Shown piece after piece: positions 1 to 64,000 of a DNA stretch of 64,000 bases. The translations under genes were made by a program, and so were the position numbers. The notes below the pieces were generated by a model, which searched no databases, had not been told where the DNA came from, and was given only the letters and a program-made list of their open reading frames with translations. The stretch is from the NCBI GenBank assembly GCA_000153445.1, contig CH672398.1, positions 261,230 to 325,229 on the forward strand, given 5' to 3'. Within the stretch, counting starts at the first letter, position 1. Each line of letters opens with the position of its first letter. Origin of the DNA: a gamma proteobacterium HTCC2207. Lineage in GTDB: Bacteria; Pseudomonadota; Gammaproteobacteria; Pseudomonadales; Porticoccaceae.

Positions 1-686
1 GAATCGCTAATCAGATTAAAACCCTCGCCAAGTAGCTTTTCGTAGACATTGATATCTTCAGTATCGCGAAATTTAAAGCTGGCGTAGTTGTTTTCGATAT
101 CGGCGCGGGAAACATTCACATCATCGGCTTCAGGAACGCCGGGAATACCAGTCAAAATACCTTTGGTCGACGGCGTAATTAGCAATTCAGGCAAACGCTG
201 GTCTTTTTCCAAGCCGTCTGGCAGTTCAATACCGCAGAAATTGCGCTCGCCCTTGCTGTAGGCGCGCCACATAGAGCCGGTGATATATTGACGACAGATA
301 GCTTCAATCATTACCGGTTTGGCTTTCTGCACAATCCACACCAGCGGGTGGGGGACGTCCAAGATATGGCTGTCGGCCAGGCCCTGTTCGCGGAACAGTT
401 TAAACCAGTGGTTAGAGATAGCATTGAGCGCTGCACCTTTACCGGGAACACCATTCATGCCTCCTTCACCTTTCCAGATACATTCAAAGGCGGATATACG
501 GTCACTGATGACCATAATTGCCAGTGGTGCATCGGCGGCCACATCGTAGCCTTTGTCGGCAATCAGACGACGGCTGTCAGCTTCGGTAAGCCAGTAAACT
601 GAACGCACTTTGCCGCTGTGTACTGGCTGGTCGCTGCGAATAGGAAGATCGTTGTTGGAGGCTAATACTTTATTAGCAAGACTCAT
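1..686 (-). CDS. purC: Phosphoribosylaminoimidazole-succinocarboxamide synthase, 5' part (runs off the window)
   Basis: This enzyme joins CAIR and aspartate with ATP to make SAICAR in cytosolic purine synthesis. Reading the minus strand from the ATG at 684-686 gives about 228 residues, starting [20 protein letters not shown]. The SAICAR-synthetase signature GKVRSVYWL lies near residues 26-34, followed by [20 protein letters not shown] and [11 protein letters not shown]. The long N-terminus matches the ~365-residue type seen in Pseudomonas and Shewanella rather than the short E. coli type. The 3' third lies outside the window, so completeness cannot be judged. I am sure of the family. Confidence 0.93.
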
Positions 687-907
687 AGTTATGCCTTGAA
701 CAGAGTTATGGTTAATTTGGTATAGGTGTCTAGTGTATTGCGGCCCGATTTAGGCCAGATCAATAAGCGTGAGATTTTAGCAACTCAATGGGCTCTGAGC
801 AAAGGAAAGATTGCGGCGGCTGGTGGGATTTTGTAGGCTGGGATAATTCCTTGTGCGTATTAATCTATGCAATCTTTAACAGCGATAACGACTAAGGCCC
901 ACTATCT

Positions 908-1807
908 ATGAGTTCAATTTTAATCACCGGCGGCAGTGGTTTTATTGGTCGGCACTTTTGCCGTCAGGCCGAACAGCTGGGTTATCAACTCTGTGTACTG
1001 ACACGCAAGCCCGAGGCCGCTGCGGCGCGACTGCCAACATCGGTGCGCCTAATTCAGGGACTCAGCGAACTGGACGCGGACTATGCGCCAGAGGTGATCC
1101 TCAATCTGGCCGGCGAGCCATTGGCAGACGGGCGCTGGACCCAGCGCCGCAAGCAACGTTTCTATGATAGTCGAATTAATCTCACCGACCGCCTCTATGA
1201 GTTTTTTGCCGAGCGAAAGCGCAAACCGGCTCTGGTGATCAGTGGCTCCGCTATTGGTTATTATGGCCCGAGCGATGTGCCAGTGGATGAATATTCCAAT
1301 GCGGTTAATGGATTCTCTCACCAGTTGTGTAAAACCTGGGAGCAAAGTGCTAAACGGTTTGAAGCCATTGGCAGTCGGGTTTGCTATCTGCGCACTGGCA
1401 TTGTGCTGGGTGAGGAGGGTGCATTGGCGCGTATGCTGCCGCCCTTTAAGTTGGCCCTCGGAGGTCCGATTGGCACGGGTAAGCAGGGAATGTCGTGGAT
1501 TCATATTGAGGATATGGTCGGGGCTATTTTGCACTGTATAAACACTCCAGAGATTTCTGGACCGGTTAATGCGACCGCCCCTAACCCGGTCTCCAATGCG
1601 GAGTTTAGTGTCAGCCTAGGAGCCGCCCTAGAGCGACCCGCGGTGCTGCCGATGCCAGGATTTATGGTCAAACTGCTGTTTGGTGAAATGGGCGAAGAGT
1701 TGTTGTTACAGGGGCAATTTGTACTGCCGAAGAAACTGCTGGCCAGCGACTACCTATTCCAATACAGCGATCTTGAAAAAGCGTTGCAGCAGATTGTTGC
1801 TGCTTAG
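908..1807 (+). CDS. TIGR01777-family NAD-dependent epimerase (YfcH/SDR39U1-like)
   Basis: A 299-residue atypical short-chain dehydrogenase with the N-terminal nucleotide-binding loop GGSGFIGRHF (residues 8-17). LNLAGEPLADGRW follows, the family hallmark found where classical epimerases bind the cofactor. SGSAIGYYG with the Ser and Tyr of the active site comes next, then a C-terminal DUF1731-like segment. The real substrate is unknown in most bacteria. Its stop overlaps the convergent FGGY kinase stop by 4 bp, and it stands alone on the plus strand behind a 221-bp gap shared with purC. Family assignment is firm; function is not. Confidence 0.88.
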   Translation: MSSILITGGSGFIGRHFCRQAEQLGYQLCVLTRKPEAAAARLPTSVRLIQGLSELDADYAPEVILNLAGEPLADGRWTQRRKQRFYDSRINLTDRLYEFFAERKRKPALVISGSAIGYYGPSDVPVDEYSNAVNGFSHQLCKTWEQSAKRFEAIGSRVCYLRTGIVLGEEGALARMLPPFKLALGGPIGTGKQGMSWIHIEDMVGAILHCINTPEISGPVNATAPNPVSNAEFSVSLGAALERPAVLPMPGFMVKLLFGEMGEELLLQGQFVLPKKLLASDYLFQYSDLEKALQQIVAA

Positions 1808-3378
1808 CTCGGATAACCGGTGATTTTCCTGATCGCCTCATAGCTGGGTTTAAGCCCTTTATACATTTTTCGATAGACCTGACTATAGAGTTGAGCGTAG
1901 ATTTTCTGATTGGCTTCTATAGGCTCAAAACGGTCACCAGGGTGGGTCATATTGGCCGCTGCACTGGCAAAATCTGGGTAGATTCCACTGCCTACTGCGG
2001 CCGCTATAGCGGCACCCAGAGCTGAAGTCTCGTAGGTGTGGGGTCGCTGCACCGGCATGCCAAATATATCTGCGGTGATCTGCATAATCTGATCGCTCTG
2101 AGAGCCGCCGCCGGAGACCAGTAGTTTAGTGATCGGCTGGCCGCTACGCTTTTCCACTCTCTCTTTACCGGCACGGAGGGCGTAGGTGAGCCCCTCGATA
2201 ATGGCGCGATAGAGATGCGCGCGGGTGTGTACATCGCCAAAGCCGATAATGGCGCCCTTGGCCTCTGGACCTTCGTTATCTGCACCTGCGCCCCAGTAGG
2301 GCTGCAGAGTGAGTCCCGCAGAACCTGCGGGCACCTGCCGCAATAAATCATCGAATAGGGATTCCACAGTTACGCCCTGTTGCTCGGCGGCGGACTGTTC
2401 CTCAAGCCCAAACTGCTGTTTAAACCAGCTTACCATCCAATAGCCACGCGGCACCATCATTTCAATATTAAAACTGCCAGGAATTACACCGGGATAGGCG
2501 GGATGATAGGGGATCGCTTCAAGATATTTGTCGCTGGTGATATTAAAAGTGGCGGTGGTGCCGTAGCTAAGGCTGCCAGTATTGCTATCCAGACAGCCAG
2601 TGCCAAGCACTTCGCAGGCTTTGTCTGAACCACAGGCTATAAGGCGTAGCCCTTGGGGTATACCCGTCTCCGCTGCAGCTACCGGGCTGATATGACCCAG
2701 TAGGCCACCGGCCTCAACCAGTTCTGGCAGCATATCCCGCTTTATGGAGGGAATCGCCCGCCATTTCCAGTCTTTGGCCTCAGCCCATTGCAGCTGTTTA
2801 AAGTCAAAGGGCACAAATCCCACTTGGCTGGCGATAGAATCTTTGTAATCGCCAGTGAGTTTGTAATTCTGATAGCCAGAGAGCAGCAGCAGTTTGTCCA
2901 CTTGGCCCCAGACTTCCGGTTCATGCTGCGCAATCCAGTTGGCTTCGGCCTGAGTGTGAAAAGTGTCTACCGCCACTTTGGCACCCACGGCGCGCATTAA
3001 TAGCGACTCCAGTGTCCCAAGCTCGGGTTCGCTATGGATCTGACGTTGATCGAGCCAACTTATCGCGGCGCGCAGCGGTTGGCCATCGGCACCCATAGGA
3101 ACCACAGTGGCGCGCTGGGTGGTGACTGACATAGCTTTAATCGATTCACGGGGAATCTCCAGCTGACTCCAGAGTTGATGACAAGCTTGGCAGAGGGCTT
3201 GCCAAAAATAGTCGGCGTGCTGTTCGGCCCAGCCTGGCTCGGTGGAAAAGTAAGGTTCGATATCAACTTTGCTCTTAGCAATTATTTGACCATCTCGATC
3301 AAAGATCATGGCGCGAACACTCTGGGTGCCGTTATCTATAGCGAGTAAATACTCTTGCTTGTCTGCTACTTTTTCCAT
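1804..3378 (-). CDS. FGGY-family carbohydrate/polyol kinase
   Basis: A 524-residue FGGY kinase that would phosphorylate a sugar, polyol or glycerol-like alcohol with ATP in the cytosol. LLAIDNGTQSVRAMIFD at residues 11-27 is the N-terminal phosphate loop, SWLDQR the catalytic-Asp region, and LLVSGGGSQSDQIMQI the C-terminal ATPase motif. It is the third gene of a minus-strand set, 41 bp after the GlpD-like gene. Next to a glycerol-3-phosphate dehydrogenase the obvious guess is glycerol or a glycerol derivative. However, the sequence is not an obvious GlpK, so I leave the substrate open and give no symbol. Confidence 0.88.
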   Translation of the reverse strand: MEKVADKQEYLLAIDNGTQSVRAMIFDRDGQIIAKSKVDIEPYFSTEPGWAEQHADYFWQALCQACHQLWSQLEIPRESIKAMSVTTQRATVVPMGADGQPLRAAISWLDQRQIHSEPELGTLESLLMRAVGAKVAVDTFHTQAEANWIAQHEPEVWGQVDKLLLLSGYQNYKLTGDYKDSIASQVGFVPFDFKQLQWAEAKDWKWRAIPSIKRDMLPELVEAGGLLGHISPVAAAETGIPQGLRLIACGSDKACEVLGTGCLDSNTGSLSYGTTATFNITSDKYLEAIPYHPAYPGVIPGSFNIEMMVPRGYWMVSWFKQQFGLEEQSAAEQQGVTVESLFDDLLRQVPAGSAGLTLQPYWGAGADNEGPEAKGAIIGFGDVHTRAHLYRAIIEGLTYALRAGKERVEKRSGQPITKLLVSGGGSQSDQIMQITADIFGMPVQRPHTYETSALGAAIAAAVGSGIYPDFASAAANMTHPGDRFEPIEANQKIYAQLYSQVYRKMYKGLKPSYEAIRKITGYPS

Positions 3379-3419
3379 TGCAATCGTGCTCTATTCTTAT
3401 TCTTATTTTTTAAAGGCGA

Positions 3420-5042
3420 TTAATTGCTCTTGGGGAGGCTGTAAAAGCGCTGCCATATATCCAGATAACGTTTGGCTTCATGGCGCCAATGGTCACCGCT
3501 CCAACCTAGCTCAGCAGCGCAAATAGCTTCCAGAGCAGGAAATAATTCGCTGCCGCCATGGACCATTACCATGCCCAATCTAGTGCGTCGCAACAGTAGG
3601 TCATCGAGGTGTAGAACCGCTTCATTACGCGCTGCCCAGCGACATTCAGCGAGGCAAAAATCGGTGCCGGGGATACGCTGATGCTCTGAGGCGGGCGCGC
3701 TATCGAGCATTGCTTTGGCCTGTATGCCATAGCGACCTAGCAGGCGCTGCGCCCAGGCTGGGTCCTCAGCAATCAGCTCTTTAGCGGTGAGATCTGGGGC
3801 GATAAACACTCGCTCGTCGGAAAAGGGTTTTGCGTTGGGCAACTGAGGAAGAGCAGCATTTAACGCGTCTAGAGCAATCAGTCTAAATGTGGTGAGCTTG
3901 CCGCCACTCACGGTAATTAAGCCATTGTCTGACCAGACTGCATGGTCCCTGCGCTCCTTTGAAGGATCCTTGGAACTCTCTGATCCAATCACCGGGCGCA
4001 CTCCAGCCCAGCTGGAAATAATATCGACGCGGCTAATGGTGTGCCCAGGGAACTGCACATTAAACGCCTGCAGTAAATAATCCACTTCAGCATTATTAAT
4101 GCTCGCCTCAATATCGAGATCTTCATCGTGGTCTAGATCCGTGGTGCCTATAACGGTGGTGCCTTCCCAGGGGTAGACATAGACTCCACGCTTATCGTCA
4201 GGATGCAGTGAGGTAAGCACATCGGTGACCGGCATCAGGTTGCGGGGGATAATAAGATGGCTACCACGCAGCGGGCGGATGCGCTTTTCTGGATTGACTT
4301 GATTGCGCAGACGGTCAGCCCAGGCACCTGTGGCATTAATTACCGCAGCAGCGCGCAGCCTAATGCCGTCGCTGCCCTCGGGATCATTGAGCACTACACC
4401 CTGAACCTGACCTTCTTCGAGCAGCAGCTCACTGACTTTGCTGTAATTAATCGCTGTGCCGCCGGCGCTAATACTCTCCTGTAATACCCGTAGTACTAGC
4501 CGCGAGTCATCGACCATGGCGTCGCTGTAGGCTGTGGCACCATTGAGATGGCCCTGTTGCAGACCAGGAAAGCGTTGGCCGAGACGGCGATTGTTGTAAT
4601 AGCGATGGTCGCGGATACCGGCGATAAAGTCATAGATCGTTAAAATAACCGCCATCGCCCAGCGGCCCGGGAACAGACCTTTGCTAAGGGTGAAATAAAA
4701 ACTAATTCGGTCCACCAATCCCGGCGCTTCTGCCAGCAAACGTTCGCGCTCAGTTAAGCTCTCTTTCGTCAGCTTAAGGTCACCGGCAGCCAGATAGCGC
4801 AAACCACCGTGAACCATTTTCGATGAGCGACTCGAAGTGCCGGAGGAGAAATCTCCCTGCTCAAGCAGCAATGCTCTATAACCCCGGCGCACTGCTTCCC
4901 GGAGAACACCGGCACCGGTAATGCCGCCACCAATAATAATGATGTCCCAATCGAGAGATCCGCCGCTGCGCATCTCGGCCAGAAGCTTGGTTTGTTGGGT
5001 AAAGTGGGAAGTGACTTCAGATGACATCTTAGTTGAGCTCAT
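3420..5042 (-). CDS. glpD: FAD-dependent glycerol-3-phosphate dehydrogenase/oxidase (GlpD-like)
   Basis: A 540-residue flavoprotein that would oxidise sn-glycerol 3-phosphate to dihydroxyacetone phosphate and pass electrons to quinones at the inner membrane. The FAD-binding GGGITGAG is at about residues 38-45. SSRSSKMVHGGLRYL is the classic GlpD signature, GTTDLDHDED lies mid-protein, and TVSGGKLTTFR precedes a C-terminal GlpD cap domain. The start at 5042 lies 14 bp inside the upstream FAD-oxidase gene, so the two are probably translationally coupled; an ATG at 5027 is a second possible start. Its place between an alkyl-DHAP-synthase-like gene and an FGGY kinase suggests DHAP/G3P traffic in lipid metabolism rather than plain glycerol catabolism. 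Confidence 0.88.
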   Translation of the reverse strand: MSSTKMSSEVTSHFTQQTKLLAEMRSGGSLDWDIIIIGGGITGAGVLREAVRRGYRALLLEQGDFSSGTSSRSSKMVHGGLRYLAAGDLKLTKESLTERERLLAEAPGLVDRISFYFTLSKGLFPGRWAMAVILTIYDFIAGIRDHRYYNNRRLGQRFPGLQQGHLNGATAYSDAMVDDSRLVLRVLQESISAGGTAINYSKVSELLLEEGQVQGVVLNDPEGSDGIRLRAAAVINATGAWADRLRNQVNPEKRIRPLRGSHLIIPRNLMPVTDVLTSLHPDDKRGVYVYPWEGTTVIGTTDLDHDEDLDIEASINNAEVDYLLQAFNVQFPGHTISRVDIISSWAGVRPVIGSESSKDPSKERRDHAVWSDNGLITVSGGKLTTFRLIALDALNAALPQLPNAKPFSDERVFIAPDLTAKELIAEDPAWAQRLLGRYGIQAKAMLDSAPASEHQRIPGTDFCLAECRWAARNEAVLHLDDLLLRRTRLGMVMVHGGSELFPALEAICAAELGWSGDHWRHEAKRYLDIWQRFYSLPKSN

Positions 5043-6645
5043 CGGGTAACAGTTTGCCCGGGTTCATCTGGCTTTCGGGATCAAACAGTTGGCACAGAGA
5101 ATTGATTGCCGCCAAACCCAACTCGCCTTTCTCTGCCACCAAATAGTCACGATGATCTCGACCCACGCCGTGCTGATGACTGATAGTGCCGCCACTGGCA
5201 ACGATTTGATTGGCACCTGCAGCCTTGAGCTTGTGCCAGCGCCCCATGGCCTGCCGATAGCTGTCACCAAGACGAAATAGATAGGTTGTGTAGATGCTCG
5301 AACCCTGACCATAGACGTGACTTAGGTGAGTATAGGCATGGACCTGCTCGTCCTCATCAGCCAGGCCATTGCGGATTGCCGATTCGATATTCTCCACCGC
5401 CTGAGGTAACGTTGACCAATCAACCGCGGTCTCCATAGTGTCCACCGCATAGCCGGCACTGCCCAGTGGATCCCGCAGATAGGGGGCGCGAAAGCGACCG
5501 TGGGCCCAGTTATCACCCAAACCAACCTGATCAGCCAAACCACCAAGACCGGTACAGTGATCCAGGGCCATCTCTTTTGCCATGTCGCAGTGGCGGGCCG
5601 AGCCGGTGACGCCAAAGGTCATCATTACTTTGCCGGCACCTATGCCTTTTTCTGCCAGAGCAGTTTCCAGAGCGACCACACCGCTGCTGTCATCACCCGC
5701 GCCCATATACAGCAAACTGGTGGTTTCCAATGGATTGCTCAGGCGGACCATAGACAGAGCGATACGCTGTTGAATTAATTCTCGTGCTGCTTGAAGGCCC
5801 ACTTCCCAAGAAGGGAAAAACACTACCTGAAACGATTCCTTCTCAGGTAACTTGGTTACTCTGACGACAACCTCGGTAATAATACCCATGCGTCCTTCAG
5901 AGCCAAGAATCATTTCACGAATATCTGGGCCGGCAGAGGAGGCGGGAATAGTGGGTATATCCAGTGTGCCTGCGAGAGTTTCAATAGAGCCGCCAGCAAA
6001 CATATTTTCTATTCGCCCATAGTGCAGGGACTGCTGCCCGCTGGAGCGACTGGCAACCCAGCCACCCACTGTGGAGAGCTCCCAAGACTGGGGAAAATGA
6101 CCGAGGGTATAACCCTCTTTTTGCAATTGGGCTTCGACTTCAGGGCCAGGCGTGCCGGCACCAAAGGTCGCCAGTTGGCTTTCGCGATCAAAGTGAAGCA
6201 ACTTATTCATCGTGCTCATATCAATGGTCAATATGGGGCGCGGGCTGATTTCGGGGTTGATATGGCCGACCACTGAGGTGCCGCCACCGTAGGGAATTAC
6301 ATCAATATTATTGTCTCGGGCATAGCGGAGTAATTCCCGTACCTGTTCACTGTTCTCGGGCAGTGCCACGGCGTCGGGAAAACTGTCTACATCACCGCTG
6401 TGCATCGCCAGCCAATCAGGCAGGCTCTGGCCTCGCGCATGGCGCACGCGGATCTCTGGGTCTGTACTGATAAGTGGGTGGGCAGGGGCTCTGGAGGCTG
6501 GCACTTTGGCCATAACCTGTTCCAGAGTCGCCTCACCTAGGGGGGTGGCGGGGCCCACCAGCATCTGCAGAAGATTGCGCAGTCCACTGTTAAGTTCCAT
6601 TAGCAACTCGCTGTTTTCATTTCCCCAGCCATTCCATAGACGCAT
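5029..6645 (-). CDS. FAD-binding oxidase resembling alkyldihydroxyacetonephosphate synthase
   Basis: A 538-residue member of the FAD_binding_4 / FAD-oxidase C family. YGGGTSVVGHINP is the pyrophosphate-binding loop. ELSTVGGWVASRSSGQQSLHYG and GPDIREMILGSEGRMGIIT follow the order seen in eukaryotic AGPS, and ASGGTISHQHGVG near the C-terminus corresponds to the AGPS SHHHGVG active-site loop with the middle His replaced by Gln. AGPS swaps the acyl group of acyl-DHAP for a fatty alcohol, forming the ether bond; whether this protein does so is inference. I prefer the ATG at 6645, preceded by AAGG at a good distance, over the upstream GTG at 6687. First gene of the minus-strand set, divergent from an AraC regulator. 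Confidence 0.85.
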   Translation of the reverse strand: MRLWNGWGNENSELLMELNSGLRNLLQMLVGPATPLGEATLEQVMAKVPASRAPAHPLISTDPEIRVRHARGQSLPDWLAMHSGDVDSFPDAVALPENSEQVRELLRYARDNNIDVIPYGGGTSVVGHINPEISPRPILTIDMSTMNKLLHFDRESQLATFGAGTPGPEVEAQLQKEGYTLGHFPQSWELSTVGGWVASRSSGQQSLHYGRIENMFAGGSIETLAGTLDIPTIPASSAGPDIREMILGSEGRMGIITEVVVRVTKLPEKESFQVVFFPSWEVGLQAARELIQQRIALSMVRLSNPLETTSLLYMGAGDDSSGVVALETALAEKGIGAGKVMMTFGVTGSARHCDMAKEMALDHCTGLGGLADQVGLGDNWAHGRFRAPYLRDPLGSAGYAVDTMETAVDWSTLPQAVENIESAIRNGLADEDEQVHAYTHLSHVYGQGSSIYTTYLFRLGDSYRQAMGRWHKLKAAGANQIVASGGTISHQHGVGRDHRDYLVAEKGELGLAAINSLCQLFDPESQMNPGKLLPDELN

Positions 6646-6783
6646 GCTAGATACCTTATTATTGTAGTTTTTTATTCTGACGGACACTGGTTGCGTATGA
6701 TAGTCTGAAGGTAATATTGGTCACTGTCAGGTGACGACAGCGGTGTGACTATTTCGGTCAGCTGCTTGCTCAGGGGGCAAAAG

Positions 6784-7824
6784 ATGAATCAAGTCGTCAG
6801 TAATGGACTGGCATCGGCACCTGCGATTAAGCAGTATTTAAACGCTGCTCAAGCCTGCGGTCTAGATGTTCAACCTCTGCTGTTGCAGGCGGGAATAGAC
6901 GCCAAGGTACTGGAAGATAATAATCGCCATCTGCCCAACGCCTGTATGGAGCGGCTGCTGGCGCTGTTGATTCCGGCGAGTAAAGATCCCTGTTTTGGTC
7001 TGCATGCTGCGCGCTTTGTTGAACCGGCATCCTTCAGTGTGCTCGGCTATATCTCCATGAACTGTTCGACTCTGCGGATGGTTCAGGCAAAAATTCCGAT
7101 CTATGAAAAAATCGTGGGCGATATGGGTGTAACCTCTTTTGAGACCACTCAAGGAGTTGTTTTACAGCGATGGCAATGTCTCTTTACCGACCCCATAGTG
7201 AAGCGTCATGAAGTGGAAAATGTAATTGGTTCTTGGGTCTGTTATGCGCGTCAGTTTCTCCACTTCGATCACTGGGACAGTATCTGGTTTGAGCATTCGG
7301 CGCCGGAGGATCCAGCATTGCTGGCAGATTACCAGGAGATTTTTAACTGTGAGGTGCTGTTTGATCAGCCGTCCAGTGGTGTCCGCATACGTGAGGCATT
7401 GCTTGACGAGGTATTACCTCAGGCCAATGGAGAATTGCTCGAGATGCTACTGGCACATGCCACCAAGCTTTTGGCTGGTCTCGATCAAAGTCAGCGCACC
7501 ACAGACCAGGTAAAAAACATCTTACGCTTGATGATTAATCAGCAACCGCCTTCCAGTGAAATGATTGCCGAGAAGCTCGGTATCAGCAGTCGCACCTTAC
7601 AGCGCAAATTGAGCGAAGAGGGCACCCATTACAAAGATGTGCTGAACGAATTGCGCTATGAACTGGCGGTCTACTTTCTGAAAAATACTGAGTTGACCTT
7701 GGATAATATTGCCTACGAATTGGGCTACGCTGAGGCGCGCTCTTTTTATCGCAGCTTTAAGCAATGGACTGGCGAGACCGCTGGGTGCTTCAGAGCCGCG
7801 CATCTATCTAATTCCCAAGACTGA
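6784..7824 (+). CDS. AraC-family regulator with arabinose-binding-like (PF12625) N-terminal domain
   Basis: A 346-residue transcription factor. The N-terminal two thirds (QYLNAAQACGLDVQPLLLQAG, then GYISMNCSTLRMVQAKIPIYEKIVGD) match the ligand-binding domain of the OruR/ArgR/virulence-type AraC group, which often senses lipids or amino acids. The C-terminal AraC DNA-binding domain shows MIAEKLGISSRTLQRKLSEEG and IAYELGYAEARSFYRSFKQWTG. The ATG at 6784 has AGGGGGC just upstream and is preferred to the GTG at 6745. It is divergent from the AGPS-like/GlpD/FGGY genes and its stop abuts the stop of the convergent epimerase gene, so it most likely controls this cluster. Confidence 0.9.
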   Translation: MNQVVSNGLASAPAIKQYLNAAQACGLDVQPLLLQAGIDAKVLEDNNRHLPNACMERLLALLIPASKDPCFGLHAARFVEPASFSVLGYISMNCSTLRMVQAKIPIYEKIVGDMGVTSFETTQGVVLQRWQCLFTDPIVKRHEVENVIGSWVCYARQFLHFDHWDSIWFEHSAPEDPALLADYQEIFNCEVLFDQPSSGVRIREALLDEVLPQANGELLEMLLAHATKLLAGLDQSQRTTDQVKNILRLMINQQPPSSEMIAEKLGISSRTLQRKLSEEGTHYKDVLNELRYELAVYFLKNTELTLDNIAYELGYAEARSFYRSFKQWTGETAGCFRAAHLSNSQD

Positions 7825-8835
7825 TTATTTTTTTAGCAACCCCTGTTCAGTAGCCCACTGTTTTGAGCGTTCCATTCCCTCTTCAAAAGAGACCTCAGGC
7901 GCCCAGCCAAGAATCCGCTGAGCCTTTTCTATACTGAACCAGCTCTTGGTCGAAAGCTGAGCTACTGTGGCAGTGGTCGCTTCATTAACACCACCGGTGA
8001 GATCCGCAAGCTTAGTGGCCACAGCGGCGGCTATCATTGCCAGTCGAGTGGATACCAGCATTGGCCCTTTCTTATTGAGCCAGCTGTAGTGATGACTAAA
8101 AAAGTCTTTACTGCTCATATAACCCTGACAGGAGAGATTAAATATCTCGCCATTGGCTGCAGGGGCGGCAACTGCCAGCGCAATGCCGCGGATCAGATCG
8201 TCTATGTACGTGGGGCGGAAAAACCCTTCGCCTTTTTCTGGAAGCATAAACTGACCTTTCAGAATGGCTTCTAGAGGTAGTATTAACCAGGGCCGACTGC
8301 CGGGGCCATAGACATCCCCTGGGCGTATTATCACGATCTCGATATTGCCCTTGGCGTGTGCTGCTAACACCGCGTGCTCGGAGGCGAGCTTGGTCAATAC
8401 ATAGCTGCCACCATCGGCATGGACTGGATGATCTTCACATAGCTCACCGGCAGCGGAATTACCGTAGGCGACGATGGACGAAAGTTGCACAAAACGCCGA
8501 ACATTATATTTTTCAGCGGCAGCAATCAGATTGGCCGTGGCCTGCACATTGACCCGCCACATATCGGCATCGCTGAGGGCGTTGGAGACCAATGCGGCAG
8601 TGTGAATAATGACATCGCATTGGCTAAGTAGCTCGGCAATACTCTCTGGATTGCCAATATCGCCTTCCACAATAGTCCCTTCATCACCAGCTCCGCCATC
8701 ACCAGCTCCTCCATTACCACGTAAGTCGACACCCACAACCTCAATGCCCTGTTGCTGATAGTAGCGCATCAGGCTGTTGCCAATAAAGCCATTGGCGCCG
8801 GTGATCATGACTTTGCTAGGTGTTTGCTCGCTCAT
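7825..8835 (-). CDS. NAD-dependent epimerase/dehydratase (extended SDR)
   Basis: A 336-residue extended SDR. MITGANGFIGNSLM at residues 10-23 is the Rossmann GxxGxxG loop and SYVLTKLASEHAV carries the active-site YxxxK. IIRPGDVYGPGSRPW follows, as in 3-beta-HSD/NAD(P)-dependent sterol-dehydrogenase-like proteins. Residues 41-50 are a Gly-Ala-Asp repeat (GGAGDGGAGD) inserted just after the second Rossmann strand; it is encoded by a 15-bp tandem duplication. It sits 38 bp from the upstream SDR on the same strand, probably one transcript. The substrate is not evident; the setting suggests a lipid or sterol alcohol. Confidence 0.88.
   Translation of the reverse strand: MSEQTPSKVMITGANGFIGNSLMRYYQQQGIEVVGVDLRGNGGAGDGGAGDEGTIVEGDIGNPESIAELLSQCDVIIHTAALVSNALSDADMWRVNVQATANLIAAAEKYNVRRFVQLSSIVAYGNSAAGELCEDHPVHADGGSYVLTKLASEHAVLAAHAKGNIEIVIIRPGDVYGPGSRPWLILPLEAILKGQFMLPEKGEGFFRPTYIDDLIRGIALAVAAPAANGEIFNLSCQGYMSSKDFFSHHYSWLNKKGPMLVSTRLAMIAAAVATKLADLTGGVNEATTATVAQLSTKSWFSIEKAQRILGWAPEVSFEEGMERSKQWATEQGLLKK
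8684..8713. repeat. 15-bp tandem repeat inside the epimerase gene
   Basis: Two adjacent 15-bp units (TCACCAGCTCCGCCA and TCACCAGCTCCTCCA) differ at one base, and a decayed third begins TTACCAC. On the coding strand they give GGAGD twice. The period is in frame, so copy-number change lengthens the loop without breaking the protein. Confidence 0.85.
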
Positions 8836-8873
8836 ATTGGTCTCTTTTATTGTGAAAGAATATTGCGTCGCAG

Positions 8874-9671
8874 CTAGTGCATATTGCTGCGGTAATAACG
8901 GCCGGCAATTTTTGCTAGTGCCATTTTCGAGAACAGGCGGGTAATGGCCACCGTGATGCGATTGGCCAGGCCAGTGACAATGGTCGATCGACCGGCCAGG
9001 CAGGCCTCAATACCCTGCTCGGCAACTTCCCGTGGCGATTGCAGCATACTCGAGGGAACCAATAACTTGCCCCCCTGAGCTGGATTGTCCATCATTTTTG
9101 TGGCGGTATAGCCGGGGCAGAGGGCAGTGACCGTAACACCGGACTTGCTCGCCTTGAGCTCATCGTGCAGCGCCTGAGTAAACGACAGTACATAAGCCTT
9201 GGTGGCGGCATAGACATTTTGATTGGGAATCGGTGTCCAGGCGGCGAGTGAGGCGACATTTAATATATGCCCACCATTGCGGCTCGTCATATTGTTGGCA
9301 AACAGGTGGGTCAATGAGGTCAGAGCAAGAATATTGACGTTGATCATGCTCTCTTGAGTGGCCAGATCCAGCTGGGTAAAAAAGCCATTTTGTAATAGGC
9401 CGGCATTATTGATTAGAAAATCCACTTCTAATCCCTGCTCTTGAACCTGCTGAAACAGTTCCTGAGCCGCCTGAGGTGCGGCCAGATCTGCCGCCAAAAC
9501 GGTGCAGGTAATGGTTGGGTATTGGGCTTTAAGACTCTCGGCAATCTCGTCTAGCTGTGCCTGGCGACGGGACACAAGGATTAGATTGTAGCCCTTGGCA
9601 GCAAGTATTTTGCAGCACTCAAGGCCTATGCCATCGGAGGCGCCGGTTACTAATGAAGTTTTGTTTTGCAT
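8874..9671 (-). CDS. Short-chain dehydrogenase/reductase (classical SDR)
   Basis: A 265-residue classical SDR. TGASDGIGLECC at residues 9-20 binds the nucleotide, LINNAG is the NNAG motif, and LNVASLAAWTPIPNQNVYAATKAYV carries the active-site Ser and YxxxK. The C-terminal segment (VAEQGIEACLAGRSTIVTG...NRITVAITRLF) resembles the membrane-associated 3-ketoacyl/sterol-type SDRs, including DltE/YqjQ relatives. First gene of a two-gene unit with the epimerase. In the ether-lipid reading of the cluster it would be a candidate acyl- or alkyl-DHAP reductase, which is speculation. Confidence 0.88.
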   Translation of the reverse strand: MQNKTSLVTGASDGIGLECCKILAAKGYNLILVSRRQAQLDEIAESLKAQYPTITCTVLAADLAAPQAAQELFQQVQEQGLEVDFLINNAGLLQNGFFTQLDLATQESMINVNILALTSLTHLFANNMTSRNGGHILNVASLAAWTPIPNQNVYAATKAYVLSFTQALHDELKASKSGVTVTALCPGYTATKMMDNPAQGGKLLVPSSMLQSPREVAEQGIEACLAGRSTIVTGLANRITVAITRLFSKMALAKIAGRYYRSNMH

Positions 9672-9703
9672 AGTCTGTTCCGCAGGATAGGTGAGGTCGG
9701 TAC

Positions 9704-9742
9704 TTAAATTAGGAGCTTAAATTAGGCGCTTTAATTAGGCGC
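9704..9742. repeat. Three tandem 13-bp repeats (TTAAATTAGGCGC type)
   Basis: The three units are TTAAATTAGGAGC, TTAAATTAGGCGC and TTTAATTAGGCGC, directly abutting. They lie between the SDR start and the TonB-receptor terminator, that is, upstream of the SDR promoter region. They could be a regulator-binding array or replication-slippage debris. Confidence 0.7.
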
Positions 9743-9825
9743 TCTTATTAAGAGCTTTATGGTAGCGAAAAAGACTGACTGTTCACTGTCGTCAACAGTC
9801 AGAACTGTGGCAATTTCGGACATAA

Positions 9826-9858
9826 AAAAAGGACGGGGGTTGCCCGTCCTTTTTCCTT
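9826..9858 (-). terminator. Rho-independent terminator of the TonB receptor gene
   Basis: A GGACGGG...CCCGTCC hairpin with a short loop is flanked by an A run on the left and a T run on the right, so it can act in both directions. It lies about 60 bp past the receptor stop on the minus strand. Confidence 0.85.
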
Positions 9859-9870
9859 GTAGCTTTTTAT

Positions 9871-9915
9871 CTTAGTAACATATAGCTCAGTAACATTTAG
9901 CTCAGTAACACAGAG
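9871..9915. repeat. Three tandem 15-bp repeats just after the receptor stop codon
   Basis: The units CTTAGTAACATATAG, CTCAGTAACATTTAG and CTCAGTAACACAGAG abut each other. A fourth degenerate copy (CTTAGAAACTGTAG) overlaps the last codons and stop of the receptor gene. The repeats therefore seem to have grown out of the 3' end of the coding sequence. Confidence 0.75.
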
Positions 9916-9916
9916 C

Positions 9917-12586
9917 TTAGAAACTGTAGCTGAGGCGTGCGCCCCAAACTGCGCCGCGAGCCATATAGCTAAAGTGAGCACCACCGGCCAGAGGAACGTC
10001 AGCAGCACCAGTGGCCGTGATCTCATCGGTAATGTTACGACCGAAGAGCATCATGTCCCAATTTTCACCGCGGATACCGGCACGGATATTCACTTTCTCA
10101 AAACCACTCTGTATATCAATTGGGTCCAAGTCACCTGTCATGTAGTACATATCGGTGAAGTTAACATCCAGTCCAGCAAACCAAATCAAGCCATTGCTGA
10201 GAGGTTTAATATAGTCAGCCGTGATCGAGCCGGAGTAATCGGAACCTAACTGGCCACCGGAGATATCCTGAGCTGAACCAGATGGGTTGCCATCACCCAA
10301 GAACTGCTGCTGACAACCCATTGCTGAGGTCACAGGAGAGCTAGAAGTCAGGTCGCCTAACCCTAAGAGTGCAGAGGCTTGACTGGCAGTACAGCCGGCA
10401 GCATCGAATGAACCATATTCACCATCTAGGAAGGCCATTGCCAAACCTAAACGCAGTTCATCAGTTGCCTGCCAGGTCATATCCATCTCAATGCCCTGAA
10501 TTTCAGAGGATGCAGCGTTAGCTACAACAAAGCCCAAACCGACAAAGGTAGAAACCTGTTGGTCTTCATACTCACTGTTGAAATAAGCCCAGTTTAAGTT
10601 CATGGCTCCATCCAACAGCACATGCTTACCACCGATCTCAAAAGAACGTGCACTCTCATCATCGTACTCAAAACCAATTCCTGGAACAGTTCGTTGAACG
10701 GTTCCGTCAGCAAGGATGTTAGGGTTTTGATCATCTACAGAGTTAAAGCCGCCGCTTTTAAAGCCCTCGGAGTAGCTAATGTAGTACTTGCTAGTATCTG
10801 ACTGCTCCCACTGCAAATTAGCTGCTGGGATAACCTGGTTGGTCGAACGCTTCTCGTTGAAATCATGCGCCCAAACACCAAATGATGCAGATTGCAGAGC
10901 GGCCAAGAACGGCGTTTCGTTTGGCGTTGCCAAGCCAGTATAGCTAGCGGTAAGGTCGGCTTTAGCAGAGGCTTCTTTATCTTCTTCGGTATAACGCACA
11001 CCAGCAGTCAAGGTCAGCGTATCTGACAGCTCATAGGTGCCCTGGAAGAAAGCAGCCACAGTGTCTGTTGTACTTGCGTAGTTACTAACCCGACCGGCTT
11101 GGTTCCACATCGCCATGCCATCTACACCCCAGAAAGCGTTGACAGTGCCGATGCCAGTGGGCGTTCCCATCCAAGCGCCGATTGCCGCAGGGTCAGTGAC
11201 GCCCTGCGCGCCAAGAATGGCGCCGGCAATTTGCGCTTTACTGAATGCCAAGAATGACGCTGTGCCATTGGCCGGGTCGCCGAGACCAGTGATGACTTTC
11301 ATCAGGTCTGGATTTCCCAAAGTACCATCGACAATAACAGTACGGTCAATGTCCTGCTCTGCCTTAGACCAGTAAGCACCGGCAACAAATGAGAAGGTCT
11401 GATCAGTTGGAGAGGCGATGCGGAATTCCTGACTTGTCTGTTTGTATTCAGAGATATCGCTGCGACCAACAAAGGTCACTGGTAGCCAATCGGCATCCAT
11501 ACCATCTTCATAGTCATAAGTGTTTCTGCCTGTCACCGAGTGGAAGCTGTAACCATTTTTCATCTCGATATCGATACGCAATGCGGTATCGCTAGTTTGA
11601 GTGTCAGTGCCCTCGAATTTTTCCTCAGTGCGGTCTAAATCGCGACCCAGAGACTGAGCCAACGCCAAACCACCTATGGAGCGGCCATCACGAAATGCGT
11701 CGATATCGCCAGCGGCCACATTAGCAGCATAGTCTGGGAACGATGCTCCCATCATGGCGAACATAACTGAATTCGATGCAGGAATATTGGTTTCAGGGGC
11801 AAAGGTTGTTACTGCACCAGGTCCGCCAACACGGACAAAATCGCTCTCGCCGTGGGTTAACTTGATTGCTGTACTGTCATTAGGCTCCCACATAGTGGTA
11901 AACCGCCAGATAGTCTCGTCAGTTGTGGGCATAGCTGTTGGTGCACCATTCGCCGCAGTGGCAAAGCCGTTATCCATATAGCCATCATCGCTACGATCTC
12001 TAACGGCAAAGCGGAAACCAAGATTGTCAGATGGCGAATAGTTAAGGTGTGCTTCCAGTAACTCACCGTCATCGCTCTCAACCGTTGCGGCAACTTTGCC
12101 TGACATCCCTTCACCCATTTCAGGCTCTGCGGTAGTTACGTTAATCGCACCGGCCAAGGTGTTCTTGCCAAAAAGGATACCCTGTGGGCCACGCAGTACT
12201 TCCACTTGCTGTAAATCAAATAGGCCAGTTCTAATCTGGCGACTCTTGCCGTAGTGGACACCATCAACATAAACGCCGACAGACTGCTCAAAAGACTGGT
12301 TGGCACCAACGCTGATGCCGCGCATGGTGATAATGGTGTTTACCGCATTTTCTGAAATAGCAAGGTTAGGTACAAAGCCATTAAGGTCAGCAAAGCTTGT
12401 GATACCCGCATCTTTCATTCTCTCACCAGTGATGGCGGTCATAGAAATGGGTACGTCTTGAAGGCTTTCTGCGCGCTTTTGTGCGGTAACAATAATTTCT
12501 TCAAGTTGGGCAGAATATGCCCCGGTGGATATGGTCGCTATGGCTAATGTCATACTACTTAGTTTAAGAAATGAGCGTGTTTTCAT
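9917..12586 (-). CDS. TonB-dependent outer-membrane receptor
   Basis: An 889-residue receptor of the kind abundant in marine gammaproteobacteria. The signal peptide ends near GAYSA (residues 22-26). The plug starts with LEEIIVTAQKRAESLQDVPIS, a TonB-box and plug signature, and VEVLRGPQGILFGKNTLAGAINV is the conserved plug motif at about 120-142. The C-terminus ends in aromatic YSF as expected for a beta-barrel. It takes up some large or scarce substrate using proton-motive force; the ligand cannot be read from the sequence. AGGGGAAG stands just before the ATG. It points the same way as the SDR pair but is separated from it by a terminator, so it is transcribed separately. Confidence 0.92.
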   Translation of the reverse strand: MKTRSFLKLSSMTLAIATISTGAYSAQLEEIIVTAQKRAESLQDVPISMTAITGERMKDAGITSFADLNGFVPNLAISENAVNTIITMRGISVGANQSFEQSVGVYVDGVHYGKSRQIRTGLFDLQQVEVLRGPQGILFGKNTLAGAINVTTAEPEMGEGMSGKVAATVESDDGELLEAHLNYSPSDNLGFRFAVRDRSDDGYMDNGFATAANGAPTAMPTTDETIWRFTTMWEPNDSTAIKLTHGESDFVRVGGPGAVTTFAPETNIPASNSVMFAMMGASFPDYAANVAAGDIDAFRDGRSIGGLALAQSLGRDLDRTEEKFEGTDTQTSDTALRIDIEMKNGYSFHSVTGRNTYDYEDGMDADWLPVTFVGRSDISEYKQTSQEFRIASPTDQTFSFVAGAYWSKAEQDIDRTVIVDGTLGNPDLMKVITGLGDPANGTASFLAFSKAQIAGAILGAQGVTDPAAIGAWMGTPTGIGTVNAFWGVDGMAMWNQAGRVSNYASTTDTVAAFFQGTYELSDTLTLTAGVRYTEEDKEASAKADLTASYTGLATPNETPFLAALQSASFGVWAHDFNEKRSTNQVIPAANLQWEQSDTSKYYISYSEGFKSGGFNSVDDQNPNILADGTVQRTVPGIGFEYDDESARSFEIGGKHVLLDGAMNLNWAYFNSEYEDQQVSTFVGLGFVVANAASSEIQGIEMDMTWQATDELRLGLAMAFLDGEYGSFDAAGCTASQASALLGLGDLTSSSPVTSAMGCQQQFLGDGNPSGSAQDISGGQLGSDYSGSITADYIKPLSNGLIWFAGLDVNFTDMYYMTGDLDPIDIQSGFEKVNIRAGIRGENWDMMLFGRNITDEITATGAADVPLAGGAHFSYMARGAVWGARLSYSF

Positions 12587-13402
12587 TGGTCTTCCCCTGA
12601 GTGCTATTGAAGCGGTTTTTCCGCGTTTATAGTTATTCTTTTTGATAGCTGAGAAGAATTCCCTACCTGGCTTTTTTAGCCGCTTTTGTAGGGTTTTTAA
12701 GCGTTATTTTTAAACAATTCCCAGCACTTTTTTATATAGCTATCGCCTACTTTTATTATTGCTTTTAAATGGCTTCTAGAAGGTTTAAGTAAAAATAATT
12801 ATTTTAATGAACTACTGATTCTATTCACACCTAAATTGATATCCAAAATGAATTTTAATTTGGCATGCGGATATCGGTTGCTTTAGTAAGGATAATTTCA
12901 GTGAAAATCATCATAGCCCATGACTATCCTTAAGCACTGTCATAAAGCGTCACAGAGATGTCTATTTCGGTCATATTCTGCTTATGGAGACTCGGCACAC
13001 ATTCAAATGTTCAAAAAATTAATACGTAAATGATAAATATTATTTTTCTATGTCTATTTGGAATTTAAAAGTTTTTTTTAATAACAAAAAAGTTTGTATT
13101 ATTGGATTCATTCATTATCAAATAAATATTGATTTAGCCATTAAATTTATAATTTCGATTAGTCAGAATGTTGGATCAAAAATCTATCAGAAACACAAAT
13201 TATCACATTAATAATGTCCAAATGTGGTTCAAAACCTGCTCTCAGACCTGCTCTCAAACCTGTTCCCAAATATATGATTATCTTTTTGGAGATCGCCTTT
13301 AATCCTATGGCAGACTTACCTATGGGTATTATTTAATTCACCTGTGAATTGGATTCTATGGTCTATATTTACGAGACGTAAATAATTGAACAGGGATCTG
13401 TT
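12587..13402. other. Long AT-rich intergenic region between TonB receptor and ugd
   Basis: About 816 bp with no believable gene on either strand. It is much richer in A+T than its neighbours, with many poly-A/T runs. At 13235-13270 there are three abutting 12-bp units (CCTGCTCTCAGA, CCTGCTCTCAAA, CCTGTTCCCAAA). It must hold the promoters of both divergent genes. A CAGGGA Shine-Dalgarno at 13391-13396 serves ugd. I see no confident operator. Confidence 0.6.
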
Positions 13403-14683
13403 TTGAAGATAACAATTTTTGGAAGTGGATACGTGGGTCTAGTCACCGGGGCCTGTTTTGCCAATGTTGGCAACCAAGTGATCTGTGTCGATATAGATCA
13501 GGACAAAGTCGATGCCCTAAATGCTGATCAGGTGCCAATTTATGAGCCGGGCCTTGAAAGCTATCTCAGCAGCTCACTGGCGGATGGCAGTATCAAATTT
13601 ACCACTGACGCAGCAATGGCGGTGCAGCATGGCGAGATGATATTTATCGGCGTGGGTACTCCAGCCAATAAAGATGGTTCTGCTGATCTGCAGTATGTGC
13701 TCAATGTCGCCAGCAGTATTGGTACGCATATGGATGGCTATAAAGCGGTGGTCAACAAGTCCACTGTTCCGGTAGGTAGTGCCGACTTAGTCGCAGAGAA
13801 AATTCAGGTGGCCCTCGACAAACGCGGGGTTGACTGGGGCTTTAGTGTGGCATCCAATCCAGAGTTTCTAAAAGAGGGCGCGGCACTGGCCGACTTCACT
13901 CGTCCCGATCGGATTATTGTCGGCACAGACAGTGCTCGGGTCGAAGAGATGATGCAGGAGCTCTATGCGCCCTATAATCGTCAGCGCGACAAACTCATCT
14001 TTATGGATGTGCGCTCTGCGGAATTGACTAAATACGCGGCTAACTCGATGCTGGCGACAAAAATCAGCTTTATCAACGAGATTGCCAATATTGCCGAGCT
14101 TGTGGGGGCAGATATTGAGCAGGTTAGGGTTGGCATGGGTTCAGATGCACGCATAGGTTACAGTTTTATCTACCCCGGCTGCGGTTTTGGCGGTTCCTGT
14201 TTCCCCAAAGATCTACGCGCCATGGAGGCTACGGCAATTAATGTGTGCTACCAACCGAAGCTGTTAAGTGCAGTGACAGCGGTGAACGATGAGCAAAAGC
14301 ATCGCCTATTCGACAAAGTTTCGGATTATTTTAATGGTGACTTAGGTGGCAAAACCGTGGCATTGTGGGGCTTAGCGTTTAAACCTGGCACCGACGATAT
14401 GCGGGAGGCGCCCAGTCGTCTATTAATGGAGGCTTTGTGGCGTCAGGGAGCCTCAGTGCGTGCTTATGACCCCCATGCTATGGAAGCCACACAAGCGATT
14501 TATGGGTCGCGCAGTGATTTACTGCTCTGTGGTACTAAAGAGGCTGCTCTCAGTGGCGCCGATATATTGGTAGTGTGCACTGAGTGGAAGCCATTTTGGT
14601 CGCCAGACTTTAGTGAGATAAAGGCGGCGCTAACCTATCCGGTTATTTTTGATGGCCGTAATCTCTATACCCCAGCCGCTTAA
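13403..14683 (+). CDS. ugd: UDP-glucose 6-dehydrogenase, apparently frameshifted near its 3' end
   Basis: It oxidises UDP-glucose to UDP-glucuronate with two NAD+, supplying surface polysaccharides. The TTG start ([16 protein letters not shown]) has CAGGGA six bases upstream. Visible motifs are [42 protein letters not shown] with the catalytic Cys, and [18 protein letters not shown]. The frame stops after [11 protein letters not shown] at 426 residues. The family normally continues (NLYxPxxLKxHGFEYFxIGR), and exactly that sequence, [14 protein letters not shown], is present in the -1 frame right across the stop. One lost base near 14676 would explain it. The core enzyme may still work, since catalytic residues are all upstream. 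Confidence 0.9.
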
Positions 14684-14823
14684 AAGAGCATGGCCTGCAA
14701 TACTTTGCCATTGGCCGTCAGAATTACCTTGAAGATCGCGCTGCAGTACCTAAAGGCAAGCCGATTGATGATTTAGACACGTCCATAGAGATCCTCAAAG
14801 CGGACAATATCGTCCTCTCCTAA
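14680..14823 (+). pseudogene. ugd: Displaced C-terminus of ugd in the -1 frame
   Basis: Reading TTA AAA GAG CAT from 14680 gives [20 protein letters not shown] and then continues to a TAA at 14821-14823. This frame matches the usual C-terminal tail of UDP-glucose dehydrogenases up to AIGR. The last 51 bases run antisense into the end of manC. There is no slippery heptamer at the junction, so a point deletion or sequence error is more likely than programmed frameshifting. Confidence 0.75.
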
Positions 14824-16182
14824 ATAAGTACCGGACTGGATTTCAATAAGCTCAATGGGTATTTTGCCCGGATTCTCAAGGCTGTGAACTGCGCCTATTG
14901 GAATATAGATCGATTCGTTTTCACAGATTAGGCGTTCAACATTGTCTATGCTGACTTTGGCCGTGCCGCTGACTACCACCCAGTGCTCGGCGCGATGGTG
15001 GTGCATCTGTACGGAAAGTTTGGCGTCGGGTTTTATGGTGATGCGCTTGACCTGAAAGCGAGAGCCCTGATCCATGGAGTCGTATTTCCCCCAGGGGCGA
15101 TAGACCTCGCGATGATGGATATATTCCGAGCGCTGCTCGACCTTTAGAATATCAACCAGCTGTTTTATCTTCTCCACATGGTCTTTGTGGGCAACCAACA
15201 GCGCATCTTTGGTATCGACAATCACCAGATCATTGATACCCAGAGTCGCCACCAGTTTATGCTCGGCATGCACATAATTGTTGCGGCTCTCTATGCCTAT
15301 AGTATCGCCGATTGCAACGTTGCCCTGATCATTTTTAGGCAACATATCAAGCAGCGATGACCAGCTGCCGAGATCATTCCACTGAGGGTCCATGGGCATA
15401 ACCATGGCATTGGTTGTTTTTTCCATCACTGCATAGTCAATGGATTCGGCAGGGCAGGCAGAAAAGAGATTGGTATCCGGGCGGACAAAATCCATATCCA
15501 CTGTATTGGTCTGCCATGACCTTTGGCAAGCGGTGTAAATGTCGGGGCGCAGTTTCTGCAGTTCCGTCAGAAAAGCATCACCGCGAAACAAAAATATACC
15601 GCTATTCCAGAGGTAATCGCCACTGGCTAACAAATCTTCGGCCTTCTCAAGATCAGGCTTCTCAATAAATTCACCGATCTTTTGAGGCTGGTCTGCGATC
15701 AATGGCTCGGTGCTTTTAATATAGCCATAGCCAGTGGCCGGATGACTGGGCCTAATGCCGAAGGTAATCAACGCTCCGCTGATGGCGGCTTTTTCTGCAG
15801 CGCCGACCGCGGCGAGAAACGCCTGAGGATTATCCATATGATGATGTGCTGGCAAGACCAGCAGGGTGGCGTCTTGATCTATATCCTTGGCCAATAGTGC
15901 AGCCAAACAGATAGCCGGAGCTGTGTTGCGGCCACAGGGCTCTAAGATAATACCGTTGTGCTCAGAGCCTGCTATGCGCAATTTTTCGGCGGCGATAAAG
16001 CGATGATCTTCGTTGCAGACAACAATCGGTGCTGCGCAGTTGAGTCCCTTGAGGCGCGCTAGGGTTGCCTGCAACATCGTCTGTTTACCAACAAGAGGCA
16101 AGAACTGTTTTGGGTAGAGCTGCCGAGATAGGGGCCAGAGTCGAGTGCCGGAGCCCCCAGCAATAATCACAGGTTGGAGCAT
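14773..16182 (-). CDS. manC: Mannose-1-phosphate guanylyltransferase / mannose-6-phosphate isomerase
   Basis: A 469-residue bifunctional type II enzyme that makes GDP-mannose and can also interconvert fructose-6-P and mannose-6-P. The start MLQPVIIAGGSGTRLWPLSR contains the pyrophosphorylase signature GGSGTRLWPLSR, and AAGGA lies upstream of the ATG at 16182. FIEKP and LWNSGIFLF lie mid-protein. The C-terminal cupin isomerase domain has QMHHHRAEHWVVVSGTAKV and SIYIPIGAVHSLENPG. It works upstream of GDP-sugar-dependent polysaccharides together with the phosphomannomutase at 62-63 kb. Its 3' end overlaps the displaced ugd tail. Confidence 0.93.
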   Translation of the reverse strand: MLQPVIIAGGSGTRLWPLSRQLYPKQFLPLVGKQTMLQATLARLKGLNCAAPIVVCNEDHRFIAAEKLRIAGSEHNGIILEPCGRNTAPAICLAALLAKDIDQDATLLVLPAHHHMDNPQAFLAAVGAAEKAAISGALITFGIRPSHPATGYGYIKSTEPLIADQPQKIGEFIEKPDLEKAEDLLASGDYLWNSGIFLFRGDAFLTELQKLRPDIYTACQRSWQTNTVDMDFVRPDTNLFSACPAESIDYAVMEKTTNAMVMPMDPQWNDLGSWSSLLDMLPKNDQGNVAIGDTIGIESRNNYVHAEHKLVATLGINDLVIVDTKDALLVAHKDHVEKIKQLVDILKVEQRSEYIHHREVYRPWGKYDSMDQGSRFQVKRITIKPDAKLSVQMHHHRAEHWVVVSGTAKVSIDNVERLICENESIYIPIGAVHSLENPGKIPIELIEIQSGTYLGEDDIVRFEDLYGRV

Positions 16183-16280
16183 GAAAAATCCTTTTTGATG
16201 ATGTATATCCGTTTTACAAAGTCTTATTTGGCGATAAGCTATCACCTGCCTAACTGTAGTTCGAATTGTCTTAAATTTCC

Positions 16281-16309
16281 TTGGCAGAGTTGTGGGGCTT
16301 GTGTAGAAT
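16281..16309 (+). promoter_or_regulatory. Sigma70-type promoter for tRNA-Val
   Basis: TTGGCA at 16281-16286 and TAGAAT at 16304-16309 with exactly 17 bp between them. Transcription would start around 16316, a dozen bases before the mature tRNA. Confidence 0.75.
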
Positions 16310-16327
16310 GCGCCGGTCGGAAGAGAT

Positions 16328-16404
16328 AGGAGCATAGCTCAGTTGGTTAGAGCACTTGCATGACATGCAAGGGGTCCGCAGTTCGAGTCTGCGTGTTCCT
16401 ACCA
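16328..16404 (+). tRNA. tRNA-Val (anticodon GAC)
   Basis: A 77-nt cloverleaf. Acceptor AGGAGCA pairs with TGTTCCT. The D-arm is GCTC-AGTTGGTTA-GAGC, the anticodon arm CTTGC-ATGACAT-GCAAG with anticodon GAC, and the T-arm CGCAG-TTCGAGT-CTGCG. The discriminator A and encoded CCA follow. Confidence 0.95.
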
Positions 16405-16444
16405 TCTCTTCAGATTCAGCAGCCCTTAGAGTTGCGCCGATTTT

Positions 16445-16482
16445 AAAACCCTTGCGAACTCTAGTTTGTAAGGGTTTTTTTC
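16445..16482 (+). terminator. Rho-independent terminator after tRNA-Val
   Basis: AAAACCCTTGC pairs with GTAAGGGTTTT around a ~13-base loop and runs into a stretch of seven T. It lies 40 bp past the tRNA. Confidence 0.8.
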
Positions 16483-16658
16483 GTTTCAGAGTCAGGGGTC
16501 TGCATAAGCTCTCGATTTATCTCAGCGACTTTGATAACGCCACTCTAGTCTCAACTATTTGTGCTCAGCTAACTTAGTTCTGGTTAGCTGCTATTGTTTA
16601 ATGGCAAGTTATAACCTCAAGACTGATTTACAGTCGCCGTAATGTCAGGAGTTTAGGG

Positions 16659-16955
16659 ATGAACCGATTTACCTTGTCGCGCGGATTTACAATTGTCGAG
16701 CTAATGATCACCCTGGCCATCGCCGCCATTTTATTGGCTGTTGCTGTGCCGTCATTCACCGGTTTTGTGCAAAAATGTGCGGTCAGCCAAAAGACACTAC
16801 AGGTGCACAACGCGCTAGAATTAGCCCGGGGTCTTGCGCTATCGCAGCGTCAGGTGTGGACGGAATGCACTGTGGATGCGTCAAATAGCTGTGTGAGTAG
16901 CGCAGGTCTGCGCCTATTAGTTTTTCGCGATGACAATGACAATAATGACTTTTAG
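16659..16955 (+). CDS. Short type IV pseudopilin (GspH/FimT-like), probably truncated
   Basis: 98 residues. RGFTIVELMITLAIAAILLAVAVPSF at the start is a textbook prepilin peptidase site (G|FxxxE) plus hydrophobic helix. ALELARGLALSQRQ is the next helix typical of FimT/GspH. These proteins usually reach 150-170 residues, and after LLVFRDDNDNNDF one expects a further strand set; instead a TAG appears at 16953. The same frame stays open for about 37 more codons beyond the TAG. It is either a decayed minor pilin or an unusually short one. It stands alone between the tRNA terminator and nadE, and AGGAG precedes the ATG. Confidence 0.75.
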   Translation: MNRFTLSRGFTIVELMITLAIAAILLAVAVPSFTGFVQKCAVSQKTLQVHNALELARGLALSQRQVWTECTVDASNSCVSSAGLRLLVFRDDNDNNDF

Positions 16956-17166
16956 GCTGCAGCAGTGGTCGAGAACAGATTGCTGTCACTGTTTTCGAAA
17001 AAGATAGGCGAGGAATCTAGGTGGCCCAGCCAGAGTAACAGGGCGGAGAGGATTACCCGATAGCCTGAGTAAAACGTCAGTAACCTAGACTGGGCGTAGT
17101 TGTACTGCGATGCTTCCTGCATACTGAGATCTCCATCCAAATTGGAGGTAACTCAACCAGCGTTAC

Positions 17167-18000
17167 TTAGTCGTAGATTGTCGCTATGGCCAAACGCTTG
17201 TGTTGAGTTTTGTTGTAAATCGCAATCAGCCTATCCTCGGCTTCTTGAGAGACTGTTTTGTTTTCAAGAAAATTATCAATTTCGTCATAGCTCAGCCCAA
17301 GAACCTGTTCATCGGCTTTTTGTGGTGTTAGACATTCCAGATCCGCAGTAGGCGTTTTTATCACTAGTGAATCTGGTGCGCCAAGGGTTTTGGCTAGCAG
17401 GCGTACCTGACGCTTGCTCAGTCCAAACAGTGGCGCCAAGTCACAGGCACCGTCGCCAAATTTAGTATAGAAGCCGGTAATATTTTCTGCCGAGTGATCT
17501 GTGCCCAATACCAAGCCACCGAGAATACCGGCTATTTCGTATTGTGAGGCCATTCGCGCGCGGGCTTTTAAATTGCCTTTTGCAAAATCGGTGACATCTT
17601 CGTTCTGAGGGTGCAGGCCGTTCTCGGCCAGTGTGTGACAGACGCTGTCATGAATAGCATCCGCACCTTTTTTAATATTAACCGTAAGGCTCTTGCTGGG
17701 CTGAATAAAGCTCAGTGCCACCTGGGCATCATCTTCATCCATCTGCACACCATAGGGTAGGCGCACAGCAATAAACTGATAGTCATCGCAACTCTGTTCG
17801 GCATTTAGTTGCTCCACCGAGAGCTGCGCAAGGCGGCCACAGGTTGATGAATCAACGCCGCCGCTAATACCCAACACTAGGGTTTTACAGCCAGCCGCTG
17901 TGAGCTGATTTTTAATAAATTGAATTCTGCGTTGAATTTCTAACTGCGGATCAATCTCTGGCAAAACCCGCATTTCTTCGATAATAGCTGCCTTGTTCAT
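17167..18000 (-). CDS. nadE: NH3-dependent NAD synthetase
   Basis: A 277-residue enzyme that amidates nicotinate adenine dinucleotide to NAD+ using ATP and ammonia. [18 protein letters not shown] near residue 42 is the PP-loop. [10 protein letters not shown] and [27 protein letters not shown] are the conserved dimer and active-site segments, followed by KTPTADLE. The length matches the short, ammonia-dependent form (no glutaminase domain). It is 34 bp downstream of bamD on the same strand, so the two may be co-transcribed. Confidence 0.95.
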
Positions 18001-18034
18001 AAGCTTCGAAACAACCCTTTGGACAGTGGATAAG

Positions 18035-19027
18035 TTAGTCGACTAGACCAAAGGAGATACGGTTCCAAATCGAGCGTGGTTCTTCTTTCTTTTCATCATT
18101 GGTCGCAATTAGCTCAGCTTCGCGCACTGAGCGATTATAAATGGCGCGCGAGTCAAAGGCTGGTGGTCGCAGGCGCTCGATTAAACCAAAGGTGATCTTG
18201 CCGAGAAATGAATCACCGCTACCCACAAGTCGCTTGTCAAAATCGAACTCGCCAGACTGATTTAGCGAGGGATGCTCAGGGTAGTTTGCGGCTAAAACCT
18301 CAACCGCATGATCCGACAGTTCCTGCATGCCCAACATTTGGTAACCCTGAGCCATTACCGCAAGACCATCCGGAACAGCTGGTGTCTGCTGGAAATTCTC
18401 AACCACAAAGCGACCGCGATTGGCGGCCGCTAAATAAGCACCGCGTGAGAAGTAGTAGTTGGCAACATGTATTTCAGCGCGTCCCAATTGGTTGCGTAGG
18501 TTTACCAAACGCTTGCGTGCGTCGGGAGCATAGGGGCTTTTCGGGAAGCGATTAAGCAGCTCCGAGAAAGTGCCAAAGGCATCTCGTGCAGTCCCTATGT
18601 CACGCCTACTGTTGTCGGTGGGCAAAAAGTTATCAAAGGCGCTAGTGGCCTGCGAGACCTCAGAGAGCCCTTTAACATAGAAGGCATAATCCACGTTGGG
18701 ATGTTGCGGATGCAGGCGGATAAATCGATCGGCAGCGGCAATACTAGAGTCGTGGTCACCAGTTTTAAACTGTGCGTACATCAGCTCCAGCTGGGCTTGT
18801 TCGGCATACTTGCCAAAGGGAAATTGTGATTCCAGAAGCTCCAAATTGCTTATGGCCACTGACCAGTTACTCGCGTTGAGGCTGCTCTGGATTTTTTCAT
18901 AAAAATCGACTTCGGTGTAACCAGAGGTTTCATCTTCGGTAGACTCCTCTTCACCCCATCCCAGCCAAGAGCACCCGGAGATAACAGACAAACTCAATAT
19001 GAGTAAAATAATTGACCTGATTTTCAT
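18035..19027 (-). CDS. bamD: Outer-membrane assembly lipoprotein BamD
   Basis: An essential partner of BamA in inserting beta-barrel proteins. The signal peptide ends in a lipobox (LSVISGCSW), with Cys at about residue 19. TPR-like repeats follow, for example [71 protein letters not shown] and [22 protein letters not shown]. At 330 residues it carries a C-terminal extension like the Pseudomonas form. It is divergent from rluD, as in E. coli and most gammaproteobacteria. Confidence 0.94.
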
Positions 19028-19208
19028 GTAATATTCCCAGCCTGAGAAAGTGTCGACGCGCTAGCGATGTAGTCGTGCATTTAACCACACAGCCTGCGGT
19101 AAACCAATCTGTGTGGACGATATAGGTACTGTTAAAACGCTGGTAACTGAAATCAGCACGGCGGCCTAAGTTGGCAGCATCCAAAATTCAACGCTAGGAC
19201 TATCTCGA

Positions 19209-20183
19209 TTGACTGATTTAATAGACCCCATAGAAGTTTATATAGACCACATTGAACTCAGCGCCACCGTATCTTCGGCTGACTGCGGCCGCCGCTTGGA
19301 TCAAATTGCCGCGGAATTGTTTAGCGACTATTCCCGCTCCCGTCTGCAGCTTTGGATAAAATCCGGTGAGCTAACAGTGGACGGGCAGCAGCAACCCCCC
19401 AAATTTAAACTGCTGGGTGGCGAAACCATTGCGGTTTCTGCCCAGTTAAAAGCCGAGGGTGATTGGCAGGCCGAGGATATCCCGCTAAATATAGTGTTTG
19501 AAGATGAGCATATTATTGTGATCAACAAACCGACTAATTTTGTTGTACATCCCGCTGCAGGCAATCGTGAGGGCACCTTGCTCAACGCACTGCTGTTTCA
19601 CTGCCCTCAGTTAAAGTCAGTGCCCCGCGCGGGAATTGTTCATCGCTTAGACAAAGACACCACCGGCCTGATGGTGGTTGCTAAAACCCTCGCCGCTCAC
19701 ACCGATTTGGTTGCCCAATTGCAGGCGCGCACTGTTAGCCGTGAGTATGAATCTGTCGTCAGTGGTGTAATGACCGGAGGAGGGCTAGTTGATCAGCCGA
19801 TTGGCCGTCACCCCAAACAGCGGGTCAAAATGGCTGTTGTTAGAGACGGTAAAGAGGCGCGCACCCACTATAAAGTGGTCAAGCGCTTTGACGGACATAC
19901 CTATATCCGTTTAAAGCTTGAGACCGGGCGTACCCACCAGATTCGAGTACATATGGCGAGTATTAAATATCCCATAGTCGGCGACGATACATACGGTGGA
20001 CGTTTTCGTATTCACAAAGGGGTCTCCGATCAGCTCAGAGATTCCCTGCAATATTTTGGTCGTCAAGCCCTGCACGCCAGAGCCCTGGGCTTAGTCCATC
20101 CCGCCAGCGGCGAGTATGTTAACTGGGAGACTGAGCTGCCCGAGGATATGCAGAATCTTTTGCTTGCGTTAGAAGAAGGCTAG
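19209..20183 (+). CDS. rluD: 23S rRNA pseudouridine synthase RluD
   Basis: 324 residues. It converts U1911, U1915 and U1917 (E. coli numbering) of helix 69 to pseudouridine. The N-terminal S4-like RNA-binding domain (RRLDQIAAELFSDYSRSRLQLWIKSGELTVDG) is followed by INKPTNFVVHPAAGN and the catalytic GIVHRLDKDTTGLMVVAK with its Asp. The start is a TTG with AGGA about ten bases upstream; no better ATG exists before the S4 domain. Its stop touches the next reading frame, pgeF. Divergent from bamD as expected. Confidence 0.94.
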   Translation: MTDLIDPIEVYIDHIELSATVSSADCGRRLDQIAAELFSDYSRSRLQLWIKSGELTVDGQQQPPKFKLLGGETIAVSAQLKAEGDWQAEDIPLNIVFEDEHIIVINKPTNFVVHPAAGNREGTLLNALLFHCPQLKSVPRAGIVHRLDKDTTGLMVVAKTLAAHTDLVAQLQARTVSREYESVVSGVMTGGGLVDQPIGRHPKQRVKMAVVRDGKEARTHYKVVKRFDGHTYIRLKLETGRTHQIRVHMASIKYPIVGDDTYGGRFRIHKGVSDQLRDSLQYFGRQALHARALGLVHPASGEYVNWETELPEDMQNLLLALEEG

Positions 20184-20216
20184 TTGAAAAGAATAAGGAA
20201 TTCGGGAAGCGAGCTT

Positions 20217-20978
20217 ATGCCAATAGATGTTATCAGGCCCCAGTGGCCAGTGCCCGCCAATGTAGGCTCCGCTATAACACTGCGTTCAGGCGGTTGCAGC
20301 ACTGAACCTTTCAGTCAGAGCAATCTTGCATTGCATGTGCAGGATGATGCTCAGAGCGTTATCGCCAATCGCCAAAGCCTAGTTCAATCCCTCAGATTAC
20401 CCGCTGAGCCCCTATGGCTGGATCAGGTTCATAGCACCGATCTAGTCTATGCACCCAGTGCTATCGATTCACCGCAAGCCGATGGCAGCTACAGCGATCA
20501 GTTCGGCGCTGTCTGCGCAGTATTAACTGCAGACTGTCTGCCGGTGTTGCTTTGCGATAGGGCTGGCACCCAAGTCGCCGCCGCCCATGCCGGTTGGCGC
20601 GGACTCTGTGGTGGTATATTGCGTAAAACCGTCGCTACTTTTAAATATCCACCTGATCTACTGCTGGCCTATCTGGGGCCGGCCATTGGCCCGCAAGTAT
20701 TTGAAGTGGGTGGCGAAGTCCTTCAGGCGTTTCTCGATCAGGCGCAAAATCCAACGCATCGACAAGCCATAGCGGCTGCATTTCGCTTGCGAGAATCTGT
20801 CGGAGACAAGTATCTTGCCGATCTCTACGCCCTGGCACGAGCCGAACTACAGGCCTCTGGTGTTACGGAAATCTATGGTGGCGACTACTGCAGCTACAGC
20901 GATTCAGAGCGCTTCTACTCCTACAGGCGGGAGCCAAAAACCGGTCGCAATGGGTCACTTATTTGGCTGCGTGGATAG
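20217..20978 (+). CDS. pgeF: Peptidoglycan editing factor / polyphenol oxidase family (YfiH)
   Basis: 253 residues of the DUF152/multicopper-polyphenol-oxidase-like family. In E. coli, YfiH removes UDP-MurNAc-L-Ser, so that L-Ala is kept in peptidoglycan. Visible conserved zinc/active residues are DQVHSTD, TADCLPVLLCD and AAHAGWRGLCGG, then GPAIGPQVFEVG. I chose the ATG at 20217 because the family starts close to xIxPxWPxPxxV; the frame itself is open from a TTG at 20184 that directly follows the rluD stop. rluD-pgeF is a conserved pair. Confidence 0.92.
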   Translation: MPIDVIRPQWPVPANVGSAITLRSGGCSTEPFSQSNLALHVQDDAQSVIANRQSLVQSLRLPAEPLWLDQVHSTDLVYAPSAIDSPQADGSYSDQFGAVCAVLTADCLPVLLCDRAGTQVAAAHAGWRGLCGGILRKTVATFKYPPDLLLAYLGPAIGPQVFEVGGEVLQAFLDQAQNPTHRQAIAAAFRLRESVGDKYLADLYALARAELQASGVTEIYGGDYCSYSDSERFYSYRREPKTGRNGSLIWLRG

Positions 20979-21025
20979 CCTCTGAGCAGAGCGTAAAATT
21001 CCTCTAGTTTTCGCTCTGATAACAC

Positions 21026-21054
21026 TTGATAACAGGGGGGTGTTCCATTAGAAT
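21026..21054 (+). promoter_or_regulatory. Sigma70-type promoter of the rplU-rpmA operon
   Basis: TTGATA at 21026-21031 and TAGAAT at 21049-21054 are 17 bp apart, each one mismatch from consensus. The resulting leader to the rplU ATG is about 90 nt, long enough for a regulatory structure, but none is obvious. Confidence 0.75.
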
Positions 21055-21150
21055 TGCCGCCCTCTCGCAGAGGCTATTGGCTTCAAGAAAAAAAGCGACG
21101 GAATCTGGCTGCTAACTAACTGATGCGGCCACTATAAATTGGAGCAGAAC

Positions 21151-21465
21151 ATGTACGCAGTAATCAAAAGTGGCGGAAAGCAGCATCGCGTAGTTGAAGG
21201 AGAAACCCTTCGTCTTGAGAAGCTGGATCTGGCGACTGGTGATAATATCGATTTTGAAGAAGTCTTGATGGTCGGCGAAGGTGCTGAAGTCAAGGTTGGT
21301 GCTCCTCTCGTAGAGGGTGGCAAAGTGACTGCTGAGATCGTTTCTCACGGTCGTGGCGACAAAGTGAACATTATCAAGTTCCGTCGTCGCAAGCACTCAC
21401 GTACACAACAGGGCCACAGACAGTGGTATACAGAAGTTAAGATTACTAGCATTAACGCTGGATAA
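21151..21465 (+). CDS. rplU: Ribosomal protein bL21
   Basis: 104 residues of the large-subunit protein that binds 23S rRNA with uL20. The sequence starts [25 protein letters not shown] and carries [21 protein letters not shown] near the C-terminus, the standard L21 signature. The ATG at 21151 is preceded by GGAG at a proper distance; an in-frame ATG 12 bp upstream overlaps that Shine-Dalgarno and is rejected. First gene of the rplU-rpmA pair. Confidence 0.97.
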
Positions 21466-21483
21466 TCCGAAGAGGAAATAGCA

Positions 21484-21741
21484 ATGGCTCACAAAAAAGC
21501 TGGTGGTAGTACTCGTAACGGTCGCGATTCAGAAAGCAAACGCCTTGGTGTTAAAGTTTTCGGCGGCCAAGCAATCAATTCAGGCAGCATCATCGTTCGT
21601 CAGCGTGGCACTAAGTTCCACCCAGGCAACAATGTTGGTATCGGCAAAGACCACACTCTGTTCGCAACTGCCGAAGGCGTTGTACAGTTTGTGCAGAAAG
21701 GTCCGAAGAACCGTAAGTATGCAGAAGTGGTTTCCGCGTAG
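21484..21741 (+). CDS. rpmA: Ribosomal protein bL27
   Basis: An 85-residue large-subunit protein whose N-terminal arm reaches the peptidyl-transferase centre. [20 protein letters not shown] is the canonical start and [22 protein letters not shown] the L27 core. It begins 18 bp after rplU with an AGAGGAA Shine-Dalgarno. A terminator follows, so obgE downstream may have its own promoter or depend on read-through. Confidence 0.97.
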
Positions 21742-21760
21742 GTTACTACCACTTCCTGTT

Positions 21761-21788
21761 AAAAAAGCCCCTACGTGGGGCTTTTTTT
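21761..21788 (+). terminator. Terminator after rpmA
   Basis: AAAAAAGCCCC-TACG-TGGGGCTTTTTTT hairpin with a T run, 20 bp after the rpmA stop. The A run on the other side makes it symmetrical. Confidence 0.88.
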
Positions 21789-21846
21789 ATGCGCGCGATT
21801 TAGCACTGGTCGCCCACGCGATGACACACAGCAACAGCAACTGTAA

Positions 21847-23070
<1,224 letters not shown>

Positions 23071-23103
23071 CTAAAGCCGCATCTAAGTCAGAGGTTAGAG
23101 CTT

Positions 23104-23124
23104 AGAGAGCAGAGAGCAGAGAGC
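23104..23124. repeat. Three abutting 7-bp repeats (AGAGAGC) before proB
   Basis: AGAGAGC occurs three times in a row in the obgE-proB gap, within a purine-rich stretch about 10-30 bp upstream of the proB ATG. It overlaps the spot where a Shine-Dalgarno would lie, so copy number might affect proB translation. Confidence 0.6.
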
Positions 23125-23132
23125 AGTTAGGT

Positions 23133-24254
23133 ATGACAAGAACAATCACCCAAGATGCACAGCGCCTAGTCGTTAAGATTGGCAGTGCGTTGCTGACCAA
23201 TAACGGCGCAGGCCTGGATCGCGACGCCATCGACGGCTGGGTGGAGCAAATCGCTCAGCTATTGGCTCAGGGTAAAGAAATTGTTTTGGTCTCCTCAGGG
23301 TCAATTGCCGAAGGCATAGTGCGACTTGGCTGGAAAACCCGTCCCGAGAGCATTCATGAGCTTCAAGCCGCTGCCGCAGTAGGCCAGATGGGCCTGATCC
23401 AAACCTATGAGAGTAGCTTTAAGCGCTTTGATCGACTCACTGCACAGATACTTCTAGACCATGACGACCTAGCCAATCGCCAGCGCTACCTCAATGCGCG
23501 CAGCGCACTGCAGACACTAATCCAGTTAAATGTCGTGCCCATAGTCAACGAGAATGACACCGTAGTCACCGACGAAATTCGCTTTGGTGACAATGACAGC
23601 CTAGCTGCATTGGTGGCCAACCTGATCGATGCAGACCTGCTAGTGATCCTCACTGACAAAGACGGTCTCTACAGTGCCAATCCCGACCTAGATCCGCACG
23701 CTCAGCTGATCAGCGAAGCCATGGCCGACGATAGCGCTCTCGATGCCTTAGCGGGGGGCAGCAACAGTGCCCTTGGTCGTGGCGGCATGATAACCAAATT
23801 GCAGGCCGCTAGGCTGGCGGCACGCTCTGGTTGCAATACGATAATTGTTGGTGGCCGCAACAGCGGTATATTAACAGCAGTCTCTGAAGGTGCCGAAGTT
23901 GGAACATTACTGACCGCCTCTCAGCAACCCTTGGCCGCACGTAAACAGTGGCTGGCGGGGCAGCTTCAAGTAAAAGGCCAGCTGGTGTTAGATGCCGGTG
24001 CAATTAAAGTTCTGCAACAGCAGGGTCGTAGCTTACTGGCCGTTGGTGTGACTCAGGTCAAAGGGCAATTTACCCGTGGCGAATTGGTAAGCTGCATGGA
24101 TGCTAATGGTCAGGAAATTGCCCGTGGGTTGGTGAATTATAACTCTGATGAGGCAACCCGTATTCAGGGACAGAGCACTGAGCGCATAGCCGAAATTCTC
24201 GGGTATCGTGAAGATGATGAGCTTATCCATCGCGACAATATGGTTGTTAGCTAG
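23133..24254 (+). CDS. proB: Glutamate 5-kinase
   Basis: 373 residues; first step of proline synthesis (glutamate + ATP to glutamyl-5-phosphate). [11 protein letters not shown] near residue 12 is the amino-acid-kinase start. Then come [37 protein letters not shown] and [21 protein letters not shown]-terminal PUA domain (about residues 275-360, [23 protein letters not shown]) makes it the long E. coli-like form that is normally feedback-inhibited by proline. Confidence 0.95.
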
Positions 24255-24360
24255 CACTTTCGCACCGTCGAAATTTGGCCACAGACTGATCCCTCTTCTA
24301 AGTCACTAGTTGTTGATATGCGGTTTTCTATGACCTGCATCAATGAATACTTCCTACCCG

Positions 24361-24387
24361 TTGAAAACTCACTGCCAGCCCCCACCT
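24361..24387 (+). promoter_or_regulatory. Sigma32-like heat-shock promoter of clpB
   Basis: TTGAAA at 24361-24366 is followed, 13 bp later, by CCCCACCT at 24380-24387. This matches the known sigma32 pattern CTTGAAA-N11-16-CCCCATnT closely. It lies about 40 bp before the clpB ATG, where a heat-shock promoter is expected. Confidence 0.78.
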
Positions 24388-24427
24388 AAAATAGTAAGCA
24401 AGATTAAAAACTATTCAGAGGTATGCC

Positions 24428-26995
24428 ATGCGAATCGACAAGCTGACTAATCAACTACAGAGTGCACTGGCAGATGCGCAATCCATCGCCGTGGGCAATG
24501 ACCATTCCGCTATGGAGCCACTGCACCTTCTATTAGCACTATTAAACCAGCAAGGCGGCAGTGTGCGACCCATACTCAATCGTGCAGGCTATGATGTGGT
24601 AGGCCTGCAAGCTGAGCTCAACAGCCAACTCGACAAACTCGCCAAGATTAGTTCGCCCACAGGTGAAGCTAATCTCTCTCAAGATCTTAGTCGCTTGTTA
24701 AATATGGCCGATCGCAATGCCCAGAAAAAGGGTGACCAATTTGTTTCCAGCGAAATTTTATTGCTGGCTGCATTGGAGGATAAAAACCTACTCGGCAAAA
24801 CCCTGACCAAATTTGGTGACCCTAACAAAGCCAAGAGCGCCATTGAGTCGGTTCGCGGTGGCGAGCAGGTCAGCGATGCTGACGCTGAAAGTCAGCGCGA
24901 AGCACTGGATAAGTACACCATCGACCTCACCGAGCGAGCTGAATCCGGCAAACTGGATCCAGTTATTGGCCGCGATGACGAGATTCGACGCACCATTCAA
25001 GTTCTGCAGCGACGGACCAAAAATAACCCAGTCTTAATTGGCGAACCTGGTGTCGGTAAAACCGCCATAGTCGAAGGCCTTGCCCAGCGTATTATCAATG
25101 GCGAAGTGCCGGAGGGCTTAAAGAACAAACGTGTCCTAACGCTGGATCTAGGTGCCTTATTAGCGGGCGCCAAATTCCGCGGTGACTTTGAAGAGCGTTT
25201 AAAGGCTGTACTCAAAGATCTCTCCAAACAGGAAGGGCAAATTATCCTGTTTATCGACGAGATTCACACCATGGTCGGTGCCGGGAAAGCTGAAGGTGCT
25301 ATGGACGCGGGTAATATGCTCAAGCCTGCATTGGCCCGCGGCGAATTGCACTGTGTGGGTGCCACGACACTGGATGAATACCGCAAATTTATTGAGAAAG
25401 ATGCGGCCCTCGAACGCCGTTTCCAAAAAGTCTTAGTAGAGGAACCCAGTGAGGAGGATACCGTGGCCATTTTGCGTGGTCTGAAAGAGCGCTATGAGGT
25501 TCACCACGGCGTTGAGATCACCGATAGCGCCATAGTAGCCGCCGCTAAATTGTCCCAGCGTTATATCACCGATCGCCAACTGCCGGATAAAGCCATTGAT
25601 CTGATCGATGAATCGGGCAGTCGCATCCGCATGGAAATTGACTCTAAACCTGAAGAGATGGATCGCCTGGAGCGACGCTTAATTCAGCTCAAAATCGAGC
25701 GGGAAGCGGTGAAAAAAGACAAAGACGAAGCTTCACGCAAACGTCAGCAAAAACTTGAAGATGATATTGCCGAGCTTGGTGGAGAATATGCCGACCTAGA
25801 AGAAATCTGGAAAGCCGAAAAAGCCTCAATGCAGGGCTCGACCCATATCAAAGCTGAGCTCGAACAGGCCAAGGTCAATCTTGAAGCAGCTCATAGGTCC
25901 GGAAATCTCGAAAAGATGGCGCAGATTCAATACAGCATTATTCCCGAGCTGGAAAAACAGTTAGCCAGCGCCAATAGCGAAGTCCAGATTGAAAAGCGCC
26001 TGTTGAGAAACAGGGTTACCGAAGAAGAGGTGGCTGAGGTGGTGGCCAAGTGGACCGGTATCCCGGTGTCGAAAATGCTTGAAGGAGAGCGCGATAAACT
26101 GCTGCGTATGGAAGACTCATTGCACCGGCGCGTTATGGGTCAGAGTGAGGCCGTAGTTGCCGTATCCAATGCTGTACGCCGTTCTCGTGCCGGTCTCTCG
26201 GACCCCAATCGCCCCAATGGATCTTTTCTGTTTCTGGGCCCCACAGGCGTGGGTAAAACCGAACTCTGTAAATCCCTCGCTGAATTTTTGTTTGACAGCG
26301 AAGAGGCCATGGTACGCATCGACATGTCCGAGTTTATGGAGAAGCACTCTGTGGCAAGGCTGATTGGCGCGCCTCCTGGTTATGTTGGCTACGAAGAGGG
26401 CGGTTATCTCACCGAAGCCGTGCGTCGTCGCCCCTATTCGGTATTGCTGTTGGATGAGATTGAAAAAGCCCATCCCGATGTATTCAATATTTTACTTCAG
26501 GTTCTTGACGACGGTCGTTTGACCGATGGTCAGGGTCGCACGGTAGATTTTAAAAACACCGTGATTGTGATGACCTCTAATCTCGGATCCGATGTGATAC
26601 AAATGCTCGCTGGAGAAGAGAACTACGATGTTATGAAATCCGCGGTGATGGATGTGGTCAGTGGCCATTTTCGTCCGGAATTTATCAATCGAGTTGACGA
26701 AGTGGTGGTATTCCATCCCCTGACCAAAGATCAGCTTCGCGGTATTGCCAGTATTCAGCTCGATCTTTTGCGTAAACGCTTAGCCGAGCATGAATTGCAA
26801 CTGAGTCTCAGTGAGGAGGTGTTGGATAAGCTTCTCGAAGCAGGCTTTGATCCAGTCTATGGTGCCAGACCCTTAAAGCGTGTGATTCAGCAGCTTGTTG
26901 AGAACCCATTGGCCCAGAGCATTCTCTCCGGTCAGTTTGCACCGGGGGCAGAGATCAAGGGAACCTTGGAAGAGGGCGTGGTGGTATTTGGTTGA
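24428..26995 (+). CDS. clpB: ClpB disaggregase
   Basis: 855 residues. This hexameric AAA+ chaperone pulls proteins out of aggregates together with DnaK. Domain order: Clp-N repeats (residues 1-145), AAA-1 with [13 protein letters not shown] and [11 protein letters not shown], a coiled-coil middle domain (about 400-520), AAA-2 with [17 protein letters not shown] and [13 protein letters not shown], and a C-terminal ClpB-D2-small domain. An AGAGGT Shine-Dalgarno precedes the ATG. clpB normally follows rluD-pgeF directly; here rplU-rpmA-obgE-proB lie between. Its stop is 25 bp from the convergent LuxR gene. Confidence 0.97.
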
Positions 26996-27020
26996 TCGGT
27001 GGTTGCTGACTGGCTTTGGT

Positions 27021-27848
27021 TTATAAATAGCCAACCAGCGGATCACCACCAGAATAGTTCGACAGACTGGCCAGAGAATCGATAAATAAATGAAACAGTT
27101 CCGCCTGGGACGACACATCCAGCTTGGCGTAGCTATTCTTGCGGTGCAGCTTGACTGTCTCTGGCGATATTCCCAAACGCTCAGCAATTGACTTGGTCGA
27201 ATGACCGTGTAGGAAAAGCTGCACTACTTGTGTCTCTCTGTCGGTTAAATACGCTGTACCGAAATCCTTCAGTGCACTATCTAACTGACTGGGAAGCCTA
27301 TTCTCAGGCACCTGTTGCACGCCATTCTCACCAGCCCACTGCTGTTTGCAAACCGCCTCTATGACCTCGGTAATATCCTCCAGCAGACTTATCTGAGCGC
27401 GATTAAAGGGTTGCGAAAAGGTCATTCGGCCCATAGAAATATTAATAAATTGATCCGCTGAGAGATGGACAATAAACCCGACCTCATCCTTAATTAACGT
27501 GTATCGGAAGTAGCTGCGGTAATACTCAGTGTCCTCAAAGCCTCTGGGAGCCAGATCAGACAGGCGATGCAAGCCACTGGCACGATAATCTACCGCTGCA
27601 CGGTAGAAGGGGTCGATCAAGAATGCTGCACTGACGAAGGTATCAATCTGCCGCTTTATTTCAAGAGGAGGGGTATCGTTGTAGATAAGCAGGGGCTGCT
27701 CATCGTGGCGATAATGTAAGATTACCGCATTGTCGAAAGGCACCAAAGTGTTGAGCATTTGTACCAACAGCGAAGGTAACCGCTCGCTGCCAATCTCGGG
27801 CATGATAGCAGCGAGATGGTTGCTTAACTCGCGAATATGAGTAGTCAA
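27021..27848 (-). CDS. LuxR-type transcriptional regulator
   Basis: 275 residues. The C-terminal 65 residues are a GerE/LuxR helix-turn-helix: LTDRETQVVQLFLHGHSTKSIAERLGISPETVKLHRKNSYAKL. The N-terminal ~190 residues (PFDNAVILHYRHDEQPLLIY, then DPFYRAAVDYRASGLHRLSDLAP) look like a GAF-type sensor found in many orphan LuxR proteins of marine gammaproteobacteria rather than an acyl-homoserine-lactone domain. The start is a TTG with AAAGAG upstream. The target and signal are unknown; the neighbour upstream is an unknown 168-residue protein on the same strand. Confidence 0.88.
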   Translation of the reverse strand: MTTHIRELSNHLAAIMPEIGSERLPSLLVQMLNTLVPFDNAVILHYRHDEQPLLIYNDTPPLEIKRQIDTFVSAAFLIDPFYRAAVDYRASGLHRLSDLAPRGFEDTEYYRSYFRYTLIKDEVGFIVHLSADQFINISMGRMTFSQPFNRAQISLLEDITEVIEAVCKQQWAGENGVQQVPENRLPSQLDSALKDFGTAYLTDRETQVVQLFLHGHSTKSIAERLGISPETVKLHRKNSYAKLDVSSQAELFHLFIDSLASLSNYSGGDPLVGYL

Positions 27849-27893
27849 AGTAAGCGGCTCTTTAGTGATGACTTAAGAAAGTGCGCCGGCGGG

Positions 27894-28400
27894 CTAAACC
27901 TGCTGTTGAAACTGAGTCGAATCAACAAATATCAGTCGCACAGCCAAGCTATCTGCCGAAGGTTCCATAGAGAGCATTAACACATTGAGGTTACCTTGAA
28001 TCTCGACACCAGTGGGAAGGTTAAACACTATACCGCCAGTCGCCTCATTGGTTAGGGTGCGCAAATCCTTCAGCTCTTTGTCCTTGCGCACTTCGGTTTG
28101 AAACTTCTGTAGCATGGCATTTAAAGACAGCTCAAAGTTTGGGAAATTAAACTGGCCCTTATATTCGCTGCGATCAAGCTCTAACCTAATCGGAATTTTA
28201 ACGCCACTAGGCTCACCGGTAAGCTCACCAGACTTTACCGAAACACCCTGTTTCAGCTCTTTGAACAGTTTTTTAGCATTCTCGGGGCTTTGATTTTTAA
28301 AGCCGGCTACCAGTAAGTTGGCACCCAGATTAAAGAGCTTACGCGCATCGATATTGATGGCTTGTTGTTGAGCCTGTGGTTCAGTCTGTTGATCGGTCAT
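27894..28400 (-). CDS. Conserved-looking hypothetical protein, 168 aa
   Basis: I do not recognise a family. The protein starts with a Gln-rich stretch, then has NIDARKLFNLGANLLVAGFKNQ, an amphipathic middle and two predicted beta-rich halves (IPIRLELDRSEYKGQFNFPNFELSL and GIVFNLPTGVEIQGNLNVLMLSM). There is no signal peptide or membrane segment, so it is probably cytosolic. It lies 45 bp upstream of the LuxR regulator on the same strand, which suggests joint expression. Confidence 0.7.
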   Translation of the reverse strand: MTDQQTEPQAQQQAINIDARKLFNLGANLLVAGFKNQSPENAKKLFKELKQGVSVKSGELTGEPSGVKIPIRLELDRSEYKGQFNFPNFELSLNAMLQKFQTEVRKDKELKDLRTLTNEATGGIVFNLPTGVEIQGNLNVLMLSMEPSADSLAVRLIFVDSTQFQQQV

Positions 28401-28548
28401 AGTCAGCTACTAATAATAGTTAATGATGGATTAAATCTTTATTCGAGTGACTCTACCGCAAAGCTAGGGCAAATGTAATAGCTGAGTGAGTCATCGGATA
28501 ATCCTTTAAAAACGTATCATTTCCAATATGAATTGTGAAGGTAGCCCC

Positions 28549-28848
28549 ATGGCCCATAGCATCGGTAATCTAAGTCCCAAAGCAGCACGCGCAGCCGCTG
28601 GATTAACCGCCAGCGAAGTGTCTCGCGTAGTTGAAATGGCATGGGAAGATCGGACACCTTTTGAAGCTATCGAGGGGCTTTTCAAACTCAATGAATCTGC
28701 CGTTATCTCGTTAATGCGCCGCAACATGAAGCCAAGTTCATTTCGCCTCTGGCGCAAACGTGTCACAGGACGCAAAACAAAACATCTGCAATTACGCTCT
28801 CCAGACGTCAGCCGCGGCTATTGTCCCACTCAATACAAACGTGGATAG
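28549..28848 (+). CDS. TIGR03643/DUF2805 small protein
   Basis: 99 residues matching the small DUF2805 family: SEVSRVVEMAWEDRTPFEAIEGLF, then AVISLMRRNMKPSSFRLWRKRV and TGRKTKH. The pattern reads like a helix-turn-helix nucleic-acid-binding fold, but the role is not established. The ATG at 28549 has GAAGG eight bases upstream and is preferred to the ATG at 28528. It is followed 13 bp later by the CIA30-like gene, so the two probably share a transcript. Confidence 0.85.
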   Translation: MAHSIGNLSPKAARAAAGLTASEVSRVVEMAWEDRTPFEAIEGLFKLNESAVISLMRRNMKPSSFRLWRKRVTGRKTKHLQLRSPDVSRGYCPTQYKRG

Positions 28849-28861
28849 AAGGCACTTATCA

Positions 28862-29425
28862 ATGAAAGCGAATCTCCGTCAGTACATCATTGCCAGTTGC
28901 CTTAGCCTATTTTTAATGCCCAGTACGATCGCTCTGGAGCCACTGATGATCGACAGCTTCGAAGCAGACCCACAACTGCGTTGGTCCTACGTCAGCGATC
29001 AGGTCATGGGCGGTTTATCTGAGGGTAGAGTCGCCTTTAGAGAAGATAAAGGCGAACAATATGCCCATATGACGGGGCAGGTCAGCACCGAGAATAATGG
29101 TGGTTTTATTCAACTGCGTAGGACCATTGCCAAGAAAAGCGTGAACAAAGCAATCGGCGCCTATCTAAAGGTCCGAGGCAATGGCCAGCAGTACTATCTG
29201 CATCTTCGCACCTCCGGAACCCTGCTTCCCTGGCAGTACTATCAAGCCAGTTTCACGACAACAGATCAGTGGCAGATTATTAAAGTGCCACTCACCGCCT
29301 TCGCACGCTCGGGCAACTGGCTCAGCAGCGCCGTAAAACCCAGCTCAATCCGCAGTATTGGCATAGTTGCCTTCGGCAGAGACCACAGTGCCGATATTCA
29401 GATCGCAGAGATCGGCTTTTATTGA
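28862..29425 (+). CDS. CIA30-family (NDUFAF1-like) exported protein
   Basis: 187 residues. A signal peptide (MKANLRQYIIASCLSLFLMP...A-LEP) is followed by a galactose-binding-like CIA30 domain: IDSFEADPQLRWSYVSDQVMGGLSEG, NNGGFIQLRRTI, then AYLKVRGNGQQYYLHLRTSG and IRSIGIVAFGRDHSADIQIAEIGFY. In eukaryotes the family assists complex I assembly. Bacterial exported members are of unknown role. The ATG at 28862 has AAGG upstream and begins the signal peptide; the frame is open further upstream but overlaps the previous gene. Confidence 0.88.
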   Translation: MKANLRQYIIASCLSLFLMPSTIALEPLMIDSFEADPQLRWSYVSDQVMGGLSEGRVAFREDKGEQYAHMTGQVSTENNGGFIQLRRTIAKKSVNKAIGAYLKVRGNGQQYYLHLRTSGTLLPWQYYQASFTTTDQWQIIKVPLTAFARSGNWLSSAVKPSSIRSIGIVAFGRDHSADIQIAEIGFY

Positions 29426-29547
29426 TCTGGGTCTATTTTAGAGTCTTTTAAAACCCCTATATTTCCCCTCCAAAAATTCGCTTCTGTATTGAGGTGCGCA
29501 GTATTTCCTGCGTAGTGTTTTCATACAGCAACAACCGGTCATAGGAA

Positions 29548-30129
29548 ATGGCAGAAATAAAGCAATTACCTTCATGGGATGACAAATGTAGCAGCCGGAT
29601 TATTGATATTCTTCATGCCTCCAAAAGTCTTCGAATACCTTCGGAGAACGCTCTACGTAGCTCAAAACCCTATGCAGCGATTGAATTTGGTTATTACGCA
29701 AGTCTCTCTTCCGCTAAAGATCTACCTCAATTTGAGAAAAAAATTGAACAAGCCATTCGAGATTTAGGTTTTAGTGAATTTTCTTATTTTAGGTCTGATG
29801 GCGGAGCTGCTGATTCAGAAAGGTTGGTTACGGTTTCCAGTGACCTGCTTACTGATTACTTTGCTGAAAGGCTCTATGAACATGATCTGATACTGCCCTA
29901 TGCAGACAGCAATACCGCCCCTGTGTATCAATCTACGCTCCATGACTACGCAAAAAATGCTCCATTCGACATAGATATGACACGGATGATGAAAGCGATT
30001 TGCGAGTTAAATAAATCTCATGGCTACCACGATTTTTATAATACGCTTGCCAAAGCGAAGAGCGGTACAGGCAATGTTGGTTATCAAAATTGTCTCTGGA
30101 GCAAAGTGGGTAGTCTACTGGTCGCTTAA
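29548..30129 (+). CDS. Autoinducer-binding (LuxR N-terminal) domain protein without HTH
   Basis: 193 residues. FEKKIEQAIRDLGFSEFSYFR, YFAERLYEHDLILPYADSNTAPVYQST and ICELNKSHGYHDFYNTLAKAKSGTGN follow the PF03472 autoinducer-binding pattern. The frame ends about 20 residues later, with no GerE helix-turn-helix, and none appears in any frame in the next 300 bp. It could be a free-standing ligand-binding or dominant-negative protein, or a truncated LuxR solo. The next gene downstream is a broken GntR regulator, so decay of this stretch is plausible. Confidence 0.65.
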   Translation: MAEIKQLPSWDDKCSSRIIDILHASKSLRIPSENALRSSKPYAAIEFGYYASLSSAKDLPQFEKKIEQAIRDLGFSEFSYFRSDGGAADSERLVTVSSDLLTDYFAERLYEHDLILPYADSNTAPVYQSTLHDYAKNAPFDIDMTRMMKAICELNKSHGYHDFYNTLAKAKSGTGNVGYQNCLWSKVGSLLVA

Positions 30130-30524
30130 AGTGTCTAGCAGCCTAAATGAATAGTAGCTAAAGCCATTGATGGAGATCTAATTTAAGGCCATATCGGAAA
30201 TATATTAAGAATATTTTTGACGCCATTTTCGATACCAAATATCCCTGTAGGGTGTGTTTTTAATAGGCATTCGCCGCTAATTTTTGGGAGTATAGCGTTC
30301 TGTAATGTCATGGCAGTATTCTGTAATTTATGTACACTTTTTATTAATCGATCCCAGGCTTTTGTATGGATTAGTAATCCAGAAAAGTTGACCAGCGTCA
30401 TGATAATAGCCGTCTGGGTGAGATTGAAATACCTCGCCGCTTTTTTGCATTCGAGCTAAATAAAAAGCTAAGAGAATAATATAGATCAGGCTCTTTAATG
30501 AGTGGCCATAGGGAAGGCAATAGT
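30130..30524. other. AT-rich gap between the LuxR-like fragment and the GntR pseudogene
   Basis: Nearly 400 bp. Short open frames of 72 and 80 codons exist on opposite strands, but neither has a recognisable domain or a Shine-Dalgarno, and they overlap each other. I call it non-coding, possibly the worn remains of a gene. Confidence 0.5.
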
Positions 30525-31310
30525 ATGCTCAGCAAATCAGACAACTCTAATATCATCAAGCGTGTTTACCAAAGTCTTAAATGTTCAGTTATAGCCCAGC
30601 AGTTTGCTGCCGGTTAACGCCTCAATATAGAAATTCTGGCTGAAGACCTCAGAGTCAGTATTACACCGGTTCGCGAGACGCTGCTGCGACTAGTGGTCGA
30701 AGGCTTGATTATCAATGTGCCGAAGATGGGGTTTTTTATGCGCACATTATCTGAGGCAGATATACGTGATCTCTATGAGATGAACTATATATTGACGACT
30801 TGGTCCATAGACAGATTGATCCGCGATGAAGTGCCGGGGCTGGTACTGGGTATGCCTGAATTAGTCGCGCTAAATAAGAAATTAGCCCTAGCTCAGTTAC
30901 CTTCGGACGAAATTATTGCCAATGCGTCTGGCGCGATCTTTGAATACTGTGCGCGACGTTCCGGCAACCTCGAAATTGTGGAGCGGGTAAAAAATATGAA
31001 TGACCGACTCAATCACACTCGGGTCTGCGAATCGCAGATGGAGCAAGCGCCGGTCGCGGCATTACTCGAAATAACCAAGCAGGGCGTCGCGGGGAATTAC
31101 AAAGGTCTACAAAAGCTCTTTGATGATCAATATAAGCGCAGTGTGATGCTGCTTCCCCATGTTATGCGCCAGCGAATTTTGCCTGTGGTTGCGCTGGTCG
31201 AAGAAACCTTGGTAAACACCTGCCTTTCAAAGCCAGGTTTAGTACTTAATAAAGAGCTTAATGAAGAGCTTAGGGTAGAGCCTAGATTTCCCCAGGTGAA
31301 TGTTAATTGA
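30525..31310 (+). pseudogene. GntR/FadR-type (FCD) regulator interrupted by an in-frame stop
   Basis: From the ATG at 30525 the frame reads MLSKSDNSNIIKRVYQSL...AQQFAAG, then TAA at 30615-30617, then RLNIEILAEDLRVSITPVRETLLRLVVEGLI, all in one frame. The part after the stop is the recognition helix of a GntR winged helix, and the G-x-R-L spacing shows that only one codon is affected. The remainder is an FCD effector domain (SEADIRDLYEMNYILTTWSIDRL). A restart inside would lack the first helix of the DNA-binding domain. It is either a recent nonsense mutation or a base-calling error. It precedes the cysteine-synthase-like gene, which it might have controlled. Confidence 0.82.
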
Positions 31311-31426
31311 TACAGCTGTTCCTATCTCAATCTCTGGTCTCCCTTGACATGGTTACGGTGCTGATAAATGATTACTGAGCGATGATCCATGACCCCAGTT
31401 CACCCTAACGATTAGCAGGTATTCTT

Positions 31427-32509
31427 ATGACGGACACAGCAGCGCGCACTACCCAAGGACGAGGCCAGCTCTACGGCAGTATTCTAGACACCATAGGGAA
31501 TACACCCTGCGTCAGAATTAATAGCCTGGCGCCACCTCATGTGGATCTGTATGTTAAAACAGAATTTTTTAATCCTGCCGGATCGGTCAAGGACCGTCTG
31601 GCCATCAGTATTATTGAAGAGGCTGAACGCAGCGGCGAACTGCAGCCCGGGCAGACGGTGATTGAGGCCACCAGTGGTAACACCGGTATTGGCTTGGCAA
31701 TGGTCTGTGCGGCGAAGGGCTATCCCTTTATTGCGACCATGCCGACTAGTGTCTCCATTGAGCGGCGCAAACTGATGCGTTTTTTGGGTGCCAAGGTTAT
31801 TCTGACGCCGAAAGCGGAAAAGGCCATGGGCTGTTATCTGAAAGCAACGGAACTGGCTGAGGCCAATGGTTGGTTTTTAGCTCGCCAATTTGAAACCGAT
31901 GCCAATGCAAAAATTCATGCCAATACCACGGCGCAAGAAATTCTCAATGACTTTAACGGCAGTAATCTCGATTACTGGGTAACCGGCTACGGCACCGGTG
32001 GAACCTTTTCCGGTGTGGCTCAGGTATTGCGCGAAAAGCGCCCAGAGACTCAGATTATTCTCAGTGAGCCCAGCAATGCTCAATTAATTGAAAGTGGGAC
32101 GCCTCAAGAGCGCACTGCAGATGGGTCACCTGCTGGCAGTCATCCCGCATTCCAGCCACATTTGATTCAGGGCTGGACACCAGACTTCATTCCCAATGTA
32201 TTGCAGCAGTCCCTCGATGCAAAACGCTTCGATCAGCTGGTACCAATCGAGGCAGAAGAGGGCATTGCCGCCTCTCGGGCACTGGCGCAAAAAGAGGGTA
32301 TTTTTACCGGTATCTCCGGTGGCTGTACTTTCGCCGTGTCACTGCAGCTGGCAGAGACTGCCAAGCCCGGCAGTGTGATTCTGTGCATGCTTCCGGATAC
32401 CGGTGAGCGCTATCTGTCATCACCATTGTTTGAAGGTGTGGGTGAAGAGATGGACGCCGACGAGCTGGCTCTGTCGCTGTCGACTCCCGGCTTTCATCTT
32501 GACGAATAG
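31427..32509 (+). CDS. PLP-dependent cysteine synthase-family enzyme
   Basis: 360 residues of fold-type II PLP enzymes. IGNTPCVRINSL and FFNPAGSVKDRLA (Lys binds PLP) are the CysK/CysM/CBS signature, followed by EATSGNTGIGLAMVCAAKG, GYGTGGTFSGVAQVL and FTGISGGCTF for phosphate binding. It probably performs beta-replacement on O-acetylserine or a related substrate. It is longer than CysK (~310-320) because of C-terminal and surface additions, so it may be a specialised paralog. It lies 117 bp after the GntR pseudogene. Confidence 0.88.
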   Translation: MTDTAARTTQGRGQLYGSILDTIGNTPCVRINSLAPPHVDLYVKTEFFNPAGSVKDRLAISIIEEAERSGELQPGQTVIEATSGNTGIGLAMVCAAKGYPFIATMPTSVSIERRKLMRFLGAKVILTPKAEKAMGCYLKATELAEANGWFLARQFETDANAKIHANTTAQEILNDFNGSNLDYWVTGYGTGGTFSGVAQVLREKRPETQIILSEPSNAQLIESGTPQERTADGSPAGSHPAFQPHLIQGWTPDFIPNVLQQSLDAKRFDQLVPIEAEEGIAASRALAQKEGIFTGISGGCTFAVSLQLAETAKPGSVILCMLPDTGERYLSSPLFEGVGEEMDADELALSLSTPGFHLDE

Positions 32510-32534
32510 TCTGTAGCTCAAACAACCGACGTTA

Positions 32535-32822
32535 TCACTTTTGACGTTGCGCAAAAGCCTCTAGCTGCGCCGCTGTAGCTGGAGGCTGATGCTCCGCTTT
32601 CCACTCACTGTAGGGCATGCCATAGATGGCTTCCCGCGCTTGATCAGCGGTTATAGCCATATCCCGTTCCTCGGCCGCGGCCAAATACCATTTGCCGAGA
32701 CAGTTGCGGCAAAAACCCGCGAGTATCATCAGATCTATATTCTGCACGTCTTTATTACTATCCAAATGGTCTAAAAGTTTTCTAAAGGTTGCTGCTTCAA
32801 GCTCTGTTGTGGCACTGCTCAT
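32535..32822 (-). CDS. DUF1244 protein
   Basis: 95 residues matching the small DUF1244 family: FRKLLDHLDSNKDVQNIDLMILAGFCRNCLGKWYLAAAEE, then AREAIYGMPYSEWKAEHQ. It is a compact helical protein of unknown function common in proteobacteria, with a conserved FCRNCLGKW cysteine pair. Convergent with the cysteine-synthase-like gene, 25 bp between stops. Confidence 0.88.
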   Translation of the reverse strand: MSSATTELEAATFRKLLDHLDSNKDVQNIDLMILAGFCRNCLGKWYLAAAEERDMAITADQAREAIYGMPYSEWKAEHQPPATAAQLEAFAQRQK

Positions 32823-33071
32823 AATATTATCTCTAATTCAAAGGTGGAGGTTTCCATAGAAGGTTCGCGGAAATCTTGCTGCATAGTTTAGCCTCTTTCG
32901 GGTTTCAGCGGCAGTCGCCCAACAAATACGTCGAGCGGGGATCTCTGTGCGTTTAAGCGGATACTGGGATGTTATGCCCGGGGACTGCTCATGTAGTATT
33001 CGATTCACGCCAGCGGTACCAGGCCAAAGTACTTGGCTGCCGCGCTAAAAAAACTAACTAAGGACATGTGC

Positions 33072-33869
33072 ATGACGCTGAAAAAATTATCTCTGGTTGG
33101 TTCAGGCACTACTGTATCTGCAACTGCCTCCAGCGACGAAGATCAGGCCGTATCTGAGCCAACGGTCTCTGCAATTGATTCAACACCTAGTCTGTCCGAT
33201 GGTGCCTATGCGCTGATATCCGTAGATGTCACTGAAAAGGGCAACGTATCGAGCTACCTTCGCGATCAAATGAAAATCTATCATCAAGATCGCTTTATGT
33301 TTGCCTTTTACAATGATCTCACCGACAAGGTTGATGCCGGCGCCGGTTATACTCAGTGGGTTGATGGGGTGTTGGTTGAAACTCCGATTGCCAGTCAGGA
33401 TGGTCCACTTGAAGACCTGAGCTTTGATATAACCATTGTCCCAACTGAAGTGGGTTATTCTCAGAGTCTGAAAGGCATGATGTACGGCGAGCGCAGCGTC
33501 AACATGGTTGAGCAGTGGAAAACGCTTTCAACTGAAACCACGGTTTTTGATGGACTGTGGAAGTTGGATAGTCGCTCTTCTGAAGCAGACCAGTGGGAAG
33601 ATTTCGTTGAAATGAAGTTGATTGGCGGTGGCCACTTTATCTTTTTCCAAAGCATGGTCGTTGATGATGAGCCGGTTAAACACTTCGGTTTTGGTTCTTT
33701 TCGAGTCGATGAAGCCGGTCATGTTGTTGAAACTGGCATAACTAGCTCCTTCGAGGGTCCAGGTGGTGAGGAGTTTAAGCTCAATATGCAGTTGATTGAC
33801 GATAACCATATGAGCCAGTCTTTTGAATTGAACGGCGCTACTGTTACTCAGACTTACATTAGAATCTAA
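33072..33869 (+). CDS. Hypothetical protein with two similar beta-rich (lipocalin-like) halves
   Basis: 265 residues, no family I can name with confidence. AAGGA at 33060-33064 favours the ATG at 33072 over upstream ones. After a Thr/Ser-rich start, residues ~50-155 (GAYALISVDVTEKG...DQMKIYHQDRFMFAFYND) and ~160-265 (GLWKLDSRSSEADQWEDFVEMKLIGGGHFIFFQ) share layout: a GxW/Y-x-L opening, an M-K-hydrophobic strand, then an aromatic strand ending in S-Q-S-hydrophobic. This looks like an internal duplication. No clear signal peptide. A strong terminator follows. Confidence 0.7.
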   Translation: MTLKKLSLVGSGTTVSATASSDEDQAVSEPTVSAIDSTPSLSDGAYALISVDVTEKGNVSSYLRDQMKIYHQDRFMFAFYNDLTDKVDAGAGYTQWVDGVLVETPIASQDGPLEDLSFDITIVPTEVGYSQSLKGMMYGERSVNMVEQWKTLSTETTVFDGLWKLDSRSSEADQWEDFVEMKLIGGGHFIFFQSMVVDDEPVKHFGFGSFRVDEAGHVVETGITSSFEGPGGEEFKLNMQLIDDNHMSQSFELNGATVTQTYIRI

Positions 33870-33913
33870 ACCAGAAAAATAGTTTTGCTAGACAATCTCA
33901 AGATGCCCTAGAC

Positions 33914-33951
33914 AAATGCCTGAGCTAAAGCAGCTCAGGCATTTGTGTTTT
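33914..33951 (+). terminator. Terminator after the 265-aa hypothetical
   Basis: A 13-bp perfect stem, AAATGCCTGAGCT against AGCTCAGGCATTT with a five-base loop, followed by GTGTTTTTG. It lies 44 bp after the stop codon. Confidence 0.88.
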
Positions 33952-34146
33952 TGTCACCCTCTTATAAACCTTTCCTTATCTTAAATCAGCTTAGATCAAG
34001 ATTTATCTCAATATACCTGTTGTGAATGGTGTTTCCCGCGTGAATATCTATAGGATCATCCATCTGTTCTCACCTGGGAAAGGGAGCGTACTTCAATTTT
34101 TTCGCGAACCTGACTAATAATCAGTCACTTAAGGGCCTGCATAATC

Positions 34147-36768
34147 ATGACAGCGGATATACCCTCTGATGAAGTCAGTCGTTTAGACGCTCTACGGGAG
34201 CTCAACATCCTTGATACCGAATCGGAAAAGGAATTCGATGAGTTCACAGCCCTAGCGGCACATATTTGTCTTGCCCCGATAGCCCTAATCTCGCTGATTG
34301 ACGAGCATCGCCAGTGGTTCAAGTCGAAAGTGGGTCTCGATTTGACTGAAACTTCCCGAGATATTGCTTTCTGTGCCCATGCTATTTTGCAACCCACTAG
34401 TCTAATGGAAGTGCCAGACACACAGCTTGATAAGCGCTTTTTAGACAACCCTTTGGTATTGGAATCTCCCCATATTCGCTTCTATGCTGGCGCTCCTTTG
34501 ATCGGGATTGATGGCTATGCTCTGGGAACCCTCTGTGTGATTGATCATGTTCCGCGCACATTAAGTGAGGCGCAGCGGACAGCCCTGACCGTACTGAGCC
34601 GTGCCATTGCCCAACAAATCGAATTGGGTAGACGTCTGCTGCGGGTAAAAAGCTCCACTGGCGTGCTGCTGACTCAAAACAGCCGTCTAGAGGCGCAGCT
34701 TGAGATTGGCGCTGCGAACCTAAAAGATGAAGTGGTAATGCACAATGAATCTGAGCTGCTGTCACGTCAGATTCTTGATCGGGCACTGGACGGTGTGATC
34801 AATCTTGATAAGCAAGGCAGGGTCACCTATTGGAACTCCGAAGCCGAGAGGATCTTTGGCTACTCCTCTGACTATGCCCATAGTCGGGACATTATTGAGC
34901 TGTTATTGCCCACTCATCAGCATGAGGTTATCCGTCAGCTGATGGAGCAGTTTCTGGTGGTTGGGGCCGATGATAACAATCACCACCGCTTCGAAATTAA
35001 TGCTGTGCGCAAAGATGGCTGCAAAGTGCCGGTGGAAATTGCGTTGATTGTATTGCAGCGTGACGGCGAATGTTTTTTTAATTGCTTTGTTAGAGATCTC
35101 ACTGAGCACAATAAAAATATTGAAGAACTGCGTATCTCTGCGATCACCTTTAACAGTCAGGATGCCATCATTATTACCGATGCAGACCTCAGGACGCTGC
35201 GCGTCAATCAAAGGGTTGTTGATATTACTGGCTACTCCTCGGCTGACTTAATTGGACTCAGGCCGAGTCTGTTATCTTCAACTGTGCAGGGTGAACAGTT
35301 CTATGGCGACATGTGGCGCACCCTTGAAACGGAGGGAAGTTGGGAAGGGGAGGTTTGGGATACCCGTAAAAATGGTGATGTGTTCCCCCTGTTAGTTACC
35401 GTAAAGACTATTCATGATGCCAAGAGTCGAATTACCCATTACGTATTTTCGTTTTCCGACATTACTACGACTAAAAGAGATGCGGATGCGATCCATAAGC
35501 TGGCTTTTTTTGCTCCATTGACACATTTACCTAATCGTCGCGCTCTTATAGACACTGTCTCTCAAGCATTGAACTCGAGCCAACGGCATATCAAAAGTCT
35601 GGCTTTATTGTCTATCGACTTGGACAACTTTAAAAACATCAATGACACTCTAGGGCATCAGCTGGGCGATAAAATTTTGATTGAAACGGCACAGCGATTG
35701 CGTCGATGCGTTCGAAGTGATGATGCCGTTGCCCGCATTGGTGGTGATGAGTTTGTCGTAGTGCTGGAGAACTTAGACTCGAATATTGAAAGTGCCAAGG
35801 TTGAAGTCGAGGTGGTGACGACGAAGATTTTGGCTGTTCTCAACCAGTCTTATCGCGTCGATGAGCAAGATATACACAGCGGTGCCAGCATTGGAGTGGC
35901 CCTCACAGATAATGGTCAGATACTTATAGAAGAGTTGTTCAAGCAGGCCGATATAGCTCTGTATCAGAGCAAACGGTCGGGCCGTAATCAAATGTGTTTC
36001 TTTGACCTGGCCATGGAAGAAACGGTAACTCTGCAGGCTCAGCTAGCCAACGCACTGCACAGCGCGGTTCAATTGCAGCAGTTTGAGCTCTATTATCAGG
36101 TTCAGGTCGATAGCCAGCAGAGGCCTGTGGGAGCTGAAGCGTTAATTCGCTGGGAGCATCCTCAACTTGGAATCGTGTCGCCCAGTGATTTTATTCCTCT
36201 GGCCGAGGCGTCAGACCTGATTCTTTCCATTGGCCAGTGGGTTTTAGAAACTGCCTGTGCTCAGTTAAAGCGTTGGCAAAGTCAATTGCACACCAGCGGG
36301 CTTAGCGTCGCGGTCAATATTAGCCCGCGTCAGTTTCACCAGTGTAATTTTGTTGAAACGGTTTTACAGGCGATTGCCAGCTGTAATATTTCCCCGAGTT
36401 TGCTAAAGCTAGAACTTACCGAAACAGTGATCCTCGACAATACCAGTGAAACCATCGAGAAAATGCACCAACTGCAGCGGGCAGGAGTGGAGTTTGCATT
36501 GGACGATTTTGGCACTGGCTACTCATCGTTATCGCAATTGAAGATGGATCAATCGTTTGTACGCAATATAGGTATCAAGGAGGGTGACGATATTATCGTC
36601 CAGACGATTATCGCTATGGCCAAAAGCTTAGCGATCAAGGTCATCGCGGAGGGCGTTGAAACTGAGGCCCAGCATGAGTTTCTTGACGCGTTGGGTTGCC
36701 CGTTATTTCAAGGCTATCTGTTTGGTAAACCAGTACCCATTGCCGAGTTTGAAAAGTTACTGGCATAA
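34147..36768 (+). CDS. GAF-PAS-PAS-GGDEF-EAL cyclic-di-GMP protein with a shortened EAL domain
   Basis: 873 residues, no membrane segments, so cytosolic. An N-terminal GAF domain (RLDALRELNILDTESEKEFDEF, then SLIDEHRQWFKSKVGLD) is followed by PAS domains near residues 205-320 and 330-445. The GGDEF domain has an intact RIGGDEF near residue 530, so diguanylate cyclase activity is possible. The EAL domain starts EALIRWEHP (664) and keeps ELTETVI and DDFGTG. However, DDFGTGYSSLSQLKMDQSFV lacks the ~8 residues (YLKRLPIDx-type) that normally separate YSSLS from LKxD. That removes the turn after loop 6 and may abolish phosphodiesterase activity. Confidence 0.92.
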   Translation: MTADIPSDEVSRLDALRELNILDTESEKEFDEFTALAAHICLAPIALISLIDEHRQWFKSKVGLDLTETSRDIAFCAHAILQPTSLMEVPDTQLDKRFLDNPLVLESPHIRFYAGAPLIGIDGYALGTLCVIDHVPRTLSEAQRTALTVLSRAIAQQIELGRRLLRVKSSTGVLLTQNSRLEAQLEIGAANLKDEVVMHNESELLSRQILDRALDGVINLDKQGRVTYWNSEAERIFGYSSDYAHSRDIIELLLPTHQHEVIRQLMEQFLVVGADDNNHHRFEINAVRKDGCKVPVEIALIVLQRDGECFFNCFVRDLTEHNKNIEELRISAITFNSQDAIIITDADLRTLRVNQRVVDITGYSSADLIGLRPSLLSSTVQGEQFYGDMWRTLETEGSWEGEVWDTRKNGDVFPLLVTVKTIHDAKSRITHYVFSFSDITTTKRDADAIHKLAFFAPLTHLPNRRALIDTVSQALNSSQRHIKSLALLSIDLDNFKNINDTLGHQLGDKILIETAQRLRRCVRSDDAVARIGGDEFVVVLENLDSNIESAKVEVEVVTTKILAVLNQSYRVDEQDIHSGASIGVALTDNGQILIEELFKQADIALYQSKRSGRNQMCFFDLAMEETVTLQAQLANALHSAVQLQQFELYYQVQVDSQQRPVGAEALIRWEHPQLGIVSPSDFIPLAEASDLILSIGQWVLETACAQLKRWQSQLHTSGLSVAVNISPRQFHQCNFVETVLQAIASCNISPSLLKLELTETVILDNTSETIEKMHQLQRAGVEFALDDFGTGYSSLSQLKMDQSFVRNIGIKEGDDIIVQTIIAMAKSLAIKVIAEGVETEAQHEFLDALGCPLFQGYLFGKPVPIAEFEKLLA

Positions 36769-36819
36769 CTATCTCGGCAGGGCTGTCATGTTGCTGTCTC
36801 TTCTATATTTGGCCCTTCA

Positions 36820-37158
36820 CTATTTAATAATATCCTCATTGAGAAGGGCGCTGGCATCAGCAACTCCGCCAGCGTTGATTACATTGCTATATCCCATGGC
36901 TTCAACTAACGTTTTTGCCTGGCCAGAGCGATTGCCGCTGCGACAGTAGAGATACAGCTGCTGACTCTTGTTGGGTACCAGTTGCTCAATCTGTGCGGCA
37001 ACCAACTGCAGCTCAATATGCTGTGCTGAGGCAAGATGGCCTGAGTTCCACTCTTCTGTGGTTCTAACGTCGATAATCATGTGGCTGTCTCCTTGGATTG
37101 CGCCGGCCCAAAAGCTCAGCGCGCAAATAGCGGTTATTAGTAATGGCTTCATTGGCAT
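36820..37158 (-). CDS. Exported rhodanese-domain protein (PspE-like)
   Basis: 112 residues. A signal peptide (MPMKPLLITAICALSFWAGAIQG) precedes a single rhodanese fold: MIIDVRTTEEWNSGHLASAQHIEL, and the active-site loop LYCRSGNRSGQA with the sulphur-carrying Cys. A small periplasmic thiosulphate sulphurtransferase is the usual description. GGGA lies just upstream of the ATG at 37158; the longer frame to 37209 has no signal peptide at its start and is not preferred. Confidence 0.88.
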   Translation of the reverse strand: MPMKPLLITAICALSFWAGAIQGDSHMIIDVRTTEEWNSGHLASAQHIELQLVAAQIEQLVPNKSQQLYLYCRSGNRSGQAKTLVEAMGYSNVINAGGVADASALLNEDIIK

Positions 37159-37307
37159 AGAATCCCAAATTTTTGACGCTACTTTACGGGTAGGGCCGTG
37201 GCGCTGCAACTTTGTATCGGTGTATTATGGAGGCGCTTCAGCTCGGTGAGTGTAAGCTATCAGGCGACCATTCTAAGACGTCGGTAATAACATCCAGAGT
37301 TAAGTGT

Positions 37308-37775
37308 ATGAATACTATCTCAGAAGAGGAGCTACTTGCTCTTCAAGCACATGTCGAAGTTGACAATTGTCAGTGGCGTAAGCTCAAAAAACGGATTCTT
37401 ATTCGTACCGGTGTGATTATCGTCTTGCTTCTGTCTAGGGTAATAATGTTTAAAGTGTATCCTCAAACATTAGTCCCCATTGTTTTTGAAAGCGCAGGTA
37501 TAGATGCCGAAGGACTATCGTCACTGATTTCTGCAAGGCTGGTGGCAGGCATCGTGCTCGCGGGTGTGTATTTTTATGCAGTGATGACTAATAGTTACCT
37601 GAGATCGGTCACTGTTATTGCCTTAATGGTGCCTATTGCCTTGATTTGGGCCGACCTACAAATGTATTTGGCATCGTCTTTTCCAGACTTTACGCTGGTA
37701 GCGTCGATTTCTTTTTGCTTGCGGTTAATTACCATCTCCCTCCTTACGCTAAATTATATGGATGTTAGACGTTAA
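37308..37775 (+). CDS. Hypothetical membrane protein, about four TM segments
   Basis: 155 residues from the ATG at 37308; there is no strong Shine-Dalgarno and the frame is open back to 37212, so the start is uncertain. After a short acidic N-terminus (MNTISEEELLALQAHVEVD) come hydrophobic stretches near IIVLLLSRVIMF, LVAGIVLAGVYFYAVM, VTVIALMVPIALIWADL and FCLRLITISLLTL. No family recognised. It stands alone between a divergent rhodanese and a convergent BCCT transporter. Confidence 0.65.
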   Translation: MNTISEEELLALQAHVEVDNCQWRKLKKRILIRTGVIIVLLLSRVIMFKVYPQTLVPIVFESAGIDAEGLSSLISARLVAGIVLAGVYFYAVMTNSYLRSVTVIALMVPIALIWADLQMYLASSFPDFTLVASISFCLRLITISLLTLNYMDVRR

Positions 37776-37879
37776 TTGTCGATGCCATTTTCTACAGCGA
37801 ATGGTTAATAATTAAGGCCCGCTGAAGCAATTATAGTTCTCAGTATTTCAGTTTCCTTTGACCAGTGTCACCGAACTCA

Positions 37880-39454
37880 CTAGGAGGTCTCGCCTATATT
37901 TAAGGGCGAATTTTTACGGTTACTCTGTTCCTGATACAACGACTTGCACAGGCCATAGGTGGCCAAAAGTAATATCACGGAAAATGGTAGGGCGGTAACA
38001 ATCGAAGCTGTTTGCAGTGCAGACAAGCCCCCTGAAAAAAGCAACACTGCGGCAACCGCACCTATACTGCTACCCCAAAAGATACGCGTAAGCGGGCTTG
38101 GATTCTGGTCACCACCAGTCACCAGCGTGCAGATCACCAGGGTGGCTGAATCGGCAGAGGTCACAAAGTAAGTGATCAGCATAAGGGTGCAAATACTGGC
38201 AGTGATAAGTGCAAGCACCTTACCCATTGCCATTAAATTAATCGTTGTAAACAGTGCGCTAGTGGTTTCGGTATTAACTGCAGCAACAATCCCGCCATTG
38301 CCAAATAGCTCAATATCAAAAGCTGTGTTGCCAAACACCGAGATCCAAAAAATAGTCAGTAATGTGGGTGTCAGCAGTACCCCGAAAACAAATTCACGAA
38401 TAGTTCTTCCTCGAGATATACGGGCGATAAAAATACCACAGAAGGGAGACCAAGCAATCCACCAACCCCAGTAGAAAATTGTCCACCAACCCTGCCATTG
38501 GTCACTGGGGTCGTCGTTGACCCAAGTGCTGATACGCGGCAGATGAATAATATAGTCGACAATATTCCCGGCGAAGGAGGAGAGCAGATAGAGGGTCGGA
38601 CCAAACACTAAGAAGAGCGCCAGAATAACGCCGGTAAGCTGCATATTGAGCTCGCTGAGTATGCGGATGCCGCGGTTGACGCCGGTCAGTGCAGACAGCG
38701 TAGCTACAATTGAAATACCAATAATAAGCAGTATCTGAGTCCCGGTATTAATCTCTATGCCCGTTAATGTGGCGAGCCCCGCATTCATCTGCTGTGCCCC
38801 GAGCCCAAGAGATGTGGCCACGCCAAACACAGTGCCCAATACCGCTAACAGGTCTGCTGCCTTGCCTAAAGGGCCGTAGATACGATCTCCCAAGATTGGG
38901 TAGAGGCTGGCGCTAATGGTTAAAGGCAGACCTTTGCGGTAGGCGAAATAGGCGAGAATAAGTGCTACTGAAGCGTAGAGTGCCCAGCCATGCAGACCCC
39001 AGTGAAACATTGTTAGTCGCATAGCTATTTGTGCGGCTTCTGGGCTCAGTGGTTGGGCTTCGCCCATAAAGGGATTACCTTGAAAATGGGTCAACGGTTC
39101 GGCGATGCTCCAGAACAAAATGCCAATACCTATGCCGGCACCAAAGAGCATTGAGAGCCATGAGAAATTGCTAAATTCCGGCCTTTCATCGTCGCCGCCC
39201 AAGCGAATATTACCGAATTTGCTCAGTGCTAGACCGAGCACAAAAAGCAGATAGAAATTCACCACACTGATGTAATACCAAGAGAGCTGGTTGGTAATAA
39301 AGTCGCGCATGCTGTTGAAGAGGTCGCGGGCATAGTCCGGCCGGAGCAGTGAAAATAAAAGAAAGGCAATGATCATTAGTGGTGCAAGGATGGTCATTAA
39401 TGTCGGCTTTGCAGTCGGCAAACCAAATATTGATGCCGTATTTTTATTGGCCAT
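37880..39454 (-). CDS. BCCT-family betaine/choline/carnitine/DMSP transporter
   Basis: 524 residues with about 12 TM segments. SMLFGAGIGIGILFWSIAEPLTHF is the family's glycine stretch in TM3. WGLHGWALYASVALILAYFAYRKGLP and WWTIFYWGWWIAWSPFCGIFIARISRGRTIREF contain the aromatic substrate box and the BCCT signature. The Gly at the MxGxGIGIG site points to Na+- or H+-coupled uptake of a quaternary or sulphonium compound such as glycine betaine or DMSP. No catabolic enzyme is adjacent, so the substrate is open. Confidence 0.93.
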   Translation of the reverse strand: MANKNTASIFGLPTAKPTLMTILAPLMIIAFLLFSLLRPDYARDLFNSMRDFITNQLSWYYISVVNFYLLFVLGLALSKFGNIRLGGDDERPEFSNFSWLSMLFGAGIGIGILFWSIAEPLTHFQGNPFMGEAQPLSPEAAQIAMRLTMFHWGLHGWALYASVALILAYFAYRKGLPLTISASLYPILGDRIYGPLGKAADLLAVLGTVFGVATSLGLGAQQMNAGLATLTGIEINTGTQILLIIGISIVATLSALTGVNRGIRILSELNMQLTGVILALFLVFGPTLYLLSSFAGNIVDYIIHLPRISTWVNDDPSDQWQGWWTIFYWGWWIAWSPFCGIFIARISRGRTIREFVFGVLLTPTLLTIFWISVFGNTAFDIELFGNGGIVAAVNTETTSALFTTINLMAMGKVLALITASICTLMLITYFVTSADSATLVICTLVTGGDQNPSPLTRIFWGSSIGAVAAVLLFSGGLSALQTASIVTALPFSVILLLATYGLCKSLYQEQSNRKNSPLNIGETS

Positions 39455-39796
39455 AGCGAATAATTACTCTCTGTTATTTTAGTTTTTATTAATTACCGAC
39501 TCATTTTTGCTACGGCTATGCTGATTATCGTCTTGCTGACTGTGAGGGTAGATAGTACTGTTTTTTTTAATTCTGTGTTGCTGTTTAGCACCTATTCTTT
39601 TCGTCATTCCGCCTTCGAGGACGCTGCAGTATAACGCAAAATGAAACAGGGGCGAGGCGGGACGATTTAGGCTGAATGGGAACCATTGATGCGCTTTATT
39701 GTTAGTGGCGAGCCAAATAGTGACGATATAGATATAGTCGCCTGTTATAGTCTCCGAATCAGAGTAATAACAATAATTTAAAAAGAGACTCAGCCT
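39455..39796. other. Intergenic region between divergent BCCT and CotH genes
   Basis: About 340 bp with no believable gene. An open frame across it on the minus strand has no domain, and its composition fits non-coding DNA. It must hold both promoters; I see no operator that I would defend. Confidence 0.5.
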
Positions 39797-41362
39797 GTGC
39801 GCCAAAAGACTTTACTAGTGACTTTTCTATTCTTACTCAATGCCTGTGGCGGCGGATCCTCTCCAGCCAAACTCCCGGATAATGGTTCGGCTAACCTTCC
39901 AGCTGACCCTCCAGCTGAACAGCCAGTTGCAGCCCCTAGCATTAGCCAGATTTTATTTAGCACCGCTAATAACTCTGGCCTGCCAGCAGACCTGATGCTG
40001 AGCAAAAGTGACAGTGGTACGGGTTTTAATGGGCGTGTGCTCAGCAATAGTCGGGTCAGTGAGCTAATAGCTAGCTTTGAGTTTACTGGCAGTTCCGTCT
40101 CAATTGAGGGCGTAGCTCAAGAGAGTGGCACTTCAGTCAATGATTTTACTGAGGTTGTTATCTATACCGTAGCTAATTCAGATGGTGAAACTGAAAGTTA
40201 TAGCGTGGATCTGACCAAGTTTACCGGCCTGCCGATTATCTATCTGGAGACTGATAACTCTGCTCTCATAGAGTCAAAGGATGATTATGTAACCGGCGAT
40301 GTTTCAATCGATGGTGGTCGAGATTTCGATGACATGCCCTCCACTGAAATGAAAATTCGCGGCAGAGGCAATTCAACATGGTTTTTGCATCCTAAACAGC
40401 CCTTCCAAATGAAATTGTCAGATAAAGCTGAATTTCTGGGCATGCCCAGAGATAAAAAATGGCTGTTTCTCGCGGAGTACTCCGACAAAACCCTGCTGCG
40501 CAATAAGATTACTTTTGAAATGGGTTATCTAAGTCACTTGGATTGGACGCCAGAGGGGCGCTTCGCTGAGGTCTATATCAATGACCAGTATAACGGCACA
40601 TACAATATCACCCAAAAAGTCGAAGAGAGTGATAATCGCGTAGCCTTGGGTGACAGCGGGTATTTGCTAGAGCTGGATCAGTTAGAAAGGCTGGATGAGG
40701 ACGACGTCTATTTTGATAGTGTTATTACAGATCGGTTCTTGATTAATATTAAGGAGCCCAGCTTAGAGTTGAATAGTGTTGAATATACTTATATTAAAGA
40801 TCTGCTAGCAAATTTTGAGACAGCTCTTTACGGCAATAGTTATCGCAGTGCCACGACTGGCTATGCCAAGTACATAGATATTGATAGCTTTATCGATTGG
40901 TATCTGATCAACGAAATTAATAAGAATCAGGATTCACGATCTTGGTCCAGTATGTTCGTCAATGTTATGCCAGGCGAAAAAATTAAGATGGGTCCGCTGT
41001 GGGACTTCGATCTCTCATTTGGTAACGTCGACTATTCTGACGCGCAATACAGCGAAGGCTTTTGGGTTAAATTTCATCCATGGTTTGAACGTCTGTTTCA
41101 AGATCCTGCCTTTGTAGAAAAGGTTAACGTTCGCTTCGCCCACTTTAAGCAAAATCAAAATTCTATCCTCGACAAAATAGATGCCTATGCAGAGCAACTG
41201 CAGTGGGCGCAACAGCAGAATAATGATAAATGGCAGACCATTGGTCTGGCCGTCTGGCCCAATCCGGTTGTCTTCGATACTTATCAGGGCGAGGTTGACC
41301 ATTTGAAGTCTTGGTATAGCAATCGTATGGAGTGGTTAGAGACGGCCCTCGCGGAGCTCTAA
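39797..41362 (+). CDS. CotH-kinase-family lipoprotein
   Basis: 521 residues, GTG start. LLVTFLFLLNACGGGSS is a signal peptide with lipobox (LLNAC, Cys at about 17), so it is exported and lipid-anchored. Residues ~45-145 form a beta-sandwich-like segment. The rest is a CotH kinase domain (PF08757): MKIRGRGNSTWFLHPKQPFQMKLS, KKWLFLAEYSDKTLLRNKITFEM, YINDQYNGTYNITQKVE, LWDFDLSFGN. CotH proteins are atypical protein kinases of spore coats and fungal surfaces; the marine bacterial ones are often near polyphosphate or extracellular-matrix genes. Its target is unknown. Confidence 0.88.
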   Translation: MRQKTLLVTFLFLLNACGGGSSPAKLPDNGSANLPADPPAEQPVAAPSISQILFSTANNSGLPADLMLSKSDSGTGFNGRVLSNSRVSELIASFEFTGSSVSIEGVAQESGTSVNDFTEVVIYTVANSDGETESYSVDLTKFTGLPIIYLETDNSALIESKDDYVTGDVSIDGGRDFDDMPSTEMKIRGRGNSTWFLHPKQPFQMKLSDKAEFLGMPRDKKWLFLAEYSDKTLLRNKITFEMGYLSHLDWTPEGRFAEVYINDQYNGTYNITQKVEESDNRVALGDSGYLLELDQLERLDEDDVYFDSVITDRFLINIKEPSLELNSVEYTYIKDLLANFETALYGNSYRSATTGYAKYIDIDSFIDWYLINEINKNQDSRSWSSMFVNVMPGEKIKMGPLWDFDLSFGNVDYSDAQYSEGFWVKFHPWFERLFQDPAFVEKVNVRFAHFKQNQNSILDKIDAYAEQLQWAQQQNNDKWQTIGLAVWPNPVVFDTYQGEVDHLKSWYSNRMEWLETALAEL

Positions 41363-41412
41363 AAGAGCTTTATACAAGGGCATAGACTAGGGCCAAAGAA
41401 CCGTGCTCTAAA

Positions 41413-42666
41413 TCAAATCTTTGGTCTCGCGAGTAGGTAGGCGGCATAGGCACCCGCCAGCCCAAACAGCGATATTATCAAGTAGTATATTTTGTACCCT
41501 AGCCCGTTAGGGTAATGCTCTATAAGTGGCGCGCTGACAAGTGGTAGGTAAAACTCCGGAAAATAGCCAATCATTGAAATAATGCCTATAGCCAAGCCTT
41601 TGATATTGTTGGGTACATTACAGCCACCCAATGTAGCCCAGTAGAGTCCGCGCACGGCATAGGTTAATAAACCGATAAGCAGCACCACAGCCAGCATCAA
41701 CAGCGTCGCCGCGCTAGGTGGCAAAAAGGCCATCATCGCCAGAGACAGTGACGCCAAGGCCAAGAGTATTGAAAGCACTTTTTCAGGGCTACTCCAGTCG
41801 CCAATAAATCCCGCCGCTATGCCCCCTATAGGTCTCATCCATAATTTCGCCACGGTAATGGTTCCTACCATCACCGCAGTGAGGCCAAAATGCTGCTGTA
41901 GGTAAGCCGAAAAAGAATAAGTGGCATAAAACAATTGGTAGCCACAGGCAATACAAATTGCGCACAACCAGATCTCACGGCGTCTTAGAACCACCTTTAT
42001 ATCAAGCATAAACGAGCTTTTTGTCACAGTAGCCGTTTGCTTTGGCTCTGCTTCGGGCTCATCGAGAAGCCAGTAGGTGAGGGGAGCCATAACCAGCAAT
42101 ACCCCTGCGTAAAGGTAAATAACTTGCTTTAGAGCCAGCGTTGTAGAGCCAGATTCAGCACTGAGCACATAGGCAAAAAGCGCAATAGCCAGGGTTGCCA
42201 ATAGCGCCTCAACGAGACCTCGTCCACCATCGAGAATACCAAAAAACCGCCCTTGCTGATCGCTCTTGGCGAGCATAGCAACCAGTTTGATATGTGCTGA
42301 CCAGAAGCTTAAACCTGTCGCCAATCCCCAAGCACCATAGATTATTAGCAGCGAGGTATAGGACGGCATAGTGGAAAACCAGAGTCCGAGGAGTCCGGTG
42401 GCGAGCAGGGAATAGGCGAGTAATTTACGCGAGGAAAAACGATCCGCTAACCAGCCGCTGGGGACGTAGGTAATCATAAAAATAAAACCCAGTATCGAAC
42501 TGCAATAGCGCAGCTGGGTCTGACTGATATTAAACGCTTCGATGATCGACAATTCGAAATTTTGCCGCAAGTAAAGCAGTGGATAAATTGCTCCTGCCGC
42601 GACAATAATAAGTGCTAGCTGGCTATAACTGCGCAGTGCAGTAGAACTTAAAGAGAGCAAAGACAA
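41413..42666 (-). CDS. Major facilitator superfamily transporter
   Basis: 417 residues, about 12 TM segments. GWLADRFSSRKLL after TM2 is the MFS motif A region, and the second half repeats it as GFIGDWSSPEKVL. It resembles the oxalate/formate and nitrate-like MFS permeases without a clear match. It is convergent with the CotH gene and divergent from the CoA-transferase gene, with ~195 bp between starts. It could import the acid that the CoA-transferase and dehydrogenase then process. Confidence 0.85.
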   Translation of the reverse strand: MSLLSLSSTALRSYSQLALIIVAAGAIYPLLYLRQNFELSIIEAFNISQTQLRYCSSILGFIFMITYVPSGWLADRFSSRKLLAYSLLATGLLGLWFSTMPSYTSLLIIYGAWGLATGLSFWSAHIKLVAMLAKSDQQGRFFGILDGGRGLVEALLATLAIALFAYVLSAESGSTTLALKQVIYLYAGVLLVMAPLTYWLLDEPEAEPKQTATVTKSSFMLDIKVVLRRREIWLCAICIACGYQLFYATYSFSAYLQQHFGLTAVMVGTITVAKLWMRPIGGIAAGFIGDWSSPEKVLSILLALASLSLAMMAFLPPSAATLLMLAVVLLIGLLTYAVRGLYWATLGGCNVPNNIKGLAIGIISMIGYFPEFYLPLVSAPLIEHYPNGLGYKIYYLIISLFGLAGAYAAYLLARPKI

Positions 42667-42861
42667 TCCTTAATTAGGCTTTGCGGACAGTGTAGCTGGG
42701 ATTTTAGGTATTACCTAATTGGCCAGTTAATGGCTTTTAGCTGCTCTCAACGACTCTTAATTGAAGAGAAATTGGTCTTTTACCTCGGGGTGACCTAGGC
42801 CTCTGGCTATGTAATACTTGGAAGATCGATACCCAAAAATAATAATAACAAGAGCACCCCA

Positions 42862-44085
42862 ATGAGCACCCCAACAAGTACCCCCACCGCACGTCAGCCC
42901 CTCGCCGGCTTAGAAGTTATTGAGCTTTCTAATATGATTACCTGTTCACTGGCCGCCATGACCATGGCTGCTCAGGGTGCAACGGTGATTAAGGTGGAAC
43001 CGCCACAGCGTGGTGATCAAATGCGGCCTCTGGGAACGCAGAAGAATGGTGTTTCCGGGTTTTTCCACAACTGTAATCGCGGCAAGCGATCACTGGCTAT
43101 AGATCTAAAGTCCGAAGCTGGAGTTGAGGCGGTTAAAAAGCTTGCAGCACGGGCTGATGTGCTGCTGCACAATTATCGCCCAGGAGTCATGGACCGCATT
43201 GGGCTGGGCTCAGATGTTCTGCGAAAAATTAATCCTAGATTAGTCTATGTTGCTGTGAGTGGTTTCGGCAAGCAGGGCCCGATGGCTGACAAACCAGCCT
43301 TTGACCATGTCATTCAGGGAATGTCTGGGTTAACCAATTTGCAGTCCCCCGACGATAATGGCTTTGATCATATTCGCACTTTTATTTGCGACAAAGTCAC
43401 CAGCTACACAGTTTGCCAAGCTGCAACCGCAGCCCTTGTTGCACGGGCAACTACTGGTGAGGGACAACATATTGATATCTCAATGCTTCACGCCTGCCTA
43501 GCCTTTATGTGGCCAGACGGCATGATGCATAAAACCCTAAAAGATGACGATAGATTTGAAATGTCCCCGGGTGCCGATTATTTCCAAACCCTCAACTTTA
43601 GTGATGGCGCAGTAGCTGTCGCGGCCCTAACCGATAGTCATTGGCAGGCTGTATTGCCGCTGATTGGCTATCCCGAATTACTCGAAACGCCACTCTTCAG
43701 TAGTATTGCTTCGCGCATGTCGAATATGAAAGAAGTTGGCAAGGTGCTTAAAAACCCGCGTTTGGATATAGGTGTAGAAAAAGCTGTTGCCGTACTAAAA
43801 GCGGCAGATGTTCCCTGTGCACCCTGTTTACATCAAAACGAAATAGAGGCCAACGAGCAGATTCAGGCGATCGATGCACTGGAAACCTATGTCACAAAAG
43901 CGATGGGCAAACTGACCGTTCCCCGACCTCCAGTGCAGTTTGATGGCGCCACCACTTCTCAGGCAAAACCCAGCCCTCTGCTGGGAGAACACAGTCGTCA
44001 GGTTCTCAGTGAGCTGGGTTGGGATAACTCGGCTATTGATCAGCTAGTCAGCATGGGAAATGTCGTTATAACGCCGCTGCCGTAA
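42862..44085 (+). CDS. CaiB/BaiF family III CoA-transferase
   Basis: 407 residues. LAGLEVIELSNMITCSLAAMTMAAQGATVIKVEPPQRGDQ holds the family opening. GFFHNCNRGKRSLAIDLKS, ADVLLHNYRPGVMDRIGLG and VSGFGKQGPMADKPAFDHVIQGMSG, with the catalytic Asp, follow. It would move CoA between a donor acyl-CoA and a carboxylic acid. It is a single-domain enzyme, so it is not DddD. With the acyl-CoA dehydrogenase 268 bp downstream it suggests activation and then desaturation of an unknown acid. Confidence 0.92.
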   Translation: MSTPTSTPTARQPLAGLEVIELSNMITCSLAAMTMAAQGATVIKVEPPQRGDQMRPLGTQKNGVSGFFHNCNRGKRSLAIDLKSEAGVEAVKKLAARADVLLHNYRPGVMDRIGLGSDVLRKINPRLVYVAVSGFGKQGPMADKPAFDHVIQGMSGLTNLQSPDDNGFDHIRTFICDKVTSYTVCQAATAALVARATTGEGQHIDISMLHACLAFMWPDGMMHKTLKDDDRFEMSPGADYFQTLNFSDGAVAVAALTDSHWQAVLPLIGYPELLETPLFSSIASRMSNMKEVGKVLKNPRLDIGVEKAVAVLKAADVPCAPCLHQNEIEANEQIQAIDALETYVTKAMGKLTVPRPPVQFDGATTSQAKPSPLLGEHSRQVLSELGWDNSAIDQLVSMGNVVITPLP

Positions 44086-44353
44086 AAGAGCAGCAATGCT
44101 GCAATACGAATGCGTACGTTTCACCTGCTGACAAGCGGAAATCTAGCAACAAGAAATACGCTAGAGATCAAGGTTATTTGTGCCTGGTATAAGGCCAGGA
44201 TAATTGCCGGTATCAATATCCTAAATTGTTAAACCAAGGCCAAACCAAGTACGCTTCCGTATCTTTAGCAATTCGTCCGTGCATAAACGATGATGAGAAA
44301 ACCTATCTAGTGAGTGAGTTCCACTCCCTATTGAAATCAAAAGAGGAATAAAC

Positions 44354-46153
44354 ATGTCAATGATTGTTAATCGTCGAGATCTCGACTTTGTACTCTATGA
44401 AACCCTAGGGTTAGATGAGATTCTCAATTCAGAGCACTACGCCGACTATGATCGCGAGTCCCTCGACGCCATGTTGGATCTCTGTCAGACGATTGCTGAA
44501 GATCAGTTTTTGAGCTGCGCCTCTAAGCTGGATGCCAATGAACCTCAGTTTGTCGACGGCAAAGTCGAAACCATCCCTGAACTCAAAGAGGCGATTGCTG
44601 CCTACCAGGAAGCCGGTTTATGTGCCTCAGCCTATGATGCAGATGTTGGTGGACTGCAGTTACCCTGGATGGCAGATCAAGCGCTTAACGGCATGTTTGT
44701 CTGTGCTAATAACCCCGCGCATATTTATCTCTTTCTGACTCAAGGCGTGGCTAATATGCTTAATGCCTGTGGGTCTGACGAACTTAAGTCCAAGTACTTG
44801 CCCAATCTTGTTGATGGCAAATGGTTCGGCACAATGTGTTTATCTGAGCCACAAGCGGGGTCTTCGCTTGCTGATATTCGTACCAAGGCAGAGCCAAAGC
44901 CCGATGGGTCCTATGCCCTGACTGGTACCAAAATGTGGATATCTGGCGGTGAGCAAGATATTACCGAAAATATCGTGCATATGGTGCTGGCAAAGATTCC
45001 CGGTTCGCCTCCTGGTGTCAAAGGCATCTCATTATTTTTGGTGCCTAAAAATCGCGTTAACGATGACGGCACTATTGGTGAATATAACAATATAGCGCTG
45101 GCTGGCCTCAATCATAAAATGGGCTGTCGCGGAGCGACCAACTGTTTGCTCAATTTTGGTGAGTCTGGTGAATCCATCGGCTACCTGGTGGGAGAACCCA
45201 ATCAGGGCTTGGCAAACATGTTCCATATGATGAATGAAGCGCGTATTTCTGTGGGCATGTCCGCAGTTATGTCTGCGCTGGGTGGTTATCTGTACTCATT
45301 GGATTACGCCAGAAATCGTCCTCAGGGCCGCCCACTGGTTAATCGTAATCCAGAAGATCCTCAGATTATGATCAGTGAACACGCCGATATTAAGCGTATG
45401 CTGATGACCCAAAAAGCCTTTATCGAGGGTGCTCAGACCCTGATGTATTACTGTGCGGAGTTGATCGATACTAAAAAGCTGTCGACTGACCTAGAAGCGA
45501 ATCAGCGTCGTGATTTACTGCTCGATTTGTTGACACCGATTTGTAAATCTTGGCCCTCAGAGTTTTGTCTTGAGGCGAATAAGTTAGCGATTCAGATACT
45601 GGGCGGCTATGGCTACACCCGCGAATATCCGGTGGAACGTCTCTATCGAGATAACCGGCTCAATCATATTCATGAAGGGACTTGGGGTATTCAGGGTATA
45701 GATATTCTGGGCCGCAAGGTACGCATGCAAAATGGCGCTGCGGTGAAAATTCTTCGCGAAGAGATGCAGGCAACGATTGATTCGGCGGCAGGGCATGCTG
45801 GTTTAAGCAGTTTTTGTGATCAACTAAATGAGTACTTAGTTCTAATTGAAGACACTATCTCTGTGGTCGAGCAAGCTGAAGACCCATCCTTGGCGCTTGC
45901 CAATGCGACGATTTTCTTGGATGCCATGGGCCATTTAGTGATTGCATGGATGTGGCTAAAGCAGGCAGTGGCTGCGGTAAATGGTAAGCAAAAGGGCAAT
46001 GCAGCGGACGATGCGTTTTATGACGGCAAGGTCGCGGCGATGCAGTTTTTCTTCCGTTACGAATTGCCAAAAATCAAGCCAAACCTTAGGTTGGTGGCGG
46101 ATTTGGACAGTACTTGCTACGACCTTACTGCAGAGCAGTTCCTAGGCGTCTAA
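44354..46153 (+). CDS. Acyl-CoA dehydrogenase, DmdC-like long subfamily
   Basis: 599 residues. The length and the extended C-terminal domain fit the ACAD subfamily (PF12806 C-terminus) that includes 3-methylmercaptopropionyl-CoA dehydrogenase DmdC. Visible motifs are MCLSEPQAGSSLADIRTKA (FAD/substrate loop), KMWISGGEQDIT, LNHKMGCRGATNC, NEARISVGMSAV and QILGGYGYTREYPVERLYRDNRLNHIHEGTWGIQ. In this group DMSP-derived and other short acyl-CoAs are substrates. Without dmdA, dmdB or dmdD nearby the DMSP role is only a possibility. AGAGGAA precedes the ATG. Confidence 0.9.
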   Translation: MSMIVNRRDLDFVLYETLGLDEILNSEHYADYDRESLDAMLDLCQTIAEDQFLSCASKLDANEPQFVDGKVETIPELKEAIAAYQEAGLCASAYDADVGGLQLPWMADQALNGMFVCANNPAHIYLFLTQGVANMLNACGSDELKSKYLPNLVDGKWFGTMCLSEPQAGSSLADIRTKAEPKPDGSYALTGTKMWISGGEQDITENIVHMVLAKIPGSPPGVKGISLFLVPKNRVNDDGTIGEYNNIALAGLNHKMGCRGATNCLLNFGESGESIGYLVGEPNQGLANMFHMMNEARISVGMSAVMSALGGYLYSLDYARNRPQGRPLVNRNPEDPQIMISEHADIKRMLMTQKAFIEGAQTLMYYCAELIDTKKLSTDLEANQRRDLLLDLLTPICKSWPSEFCLEANKLAIQILGGYGYTREYPVERLYRDNRLNHIHEGTWGIQGIDILGRKVRMQNGAAVKILREEMQATIDSAAGHAGLSSFCDQLNEYLVLIEDTISVVEQAEDPSLALANATIFLDAMGHLVIAWMWLKQAVAAVNGKQKGNAADDAFYDGKVAAMQFFFRYELPKIKPNLRLVADLDSTCYDLTAEQFLGV

Positions 46154-46356
46154 TCTTCTCAGGAAAACATATGGCTCTAGGGTATGTTAGCAGAGAACTA
46201 ATGTGCGACGTTCGATGCCCTAGGCCATATAATTGTTTTGTGAATGCGCCAGCCTCTATAATGCGCCAACCCCTAAAGAGTGTTGCCACTTGATGAAGCC
46301 GCGGCTAGTTTAGAGCTTTCAGCTCTGACTTTGAATCGTAATCACGAAAACAAAAT

Positions 46357-47757
46357 ATGAGAATCCCATTGTCAGAATATGATTTTTCCAGCTTAGATCT
46401 TAACCCCGCCCTAGTAGATAACCTTGCAAGCCTTGGTTACTCGGAGATGACGCCGATTCAGGCACAAGCTTTACCCTCAATTTTAGCCAGTAAAGATGTT
46501 ATTGCTAAGGCCAAGACCGGCTCGGGTAAAACCGCAACCTTTTCTCTGGGGTTATTGAATAAGCTTGATGTAAAGCGTTTTCGTGTTCAGACCCTGGTGT
46601 TATGTCCAACCCGTGAATTAGCAGACCAGGTGGCTGCTGAAATACGTAAACTGGCACGAGGGATCCACAATATTAAGGTGCTGACTCTCTGTGGGGGGGT
46701 AGCCTTTGGGCCTCAGGTGGGTTCTTTGGAGCACGGTGCGCACATTATTGTGGGCACTCCTGGGCGGGTCGAAGATCACCTTCGCAAAGCGAATCTTAAT
46801 TTAGATAATCTTACGACTTTAATATTAGATGAAGCCGACAGAATGTTGGATATGGGTTTTCAACAGGCTTTGGATGATATTGTTGGTTATATGCCTAGGC
46901 AGCGACAAACAATGTTGTTTAGTGCTACTTATCCTGAAAAAATCGACAAAATTGCACAGCGAATCATGCGATCCCCAGTGACTGTAGAAGTGCAAGACAG
47001 TCACAGCAGTCAGAGTATTGTCGAGACCCTTTACCAGATAGACAATGACCAGTCGCGGATAGAGGCGGTGAGGCTTTTGTTGCAGGCACACCAACCAGAG
47101 ACCACGCTGATTTTTTGCAATACCAAAATCGAAACTGATCGAGTGGCCAACGAATTGCGTGCAGTAGGTTACGAAGCATCGGCTTTACATGGTGATTTGG
47201 AGCAAAAAGATCGAGACCAAACCTTAGCCTGTTTCGCCAACCGCAGTGTTTCTGTGCTGGTGGCTACAGATGTTGCAGCCCGGGGTTTAGATATTGACGC
47301 TCTTGATATGGTGATCAATTACCAAATGGCGCAGGAGCTTGAAGTCCATACTCATCGGATCGGCCGCACGGGTCGTGCCGGCGCTCAAGGTATTGCCTGC
47401 AGCTTATATACGCAAAAAGAAACTTACAAAATTGACTTGTTAGAAGACTATTTAGAACAGAAATTTAATCGCGGTGACCTGCCGCACTTAGAATTGTTAC
47501 GTGAGCCTGTCTTCTATCCACCTATGGTGACTATTCATATAGGCGGTGGCAAAAAGCAGAAGCTGAGGCCAGGGGATATTGTGGGTGCCTTGACTGGTGC
47601 TGATGGTATTCCAGGAACAGAGATCGGCAAAATTCAGGTAGGTGACCACTGGGCCTATGTTGCTGTAACCCGTAAACATGGGAAAACGGCGTTTAAAAAG
47701 CTCAGTGAAGGCAAGCTCAAGGGGCGCAGCTTTAGGGTAAGGCGTTTGCGGGGTTAG
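46357..47757 (+). CDS. dbpA: DEAD-box RNA helicase DbpA
   Basis: 466 residues. DbpA remodels helix 92 of 23S rRNA in 50S assembly. AKTGSGKTATFSLG (motif I), PTRELADQ (Ia), DEADRMLDMGF (II), FSATYP (III), ATDVAARGLDI and HRIGRTGRAG (VI) are intact. The last ~75 residues (MVTIHIGGGKKQKLRPGDIVGALTG...YVAVTRKHGKTAFKKLSEGKLKGRSFRVRRL) are the DbpA-specific RNA-binding domain that gives hairpin-92 specificity. No clear partner genes. Confidence 0.94.
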   Translation: MRIPLSEYDFSSLDLNPALVDNLASLGYSEMTPIQAQALPSILASKDVIAKAKTGSGKTATFSLGLLNKLDVKRFRVQTLVLCPTRELADQVAAEIRKLARGIHNIKVLTLCGGVAFGPQVGSLEHGAHIIVGTPGRVEDHLRKANLNLDNLTTLILDEADRMLDMGFQQALDDIVGYMPRQRQTMLFSATYPEKIDKIAQRIMRSPVTVEVQDSHSSQSIVETLYQIDNDQSRIEAVRLLLQAHQPETTLIFCNTKIETDRVANELRAVGYEASALHGDLEQKDRDQTLACFANRSVSVLVATDVAARGLDIDALDMVINYQMAQELEVHTHRIGRTGRAGAQGIACSLYTQKETYKIDLLEDYLEQKFNRGDLPHLELLREPVFYPPMVTIHIGGGKKQKLRPGDIVGALTGADGIPGTEIGKIQVGDHWAYVAVTRKHGKTAFKKLSEGKLKGRSFRVRRLRG

Positions 47758-47936
47758 GGCTGGGATACGTTTTAGCCGCTACACTTTTCATAGCACAGAC
47801 CGCCTGTTTCGTCGGCTTGCGCCCCACAGCACTATTTCCTCCGCAAACGGGTTTTTAACCCTCTAATCGCAATTCTAATCCAATAATTTATGGGAATGGC
47901 CGACATGGCGATAGAAAACCCCATCAAAGTCATTTA

Positions 47937-47956
47937 TGATATGTTGTATCATATCA
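47937..47956 (+). promoter_or_regulatory. Zur-like operator upstream of the COG0523 GTPase operon
   Basis: TGATATG and CATATCA form a 7-bp inverted repeat around six bases. Aligned to the enterobacterial Zur box (AAATGTTATA-n-TATAACATTT), the wider 20-bp stretch matches at about 15 of 19 positions. A second partial site, GTTGTATCAATGCAAC, starts at 47970 and repeats GTTGTATCA from the first. A zur gene lies 2 kb downstream. Confidence 0.65.
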
Positions 47957-48009
47957 ATTTGTGTGCGCAGTTGTATCAATGCAACAAAGTCTAACTAACA
48001 GAGAAATCA

Positions 48010-49215
48010 ATGACCCATATAAACAGACTCCCCGTCACCGTGCTTTCAGGCTTTTTAGGCGCCGGTAAAACCACTGTACTAAGCCATATATTGAACAACC
48101 GAGAAGGTAAAAAAGTCGCTGTTATTGTTAACGATATGAGTGAAATCAATATTGATTCGAGCATTGTGCAGAACGAGGTTTCACTTAACCGTAGTGAGGA
48201 GAAGCTTATAGAAATGAGCAATGGCTGTATTTGCTGCACACTGCGGGAAGAACTTTTAGAGGAAGTGAATAAGTTGGCGCAGGAGGGCCGTTTTGACTAC
48301 CTGGTGATTGAATCGACGGGCATTTCTGAACCCTTACCCGTTGCTGAAACCTTTACCTTTGCTGATGAAAATGGCGTGTCGCTCTCTGATGTTGCCAATT
48401 TAGATACCATGGTGACCGTGGTCGATGGGGTCAATTTTCTCAAGGATTATGATGAGGCGCAGTACCTGCAGGATACCGGTGAATCCCTAGGCGAAGAAGA
48501 TGAACGCAGTGTCGCTGACCTGTTAGTGGACCAAGTCGAGTTTGCAGACATTATTCTCATAAGCAAAACGGATCTGTCTACGCCGGCTGATGTCGAGCGT
48601 TTAACGGCTGTTCTTAAAACCCTGAATACCGACGCAAAGATAGTTCCAATTACTCAGGGCCAAGTCAATATTGATGAGGTGCTTAGCACGGGGCTATTTA
48701 ACTTTGAGCGCGCGCAACAAGCGCCTGGGTGGTTAAAAGAGATGCGCGGCGAGCATGTTCCTGAAACGGAAGAATACGGCATTGGCAGTTTTAGCTATCA
48801 GGCGCGGAGACCTTTCCATCCAGAAAAATTTCATGAATTTCTGCATAGCACCGATAAATACGGCAAGCTGATTCGCTCCAAAGGGTATTTTTGGTTGGCC
48901 ACACGACCTGAGTTCGCAGGTCAATGGAGTCAGGCCGGAGGCATTGCTCGCTATGGCTTTGGAGGGATGTTTTGGAAAGCCGTATCTAAGGAAAACTGGC
49001 CCACCGATGAAGAGTATCTCGCCTCCATTGAAAAACAATGGGTTGAGCCCTTTGGTGATATGCGGCAAGAACTGGTATTTATCGGCCAAGGCTTGGACAG
49101 GGAGCGCTTCACTCAAGCGCTTGATGAATGCCTATTAAGTGAGGCAGAGGTATTGCAGGGTAAAGCCTATTGGGCGACCTTGCAGGACCCATTTCCTGCA
49201 TGGGAGCAAGCATGA
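48010..49215 (+). CDS. COG0523/CobW GTPase, ZigA/ZagA-type zinc metallochaperone
   Basis: 401 residues. The P-loop is [17 protein letters not shown], the metal-binding CxCC is [12 protein letters not shown], the switch region is ESTGISEP, and the base-recognition site is SKTDL. A C-terminal CobW_C domain ([20 protein letters not shown]...[12 protein letters not shown]) completes it. Members of this subfamily, under Zur control, deliver zinc to client enzymes when zinc is scarce. The length, the partner DUF1826 gene and the operator upstream all fit ZigA. The stop overlaps the next ATG (ATGA), implying coupled translation. Confidence 0.92.
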
Positions 49216-49910
49216 ATTCTATAAGTACAGCCACTGTATCTAGTATTTCTAGTATTGGTTCGTTGTCTAACACTGAAGTAAAAATCCGCCGTGCTGCCCA
49301 AGGCAACCAGCCAGGAATTTTTACTGATATCTATCGCGATGACACCAATATTGCTATTTGGCAGCGCGAGTTACCCGAGACATTAAAAGATTCTGTCGAT
49401 GCATTCTTGAAATCGAACCCCACTTTTCAAGTATCTATGACCGTCACACCAGGCAGTGCACTTGCCAGCGTTAGCGAATCTATGGGTATTTCGAGTGAAT
49501 CTGAGTTGTGTGAAAATATTGCAGAGCTGGTGGATATGTTTTGCTGCCTGTTTAGCCTCAGGCGAGCAGGTTTGCGTTTAACGGTGCTGGACCGAGCGAT
49601 GTGCCCGAGATTTCATGTTGATAAAGTACCTAGTCGCTTGGTTACTACTTATCAGGGTATTGCAACGGAGTGGTTGTCCCATCAAGTTGTTAACCGTAAA
49701 AAATTGGGCGCTGGAAATCAGGGCAAACCAGATCTGGAATCCGGCCTCTTTAAAAACACACAGGATATCCAACGCCTGACTTGTGGAGATGTTGCCCTAT
49801 TAAAAGGTGAGCTTTGGGAGGGTAACGAAAATGCAGGTTTGGTACACCGATCGCCACTGATATCCGCTGGTGAACATCGTTTGCTATTGACGCTGGACTT
49901 TAGCGACTAA
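49212..49910 (+). CDS. DUF1826 protein
   Basis: 232 residues. [20 protein letters not shown] near residue 40 and [40 protein letters not shown] (conserved C-P-x-F-H-x-D) are DUF1826 hallmarks. The end, [24 protein letters not shown], is also typical. The CPxFHxD and VHRSP segments look like metal ligands. The gene overlaps the metallochaperone gene by four bases, a common pairing, so it may be the zinc client. The longer frame to 49170 is rejected in favour of the ATGA overlap. Confidence 0.9.
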
Positions 49911-50154
49911 ATCCTGCGGTTAGAAAATGACCTGTTGGAAATGCAATTCGAATCTTTAGCTACAAATTTAATGTGGCCTGAGATCTCAGTATTATCTATC
50001 TGTAATGAGACCCGCCATTTATAGTCCGTGTCTGTAGTATTATTGGGTCAGCTCCTTAGAATCCGATAAATCAACGCGATAGGGGTGATAGATAGCTTGC
50101 AGGAATCAAAAAAATTGAATCCTAGTGGAAAATATTTTCTTTGAGATAACAAAT

Positions 50155-50616
50155 ATGAAAGAAGTAAGCCAAATTATCGACCATGCCGAACAGCATTGTA
50201 AAGAGCATGGTTCCCGTCTAACTCTTAAGCGTAAGCAGGTACTTTCGGGATTATTGCAGTCGGAAAAAGCCCTGTCTGCCTACGAACTGGTGGATTACTG
50301 TAAAACGGTGTTTGGTGAAAATATTCCGGCGATGTCAGTGTATCGGATTTTAAAATTTCTTCAGGACGAACATTTGGTGCATAAGCTTAACTTGGCAAAT
50401 AAGTATGTTGCTTGCTCTCATATTACCTGCGATCACGCTCATGAGGTGGCGCAGTTTTTAATATGTGGTCAATGCCAGCGAGTGAAAGAAATTAATATCG
50501 GCAAATCAATGGTAAATCAGTTAAAGCACAGTGTAGAAGAGGTAGGTTTCCGTTTGCTCAGTCCACAGTTAGAAATGAACTGTGTCTGCAAGAGCTGTAT
50601 CAGTAGCGCAGCCTAA
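50155..50616 (+). CDS. zur: Fur-family zinc uptake regulator Zur
   Basis: 153 residues. The winged-helix part (LTLKRKQVLSGLLQSEKALSAYELVDYCKTVFG...MSVYRILKFLQDEHLVHKL) is followed by CSHITCDHAHEVAQFLICGQCQRVKEI with the Fur-family zinc ligands and CxxC, and a second C-x-C-x-x-C near the end. The layout resembles Zur more than Fur. With Zn2+ bound it would repress zinc-scavenging genes such as its neighbours. The ATG at 50155 is chosen; a GTG at 50125 would add ten residues. Confidence 0.88.
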   Translation: MKEVSQIIDHAEQHCKEHGSRLTLKRKQVLSGLLQSEKALSAYELVDYCKTVFGENIPAMSVYRILKFLQDEHLVHKLNLANKYVACSHITCDHAHEVAQFLICGQCQRVKEINIGKSMVNQLKHSVEEVGFRLLSPQLEMNCVCKSCISSAA

Positions 50617-50650
50617 CATAACAAATAGTATCCTCGAGAGAAAATGCACT

Positions 50651-51058
50651 ATGAATAACCTGCAAGCCATTACCGATAAGACCGCAATCGGCCTGTCCGT
50701 ATTATGTACTGTTCACTGTCTGGCAATGCCCCTAGCGGCTGTTTTACTACCCTCATTTGCCGCTATGGCATTGGAAGACGAAATATTCCATCTTTGGCTA
50801 TTGATTGCTGTATTTCCCGTCAGCGCCTATGCCTTAACAATGGGTTGTAGGAAACACAAACGCTATCGGCTTTTATCAATAGGCGGTATCGGTCTATTGA
50901 TGCTGGGCACAGTATCCTTTGCAGGACATGAACAACTCGGCGAAACCCTGGAAAAAGTGCTCACCGTGATAGGTGCGGTGATCATTGCGCTGGGACATTA
51001 TTGGAACTATCGCCTGTGTCAAAATCATGATGCTTGCGGGTGCAGTGAAGCTCAGTAA
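50651..51058 (+). CDS. MerC-domain membrane protein
   Basis: 135 residues with about four TM segments. IGLSVLCTVHCLAMPLAAVLLP holds the MerC CTxHC metal-binding pair in TM1. Two more Cys/His clusters (MGCRKHKRYR, then CQNHDACGC) sit on loops. MerC carries mercuric ion in mer operons. Many marine bacteria have this stand-alone form beside Zur, where zinc or another soft metal is a better guess; no merA or merR is present. It starts 35 bp after zur. Confidence 0.85.
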   Translation: MNNLQAITDKTAIGLSVLCTVHCLAMPLAAVLLPSFAAMALEDEIFHLWLLIAVFPVSAYALTMGCRKHKRYRLLSIGGIGLLMLGTVSFAGHEQLGETLEKVLTVIGAVIIALGHYWNYRLCQNHDACGCSEAQ

Positions 51059-51245
51059 TTTGGACGTTTATAGAAATGTGCATCAATGAAGCGGTCTTTT
51101 TTTAAAATCGTGAGGCGCTTTGATAGGGTTAAAAACCTCCGCTGAACACCTCGGTTAAACAATGCAAATTCACAAGGGCTGCTTCCTATTGTCGTTCAGG
51201 AGCACCCAACAAACGTTTACTGCAATCATCGAATAGGATTTATTA

Positions 51246-52250
51246 ATGGTGAATGACTCCAAGCCTATTGAGGCTATTCCCACTAACATCATTACGGGCT
51301 TTCTAGGTGTAGGAAAAACGTCTGCGATTTTGCACCTGCTCAAGTTTAAGCCTGCTAACGAGAGATGGGCGGTGCTGGTAAACGAATTTGGTGAGATTGG
51401 CGTCGATGGCAGTTTGTTTGAAGGGCAACATAACCAAGAGCGAGGCGTGTTTATTCGCGAGGTGCCGGGGGGTTGTATGTGTTGTGCCGCAGGCCTGCCG
51501 ATGCAAGTTGCATTAAATCAGTTGCTCGCTCGTGCTAAGCCAGATCGTTTGTTGATTGAACCGACTGGCTTAGGCCACCCTAAAGAGGTGTTGCAAGTAC
51601 TTTCAGCAGGCTACTATCAGGGCACGCTTGATTTACAGAAAATCCTGACGTTAGTCGATGCGCGTAAATTGTCAGATGAGCGCTATACCCAACATCAAAC
51701 CTTTAATCAGCAAATTGCCATTGCGGATATTATCGTAGGCAACAAGCTGGATTTATATCAGCAAGATGAAAAGACCAAGCTTGAAACCTATGTAAAGCAA
51801 CATGGGGCTTCTCAAGCCCAAGTGATATTCACACATAATGGTGAAATAGCGCTTGCCCATTTACAGGGTAAAACTGCTGCTGCCGCTAAAGGCCATCATC
51901 ACCATTTGACTGAGGGTAAACCTTTACTTTCGCAATCCCCAATTCCCGAATGTGGTTACATTAGCGCCACCAATGAAGGTGAAGGTTTTTATAGTATCGG
52001 TTGGCGATTTTCACCAAGCCTTGTGTTTTCGTATGACAAACTATTCTCGTTTCTATGCGGTATAAGCGCCGAAAGAATGAAGGCTGTTTTTATTACTGAA
52101 CTTGGGGTATTCGGCTATAACCTGACTGCTGATGCGCTGACAGAAATTGAATTAGATGAATGTGCCGAAAGTCTTATTGAGATTATTTCTGACAAGGTCA
52201 ATGACGAATGGCAAGCGCAGCTTTTAGACTGTATTGTTTCCGATATTTAA
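51246..52250 (+). CDS. yeiR: COG0523 GTPase, YeiR-type
   Basis: 334 residues. TNIITGFLGVGKTSAILHLL, VNEFGEIGVDG, PGGCMCCAAGLPMQVALNQLLARAKPDRLLIEPTGLGHPKEV and GNKLDL run in the same order as E. coli YeiR, a zinc-binding GTPase. A His-rich loop (KGHHHHLTEG) at about residue 215 would hold extra metal. It differs from the ZigA-type paralog at 48-49 kb in length and in the CMCC context. It forms part of the same zinc-homeostasis block, probably with its own promoter in the 187-bp gap. Confidence 0.88.
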   Translation: MVNDSKPIEAIPTNIITGFLGVGKTSAILHLLKFKPANERWAVLVNEFGEIGVDGSLFEGQHNQERGVFIREVPGGCMCCAAGLPMQVALNQLLARAKPDRLLIEPTGLGHPKEVLQVLSAGYYQGTLDLQKILTLVDARKLSDERYTQHQTFNQQIAIADIIVGNKLDLYQQDEKTKLETYVKQHGASQAQVIFTHNGEIALAHLQGKTAAAAKGHHHHLTEGKPLLSQSPIPECGYISATNEGEGFYSIGWRFSPSLVFSYDKLFSFLCGISAERMKAVFITELGVFGYNLTADALTEIELDECAESLIEIISDKVNDEWQAQLLDCIVSDI

Positions 52251-52502
52251 GGTCTACGGTTTAAAAAGTTAAAATCCCTTACCCTTTAAATTCTTCATGA
52301 GTTTTACATTTCCTGCCTGGGTACTTTAAAGTTTGATGTCAAAAAACTGCACCTTTGTTGCCTATCTATAGATACTTGCATAAGCTGATCTGTCCTATAT
52401 AGTCGACGCATTAACCTGTAAGTGTCATTAGCCATAAGATACTGTTCGATATAACTCCCATATTATTAGTGACTAATTAAAATTAGCGAAGGAATAACCT
52501 AC

Positions 52503-53024
52503 ATGAATGGCCCTTCTAAAAAAAATGCTAAAGACTTAATCTACGGCTGCTACTCCGGTCTGGTCGTTTGCTTATTATTACATTTGCTAATGCTTAATGT
52601 GCCTGAGTATAGCTCATTGCCATATTTTGTTTGGTCAGATAAAACATATGGGGCAGAGTACAGTCTGCATTATGGCTTGATTGGTCTTATATCTTTTGCA
52701 ATTATTGCGCTAATTATCAATGAAATCATTAGGCCTCGAGTCAGACTTAGAAAATGCTCTAAGTGTGGCCTGACACGAGCGATTACTAAGACCACAGTGT
52801 TATTAACCAAGGAAGAAAAAGAAGATTTGTATAAGCATTCCCCTATGTTATTTACAGCCATAGGTATTGATTTACAGAAAGCTATTGAATCGAGTGTGAC
52901 TGCTAACTATATATCTTGCTCTGCATGTAACCATCATTATAAGTCCAGGCTAAGAACAGATGCCCACATTGGTGATGATTTCTATGACGCTTATGGCTCT
53001 GGCGGCCTTGGCGGACGCTGGTAA
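52503..53024 (+). CDS. Hypothetical membrane protein with two Cys pairs
   Basis: 173 residues. Two TM segments (GLVVCLLLHLLMLNV and LIGLISFAIIALIINEII) are followed by a cytosolic part with CSKCG (about residue 79) and CSACNHHY (about 139). These two CxxC knuckles could form a zinc ribbon. It ends GSGGLGGRW. No family recognised. An AAGGAATAA Shine-Dalgarno lies before the ATG. It follows the zinc genes but is 250 bp away, so a link is only suggestive. Confidence 0.7.
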   Translation: MNGPSKKNAKDLIYGCYSGLVVCLLLHLLMLNVPEYSSLPYFVWSDKTYGAEYSLHYGLIGLISFAIIALIINEIIRPRVRLRKCSKCGLTRAITKTTVLLTKEEKEDLYKHSPMLFTAIGIDLQKAIESSVTANYISCSACNHHYKSRLRTDAHIGDDFYDAYGSGGLGGRW

Positions 53025-53221
53025 TCTAATACACGCTCAACATATCTTAAAAGTGAATCGAACCAAACCTCTGGGTAGAGCAATAAAAAAATCAGTCAGA
53101 GGCTGAGGATTTTGCTTGTAATGGGTGCGTGCACCCGGAGTGCCGATTAGTGCCTTAGATAGGCACCTACAACACCCTTGAGCCTTGTGTTTATTGATGT
53201 TGACAGCCCTTCAGTTCATTG

Positions 53222-53403
53222 TCAAAGGCACATCCACGTCTACCATTTTGTCTACCATTTTGTCTACCATCAGACTGACACAAGGCGCCCCTTGAGTAAT
53301 TGTGTGCCTGATAGTCCATTAGAGGGGCGGGAGGGGCTACGGTGACATGGGATTGTTACTGTACCTGCCCATATACAAAATAAGCCTATTTCAAAAAAGC
53401 TGC
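53222..53403 (+). repeat. Left arm of a long inverted repeat flanking the island
   Basis: About 182 bp whose reverse complement recurs at 58271-58440 at roughly 85-90 percent identity by eye. It includes three copies of the 12-bp unit GTCTACCATTTT (53238-53270, the last partial) where the right arm has two. It also holds the stretch GTGTGCCTGATAGTCC, then AGAGGGGCGGGAGGGGCTAC. Read on the minus strand it opens a short frame MVDKMVDKMVDVDVPL. It looks like a mobile-element end or duplicated attachment/integrase-start region. Confidence 0.88.
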
Positions 53404-53712
53404 CCATTAGCCAGTATTTAGATCGTTGGAGTTGCTGCTGGGGAGGGTTAGCATGATTTACTTATATTATCCAATTGGCTGGTGCTATGTAAGAGGTACT
53501 TTAGACAAAGTTTTGACACCTCTTTAAGGCGCTATTGAGAGAGATTCTTCTAACTATTAACCGCTGACAAAAATGTATACAAAGCTGGGTGTAAGCTTAA
53601 GCTTTCAATTTTTTTAAATCGTTTATATACTGTCTAAAAGGATCGTTGGATGTGACTCATCCGTCATTTTAATCACCCTGTGGATAAGCACTTAATATTG
53701 AATGGTGGAATT
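53404..53712. other. Gap between the left arm and the first island gene
   Basis: About 310 bp of AT-rich sequence with no gene and no clear hairpin. It should hold the promoter of the exported 115-residue protein; TATACT near 53627 is a possible -10. Confidence 0.4.
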
Positions 53713-54060
53713 ATGAGGTTTCGCTTTATTACGAAACGCACTATGTTGACCTTTCTCTGTTTATTAGTTACACCTATTTTGGCTCAGGAGCCGACGGAAG
53801 AGCAATTGGCAGACAATACAAACGAAGCGCTTTGCTACCTCCCCGAGTTTAAATCTATTACTCTTGGTGAGCACGATACAGCTACACGGAAAAAAAAGGC
53901 TATCGCTTGGCTTTCGCATAATGTTTCTGCATGTTCTGTGAATAAACTTGTTCTTATTCGAAATGCTCGAGCGTCATTTTTAGGCGCTGCTGATTCCGTC
54001 GAAATAGTAGCACTTATAGATGACGCTATTGAGTTCAATTTGGCGACCAAGAGACTGTAA
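53713..54060 (+). CDS. Small exported hypothetical protein
   Basis: 115 residues from the ATG at 53713, which follows TGGTGGAATT. MRFRFITKRTMLTFLCLLVTPILAQEP is a signal peptide cleaved after LAQ. The mature ~90 residues are helical with two Cys (ALCYLPEF, SACSVNK), probably a disulphide in the periplasm. No family recognised. The stop lies just where the IS256-type element seems to begin, so the C-terminus may have been altered by that insertion. Confidence 0.6.
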   Translation: MRFRFITKRTMLTFLCLLVTPILAQEPTEEQLADNTNEALCYLPEFKSITLGEHDTATRKKKAIAWLSHNVSACSVNKLVLIRNARASFLGAADSVEIVALIDDAIEFNLATKRL

Positions 54061-54112
54061 AAACATCTGTGTAATTGTCTATCGTTAACCCCAAACAGGG
54101 AAGGATAGACAG

Positions 54113-55182
54113 ATGATCCACGATGAAATAAAGAACCTAGCTCAAGCAGCTGCAAAGAATATTAAAACCGAAGCTGACCTCAATGAGTTTCGGCAGATGC
54201 TCACTAAAATCACTGTTGAGACGGCATTGAACGCTGAGCTGGATGACCACCTAGGTTACTCCAAATATGAGGCGTCAGACGCCTCTAATAGTCGAGATGG
54301 CACTACGAGGAAGACACTCAAACAGATGATGGTCAGTTCGAGCTTGAGACGCCAAGGGATCGAGAAGGCACTTTCGAGCCCAAGCTGGTCAAAAAGCATC
54401 AGCGACGCTTCACCACCATGGACGATAAAATCCTCTTTCTCTACGGCCAAGGTATGACAACGCGTGAGATCGTAGAAACCTTTAAAGAAATGTATGGCGC
54501 AGATATTTCGCCTACGTTGATCTCTAAGGTTACCAGTGCGGTTATTGAGCAAGTCGTGGAGTGGCAGTCACGGCCCTTAGATGCGGTTTACCCCATCGTT
54601 TATCTCGACTGTATTGTGCTGAAAATCCGTCAAGACAATCGGGTGATTAACAAGGCTATTTACCTAGCCCTGGGCGTTAACCTTGACGGTCAGAAAGAAT
54701 TGTTGGGGCTGTGGATCTCAGAGAATGAGGGCGCTAAATTCTGGCTCAATGTCCTAACAGAACTGCAGAATCGAGGCGTTAAAGGCATCTTGATCGCCTG
54801 TTTTGACGGTCTAGCAGGCTTCCCTGATGCGATCAACGCAGCCTTCCCCGATACGCAAATACAGCTGTGTATCGTGCACATGGTGCGCAATTCAATGAAG
54901 TACGTCTCCTAAAAAGATTACAAGGCTGTTACAGCCGATTTAAAGCGCATCTACAAGTCAGTCACTGAAGAGGAAGCCCTTCTAACGCTGGATGGGTTTG
55001 CTGAGCACTGGGATGATAAATACCCGCAGATCAGCAAGTCATGGCGCACCCATTGGGACAATCTCAATACGCTCTTCAATTACTCTGAGGATATACGGCG
55101 GGCCATTTACACAACCAACGCCTTTGAGTCACTTAACAGCGTTATTCGCAAGGCGGTGAAAAAATGGACGATGCCAATCCGT
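54113..55182 (+). pseudogene. Decayed IS256-family (mutator-type) transposase
   Basis: The frame opens MIHDEIKNLAQAAAKNIKTE...TVETALNAELDDHLGYSKYE, typical of IS256 transposases, and shows four lesions. (1) At about 54320 one base is lost: KTLK then jumps frame, and the rest (KTDDGQFELETPRD in the +1 frame, then MDDKILFLYGQGMTTREIVETF) continues from 54418. (2) KYVS is followed by TAA at 54910 where the family has Trp (WKDYKAV). (3) Near 55150-55165 KAVKKWTMPI lacks the ~25 residues between two KK sites. (4) Homology stops after TMPIR. The left terminal repeat may start near GAGACTGTAAAAACA at 54051; no right end is seen. Confidence 0.92.
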
Positions 55183-55302
55183 CGTTCGAACTCTCTCTGG
55201 AAAAAATTTGTTCACGGCATAAATGTAATTGAAATATTTTTATTCATATGCGAATATTGAATGGATTTCTAAAAATATAATTGCTACCGGAGTGGGATTA
55301 AA

Positions 55303-56316
55303 ATGTCTAGAATTTTAATTTTTAAGGTTTTGGCGTTATGTCTCGCGTCATTCATGTTTGCAAGTAATGTCAATGCGTCTAACTTTTATTGGATGGACAC
55401 TTGGGTGAGGGTGCCGACCGGAGCTCCAACTTATGTTTGCACGGGGGATTACCCAAGTAAGGTTGGTGGTTTATGTTTTCGCAAAGAGAAGTGTAGTAGC
55501 AGAAAAGGTAAGGGAAAAAATTGGGGGTACAAATTTGATGGTGCAACAACTTGTTGGCGTAAAAAAGAAACAACAGCTACAAAAGCTCCGAAAAGCTACC
55601 CAGCACCTAGTCGTGCGATGAGCCCTCGATGCAACGCTGGTAAAGTCAATATTGCTGGCCTTTGCTATAATCAGTGCCCCAGTGGCATGGTCGGTGTTAC
55701 GCCGGTTTGCGCTTCAAAGGTGCCGCCAAAATATGTCCAGTGCGGGTTGGGTTACGCCAAGAGCACTTCGGCATGTACGTGGGCGATCGCGGATCAAACG
55801 ATGGCTGGTACAAACTTTGCTTTTGCAGTGTCTGGTAATTTCATAGCAGCTAAAGCTGGTATTGCCTCTAAACTGGCTGGTAAATTGTCCAAAATGCCGT
55901 CGAGAGCCGCAGGTGATATACTCAAAGCAATGCCCAAAACCGTTTCGTTCGCGACGAGGTTTAGTGGCGATTTTCTATCCATCGCCTCCAAAATAAGTAA
56001 GGTTGGCGATGCGAGTACTACTACAAGAATAGCGACTATCTTTGAGACTGCTGCGACTACTTGGCTTGCTGACCCAGAATTGGCACAAATTGCTAGCTTC
56101 GGTGGTATTACGTCAGTCCCAAGTGTGCTGAATAAAATCGCCTCAGGTCAGTCTTTCAGTACACAGGATACGGAAGATTTGATGGAGTTTGTTCGTGATT
56201 TTTCAGGACTTATGTCCTTGGCAATTGGCTTAGCTATGCCAACGCCAGGTCCACAGGATAATGTAGCGGTGATGCTCGATATGATTGCTGCTTATGCTTA
56301 CACCATATATCCTTAA
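55303..56316 (+). CDS. Cys-rich secreted protein with a helical C-terminal domain
   Basis: 337 residues. The signal peptide is MSRILIFKVLALCLASFMFASNVNA. Residues 27-165 carry at least ten Cys, for example YVCTGDYPSKVGGLCFRKEKC, then CNAGKVNIAGLCYNQCPSGMVGVTPVC and CGLGYAKSTSAC: a pattern of short disulphide-bound knots (GLCYxxC...GVxPVC). The remaining 170 residues are helical, Ala/Gly/Ser-rich and partly amphipathic (GNFIAAKAGIASKLAGKLSK...FSGLMSLAIGLAMPTPGP). That layout, adhesive knot plus membrane-active helices, would suit a secreted toxin or surface binder, but I recognise no family. It sits right behind the dead IS and ends in a strong terminator. Confidence 0.72.
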   Translation: MSRILIFKVLALCLASFMFASNVNASNFYWMDTWVRVPTGAPTYVCTGDYPSKVGGLCFRKEKCSSRKGKGKNWGYKFDGATTCWRKKETTATKAPKSYPAPSRAMSPRCNAGKVNIAGLCYNQCPSGMVGVTPVCASKVPPKYVQCGLGYAKSTSACTWAIADQTMAGTNFAFAVSGNFIAAKAGIASKLAGKLSKMPSRAAGDILKAMPKTVSFATRFSGDFLSIASKISKVGDASTTTRIATIFETAATTWLADPELAQIASFGGITSVPSVLNKIASGQSFSTQDTEDLMEFVRDFSGLMSLAIGLAMPTPGPQDNVAVMLDMIAAYAYTIYP

Positions 56317-56346
56317 TCACTCAGTTGTTTAAACTTTTCAAAGAGT

Positions 56347-56375
56347 AAAACCCCGCTAGCGCGGGGTTTTATTTT
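56347..56375 (+). terminator. Terminator between the Cys-rich gene and the small minus-strand gene
   Basis: AAAACCCCGC-TA-GCGGGGTTTT-type hairpin (AAAACCCCGCTAGCGCGGGG) followed by TTTTATTTTA. It sits between two convergent genes and has A/T runs on both sides, so it can serve both. Confidence 0.88.
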
Positions 56376-56403
56376 ATAAATTTGGCGTTATGGTAAAGTT
56401 AAA

Positions 56404-56586
56404 TCAAAGAGATTTTTGCACGTTTTCTCCTCGCTTTAATCTTGTAGCAATATCTTCTAACTTAGCAAGGCGTTTGGCTTCTTCAGAAGTAACTTTGCGA
56501 AGTGGATCGGCTGTTTCTATGCGTTCGTGCAGAAACTTGCGTAAGTTGGTGCTGTGATGGTTTTGGCTTTCGTACCACTCGTTCAT
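56404..56586 (-). CDS. Small hypothetical protein, 60 aa
   Basis: MNEWYESQNHHSTNLRKFLH opens a highly charged, helical 60-residue protein (EEAKRLAKLEDIATRLKRGE). No family recognised. There is only a weak Shine-Dalgarno. It is divergent from the 101-residue gene with 108 bp between starts and shares a terminator with the Cys-rich gene. The size and charge would suit an antitoxin or a small regulator, which is a guess. Confidence 0.45.
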   Translation of the reverse strand: MNEWYESQNHHSTNLRKFLHERIETADPLRKVTSEEAKRLAKLEDIATRLKRGENVQKSL

Positions 56587-56694
56587 TATTAATTACGTAT
56601 TTGATTTACTCTTAGCGTGGTCACAACGATTCTATTAATTTAACAATCGAGTTATCCTCGAAATGATAGGACTGTTGAGGAGATCAAGCTCATC

Positions 56695-57000
56695 ATGGAA
56701 GAGAGTCCAGCTGCTATCTGCTTTAATGTTGATATGTTTAAGCCTATTTGGGATGAACATGATGTTCCAAAAAATCAACAGAAGTACAAACTATCAGAGG
56801 ACGGACTGCTGGCAACGCCTAAGAAGAGATATGGCGGCCCTACATTTGAGTTTTGGATTAGAAAAGGTTGGCAGCTTCAGGTCAGGAGCGGCAGGAAATC
56901 AATGCTGTCCAATAAGGCTGAGCAGCTAGTTAAAGAGTTAGAGAATGATGACGGTTATAAAGCTGCGGTAGAGGCGCGGAGAGTAGGCTCTTATCTGTAG
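56695..57000 (+). CDS. Small hypothetical protein, 101 aa
   Basis: 101 residues: MEESPAAICFNVDMFKPIWDE...YKLSEDGLLATPKKRYGGPTFEFWIRKGWQLQVRSG...KAEQLVKELENDDGY. There are no membrane segments or recognised motifs; it appears as a small alpha+beta cytosolic protein. GAGGAG lies about 14 bp upstream of the ATG. Partner of the divergent 60-residue frame in the island. Confidence 0.55.
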   Translation: MEESPAAICFNVDMFKPIWDEHDVPKNQQKYKLSEDGLLATPKKRYGGPTFEFWIRKGWQLQVRSGRKSMLSNKAEQLVKELENDDGYKAAVEARRVGSYL

Positions 57001-57141
57001 AAATAACGTTATATATCAATAGGTTATAGGTGTGAGTGGCTGTGTAGGTGCTGTAGAGCCGTTGAATAAACTGCTTTAAAGCTGTGCAAACCTGCTGCAA
57101 CCCATTGATTTATTGAGGTTTAAGGAAGAGACGTGTGGCCT

Positions 57142-58188
57142 TTATAGACTTAAACCACCGCAGCTAACGATAGCATTCAAGTGTTCCGCATCTTCATACT
57201 TGCCCAGTTTTAGCGCGTAATTTCGTAACTCTTGTGCTGAATCTTGAAGTTTTAATATATCAGCTTTGTATTTGTTGGAGTTCGCTGTCCAATCTTCGCT
57301 ATTCGTTTCGGGTGGTTTTGCTTCACCTAATCTTTGTCTTTTTAGTATTTCAAATACCATATCGTCAACTTGATTTCTATTGTAATCATTTAGCCATGAC
57401 ATCAGACTGGCTTTTCTAGCACCAGCTAAAACACAATCACCTATCGTCTCATTTGCTTTGTTATTACTTATAAACTGCGATGTGAGTAGGCTGCGTGAAG
57501 GAACATTGTCTGTAGATGTTTTTTTGGAATCCTGATCCCAACCATTAGTAGCAATACCATACAGCTCTGCCGCCGCCCCACCTTTGATTGTCCAGCCATT
57601 TTGGGCGCTGCAATACCACATTGTTCTTTCATACAGCCTGTCACCTACTTCAACGCTGGTCATGCTGCTGTAATAGTCGTTCAATGCCTGAAGCTCTTCT
57701 TTGGGTAGGTCGCAAGTGATCCTTTCTTCGCCTTCAAGCTGCATTTTTTTCAGATAGGGAGCGTGAAACAGGATTTAACCTTTATCAGCTACAAAGCGTT
57801 TCGTGCCTCCTAAGAAAGCAACAGCGCATGACGAAGCACACATCTTATCGTCAGAGATGATAGTTGTTACGCCTCGATCCCTAAAAACCTTACCTAGCTT
57901 ATATCCATCGTCCAGATTTCCGCCACCCGACTCAAGCGTAACTTCTATGGGCGAGACAACTTCACCATCTTCGCCTAAGCACGGCGCTCTCTGATCTATT
58001 AGCTTGCCCACTGCAAATGTAATGTCTGGGCCGATCGACCCAGTGACCAATATTGAATGCTTGCTACCAGTAACACAGCTGGAGCTAGACGTGTCAGAAC
58101 TCGTCTCTATTACTAAGTCATCAATGTAATAAGTTTTAGCAGAAACATTCAGCGTTAGAAAGGCAGTGATCAGTAGTGCAAGTCTCAT
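57142..58188 (-). pseudogene. Exported ClpP/crotonase-like serine protease gene split by an in-frame TAA
   Basis: The first part (58188-57775) has a signal peptide (MRLALLITAFLTLNVSA), then LESGGGNLDDGYKLGKVFRDRGVTT and DDKMCASSCAVAFLGGTKRFVADKG, the SxGG and nucleophile region (C-x-S-S-C) of COG3904-type ClpP-like proteins. TAA at 57775-57777 follows. The same frame then continues ILFHAPYLKKMQLEGEERIT, containing the FHAP histidine that the family has right after this point, and runs to 57142. The stop therefore separates the Ser from the His of one enzyme. The 200-residue distal frame could start at ATG 57744 but would lack a signal peptide and nucleophile. Confidence 0.82.
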
Positions 58189-58270
58189 ACCGGGTAACTC
58201 TTGTTAATTAATGCATCAACTATATAGAACAGATGGAGTTATTCAAGGATGACTAGCAACTAACGAATGA

Positions 58271-58440
58271 GCAGCTTTTTTGAAGTGGGCTTATTAAGTA
58301 CCCGTGCAGATACAGTAACAATCCCACGCCACCGTAGCCCCTCCCGCCCCTCTAAAGGATTATCAGGCACACAATTACTCAAGGAGCGCCTTGTGTCAGT
58401 CTGATGGTAGACAAAATGGTAGACGTGGATGTGCCTTTGA
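58271..58440 (-). repeat. Right arm of the island's inverted repeat
   Basis: Reverse-complement partner of the left arm at 53222-53403, 12 bp shorter because it has one GTCTACCATTTT unit fewer. On the plus strand its end reads MVDKMVDVDVPLK and stays open to a TAA at about 58500, like the first codons of a lost gene. It is 15 bp from the stop of the convergently placed XRE regulator gene. Confidence 0.88.
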
Positions 58441-58455
58441 AAGTTACTGCAGTTC

Positions 58456-58821
58456 TTAGATCATATAATTGGCGTCAAAAGGGAGTACGTAGGGTAGTTT
58501 AAGAGAGTTATTTGCGAGTCTGAGAAGAACAATTGACCTTTCACTAGCGCTAAGACGCTCGATGTTTTCGCAAAGCTCATCCAAAGAGGCCTCATTACTG
58601 AAAAAGGCCTCTTTGGAAGGAGACCGATACATAGAGCCAGGCGTCACATCAAAGAAATTGGCTAAACGCTCCATTGAGTCATGACGAGGATTCAAAGTAA
58701 CTTCACAAAGAATACGATTAATTGTGGGTTGTGCAACACCAGTGGCACGGGAGAGCGCATTTTGTGAAATGTCACGCTCTTTCATTAATTTGGATAGACG
58801 CATGCTAATGGTATTATTCAT
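58456..58821 (-). CDS. XRE-family helix-turn-helix regulator
   Basis: 121 residues. The first 60 are a Cro/CI-type domain (MRLSKLMKERDISQNALSRATGVAQPTINRILCEVTLNPRHDSMERLANFFDVTP). The C-terminal half is short and helical (LDELCENIERLSASERSIVLLRLANNSLKLP), too small for a LexA-like protease. Such proteins control prophage or island functions. It is the only regulator left between the repeat arms and tRNA-Leu, which fits the remains of an integrated element. Confidence 0.88.
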   Translation of the reverse strand: MNNTISMRLSKLMKERDISQNALSRATGVAQPTINRILCEVTLNPRHDSMERLANFFDVTPGSMYRSPSKEAFFSNEASLDELCENIERLSASERSIVLLRLANNSLKLPYVLPFDANYMI

Positions 58822-59225
58822 ACGACATTATCGACCTATACTTCCACAGATATATATACCGCGTTAGGGTAGTGCAAGCGTAGTTAGCGATCTAACGCAG
58901 GGAATAATAGCTTAAGAGTTAAAGCCCTCCAGTACATAAGTATCTCAGTAACAGAGATGATGTCTTCCAAAAGCTCATTGAAGTTACACCCAACATTTAG
59001 ATTGTGCCTTCGTACGTGGGTGCATCATAAAATGTAGCTTTTTGAAATGGGCTTATTTTGTATGTGGGCAGGTACAGTAACAATCCCATGCCACCTTAGC
59101 CCCTCCCCGGTAGGGTAGAGGTTTTTCTGGAAATAAGTAGGTGACCACTTATTTTACCACTTTTGGAGATATAGGTTGTGTGAAGCCATGTATAACAAGG
59201 CTTATAGCGGGGCTTGTCACTAATA
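58822..59225. other. Gap between the XRE gene and tRNA-Leu, holding a third repeat copy
   Basis: No gene seen. It includes the XRE promoter side, the partial repeat copy at 59036-59108, and about 110 bp directly 3' of tRNA-Leu, where integrative elements usually leave an attachment site. No duplicate of the tRNA 3' end was found elsewhere in the window. Confidence 0.5.
59036..59108 (-). repeat. Third, partial copy of the island repeat
   Basis: About 70 bp (AGCTTTTTGAAATGGGCTTA through TAGCCCCTCCC) in the same orientation as the right arm but closer in sequence to the left arm (both have the TACAAAATAAGCC stretch that the right arm lacks). Only the inner half of the repeat is kept. Confidence 0.82.
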
Positions 59226-59312
59226 TGGTGCCCAGGAGAGGACTTGAACCTCCACCCCCTTGCGAGGACTAGCACCTGAAGCTAGCGCGTCTACCAATTT
59301 CGCCACCTGGGC
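59226..59312 (-). tRNA. tRNA-Leu (anticodon CAG)
   Basis: 87 nt on the minus strand including encoded CCA. It starts GCCCAGGTGGCGAAATTGGT. The anticodon arm CTAGC-TTCAGGT-GCTAG gives CAG. There is a long variable arm as in class II tRNAs, and T-arm GGAGG-TTCAAGT-CCTCT. The acceptor stem GCCCAGG pairs with CCTGGGC. Confidence 0.95.
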
Positions 59313-59452
59313 ATAGCAATAAAACTTGTCTTACTCTTCAAGATGCAACCCTTGGGATAGACCATCTCAATAGTGCCTTGCAGCACCCAATTCCGCTATG
59401 GCTGTGAACCTCTTCAAGCCAAAACCTGCAGTCGCTCACACAGCGGGCGCGA

Positions 59453-59481
59453 ACTATAGTAACCGCGGAAGATTTTGTCAA
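59453..59481 (-). promoter_or_regulatory. Sigma70 promoter of tRNA-Leu
   Basis: On the minus strand TTGACA (59481-59476) and TATAGT (59458-59453) with a 17-bp spacer, almost consensus. It leaves a leader of about 130 nt before the tRNA, longer than usual. Confidence 0.8.
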
Positions 59482-59657
59482 TTGCCTATCTGTAAATTAG
59501 TTATTTTGTGATCCAGTTTCTCCGCCAGTGGTGCGGGTTTTGCCAGTATTTACAGGTCGCAGGTATTAGTCGTGGATGCTCTGAAGGGCTTGCCATAGAT
59601 GGGTCGACAGGGACGATTAGTGGTGACATATTTCTGCAAACTTACAAGGAGTTAGAC

Positions 59658-59978
59658 ATGTTAAAAACAAGTAAAAAAATCCTTTTGATCGGCGCTTCCC
59701 TAATTGTTTTAGCGGGATCGGCACCTGCGATAGCAGCACCTGCTGAAAAAACCAGATCGCCGGTTTCTGAACAGACTCAGCAGCAAGTCAATATCAATAG
59801 TGCTTCGGCGGTTGATATTGCTAAGTCGCTTGAAGGGGTGGGGCTGAAAACAGCAGAGGCAATCGTGGCTTATCGTGATGCTCATGGTGCTTTTAAAAGT
59901 CTCGAGTCGATTACCATGGTCAAAGGTGTTGGCAGCAAGACACTGAAGAAAAATTCTGCGCGTATTTTACTCAAATAA
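59658..59978 (+). CDS. ComEA-like helix-hairpin-helix protein
   Basis: 106 residues. The signal peptide is MLKTSKKILLIGASLIVLAGSAPAIAAPA. A ComEA-type HhH domain follows: VNINSASAVDIAKSLEGVGLKTAEAIVAYRDAHGAFKSLESITMVKGVGSKTLKKNSARILL. It would bind DNA in the periplasm, possibly in DNA uptake. AAGGAG precedes the ATG at 59658; the frame is open further upstream without a signal peptide. A terminator follows directly. Confidence 0.9.
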   Translation: MLKTSKKILLIGASLIVLAGSAPAIAAPAEKTRSPVSEQTQQQVNINSASAVDIAKSLEGVGLKTAEAIVAYRDAHGAFKSLESITMVKGVGSKTLKKNSARILLK

Positions 59979-59998
59979 TCAGACTAGTCATGTAGAAT

Positions 59999-60029
59999 AA
60001 TCCGGTCGCTCAGGCGGCCGGATTTTTTT
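59999..60029 (+). terminator. Terminator after the ComEA-like gene
   Basis: AATCCGG...CCGGATT stem with inner TCGC/GCGG pairing and a run of seven T, about 20 bp after the stop. Confidence 0.85.
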
Positions 60030-60074
60030 ATGGGATGAAAAAATGGGCACTGTAGTTAAAGGGCAGTTTTATCA

Positions 60075-61847
60075 ATGAGTACTGACGCACTAATCACACT
60101 TGGCGTATTGCTAGTATTTCTGGGCATTATTATTCGTGGCCGCCTTGCTGTGGATTTTGCCTTGGCTGCTGCCATGGTGGCGCTGTTAGTGTTTGGGGTG
60201 TTGACACCCAATGAAGCTTTTTCTGGCTTTTCCAATCCAGCCCTGTTTATTATTGCTTGTTTCTATGTGGTTGCCTCGGCTCTAAAAGAGAGTGGTGCGC
60301 TGCACTGGTGGGTGATGCGCTGGCTCGGCAACAGCGGTTCGATCAAGGGGGCTATCCCGCGGATTATGGGGCCGGTGGCAGTCACTAGTTCGATGATCAG
60401 TAATACGCCGGTGGTGGCGATCTTTATTCCCTTGATTCAGGATTGGGCGCGACGCCACAATTTGTCTGTCTCTAAGCTGCTTATTCCCTTGAGTTATGCC
60501 TCTATTTTAGGAGGCACCTGCACACTGATTGGTACCAGCACGAATATTTTGGTTGTGGGTATGTTGCAGAGCACAACTGAAGCCAATAGTTTGAGTTTGT
60601 TTAGTCCGGCCCTGATTGGTATTCCCTTGGTGATCTTAGGTATTGTCTATTTTGTGCTTATCGGCCATCGCTTGCTTCCCGACCGCGGAGGCCTGGTAGA
60701 AAGCATGCCGGATACCCGTGAGTATGCGGTGAGCATGCGCGTGGAAGAGGGCGGCCCCTTGGCGGGCATGTCAATTGCCGATGCTGGCCTGCGTCATCTG
60801 CAGTTCAGTTTTCTATCTGAGATTCAGTCGAAGGGCCATATTATTCCAGCCGTAGGGCCGGAGGAGATTCTCAGTGGTAACGATATATTGATATTTGTTG
60901 GTCAGCCCGAAGGGGTTAGTGAGCTGCGCCAATTCCGCGGTCTGGTGCCGGCTGAAGGCGAAGTGTTAAAGCTCGATGTGCCCTATAGTTCAAGAGCATT
61001 GATTGAAGCTGTGATCTCTCCAGTCTCGAATATGGTTGGCAAGACAGTTAAGGCCTCTAGTTTCAGAACTATGTTTGGTGGCGTGATTCTCTCAGTGTCG
61101 CGCAATGGCGACAGGATCAATCAAAAGGTTGGCAGCATTGTGCTCCGAGCTGGTGATACTTTATTGCTGGAGGCGGCTCGCGGCTTTGTCCGTCGCCATC
61201 GCTACAGTCGCGATTTTTTACTGCTAAGCCGTATTGACGATGCCAGTATTCCAGATGTGAGCAAGGCTCCGGTAGCTCTGGGGTTGTTGGGGCTTTTTGT
61301 GGCTGTCGTGGTGTCAGGACTTATGTCACTCGTGGCTGCGTCACTGTTGCTTGTGGTGGCTCTGGCGGTAACCGGCTGTATCTCCATGGAATTCGCTCAG
61401 CGCAGTATTGATTTTAGAGTTCTGATGGCAATAGGAGCCTCTTTGGCACTGGGTTTTGCTTTGCAAAAAACCGGGCTTGCAGATCTTGGAGCTCAGGGGA
61501 TTATCGTGTTGGCAGACGGCAATCCCTTCGTTAACCTAGTGCTCCTCTATGTAGCCACAGTGATAGCCACGGAATTAATTACTAATAACGCCGCAGCGGT
61601 GTTGATGTTTCCATTGGCTCAGGCATTAAGTGCTGAGCTAGAAGCGAGCTTATTGCCCTTTGTGATGATAATAATGTTCGCTGCATCGGCGAGTTTCTTG
61701 ACGCCATTCGGCTATCAAACTAACCTCATGGTTCAAGGGCCGGGTGGCTACCATTCTGCCGACTATTTTCGGGTCGGTGTTTTGCTGAGTCTTATGGTTG
61801 GTATCACCGTGGTATTTTTGGTGCCAGTATTTTGGCCTCTATACTGA
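60075..61847 (+). CDS. SLC13-family permease with two TrkA-C domains
   Basis: 590 residues. N-terminal TM segments contain SNPALFIIACFYVVASALKESGALHWW and SSMISNTPVVAIFIPLIQDWARR, then ILGGTCTLIGTSTNILVVGML, the SLC13/CitMHS SNT and TxTN binding motifs. Residues ~215-385 are two cytosolic RCK/TrkA-C modules (EEGGPLAGMSIADAGLRH... and SNMVGKTVKASSFRTMF). The second membrane half has ELITNNAAAVLMFPLAQAL. Such permeases carry sulphate, dicarboxylates or similar anions with Na+; the substrate is not clear. Confidence 0.92.
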   Translation: MSTDALITLGVLLVFLGIIIRGRLAVDFALAAAMVALLVFGVLTPNEAFSGFSNPALFIIACFYVVASALKESGALHWWVMRWLGNSGSIKGAIPRIMGPVAVTSSMISNTPVVAIFIPLIQDWARRHNLSVSKLLIPLSYASILGGTCTLIGTSTNILVVGMLQSTTEANSLSLFSPALIGIPLVILGIVYFVLIGHRLLPDRGGLVESMPDTREYAVSMRVEEGGPLAGMSIADAGLRHLQFSFLSEIQSKGHIIPAVGPEEILSGNDILIFVGQPEGVSELRQFRGLVPAEGEVLKLDVPYSSRALIEAVISPVSNMVGKTVKASSFRTMFGGVILSVSRNGDRINQKVGSIVLRAGDTLLLEAARGFVRRHRYSRDFLLLSRIDDASIPDVSKAPVALGLLGLFVAVVVSGLMSLVAASLLLVVALAVTGCISMEFAQRSIDFRVLMAIGASLALGFALQKTGLADLGAQGIIVLADGNPFVNLVLLYVATVIATELITNNAAAVLMFPLAQALSAELEASLLPFVMIIMFAASASFLTPFGYQTNLMVQGPGGYHSADYFRVGVLLSLMVGITVVFLVPVFWPLY

Positions 61848-61977
61848 CATTAGTTAATCTGATTACTTCATTAAATCACGCTATAATCCCGCGCAAAATT
61901 ATTATCGCAAGGTTATTGTCCTAGCTGCCCAAGGCTTTGGATGATGGCTATTACACATTTACATTAGAGAGAGACGA

Positions 61978-63345
61978 ATGACCGACCTGACATGCTTTAA
62001 AGCCTATGATATCCGCGGCCAACTTGGAATTGAATTAGATGAGGAGATAGCTTATCGCATTGGTCGCGCCTACGCGGAGTTCCTCAAGCCCAAAAGCATT
62101 GTTTTAGGTGGAGATATCCGCCTTACCAGCGAGGCGCTCAAGGCTGCGCTCAGCGAGGGGATTCGCGATGCCGGCGCCGATGTTATTGATATTGGAATGG
62201 TCGGTACCGAAGAAGTCTATTTCGCTACCTCCTTTCTCAATGCTGATGGCGGTATTGAAGTGACTGCTAGTCACAACCCGATTGACCACAACGGTATGAA
62301 GCCGATCCGCGAGGGCTCAAGACCTATCAGTTCGGATACTGGACTGCTGGATATTAAGCGCCTTGCTGAAGAGAATGATTTTCCAGCCATTGATTCAGCT
62401 GCTCGGGGTGGGTATAAAAAACTGTCGGTCCTCGATGACTATCTGGATCATCTGCTGGGTTATATCGATAACAGCGCGATCACGCCGTTAAAAATAGTAA
62501 TGAATGCGGGTAATGGTGCTGCTGGTCATGTGGTCGATGCGATTGAGGCGCGCTTTGCTGAACTGAAGCTGCCCATCGAAATTGTTAAAATATTTAATCA
62601 GCCAGATGGCACATTTCCAAACGGCATCCCCAACCCAATCCTTCATGAAAATCGCGCGCCGACCATTGATGCAGTATTAGAGCACAGGGCTGATATGGGC
62701 ATTGCCTGGGACGGTGACTTCGATCGCTGCTTCCTGGTGGATGAGAAGGGTCACTTTATTGAGGGTTACTATATTGTTGGTCTGCTCGCTGAAGCCTTTC
62801 TGTTAAAAAATCCGGGTGCCAAAATTGTTCATGATCCGCGCCTGACTTGGAACACCATTGATGTGGTTAAAAAGGGCGGCGGTGAAGCGATTCAGTCAAA
62901 GACCGGCCATGCTTTTATCAAAGAGCGGATGCGGTCTGAGGATGCGGTTTACGGTGGCGAGATGAGTGCTCATCACTACTTTAGAGACTTCTTCTATTGC
63001 GACAGCGGCATGATTCCTTGGCTGCTCGTGATGGAACTGATAACGCGGAGTGGCAAACCGCTCTCCGCGTTAGTTGATGAGATGGTGGAGGCTTATCCTT
63101 CCCCCGGTGAGATCAATCGCAAAATCGCCGATCCCGCCGCCGCGATACAGCGTGTGCGTGAACATTATGAGGCCAGTGCCTTAATAGTTGACGAAATCGA
63201 TGGCGTTTCAATGGAATTTACACAGTGGCGCTTCAATCTGCGTATGAGTAACACTGAGCCAGTCGTGAGACTTAACCTAGAAACCCGTGGTGACAGGGAA
63301 CTCTTAACCAAATGTCAGCAGGAGCTTCTTGCACTACTCGATTGA
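61978..63345 (+). CDS. cpsG: Phosphomannomutase / phosphoglucomutase
   Basis: 455 residues. It interconverts mannose-6-P and mannose-1-[12 protein letters not shown] opens the protein. [15 protein letters not shown] contains the phospho-serine TASHNP loop, [12 protein letters not shown] binds Mg2+, [19 protein letters not shown] recognises the sugar, and [16 protein letters not shown] binds phosphate. Its product is the substrate of ManC at 14.8-16.2 kb. It sits just before rfaH, as in loci for capsule, O-antigen or exopolysaccharide. GAGAGAGACG precedes the ATG. Confidence 0.92.
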
Positions 63346-63413
63346 TTTGCTTTGTAGCAGTTCAACCTCGCGTATTAATTTAGCAAGTGGATAAAATTTC
63401 ACAGGGTTTAGCG

Positions 63414-63923
63414 ATGGAAAGTTGGTTTTTACTCCAGACAAAGTCAAAGCAGGAAGGCAGGGCGGTTGAAAACCTTGAGCGTCAGGGCGTTAAATCATTT
63501 TGCCCAATGATAAAGGTTGAGAAGCTTTCTCGAGGCTCGCGGGTGGTTAAGGAGGAAGCCTTGTTTCCAGGCTACTTATTTGTCAATTTTGATCAGTCGT
63601 CGGTCTCCTCAACCACTGTTCGCTCGACCCGAGGTGTGAGTCATTTTGTCACCAGTGCAGGCCTGCCAGTAAAGGTTCCTGAGTCACTTATAAATCAGCT
63701 CATGCTGCGCACCGATGCGGGCAATGATGAAACGGTATCCAGTCTTCCCAGCAAGGGTGAAAGGTTACAGATCATTGACGGCCCCTTTCGCGGTCTTAAT
63801 GCTGTATTTTCTCAGCCAGATGGCGATCGGCGAGCTATAGTATTAATCAATCTATTGAATCAACAGGTTTCGGCGTCATTGCCTTTTGCCAGTTTGGTAG
63901 CTGACGAGCGGGTTGACGTCTAA
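63414..63923 (+). CDS. rfaH: Transcription antitermination protein RfaH (NusG paralog)
   Basis: 169 residues. The NGN domain (SWFLLQTKSKQEGRAVENLERQGVKSFCPMIKVEKL, EALFPGYLFVNFD, RSTRGVSHFV) is followed by a C-terminal KOW-like domain (KGERLQIIDGPFRGLNAVFSQPDGDRRAIVLINLLNQ). RfaH binds RNA polymerase at an ops element and prevents early termination of long surface-polysaccharide operons. AGGG lies eight bases before the ATG at 63414, preferred to the GTG at 63387. No ops sequence lies in the 77 bp that remain. Confidence 0.9.
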   Translation: MESWFLLQTKSKQEGRAVENLERQGVKSFCPMIKVEKLSRGSRVVKEEALFPGYLFVNFDQSSVSSTTVRSTRGVSHFVTSAGLPVKVPESLINQLMLRTDAGNDETVSSLPSKGERLQIIDGPFRGLNAVFSQPDGDRRAIVLINLLNQQVSASLPFASLVADERVDV

Positions 63924-64000
63924 GTACCTTAAATTAGTATCGTAATTTAAGTATCAGTAGTTTTAGTGTGAGAAGTCTAGGTCGAGTACTTGAATTTGAG

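Follow-up and report, generated by a model that had tools for sequence, protein, structure and literature searches.

A Conserved AGPS–GlpD–FGGY Operon in Gammaproteobacterium HTCC2207: A Possible Unit for Degradation of Glycerol Ether Lipids

Organization of the Locus

The window analyzed here is a stretch of 64,000 nucleotides from gammaproteobacterium HTCC2207 (parent assembly 2.63 Mb, 98.6% complete). Numbered from its first nucleotide, the features under discussion are as follows.

1804–3378, minus strand: FGGY-family kinase, proposed 1-O-alkylglycerol kinase (Pfam FGGY_N/FGGY_C; pocket residues)
3420–5042, minus strand: GlpD-like FAD glycerol-3-phosphate dehydrogenase, proposed alkyl-G3P dehydrogenase (Pfam DAO, DAO_C; best PDB match 3da1, E 1.4e-70)
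5029–6687, minus strand: AGPS-type FAD protein carrying SHQHGVG, proposed ether-cleaving alkyl-DHAP lyase/hydrolase
6721–6755, minus strand: operator-like composite site 5′ of the AGPS operon (0 mismatches)
6745–7824, plus strand: GliR-like AraC-family regulator, divergent (Arabinose_bd domain, PF12625)
7825–8835, minus strand: NAD-dependent epimerase/3-beta-HSD-like dehydrogenase (Pfam Epimerase)
8874–9671, minus strand: short-chain dehydrogenase (SDR; best NCBIfam match mycolate reductase, 179.5 bits, under the cut-off of 380)
9783–9817, minus strand: operator-like composite site 5′ of the SDR–epimerase pair (0 mismatches)
9917–12586, minus strand: TonB-dependent outer-membrane receptor, proposed uptake component (Pfam Plug, TonB_dep_Rec_b-barrel)
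12934–12968, minus strand: operator-like composite site 5′ of the TonB-dependent receptor (2 mismatches)

Open reading frames and Pfam matches bear out every gene named in a preliminary description of this DNA: the AGPS-like, GlpD-like and FGGY genes, the SDR, the epimerase and the divergent AraC regulator. The kinase gene lies outside the interval of 3420–9671 covered by that description. So does the gene for the TonB-dependent receptor, which was absent from it and whose PDB matches are confined to the N-terminal part (siderophore, colicin and heme receptors). The AGPS-like and GlpD-like reading frames overlap by 14 bases. Translation of the AGPS-like protein more likely starts at the ATG at 6645 (MRLWNGWG) than at 6687, and that of the regulator more likely at the ATG at 6784 than at 6745.

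The AGPS-Type Flavoprotein

Sequence, tree placement, predicted fold and catalytic residues all mark the FAD protein as of the alkyl-DHAP synthase (AGPS) type; the tree includes two incomplete eukaryotic chains, and Dictyostelium forms a long branch in it. Membership among the lactate and glycolate oxidases, the outcome that had been named as counting against an ether-lipid function, is ruled out by tree, fold and motif. The D-lactate/glycolate-type proteins have [GA]EHG where the AGPS-like protein has HQHG, and its NCBIfam GlcD score of 126 bits falls under the cut-off of 567.9.

In an alignment of 79 AGPS-like members (78 of the best 80 of at least 571 loci, plus the window), the equivalents of Dictyostelium R352, R447 and Y508 are kept in all 79, given an inferred chain-index offset of 3 in the residue mapping. 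These residues are important for catalysis in the Dictyostelium enzyme (PMC3509576). At the positions of gp E301 and D303 all 79 members have Phe/Tyr and Gln instead. The window protein lacks the canonical SHHHGVG and has SHQHGVG, as had been noted. The substitution is real, but it is not peculiar to this protein: Gln occupies the middle position in 77 of the 79 members (His in L068 and L109), so that, in the aligned sequences, SHQHGVG reads as a hallmark of the subfamily. The motif loop (506–508) has a pLDDT below 50 in the predicted structure, too low for a reading of its geometry; a conserved acyl-DHAP pocket is suggested by the aligned residues.

The protein thus shares with peroxisomal AGPS/ADPS the fold, the three catalytic residues, the first and third histidines of SHxHGVG and an N-terminal W-N-G-W-G. 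It differs in the Gln for the middle histidine, in its linkage to a kinase and a dehydrogenase, in its overall identity of only about 25–30%, and in the reverse direction proposed for it below.

The Kinase and the Dehydrogenase

The FGGY kinase falls under the NCBIfam cut-offs for xylulokinase and glycerol kinase (GlpK, 184.5 versus 590.35 bits). It was aligned with E. coli GlpK together with its counterparts from 71 of the 80 loci (n = 72; rows under 85% of full length or with stops were dropped). We take R84, E85, Y136, D246 and Q247 to be the glycerol-contact positions of GlpK. R84 and D246 have equivalents in 72/72 kinases, whereas the other three of the five positions differ in every member. 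E85 is replaced by Gly (53), Ala (15), Tyr (3) or Ser (1); Y136 by Phe (56), Leu (11), Met (3) or Val (2); and Q247 by Lys throughout. Identity as a glycerol kinase is therefore disfavored, and from the aligned pocket it seems unlikely. It follows that the suggestion in the preliminary description that GlpD plus kinase would handle glycerol is also unlikely. The HTCC2207 genome has a separate canonical GlpK with all five contact residues, and a second GlpD-like protein.

In both sequence and fold, xylulokinase and autoinducer-2 kinase resemble this kinase more closely than GlpK does. The pocket differences need not, therefore, be an adaptation from GlpK, and the ancestry of the protein may include no glycerol kinase at all.

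The GlpD-like protein scores 282.4 bits against the aerobic GlpD cut-off of 360. The residues that we take to be catalytic or phosphate-binding in GlpD (R54, Y55, H233, R317 and K354) have equivalents in 76/76 of the GlpD-like proteins. Like GlpK/GlpD glycerol catabolism, then, the locus pairs a kinase with a subsequent FAD dehydrogenase that has the GlpD catalytic residues. It is unlike that system in the kinase pocket, in the additional AGPS-type enzyme, and in that both proteins fall under their equivalog cut-offs.

Conservation of the Three-Gene Unit

A search of genome contigs gave at least 571 confirmed relatives. The best 80 form the locus set, with counts that lean toward near relatives. 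In this set of the best 80 of at least 571, AGPS is followed by GlpD at 77 of 80 loci; L044 is cut by a contig end, and L048 and L049 lack the neighbor. GlpD is followed by the kinase at 72 of these 77, with L042, L059 and L109 cut and L106 and L116 lacking it. The absence of clustering in relatives, which the preliminary description had set as a ground for abandoning its proposal, was thus not what the search for the gene order found: the order is conserved, and the AGPS–GlpD–FGGY arrangement is beyond chance. Together with the true AGPS type of the FAD protein, the conserved clustering supports the ether-lipid-type chemistry first suggested. L048 and L049, in which AGPS stands alone, have a GlpD–kinase pair at a separate genomic location, with 61% kinase identity; the same is true of L109 (54%). 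Two Anaerolineae have no kinase of the FGGY subfamily in their genomes (best 29–31% identity).

The same association appears among 369 genomes sampled across the class, with subfamilies delimited at 40% identity or more for AGPS and 38% or more for the kinase. Nine genomes have the AGPS subfamily, nine the kinase subfamily and eight both (hypergeometric P 1.0e-14, relatedness ignored), and both mismatches fall at contig ends. Thirteen AGPS-like stretches from this sample and one order relative were compared. GlpD is next to AGPS in 7/7 subfamily stretches and the kinase lies within 6/7, whereas the distant AGPS-like stretches (28–32% identity) have GlpD and kinase in 0/6 and the HHH motif in 5/6. 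In one case, L133, the kinase does not adjoin despite about 2.9 kb of available sequence, and it is found on another contig (L142).

Of the named organisms among the matches listed, Porticoccaceae/SAR92-type marine bacteria are the closest (89% AGPS identity), and the distribution includes soil pseudomonads and Oxalobacteraceae. Within the genus the gene is patchy. It occurs in 9 of 13 genomes, HTCC2207 included, with one of the nine a fragment; three of the four members without it have genomes of about 1.4 Mb, assembled to a completeness of 90% or more.

The surroundings of the unit are more variable. A divergent GliR-like regulator is present at 41 of the 80 loci (best 80 of at least 571), absent from 33 and cut in 6. 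The epimerase and SDR, counted as cluster members in the preliminary description, lie 5′ of AGPS at only 8 of these 80 and are lineage-specific additions, although here they share the AGPS upstream site. No DHAP acyltransferase or alkyl-DHAP reductase is conserved in the operon, the candidate SDR being limited to the same epimerase-bearing lineage. A fourth recurrent partner gene was ruled out: among the neighbors of the 80 loci (120 of 136 near-neighbor families scanned) no further enzyme family recurs across lineages, and the families are mostly lineage-specific, such as type II secretion in Marinobacter, GGDEF, DUF1302, MoeA-like proteins, and aldehyde dehydrogenase with aminotransferase.

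Regulator and Operator-Like Sites

The best NCBIfam match of the regulator is GliR (NF050186), at 356.6 bits against a cut-off of 570. It is 43% identical to the divergent regulator of the Pseudomonas alcaligenes locus and 42–46% identical to other Pseudomonas regulators. Alignment of six regulator–AGPS promoter regions revealed a conserved block. The composite pattern was built from the AGPS and SDR 5′ regions, so that of its three matches in the window (0, 0 and 2 mismatches; 0.03 expected from shuffles) the receptor site, with 2 mismatches, is alone independent. The three sites lie 5′ of AGPS, the SDR and the TonB receptor, each on the strand of its gene. With up to 3 mismatches the genome contains four matches, of which the fourth, at 3 mismatches, is on a different contig, and the reversed pattern has none. 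The GliR-like protein, to judge from its position, may bind these predicted sites.

Across 1.58 Mb (the 80 loci and the window), 18 matches with up to 4 mismatches were found: 11 at AGPS, 3 at SDR, 3 at receptor genes and 1 elsewhere. Most of the 80 loci therefore lack the composite site. The half-site TGTC-N7-GACAGTGA alone is not enriched genome-wide (8 versus 13 in the reversed control), and motif A of P. aeruginosa GliR occurs in the window about as often as chance predicts (18 versus 14.2 expected). The TonB receptor is not a general partner (2 of 120 scanned neighbor families), and no lipid gene family is enriched among those 120.

Relation to the GliR Operon of Pseudomonas aeruginosa

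The function of this cluster in marine bacteria had been described at the outset as not known. The cluster itself is not new: it is already in print as PA3026–PA3024 with GliR/PA3027 of P. aeruginosa (PMC8151288), where its biological role is still left open. Both loci have the AGPS-like, GlpD-like, FGGY order and a divergent AraC-type regulator. The window differs in lacking an adjoining YegS-type kinase, in having an SDR, an epimerase and a TonB receptor instead, and in its upstream site.

According to that study, GliR activates PA3026–PA3024, and its targets include a phospholipase C. The pathway drawn there in silico leads from glycerol to alkylglycerone phosphate, that is, toward synthesis, whereas degradation is proposed here. 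Few genomes in the authors' RefSeq set had the clustered genes. Deletion of PA3026–PA3024 or of PA3027 is described as giving no phenotype on rich medium, citrate, glycerol, osmotic stress or Biolog plates, and alkylglycerols are not named among the media of section 2.5 of that paper (PMC8151288). In a separate study, levels of the PA3026 protein on n-octadecane were about half of those on n-hexadecane (PMC5491041); detection on n-alkanes indicates that it is made during growth on alkanes. Among the papers listed for bacterial alkylglycerol or ether-lipid breakdown, none but PMC8151288 concerns this operon; the coverage was mostly of non-subscription literature, and the result is no proof that nothing else has appeared.

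A Proposed Degradation Pathway

One possibility is that the cluster as a whole serves the catabolism of glycerol ether lipids. We give this interpretation about an even chance; in it we infer the substrate, the direction of the AGPS-type step, binding by the regulator and uptake by the receptor. Transport across the outer membrane, of the lipid itself or of a product of its breakdown, would fall to the TonB-dependent receptor. The FGGY kinase would phosphorylate 1-O-alkylglycerol at sn-3 to yield alkyl-G3P, and oxidation of the sn-2 hydroxyl by the GlpD-like flavoenzyme, with quinone as electron acceptor, would produce 1-O-alkyl-DHAP. The AGPS-type protein would then operate in reverse, removing the C1 proton, forming an adduct at flavin N5 and expelling the fatty alcohol. 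Water, rather than an alcohol, would attack the flavin–DHAP iminium and release DHAP. DHAP would enter glycolysis and the fatty alcohol would enter fatty-acid oxidation. The SDR could oxidize the fatty alcohol or reduce alkyl-DHAP. A related lipid is the probable signal for the GliR-like regulator, which would govern all three transcription units.

The AGPS step is known in the synthetic direction. Its mechanism is ping-pong, with a flavin N5–DHAP adduct (PMC3509576), and as described would therefore allow the reverse sequence, in which alkyl-DHAP enters, the alcohol leaves, water enters and DHAP leaves.

The preliminary description had held that the enzymes cover the chemistry of either making or breaking an alkylglycerol. 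The enzymes are indeed present, and breaking is favored. The three enzymes would form a complete path with no missing step and with matching stereochemistry (sn-3, then sn-2), whereas a synthetic route would be short of a DHAP acyltransferase and a reductase, and a quinone-linked oxidation would serve no purpose in it. An external lipid is indicated by the receptor, with its shared upstream site, and by the phospholipase co-regulated in P. aeruginosa.

Alternative Explanations

Synthesis would take the following form: glycerol is turned into DHAP by the kinase and the GlpD-like protein, DHAP is acylated by an unlinked acyltransferase, and from acyl-DHAP the AGPS-like protein produces alkyl-DHAP for ether lipids. 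Conservation of the AGPS catalytic residues fits this scheme, as do the in silico route for P. aeruginosa (PMC8151288) and, in this lineage, the presence of an SDR that might reduce alkyl-DHAP behind the same upstream site. DHAP, however, needs no dedicated kinase and quinone-linked dehydrogenase, the operon conserves neither acyltransferase nor reductase (SDR/epimerase at 8 of the best 80 of at least 571 loci), the kinase pocket is unlike that of glycerol kinase, and a TonB receptor carries the operator-like site; we consider synthesis quite unlikely. Somewhat better, though still unlikely, are the prospects for the same three steps acting on another O-substituted glycerol, whether a vinyl-ether plasmalogen product or an isoprenoid, aryl or sugar ether. 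The gene logic would be identical, FGGY kinases act mostly on polyols and sugars, the nearest relatives of this kinase are xylulokinase and autoinducer-2 kinase, its invariant Lys at position 247 could suit a polar group, and the hosts include, among the matches listed, soil pseudomonads and Oxalobacteraceae. A less polar ligand is nonetheless suggested by the replacement of Tyr136 with Phe, Leu, Met or Val in 72/72, and fatty alcohols are substrates of the characterized enzymes most closely related to the FAD protein.

Relatives of vanillyl-alcohol oxidase oxidize some ethers, and the AGPS-like protein belongs to the same fold superfamily. It might instead be a flavin oxidase or dehydrogenase acting at the O–CH2 carbon, with cleavage to an alcohol and an aldehyde of DHAP. 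The Gln for the middle histidine in 77/79 and the loss of gp E301 and D303 in 79/79 would accord with such oxidative cleavage, but none of the 79 has lost any of the three residues important for covalent ADPS catalysis, and the [GA]EHG of the D-lactate/glycolate type is replaced here by HQHG, which leaves this explanation improbable. We attach only the slightest probability to an ordinary second set of glycerol and glycerol-3-phosphate enzymes beside an unrelated FAD oxidase. Such a set would agree with the fully kept GlpD catalytic residues and with the family names of the single genes; against it stand the separate canonical GlpK and other GlpD-like protein in the genome, the different kinase pocket, the joint inheritance of kinase and AGPS, and the AGPS type of the FAD protein.

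A Second Kind of Ether Cleavage?

If degradation of glycerol ether lipids is indeed the function, the proposal may extend beyond HTCC2207. AGPS-type enzymes with SHQHGVG may in general be ether-cleaving, and an oxygen-independent kinase–dehydrogenase–flavoenzyme route for degrading glycerol ether lipids may be widespread among bacteria, as a second kind of cleavage beside AGMO; this broader claim is tentative, and we rate its chances at a little under even. AGMO has been called the only known enzyme to cleave the ether bond of alkylglycerols (PMC7911779, PMC3617469). The outcome of the proposed route would be the same, cleavage of the alkylglycerol ether bond. AGMO, however, is a membrane enzyme dependent on tetrahydrobiopterin and oxygen, whereas the proposed route would be oxygen-free and would yield the alcohol and DHAP.

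If the proposal is true, a conserved three-gene operon, including the published one of P. aeruginosa, would constitute a second, oxygen-independent route of alkylglycerol cleavage, with a peroxisomal lipid-making reaction used in reverse, and would explain how bacteria recycle the ether lipids of animals and plankton. An orphan regulon also becomes directly testable, with named substrates, three proteins, one regulator and one predicted operator.

Relatives of the FA_hydroxylase family, which we take to be AGMO-like, occur in 5 of 9 genomes with the AGPS subfamily and in 21 of 360 others (Fisher P 1.2e-4, relatedness ignored), a difference to which we give little weight. The family also covers other lipid hydroxylases; the best NCBIfam match is OlsE (75.3 bits versus 475). 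The HTCC2207 genome itself encodes, elsewhere, one FA_hydroxylase-family protein of AGMO-like length. Thus another ether-cleaving enzyme may exist in this organism, and cleavage need not rest on the cluster alone.

Gene Organization at Related Loci

The two SAR86 contigs, L040 (6172-14785) and L041, carry a contiguous, single-strand array in the order DUF3604, SDR, epimerase, AGPS, GlpD, and FGGY. The divergent GliR is absent from both of these loci, and the operator pattern has no match in either contig at up to four mismatches (≤4). A split arrangement is seen at L048 and L049, where AGPS adjoins genes for an MMPL-family transporter and for a DUF1439 protein, and the GlpD–kinase pair lies at a separate location in the same genomes.

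The more distant AGPS-like proteins of loci L123–L128 (28-32% identity) have no GlpD or FGGY neighbors; the HHH motif is found in five of these six proteins. The AGPS–GlpD pair is present in the Anaerolineae contigs L106 and L116, and genome-wide the subfamily kinase was not found for either, the best kinase match having 29-31% identity. Alkyl-G3P may be the direct input of this pair.

Features Outside the Operon

L149:1264-2508 (G000:C4:602128-603369), FA_hydroxylase-family membrane protein, 414 aa (PF04116, 105.9 bits)
Window 12587-13402, stretch of ~0.8 kb without an ORF of at least 60 aa, with the TonB receptor on one side and a UDP-glucose-dehydrogenase-like gene on the other

The FA_hydroxylase-family protein, which we take to resemble alkylglycerol monooxygenase, is encoded in the same genome (stretch L149), unlinked to the AGPS–GlpD–FGGY cluster. 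Its relatives occur in 5 of the 9 genomes with the AGPS subfamily, versus 21 of the 360 without it. The ~0.8-kb stretch contains the operator-like site of the TonB receptor, approximately 350 bp from the receptor start codon.
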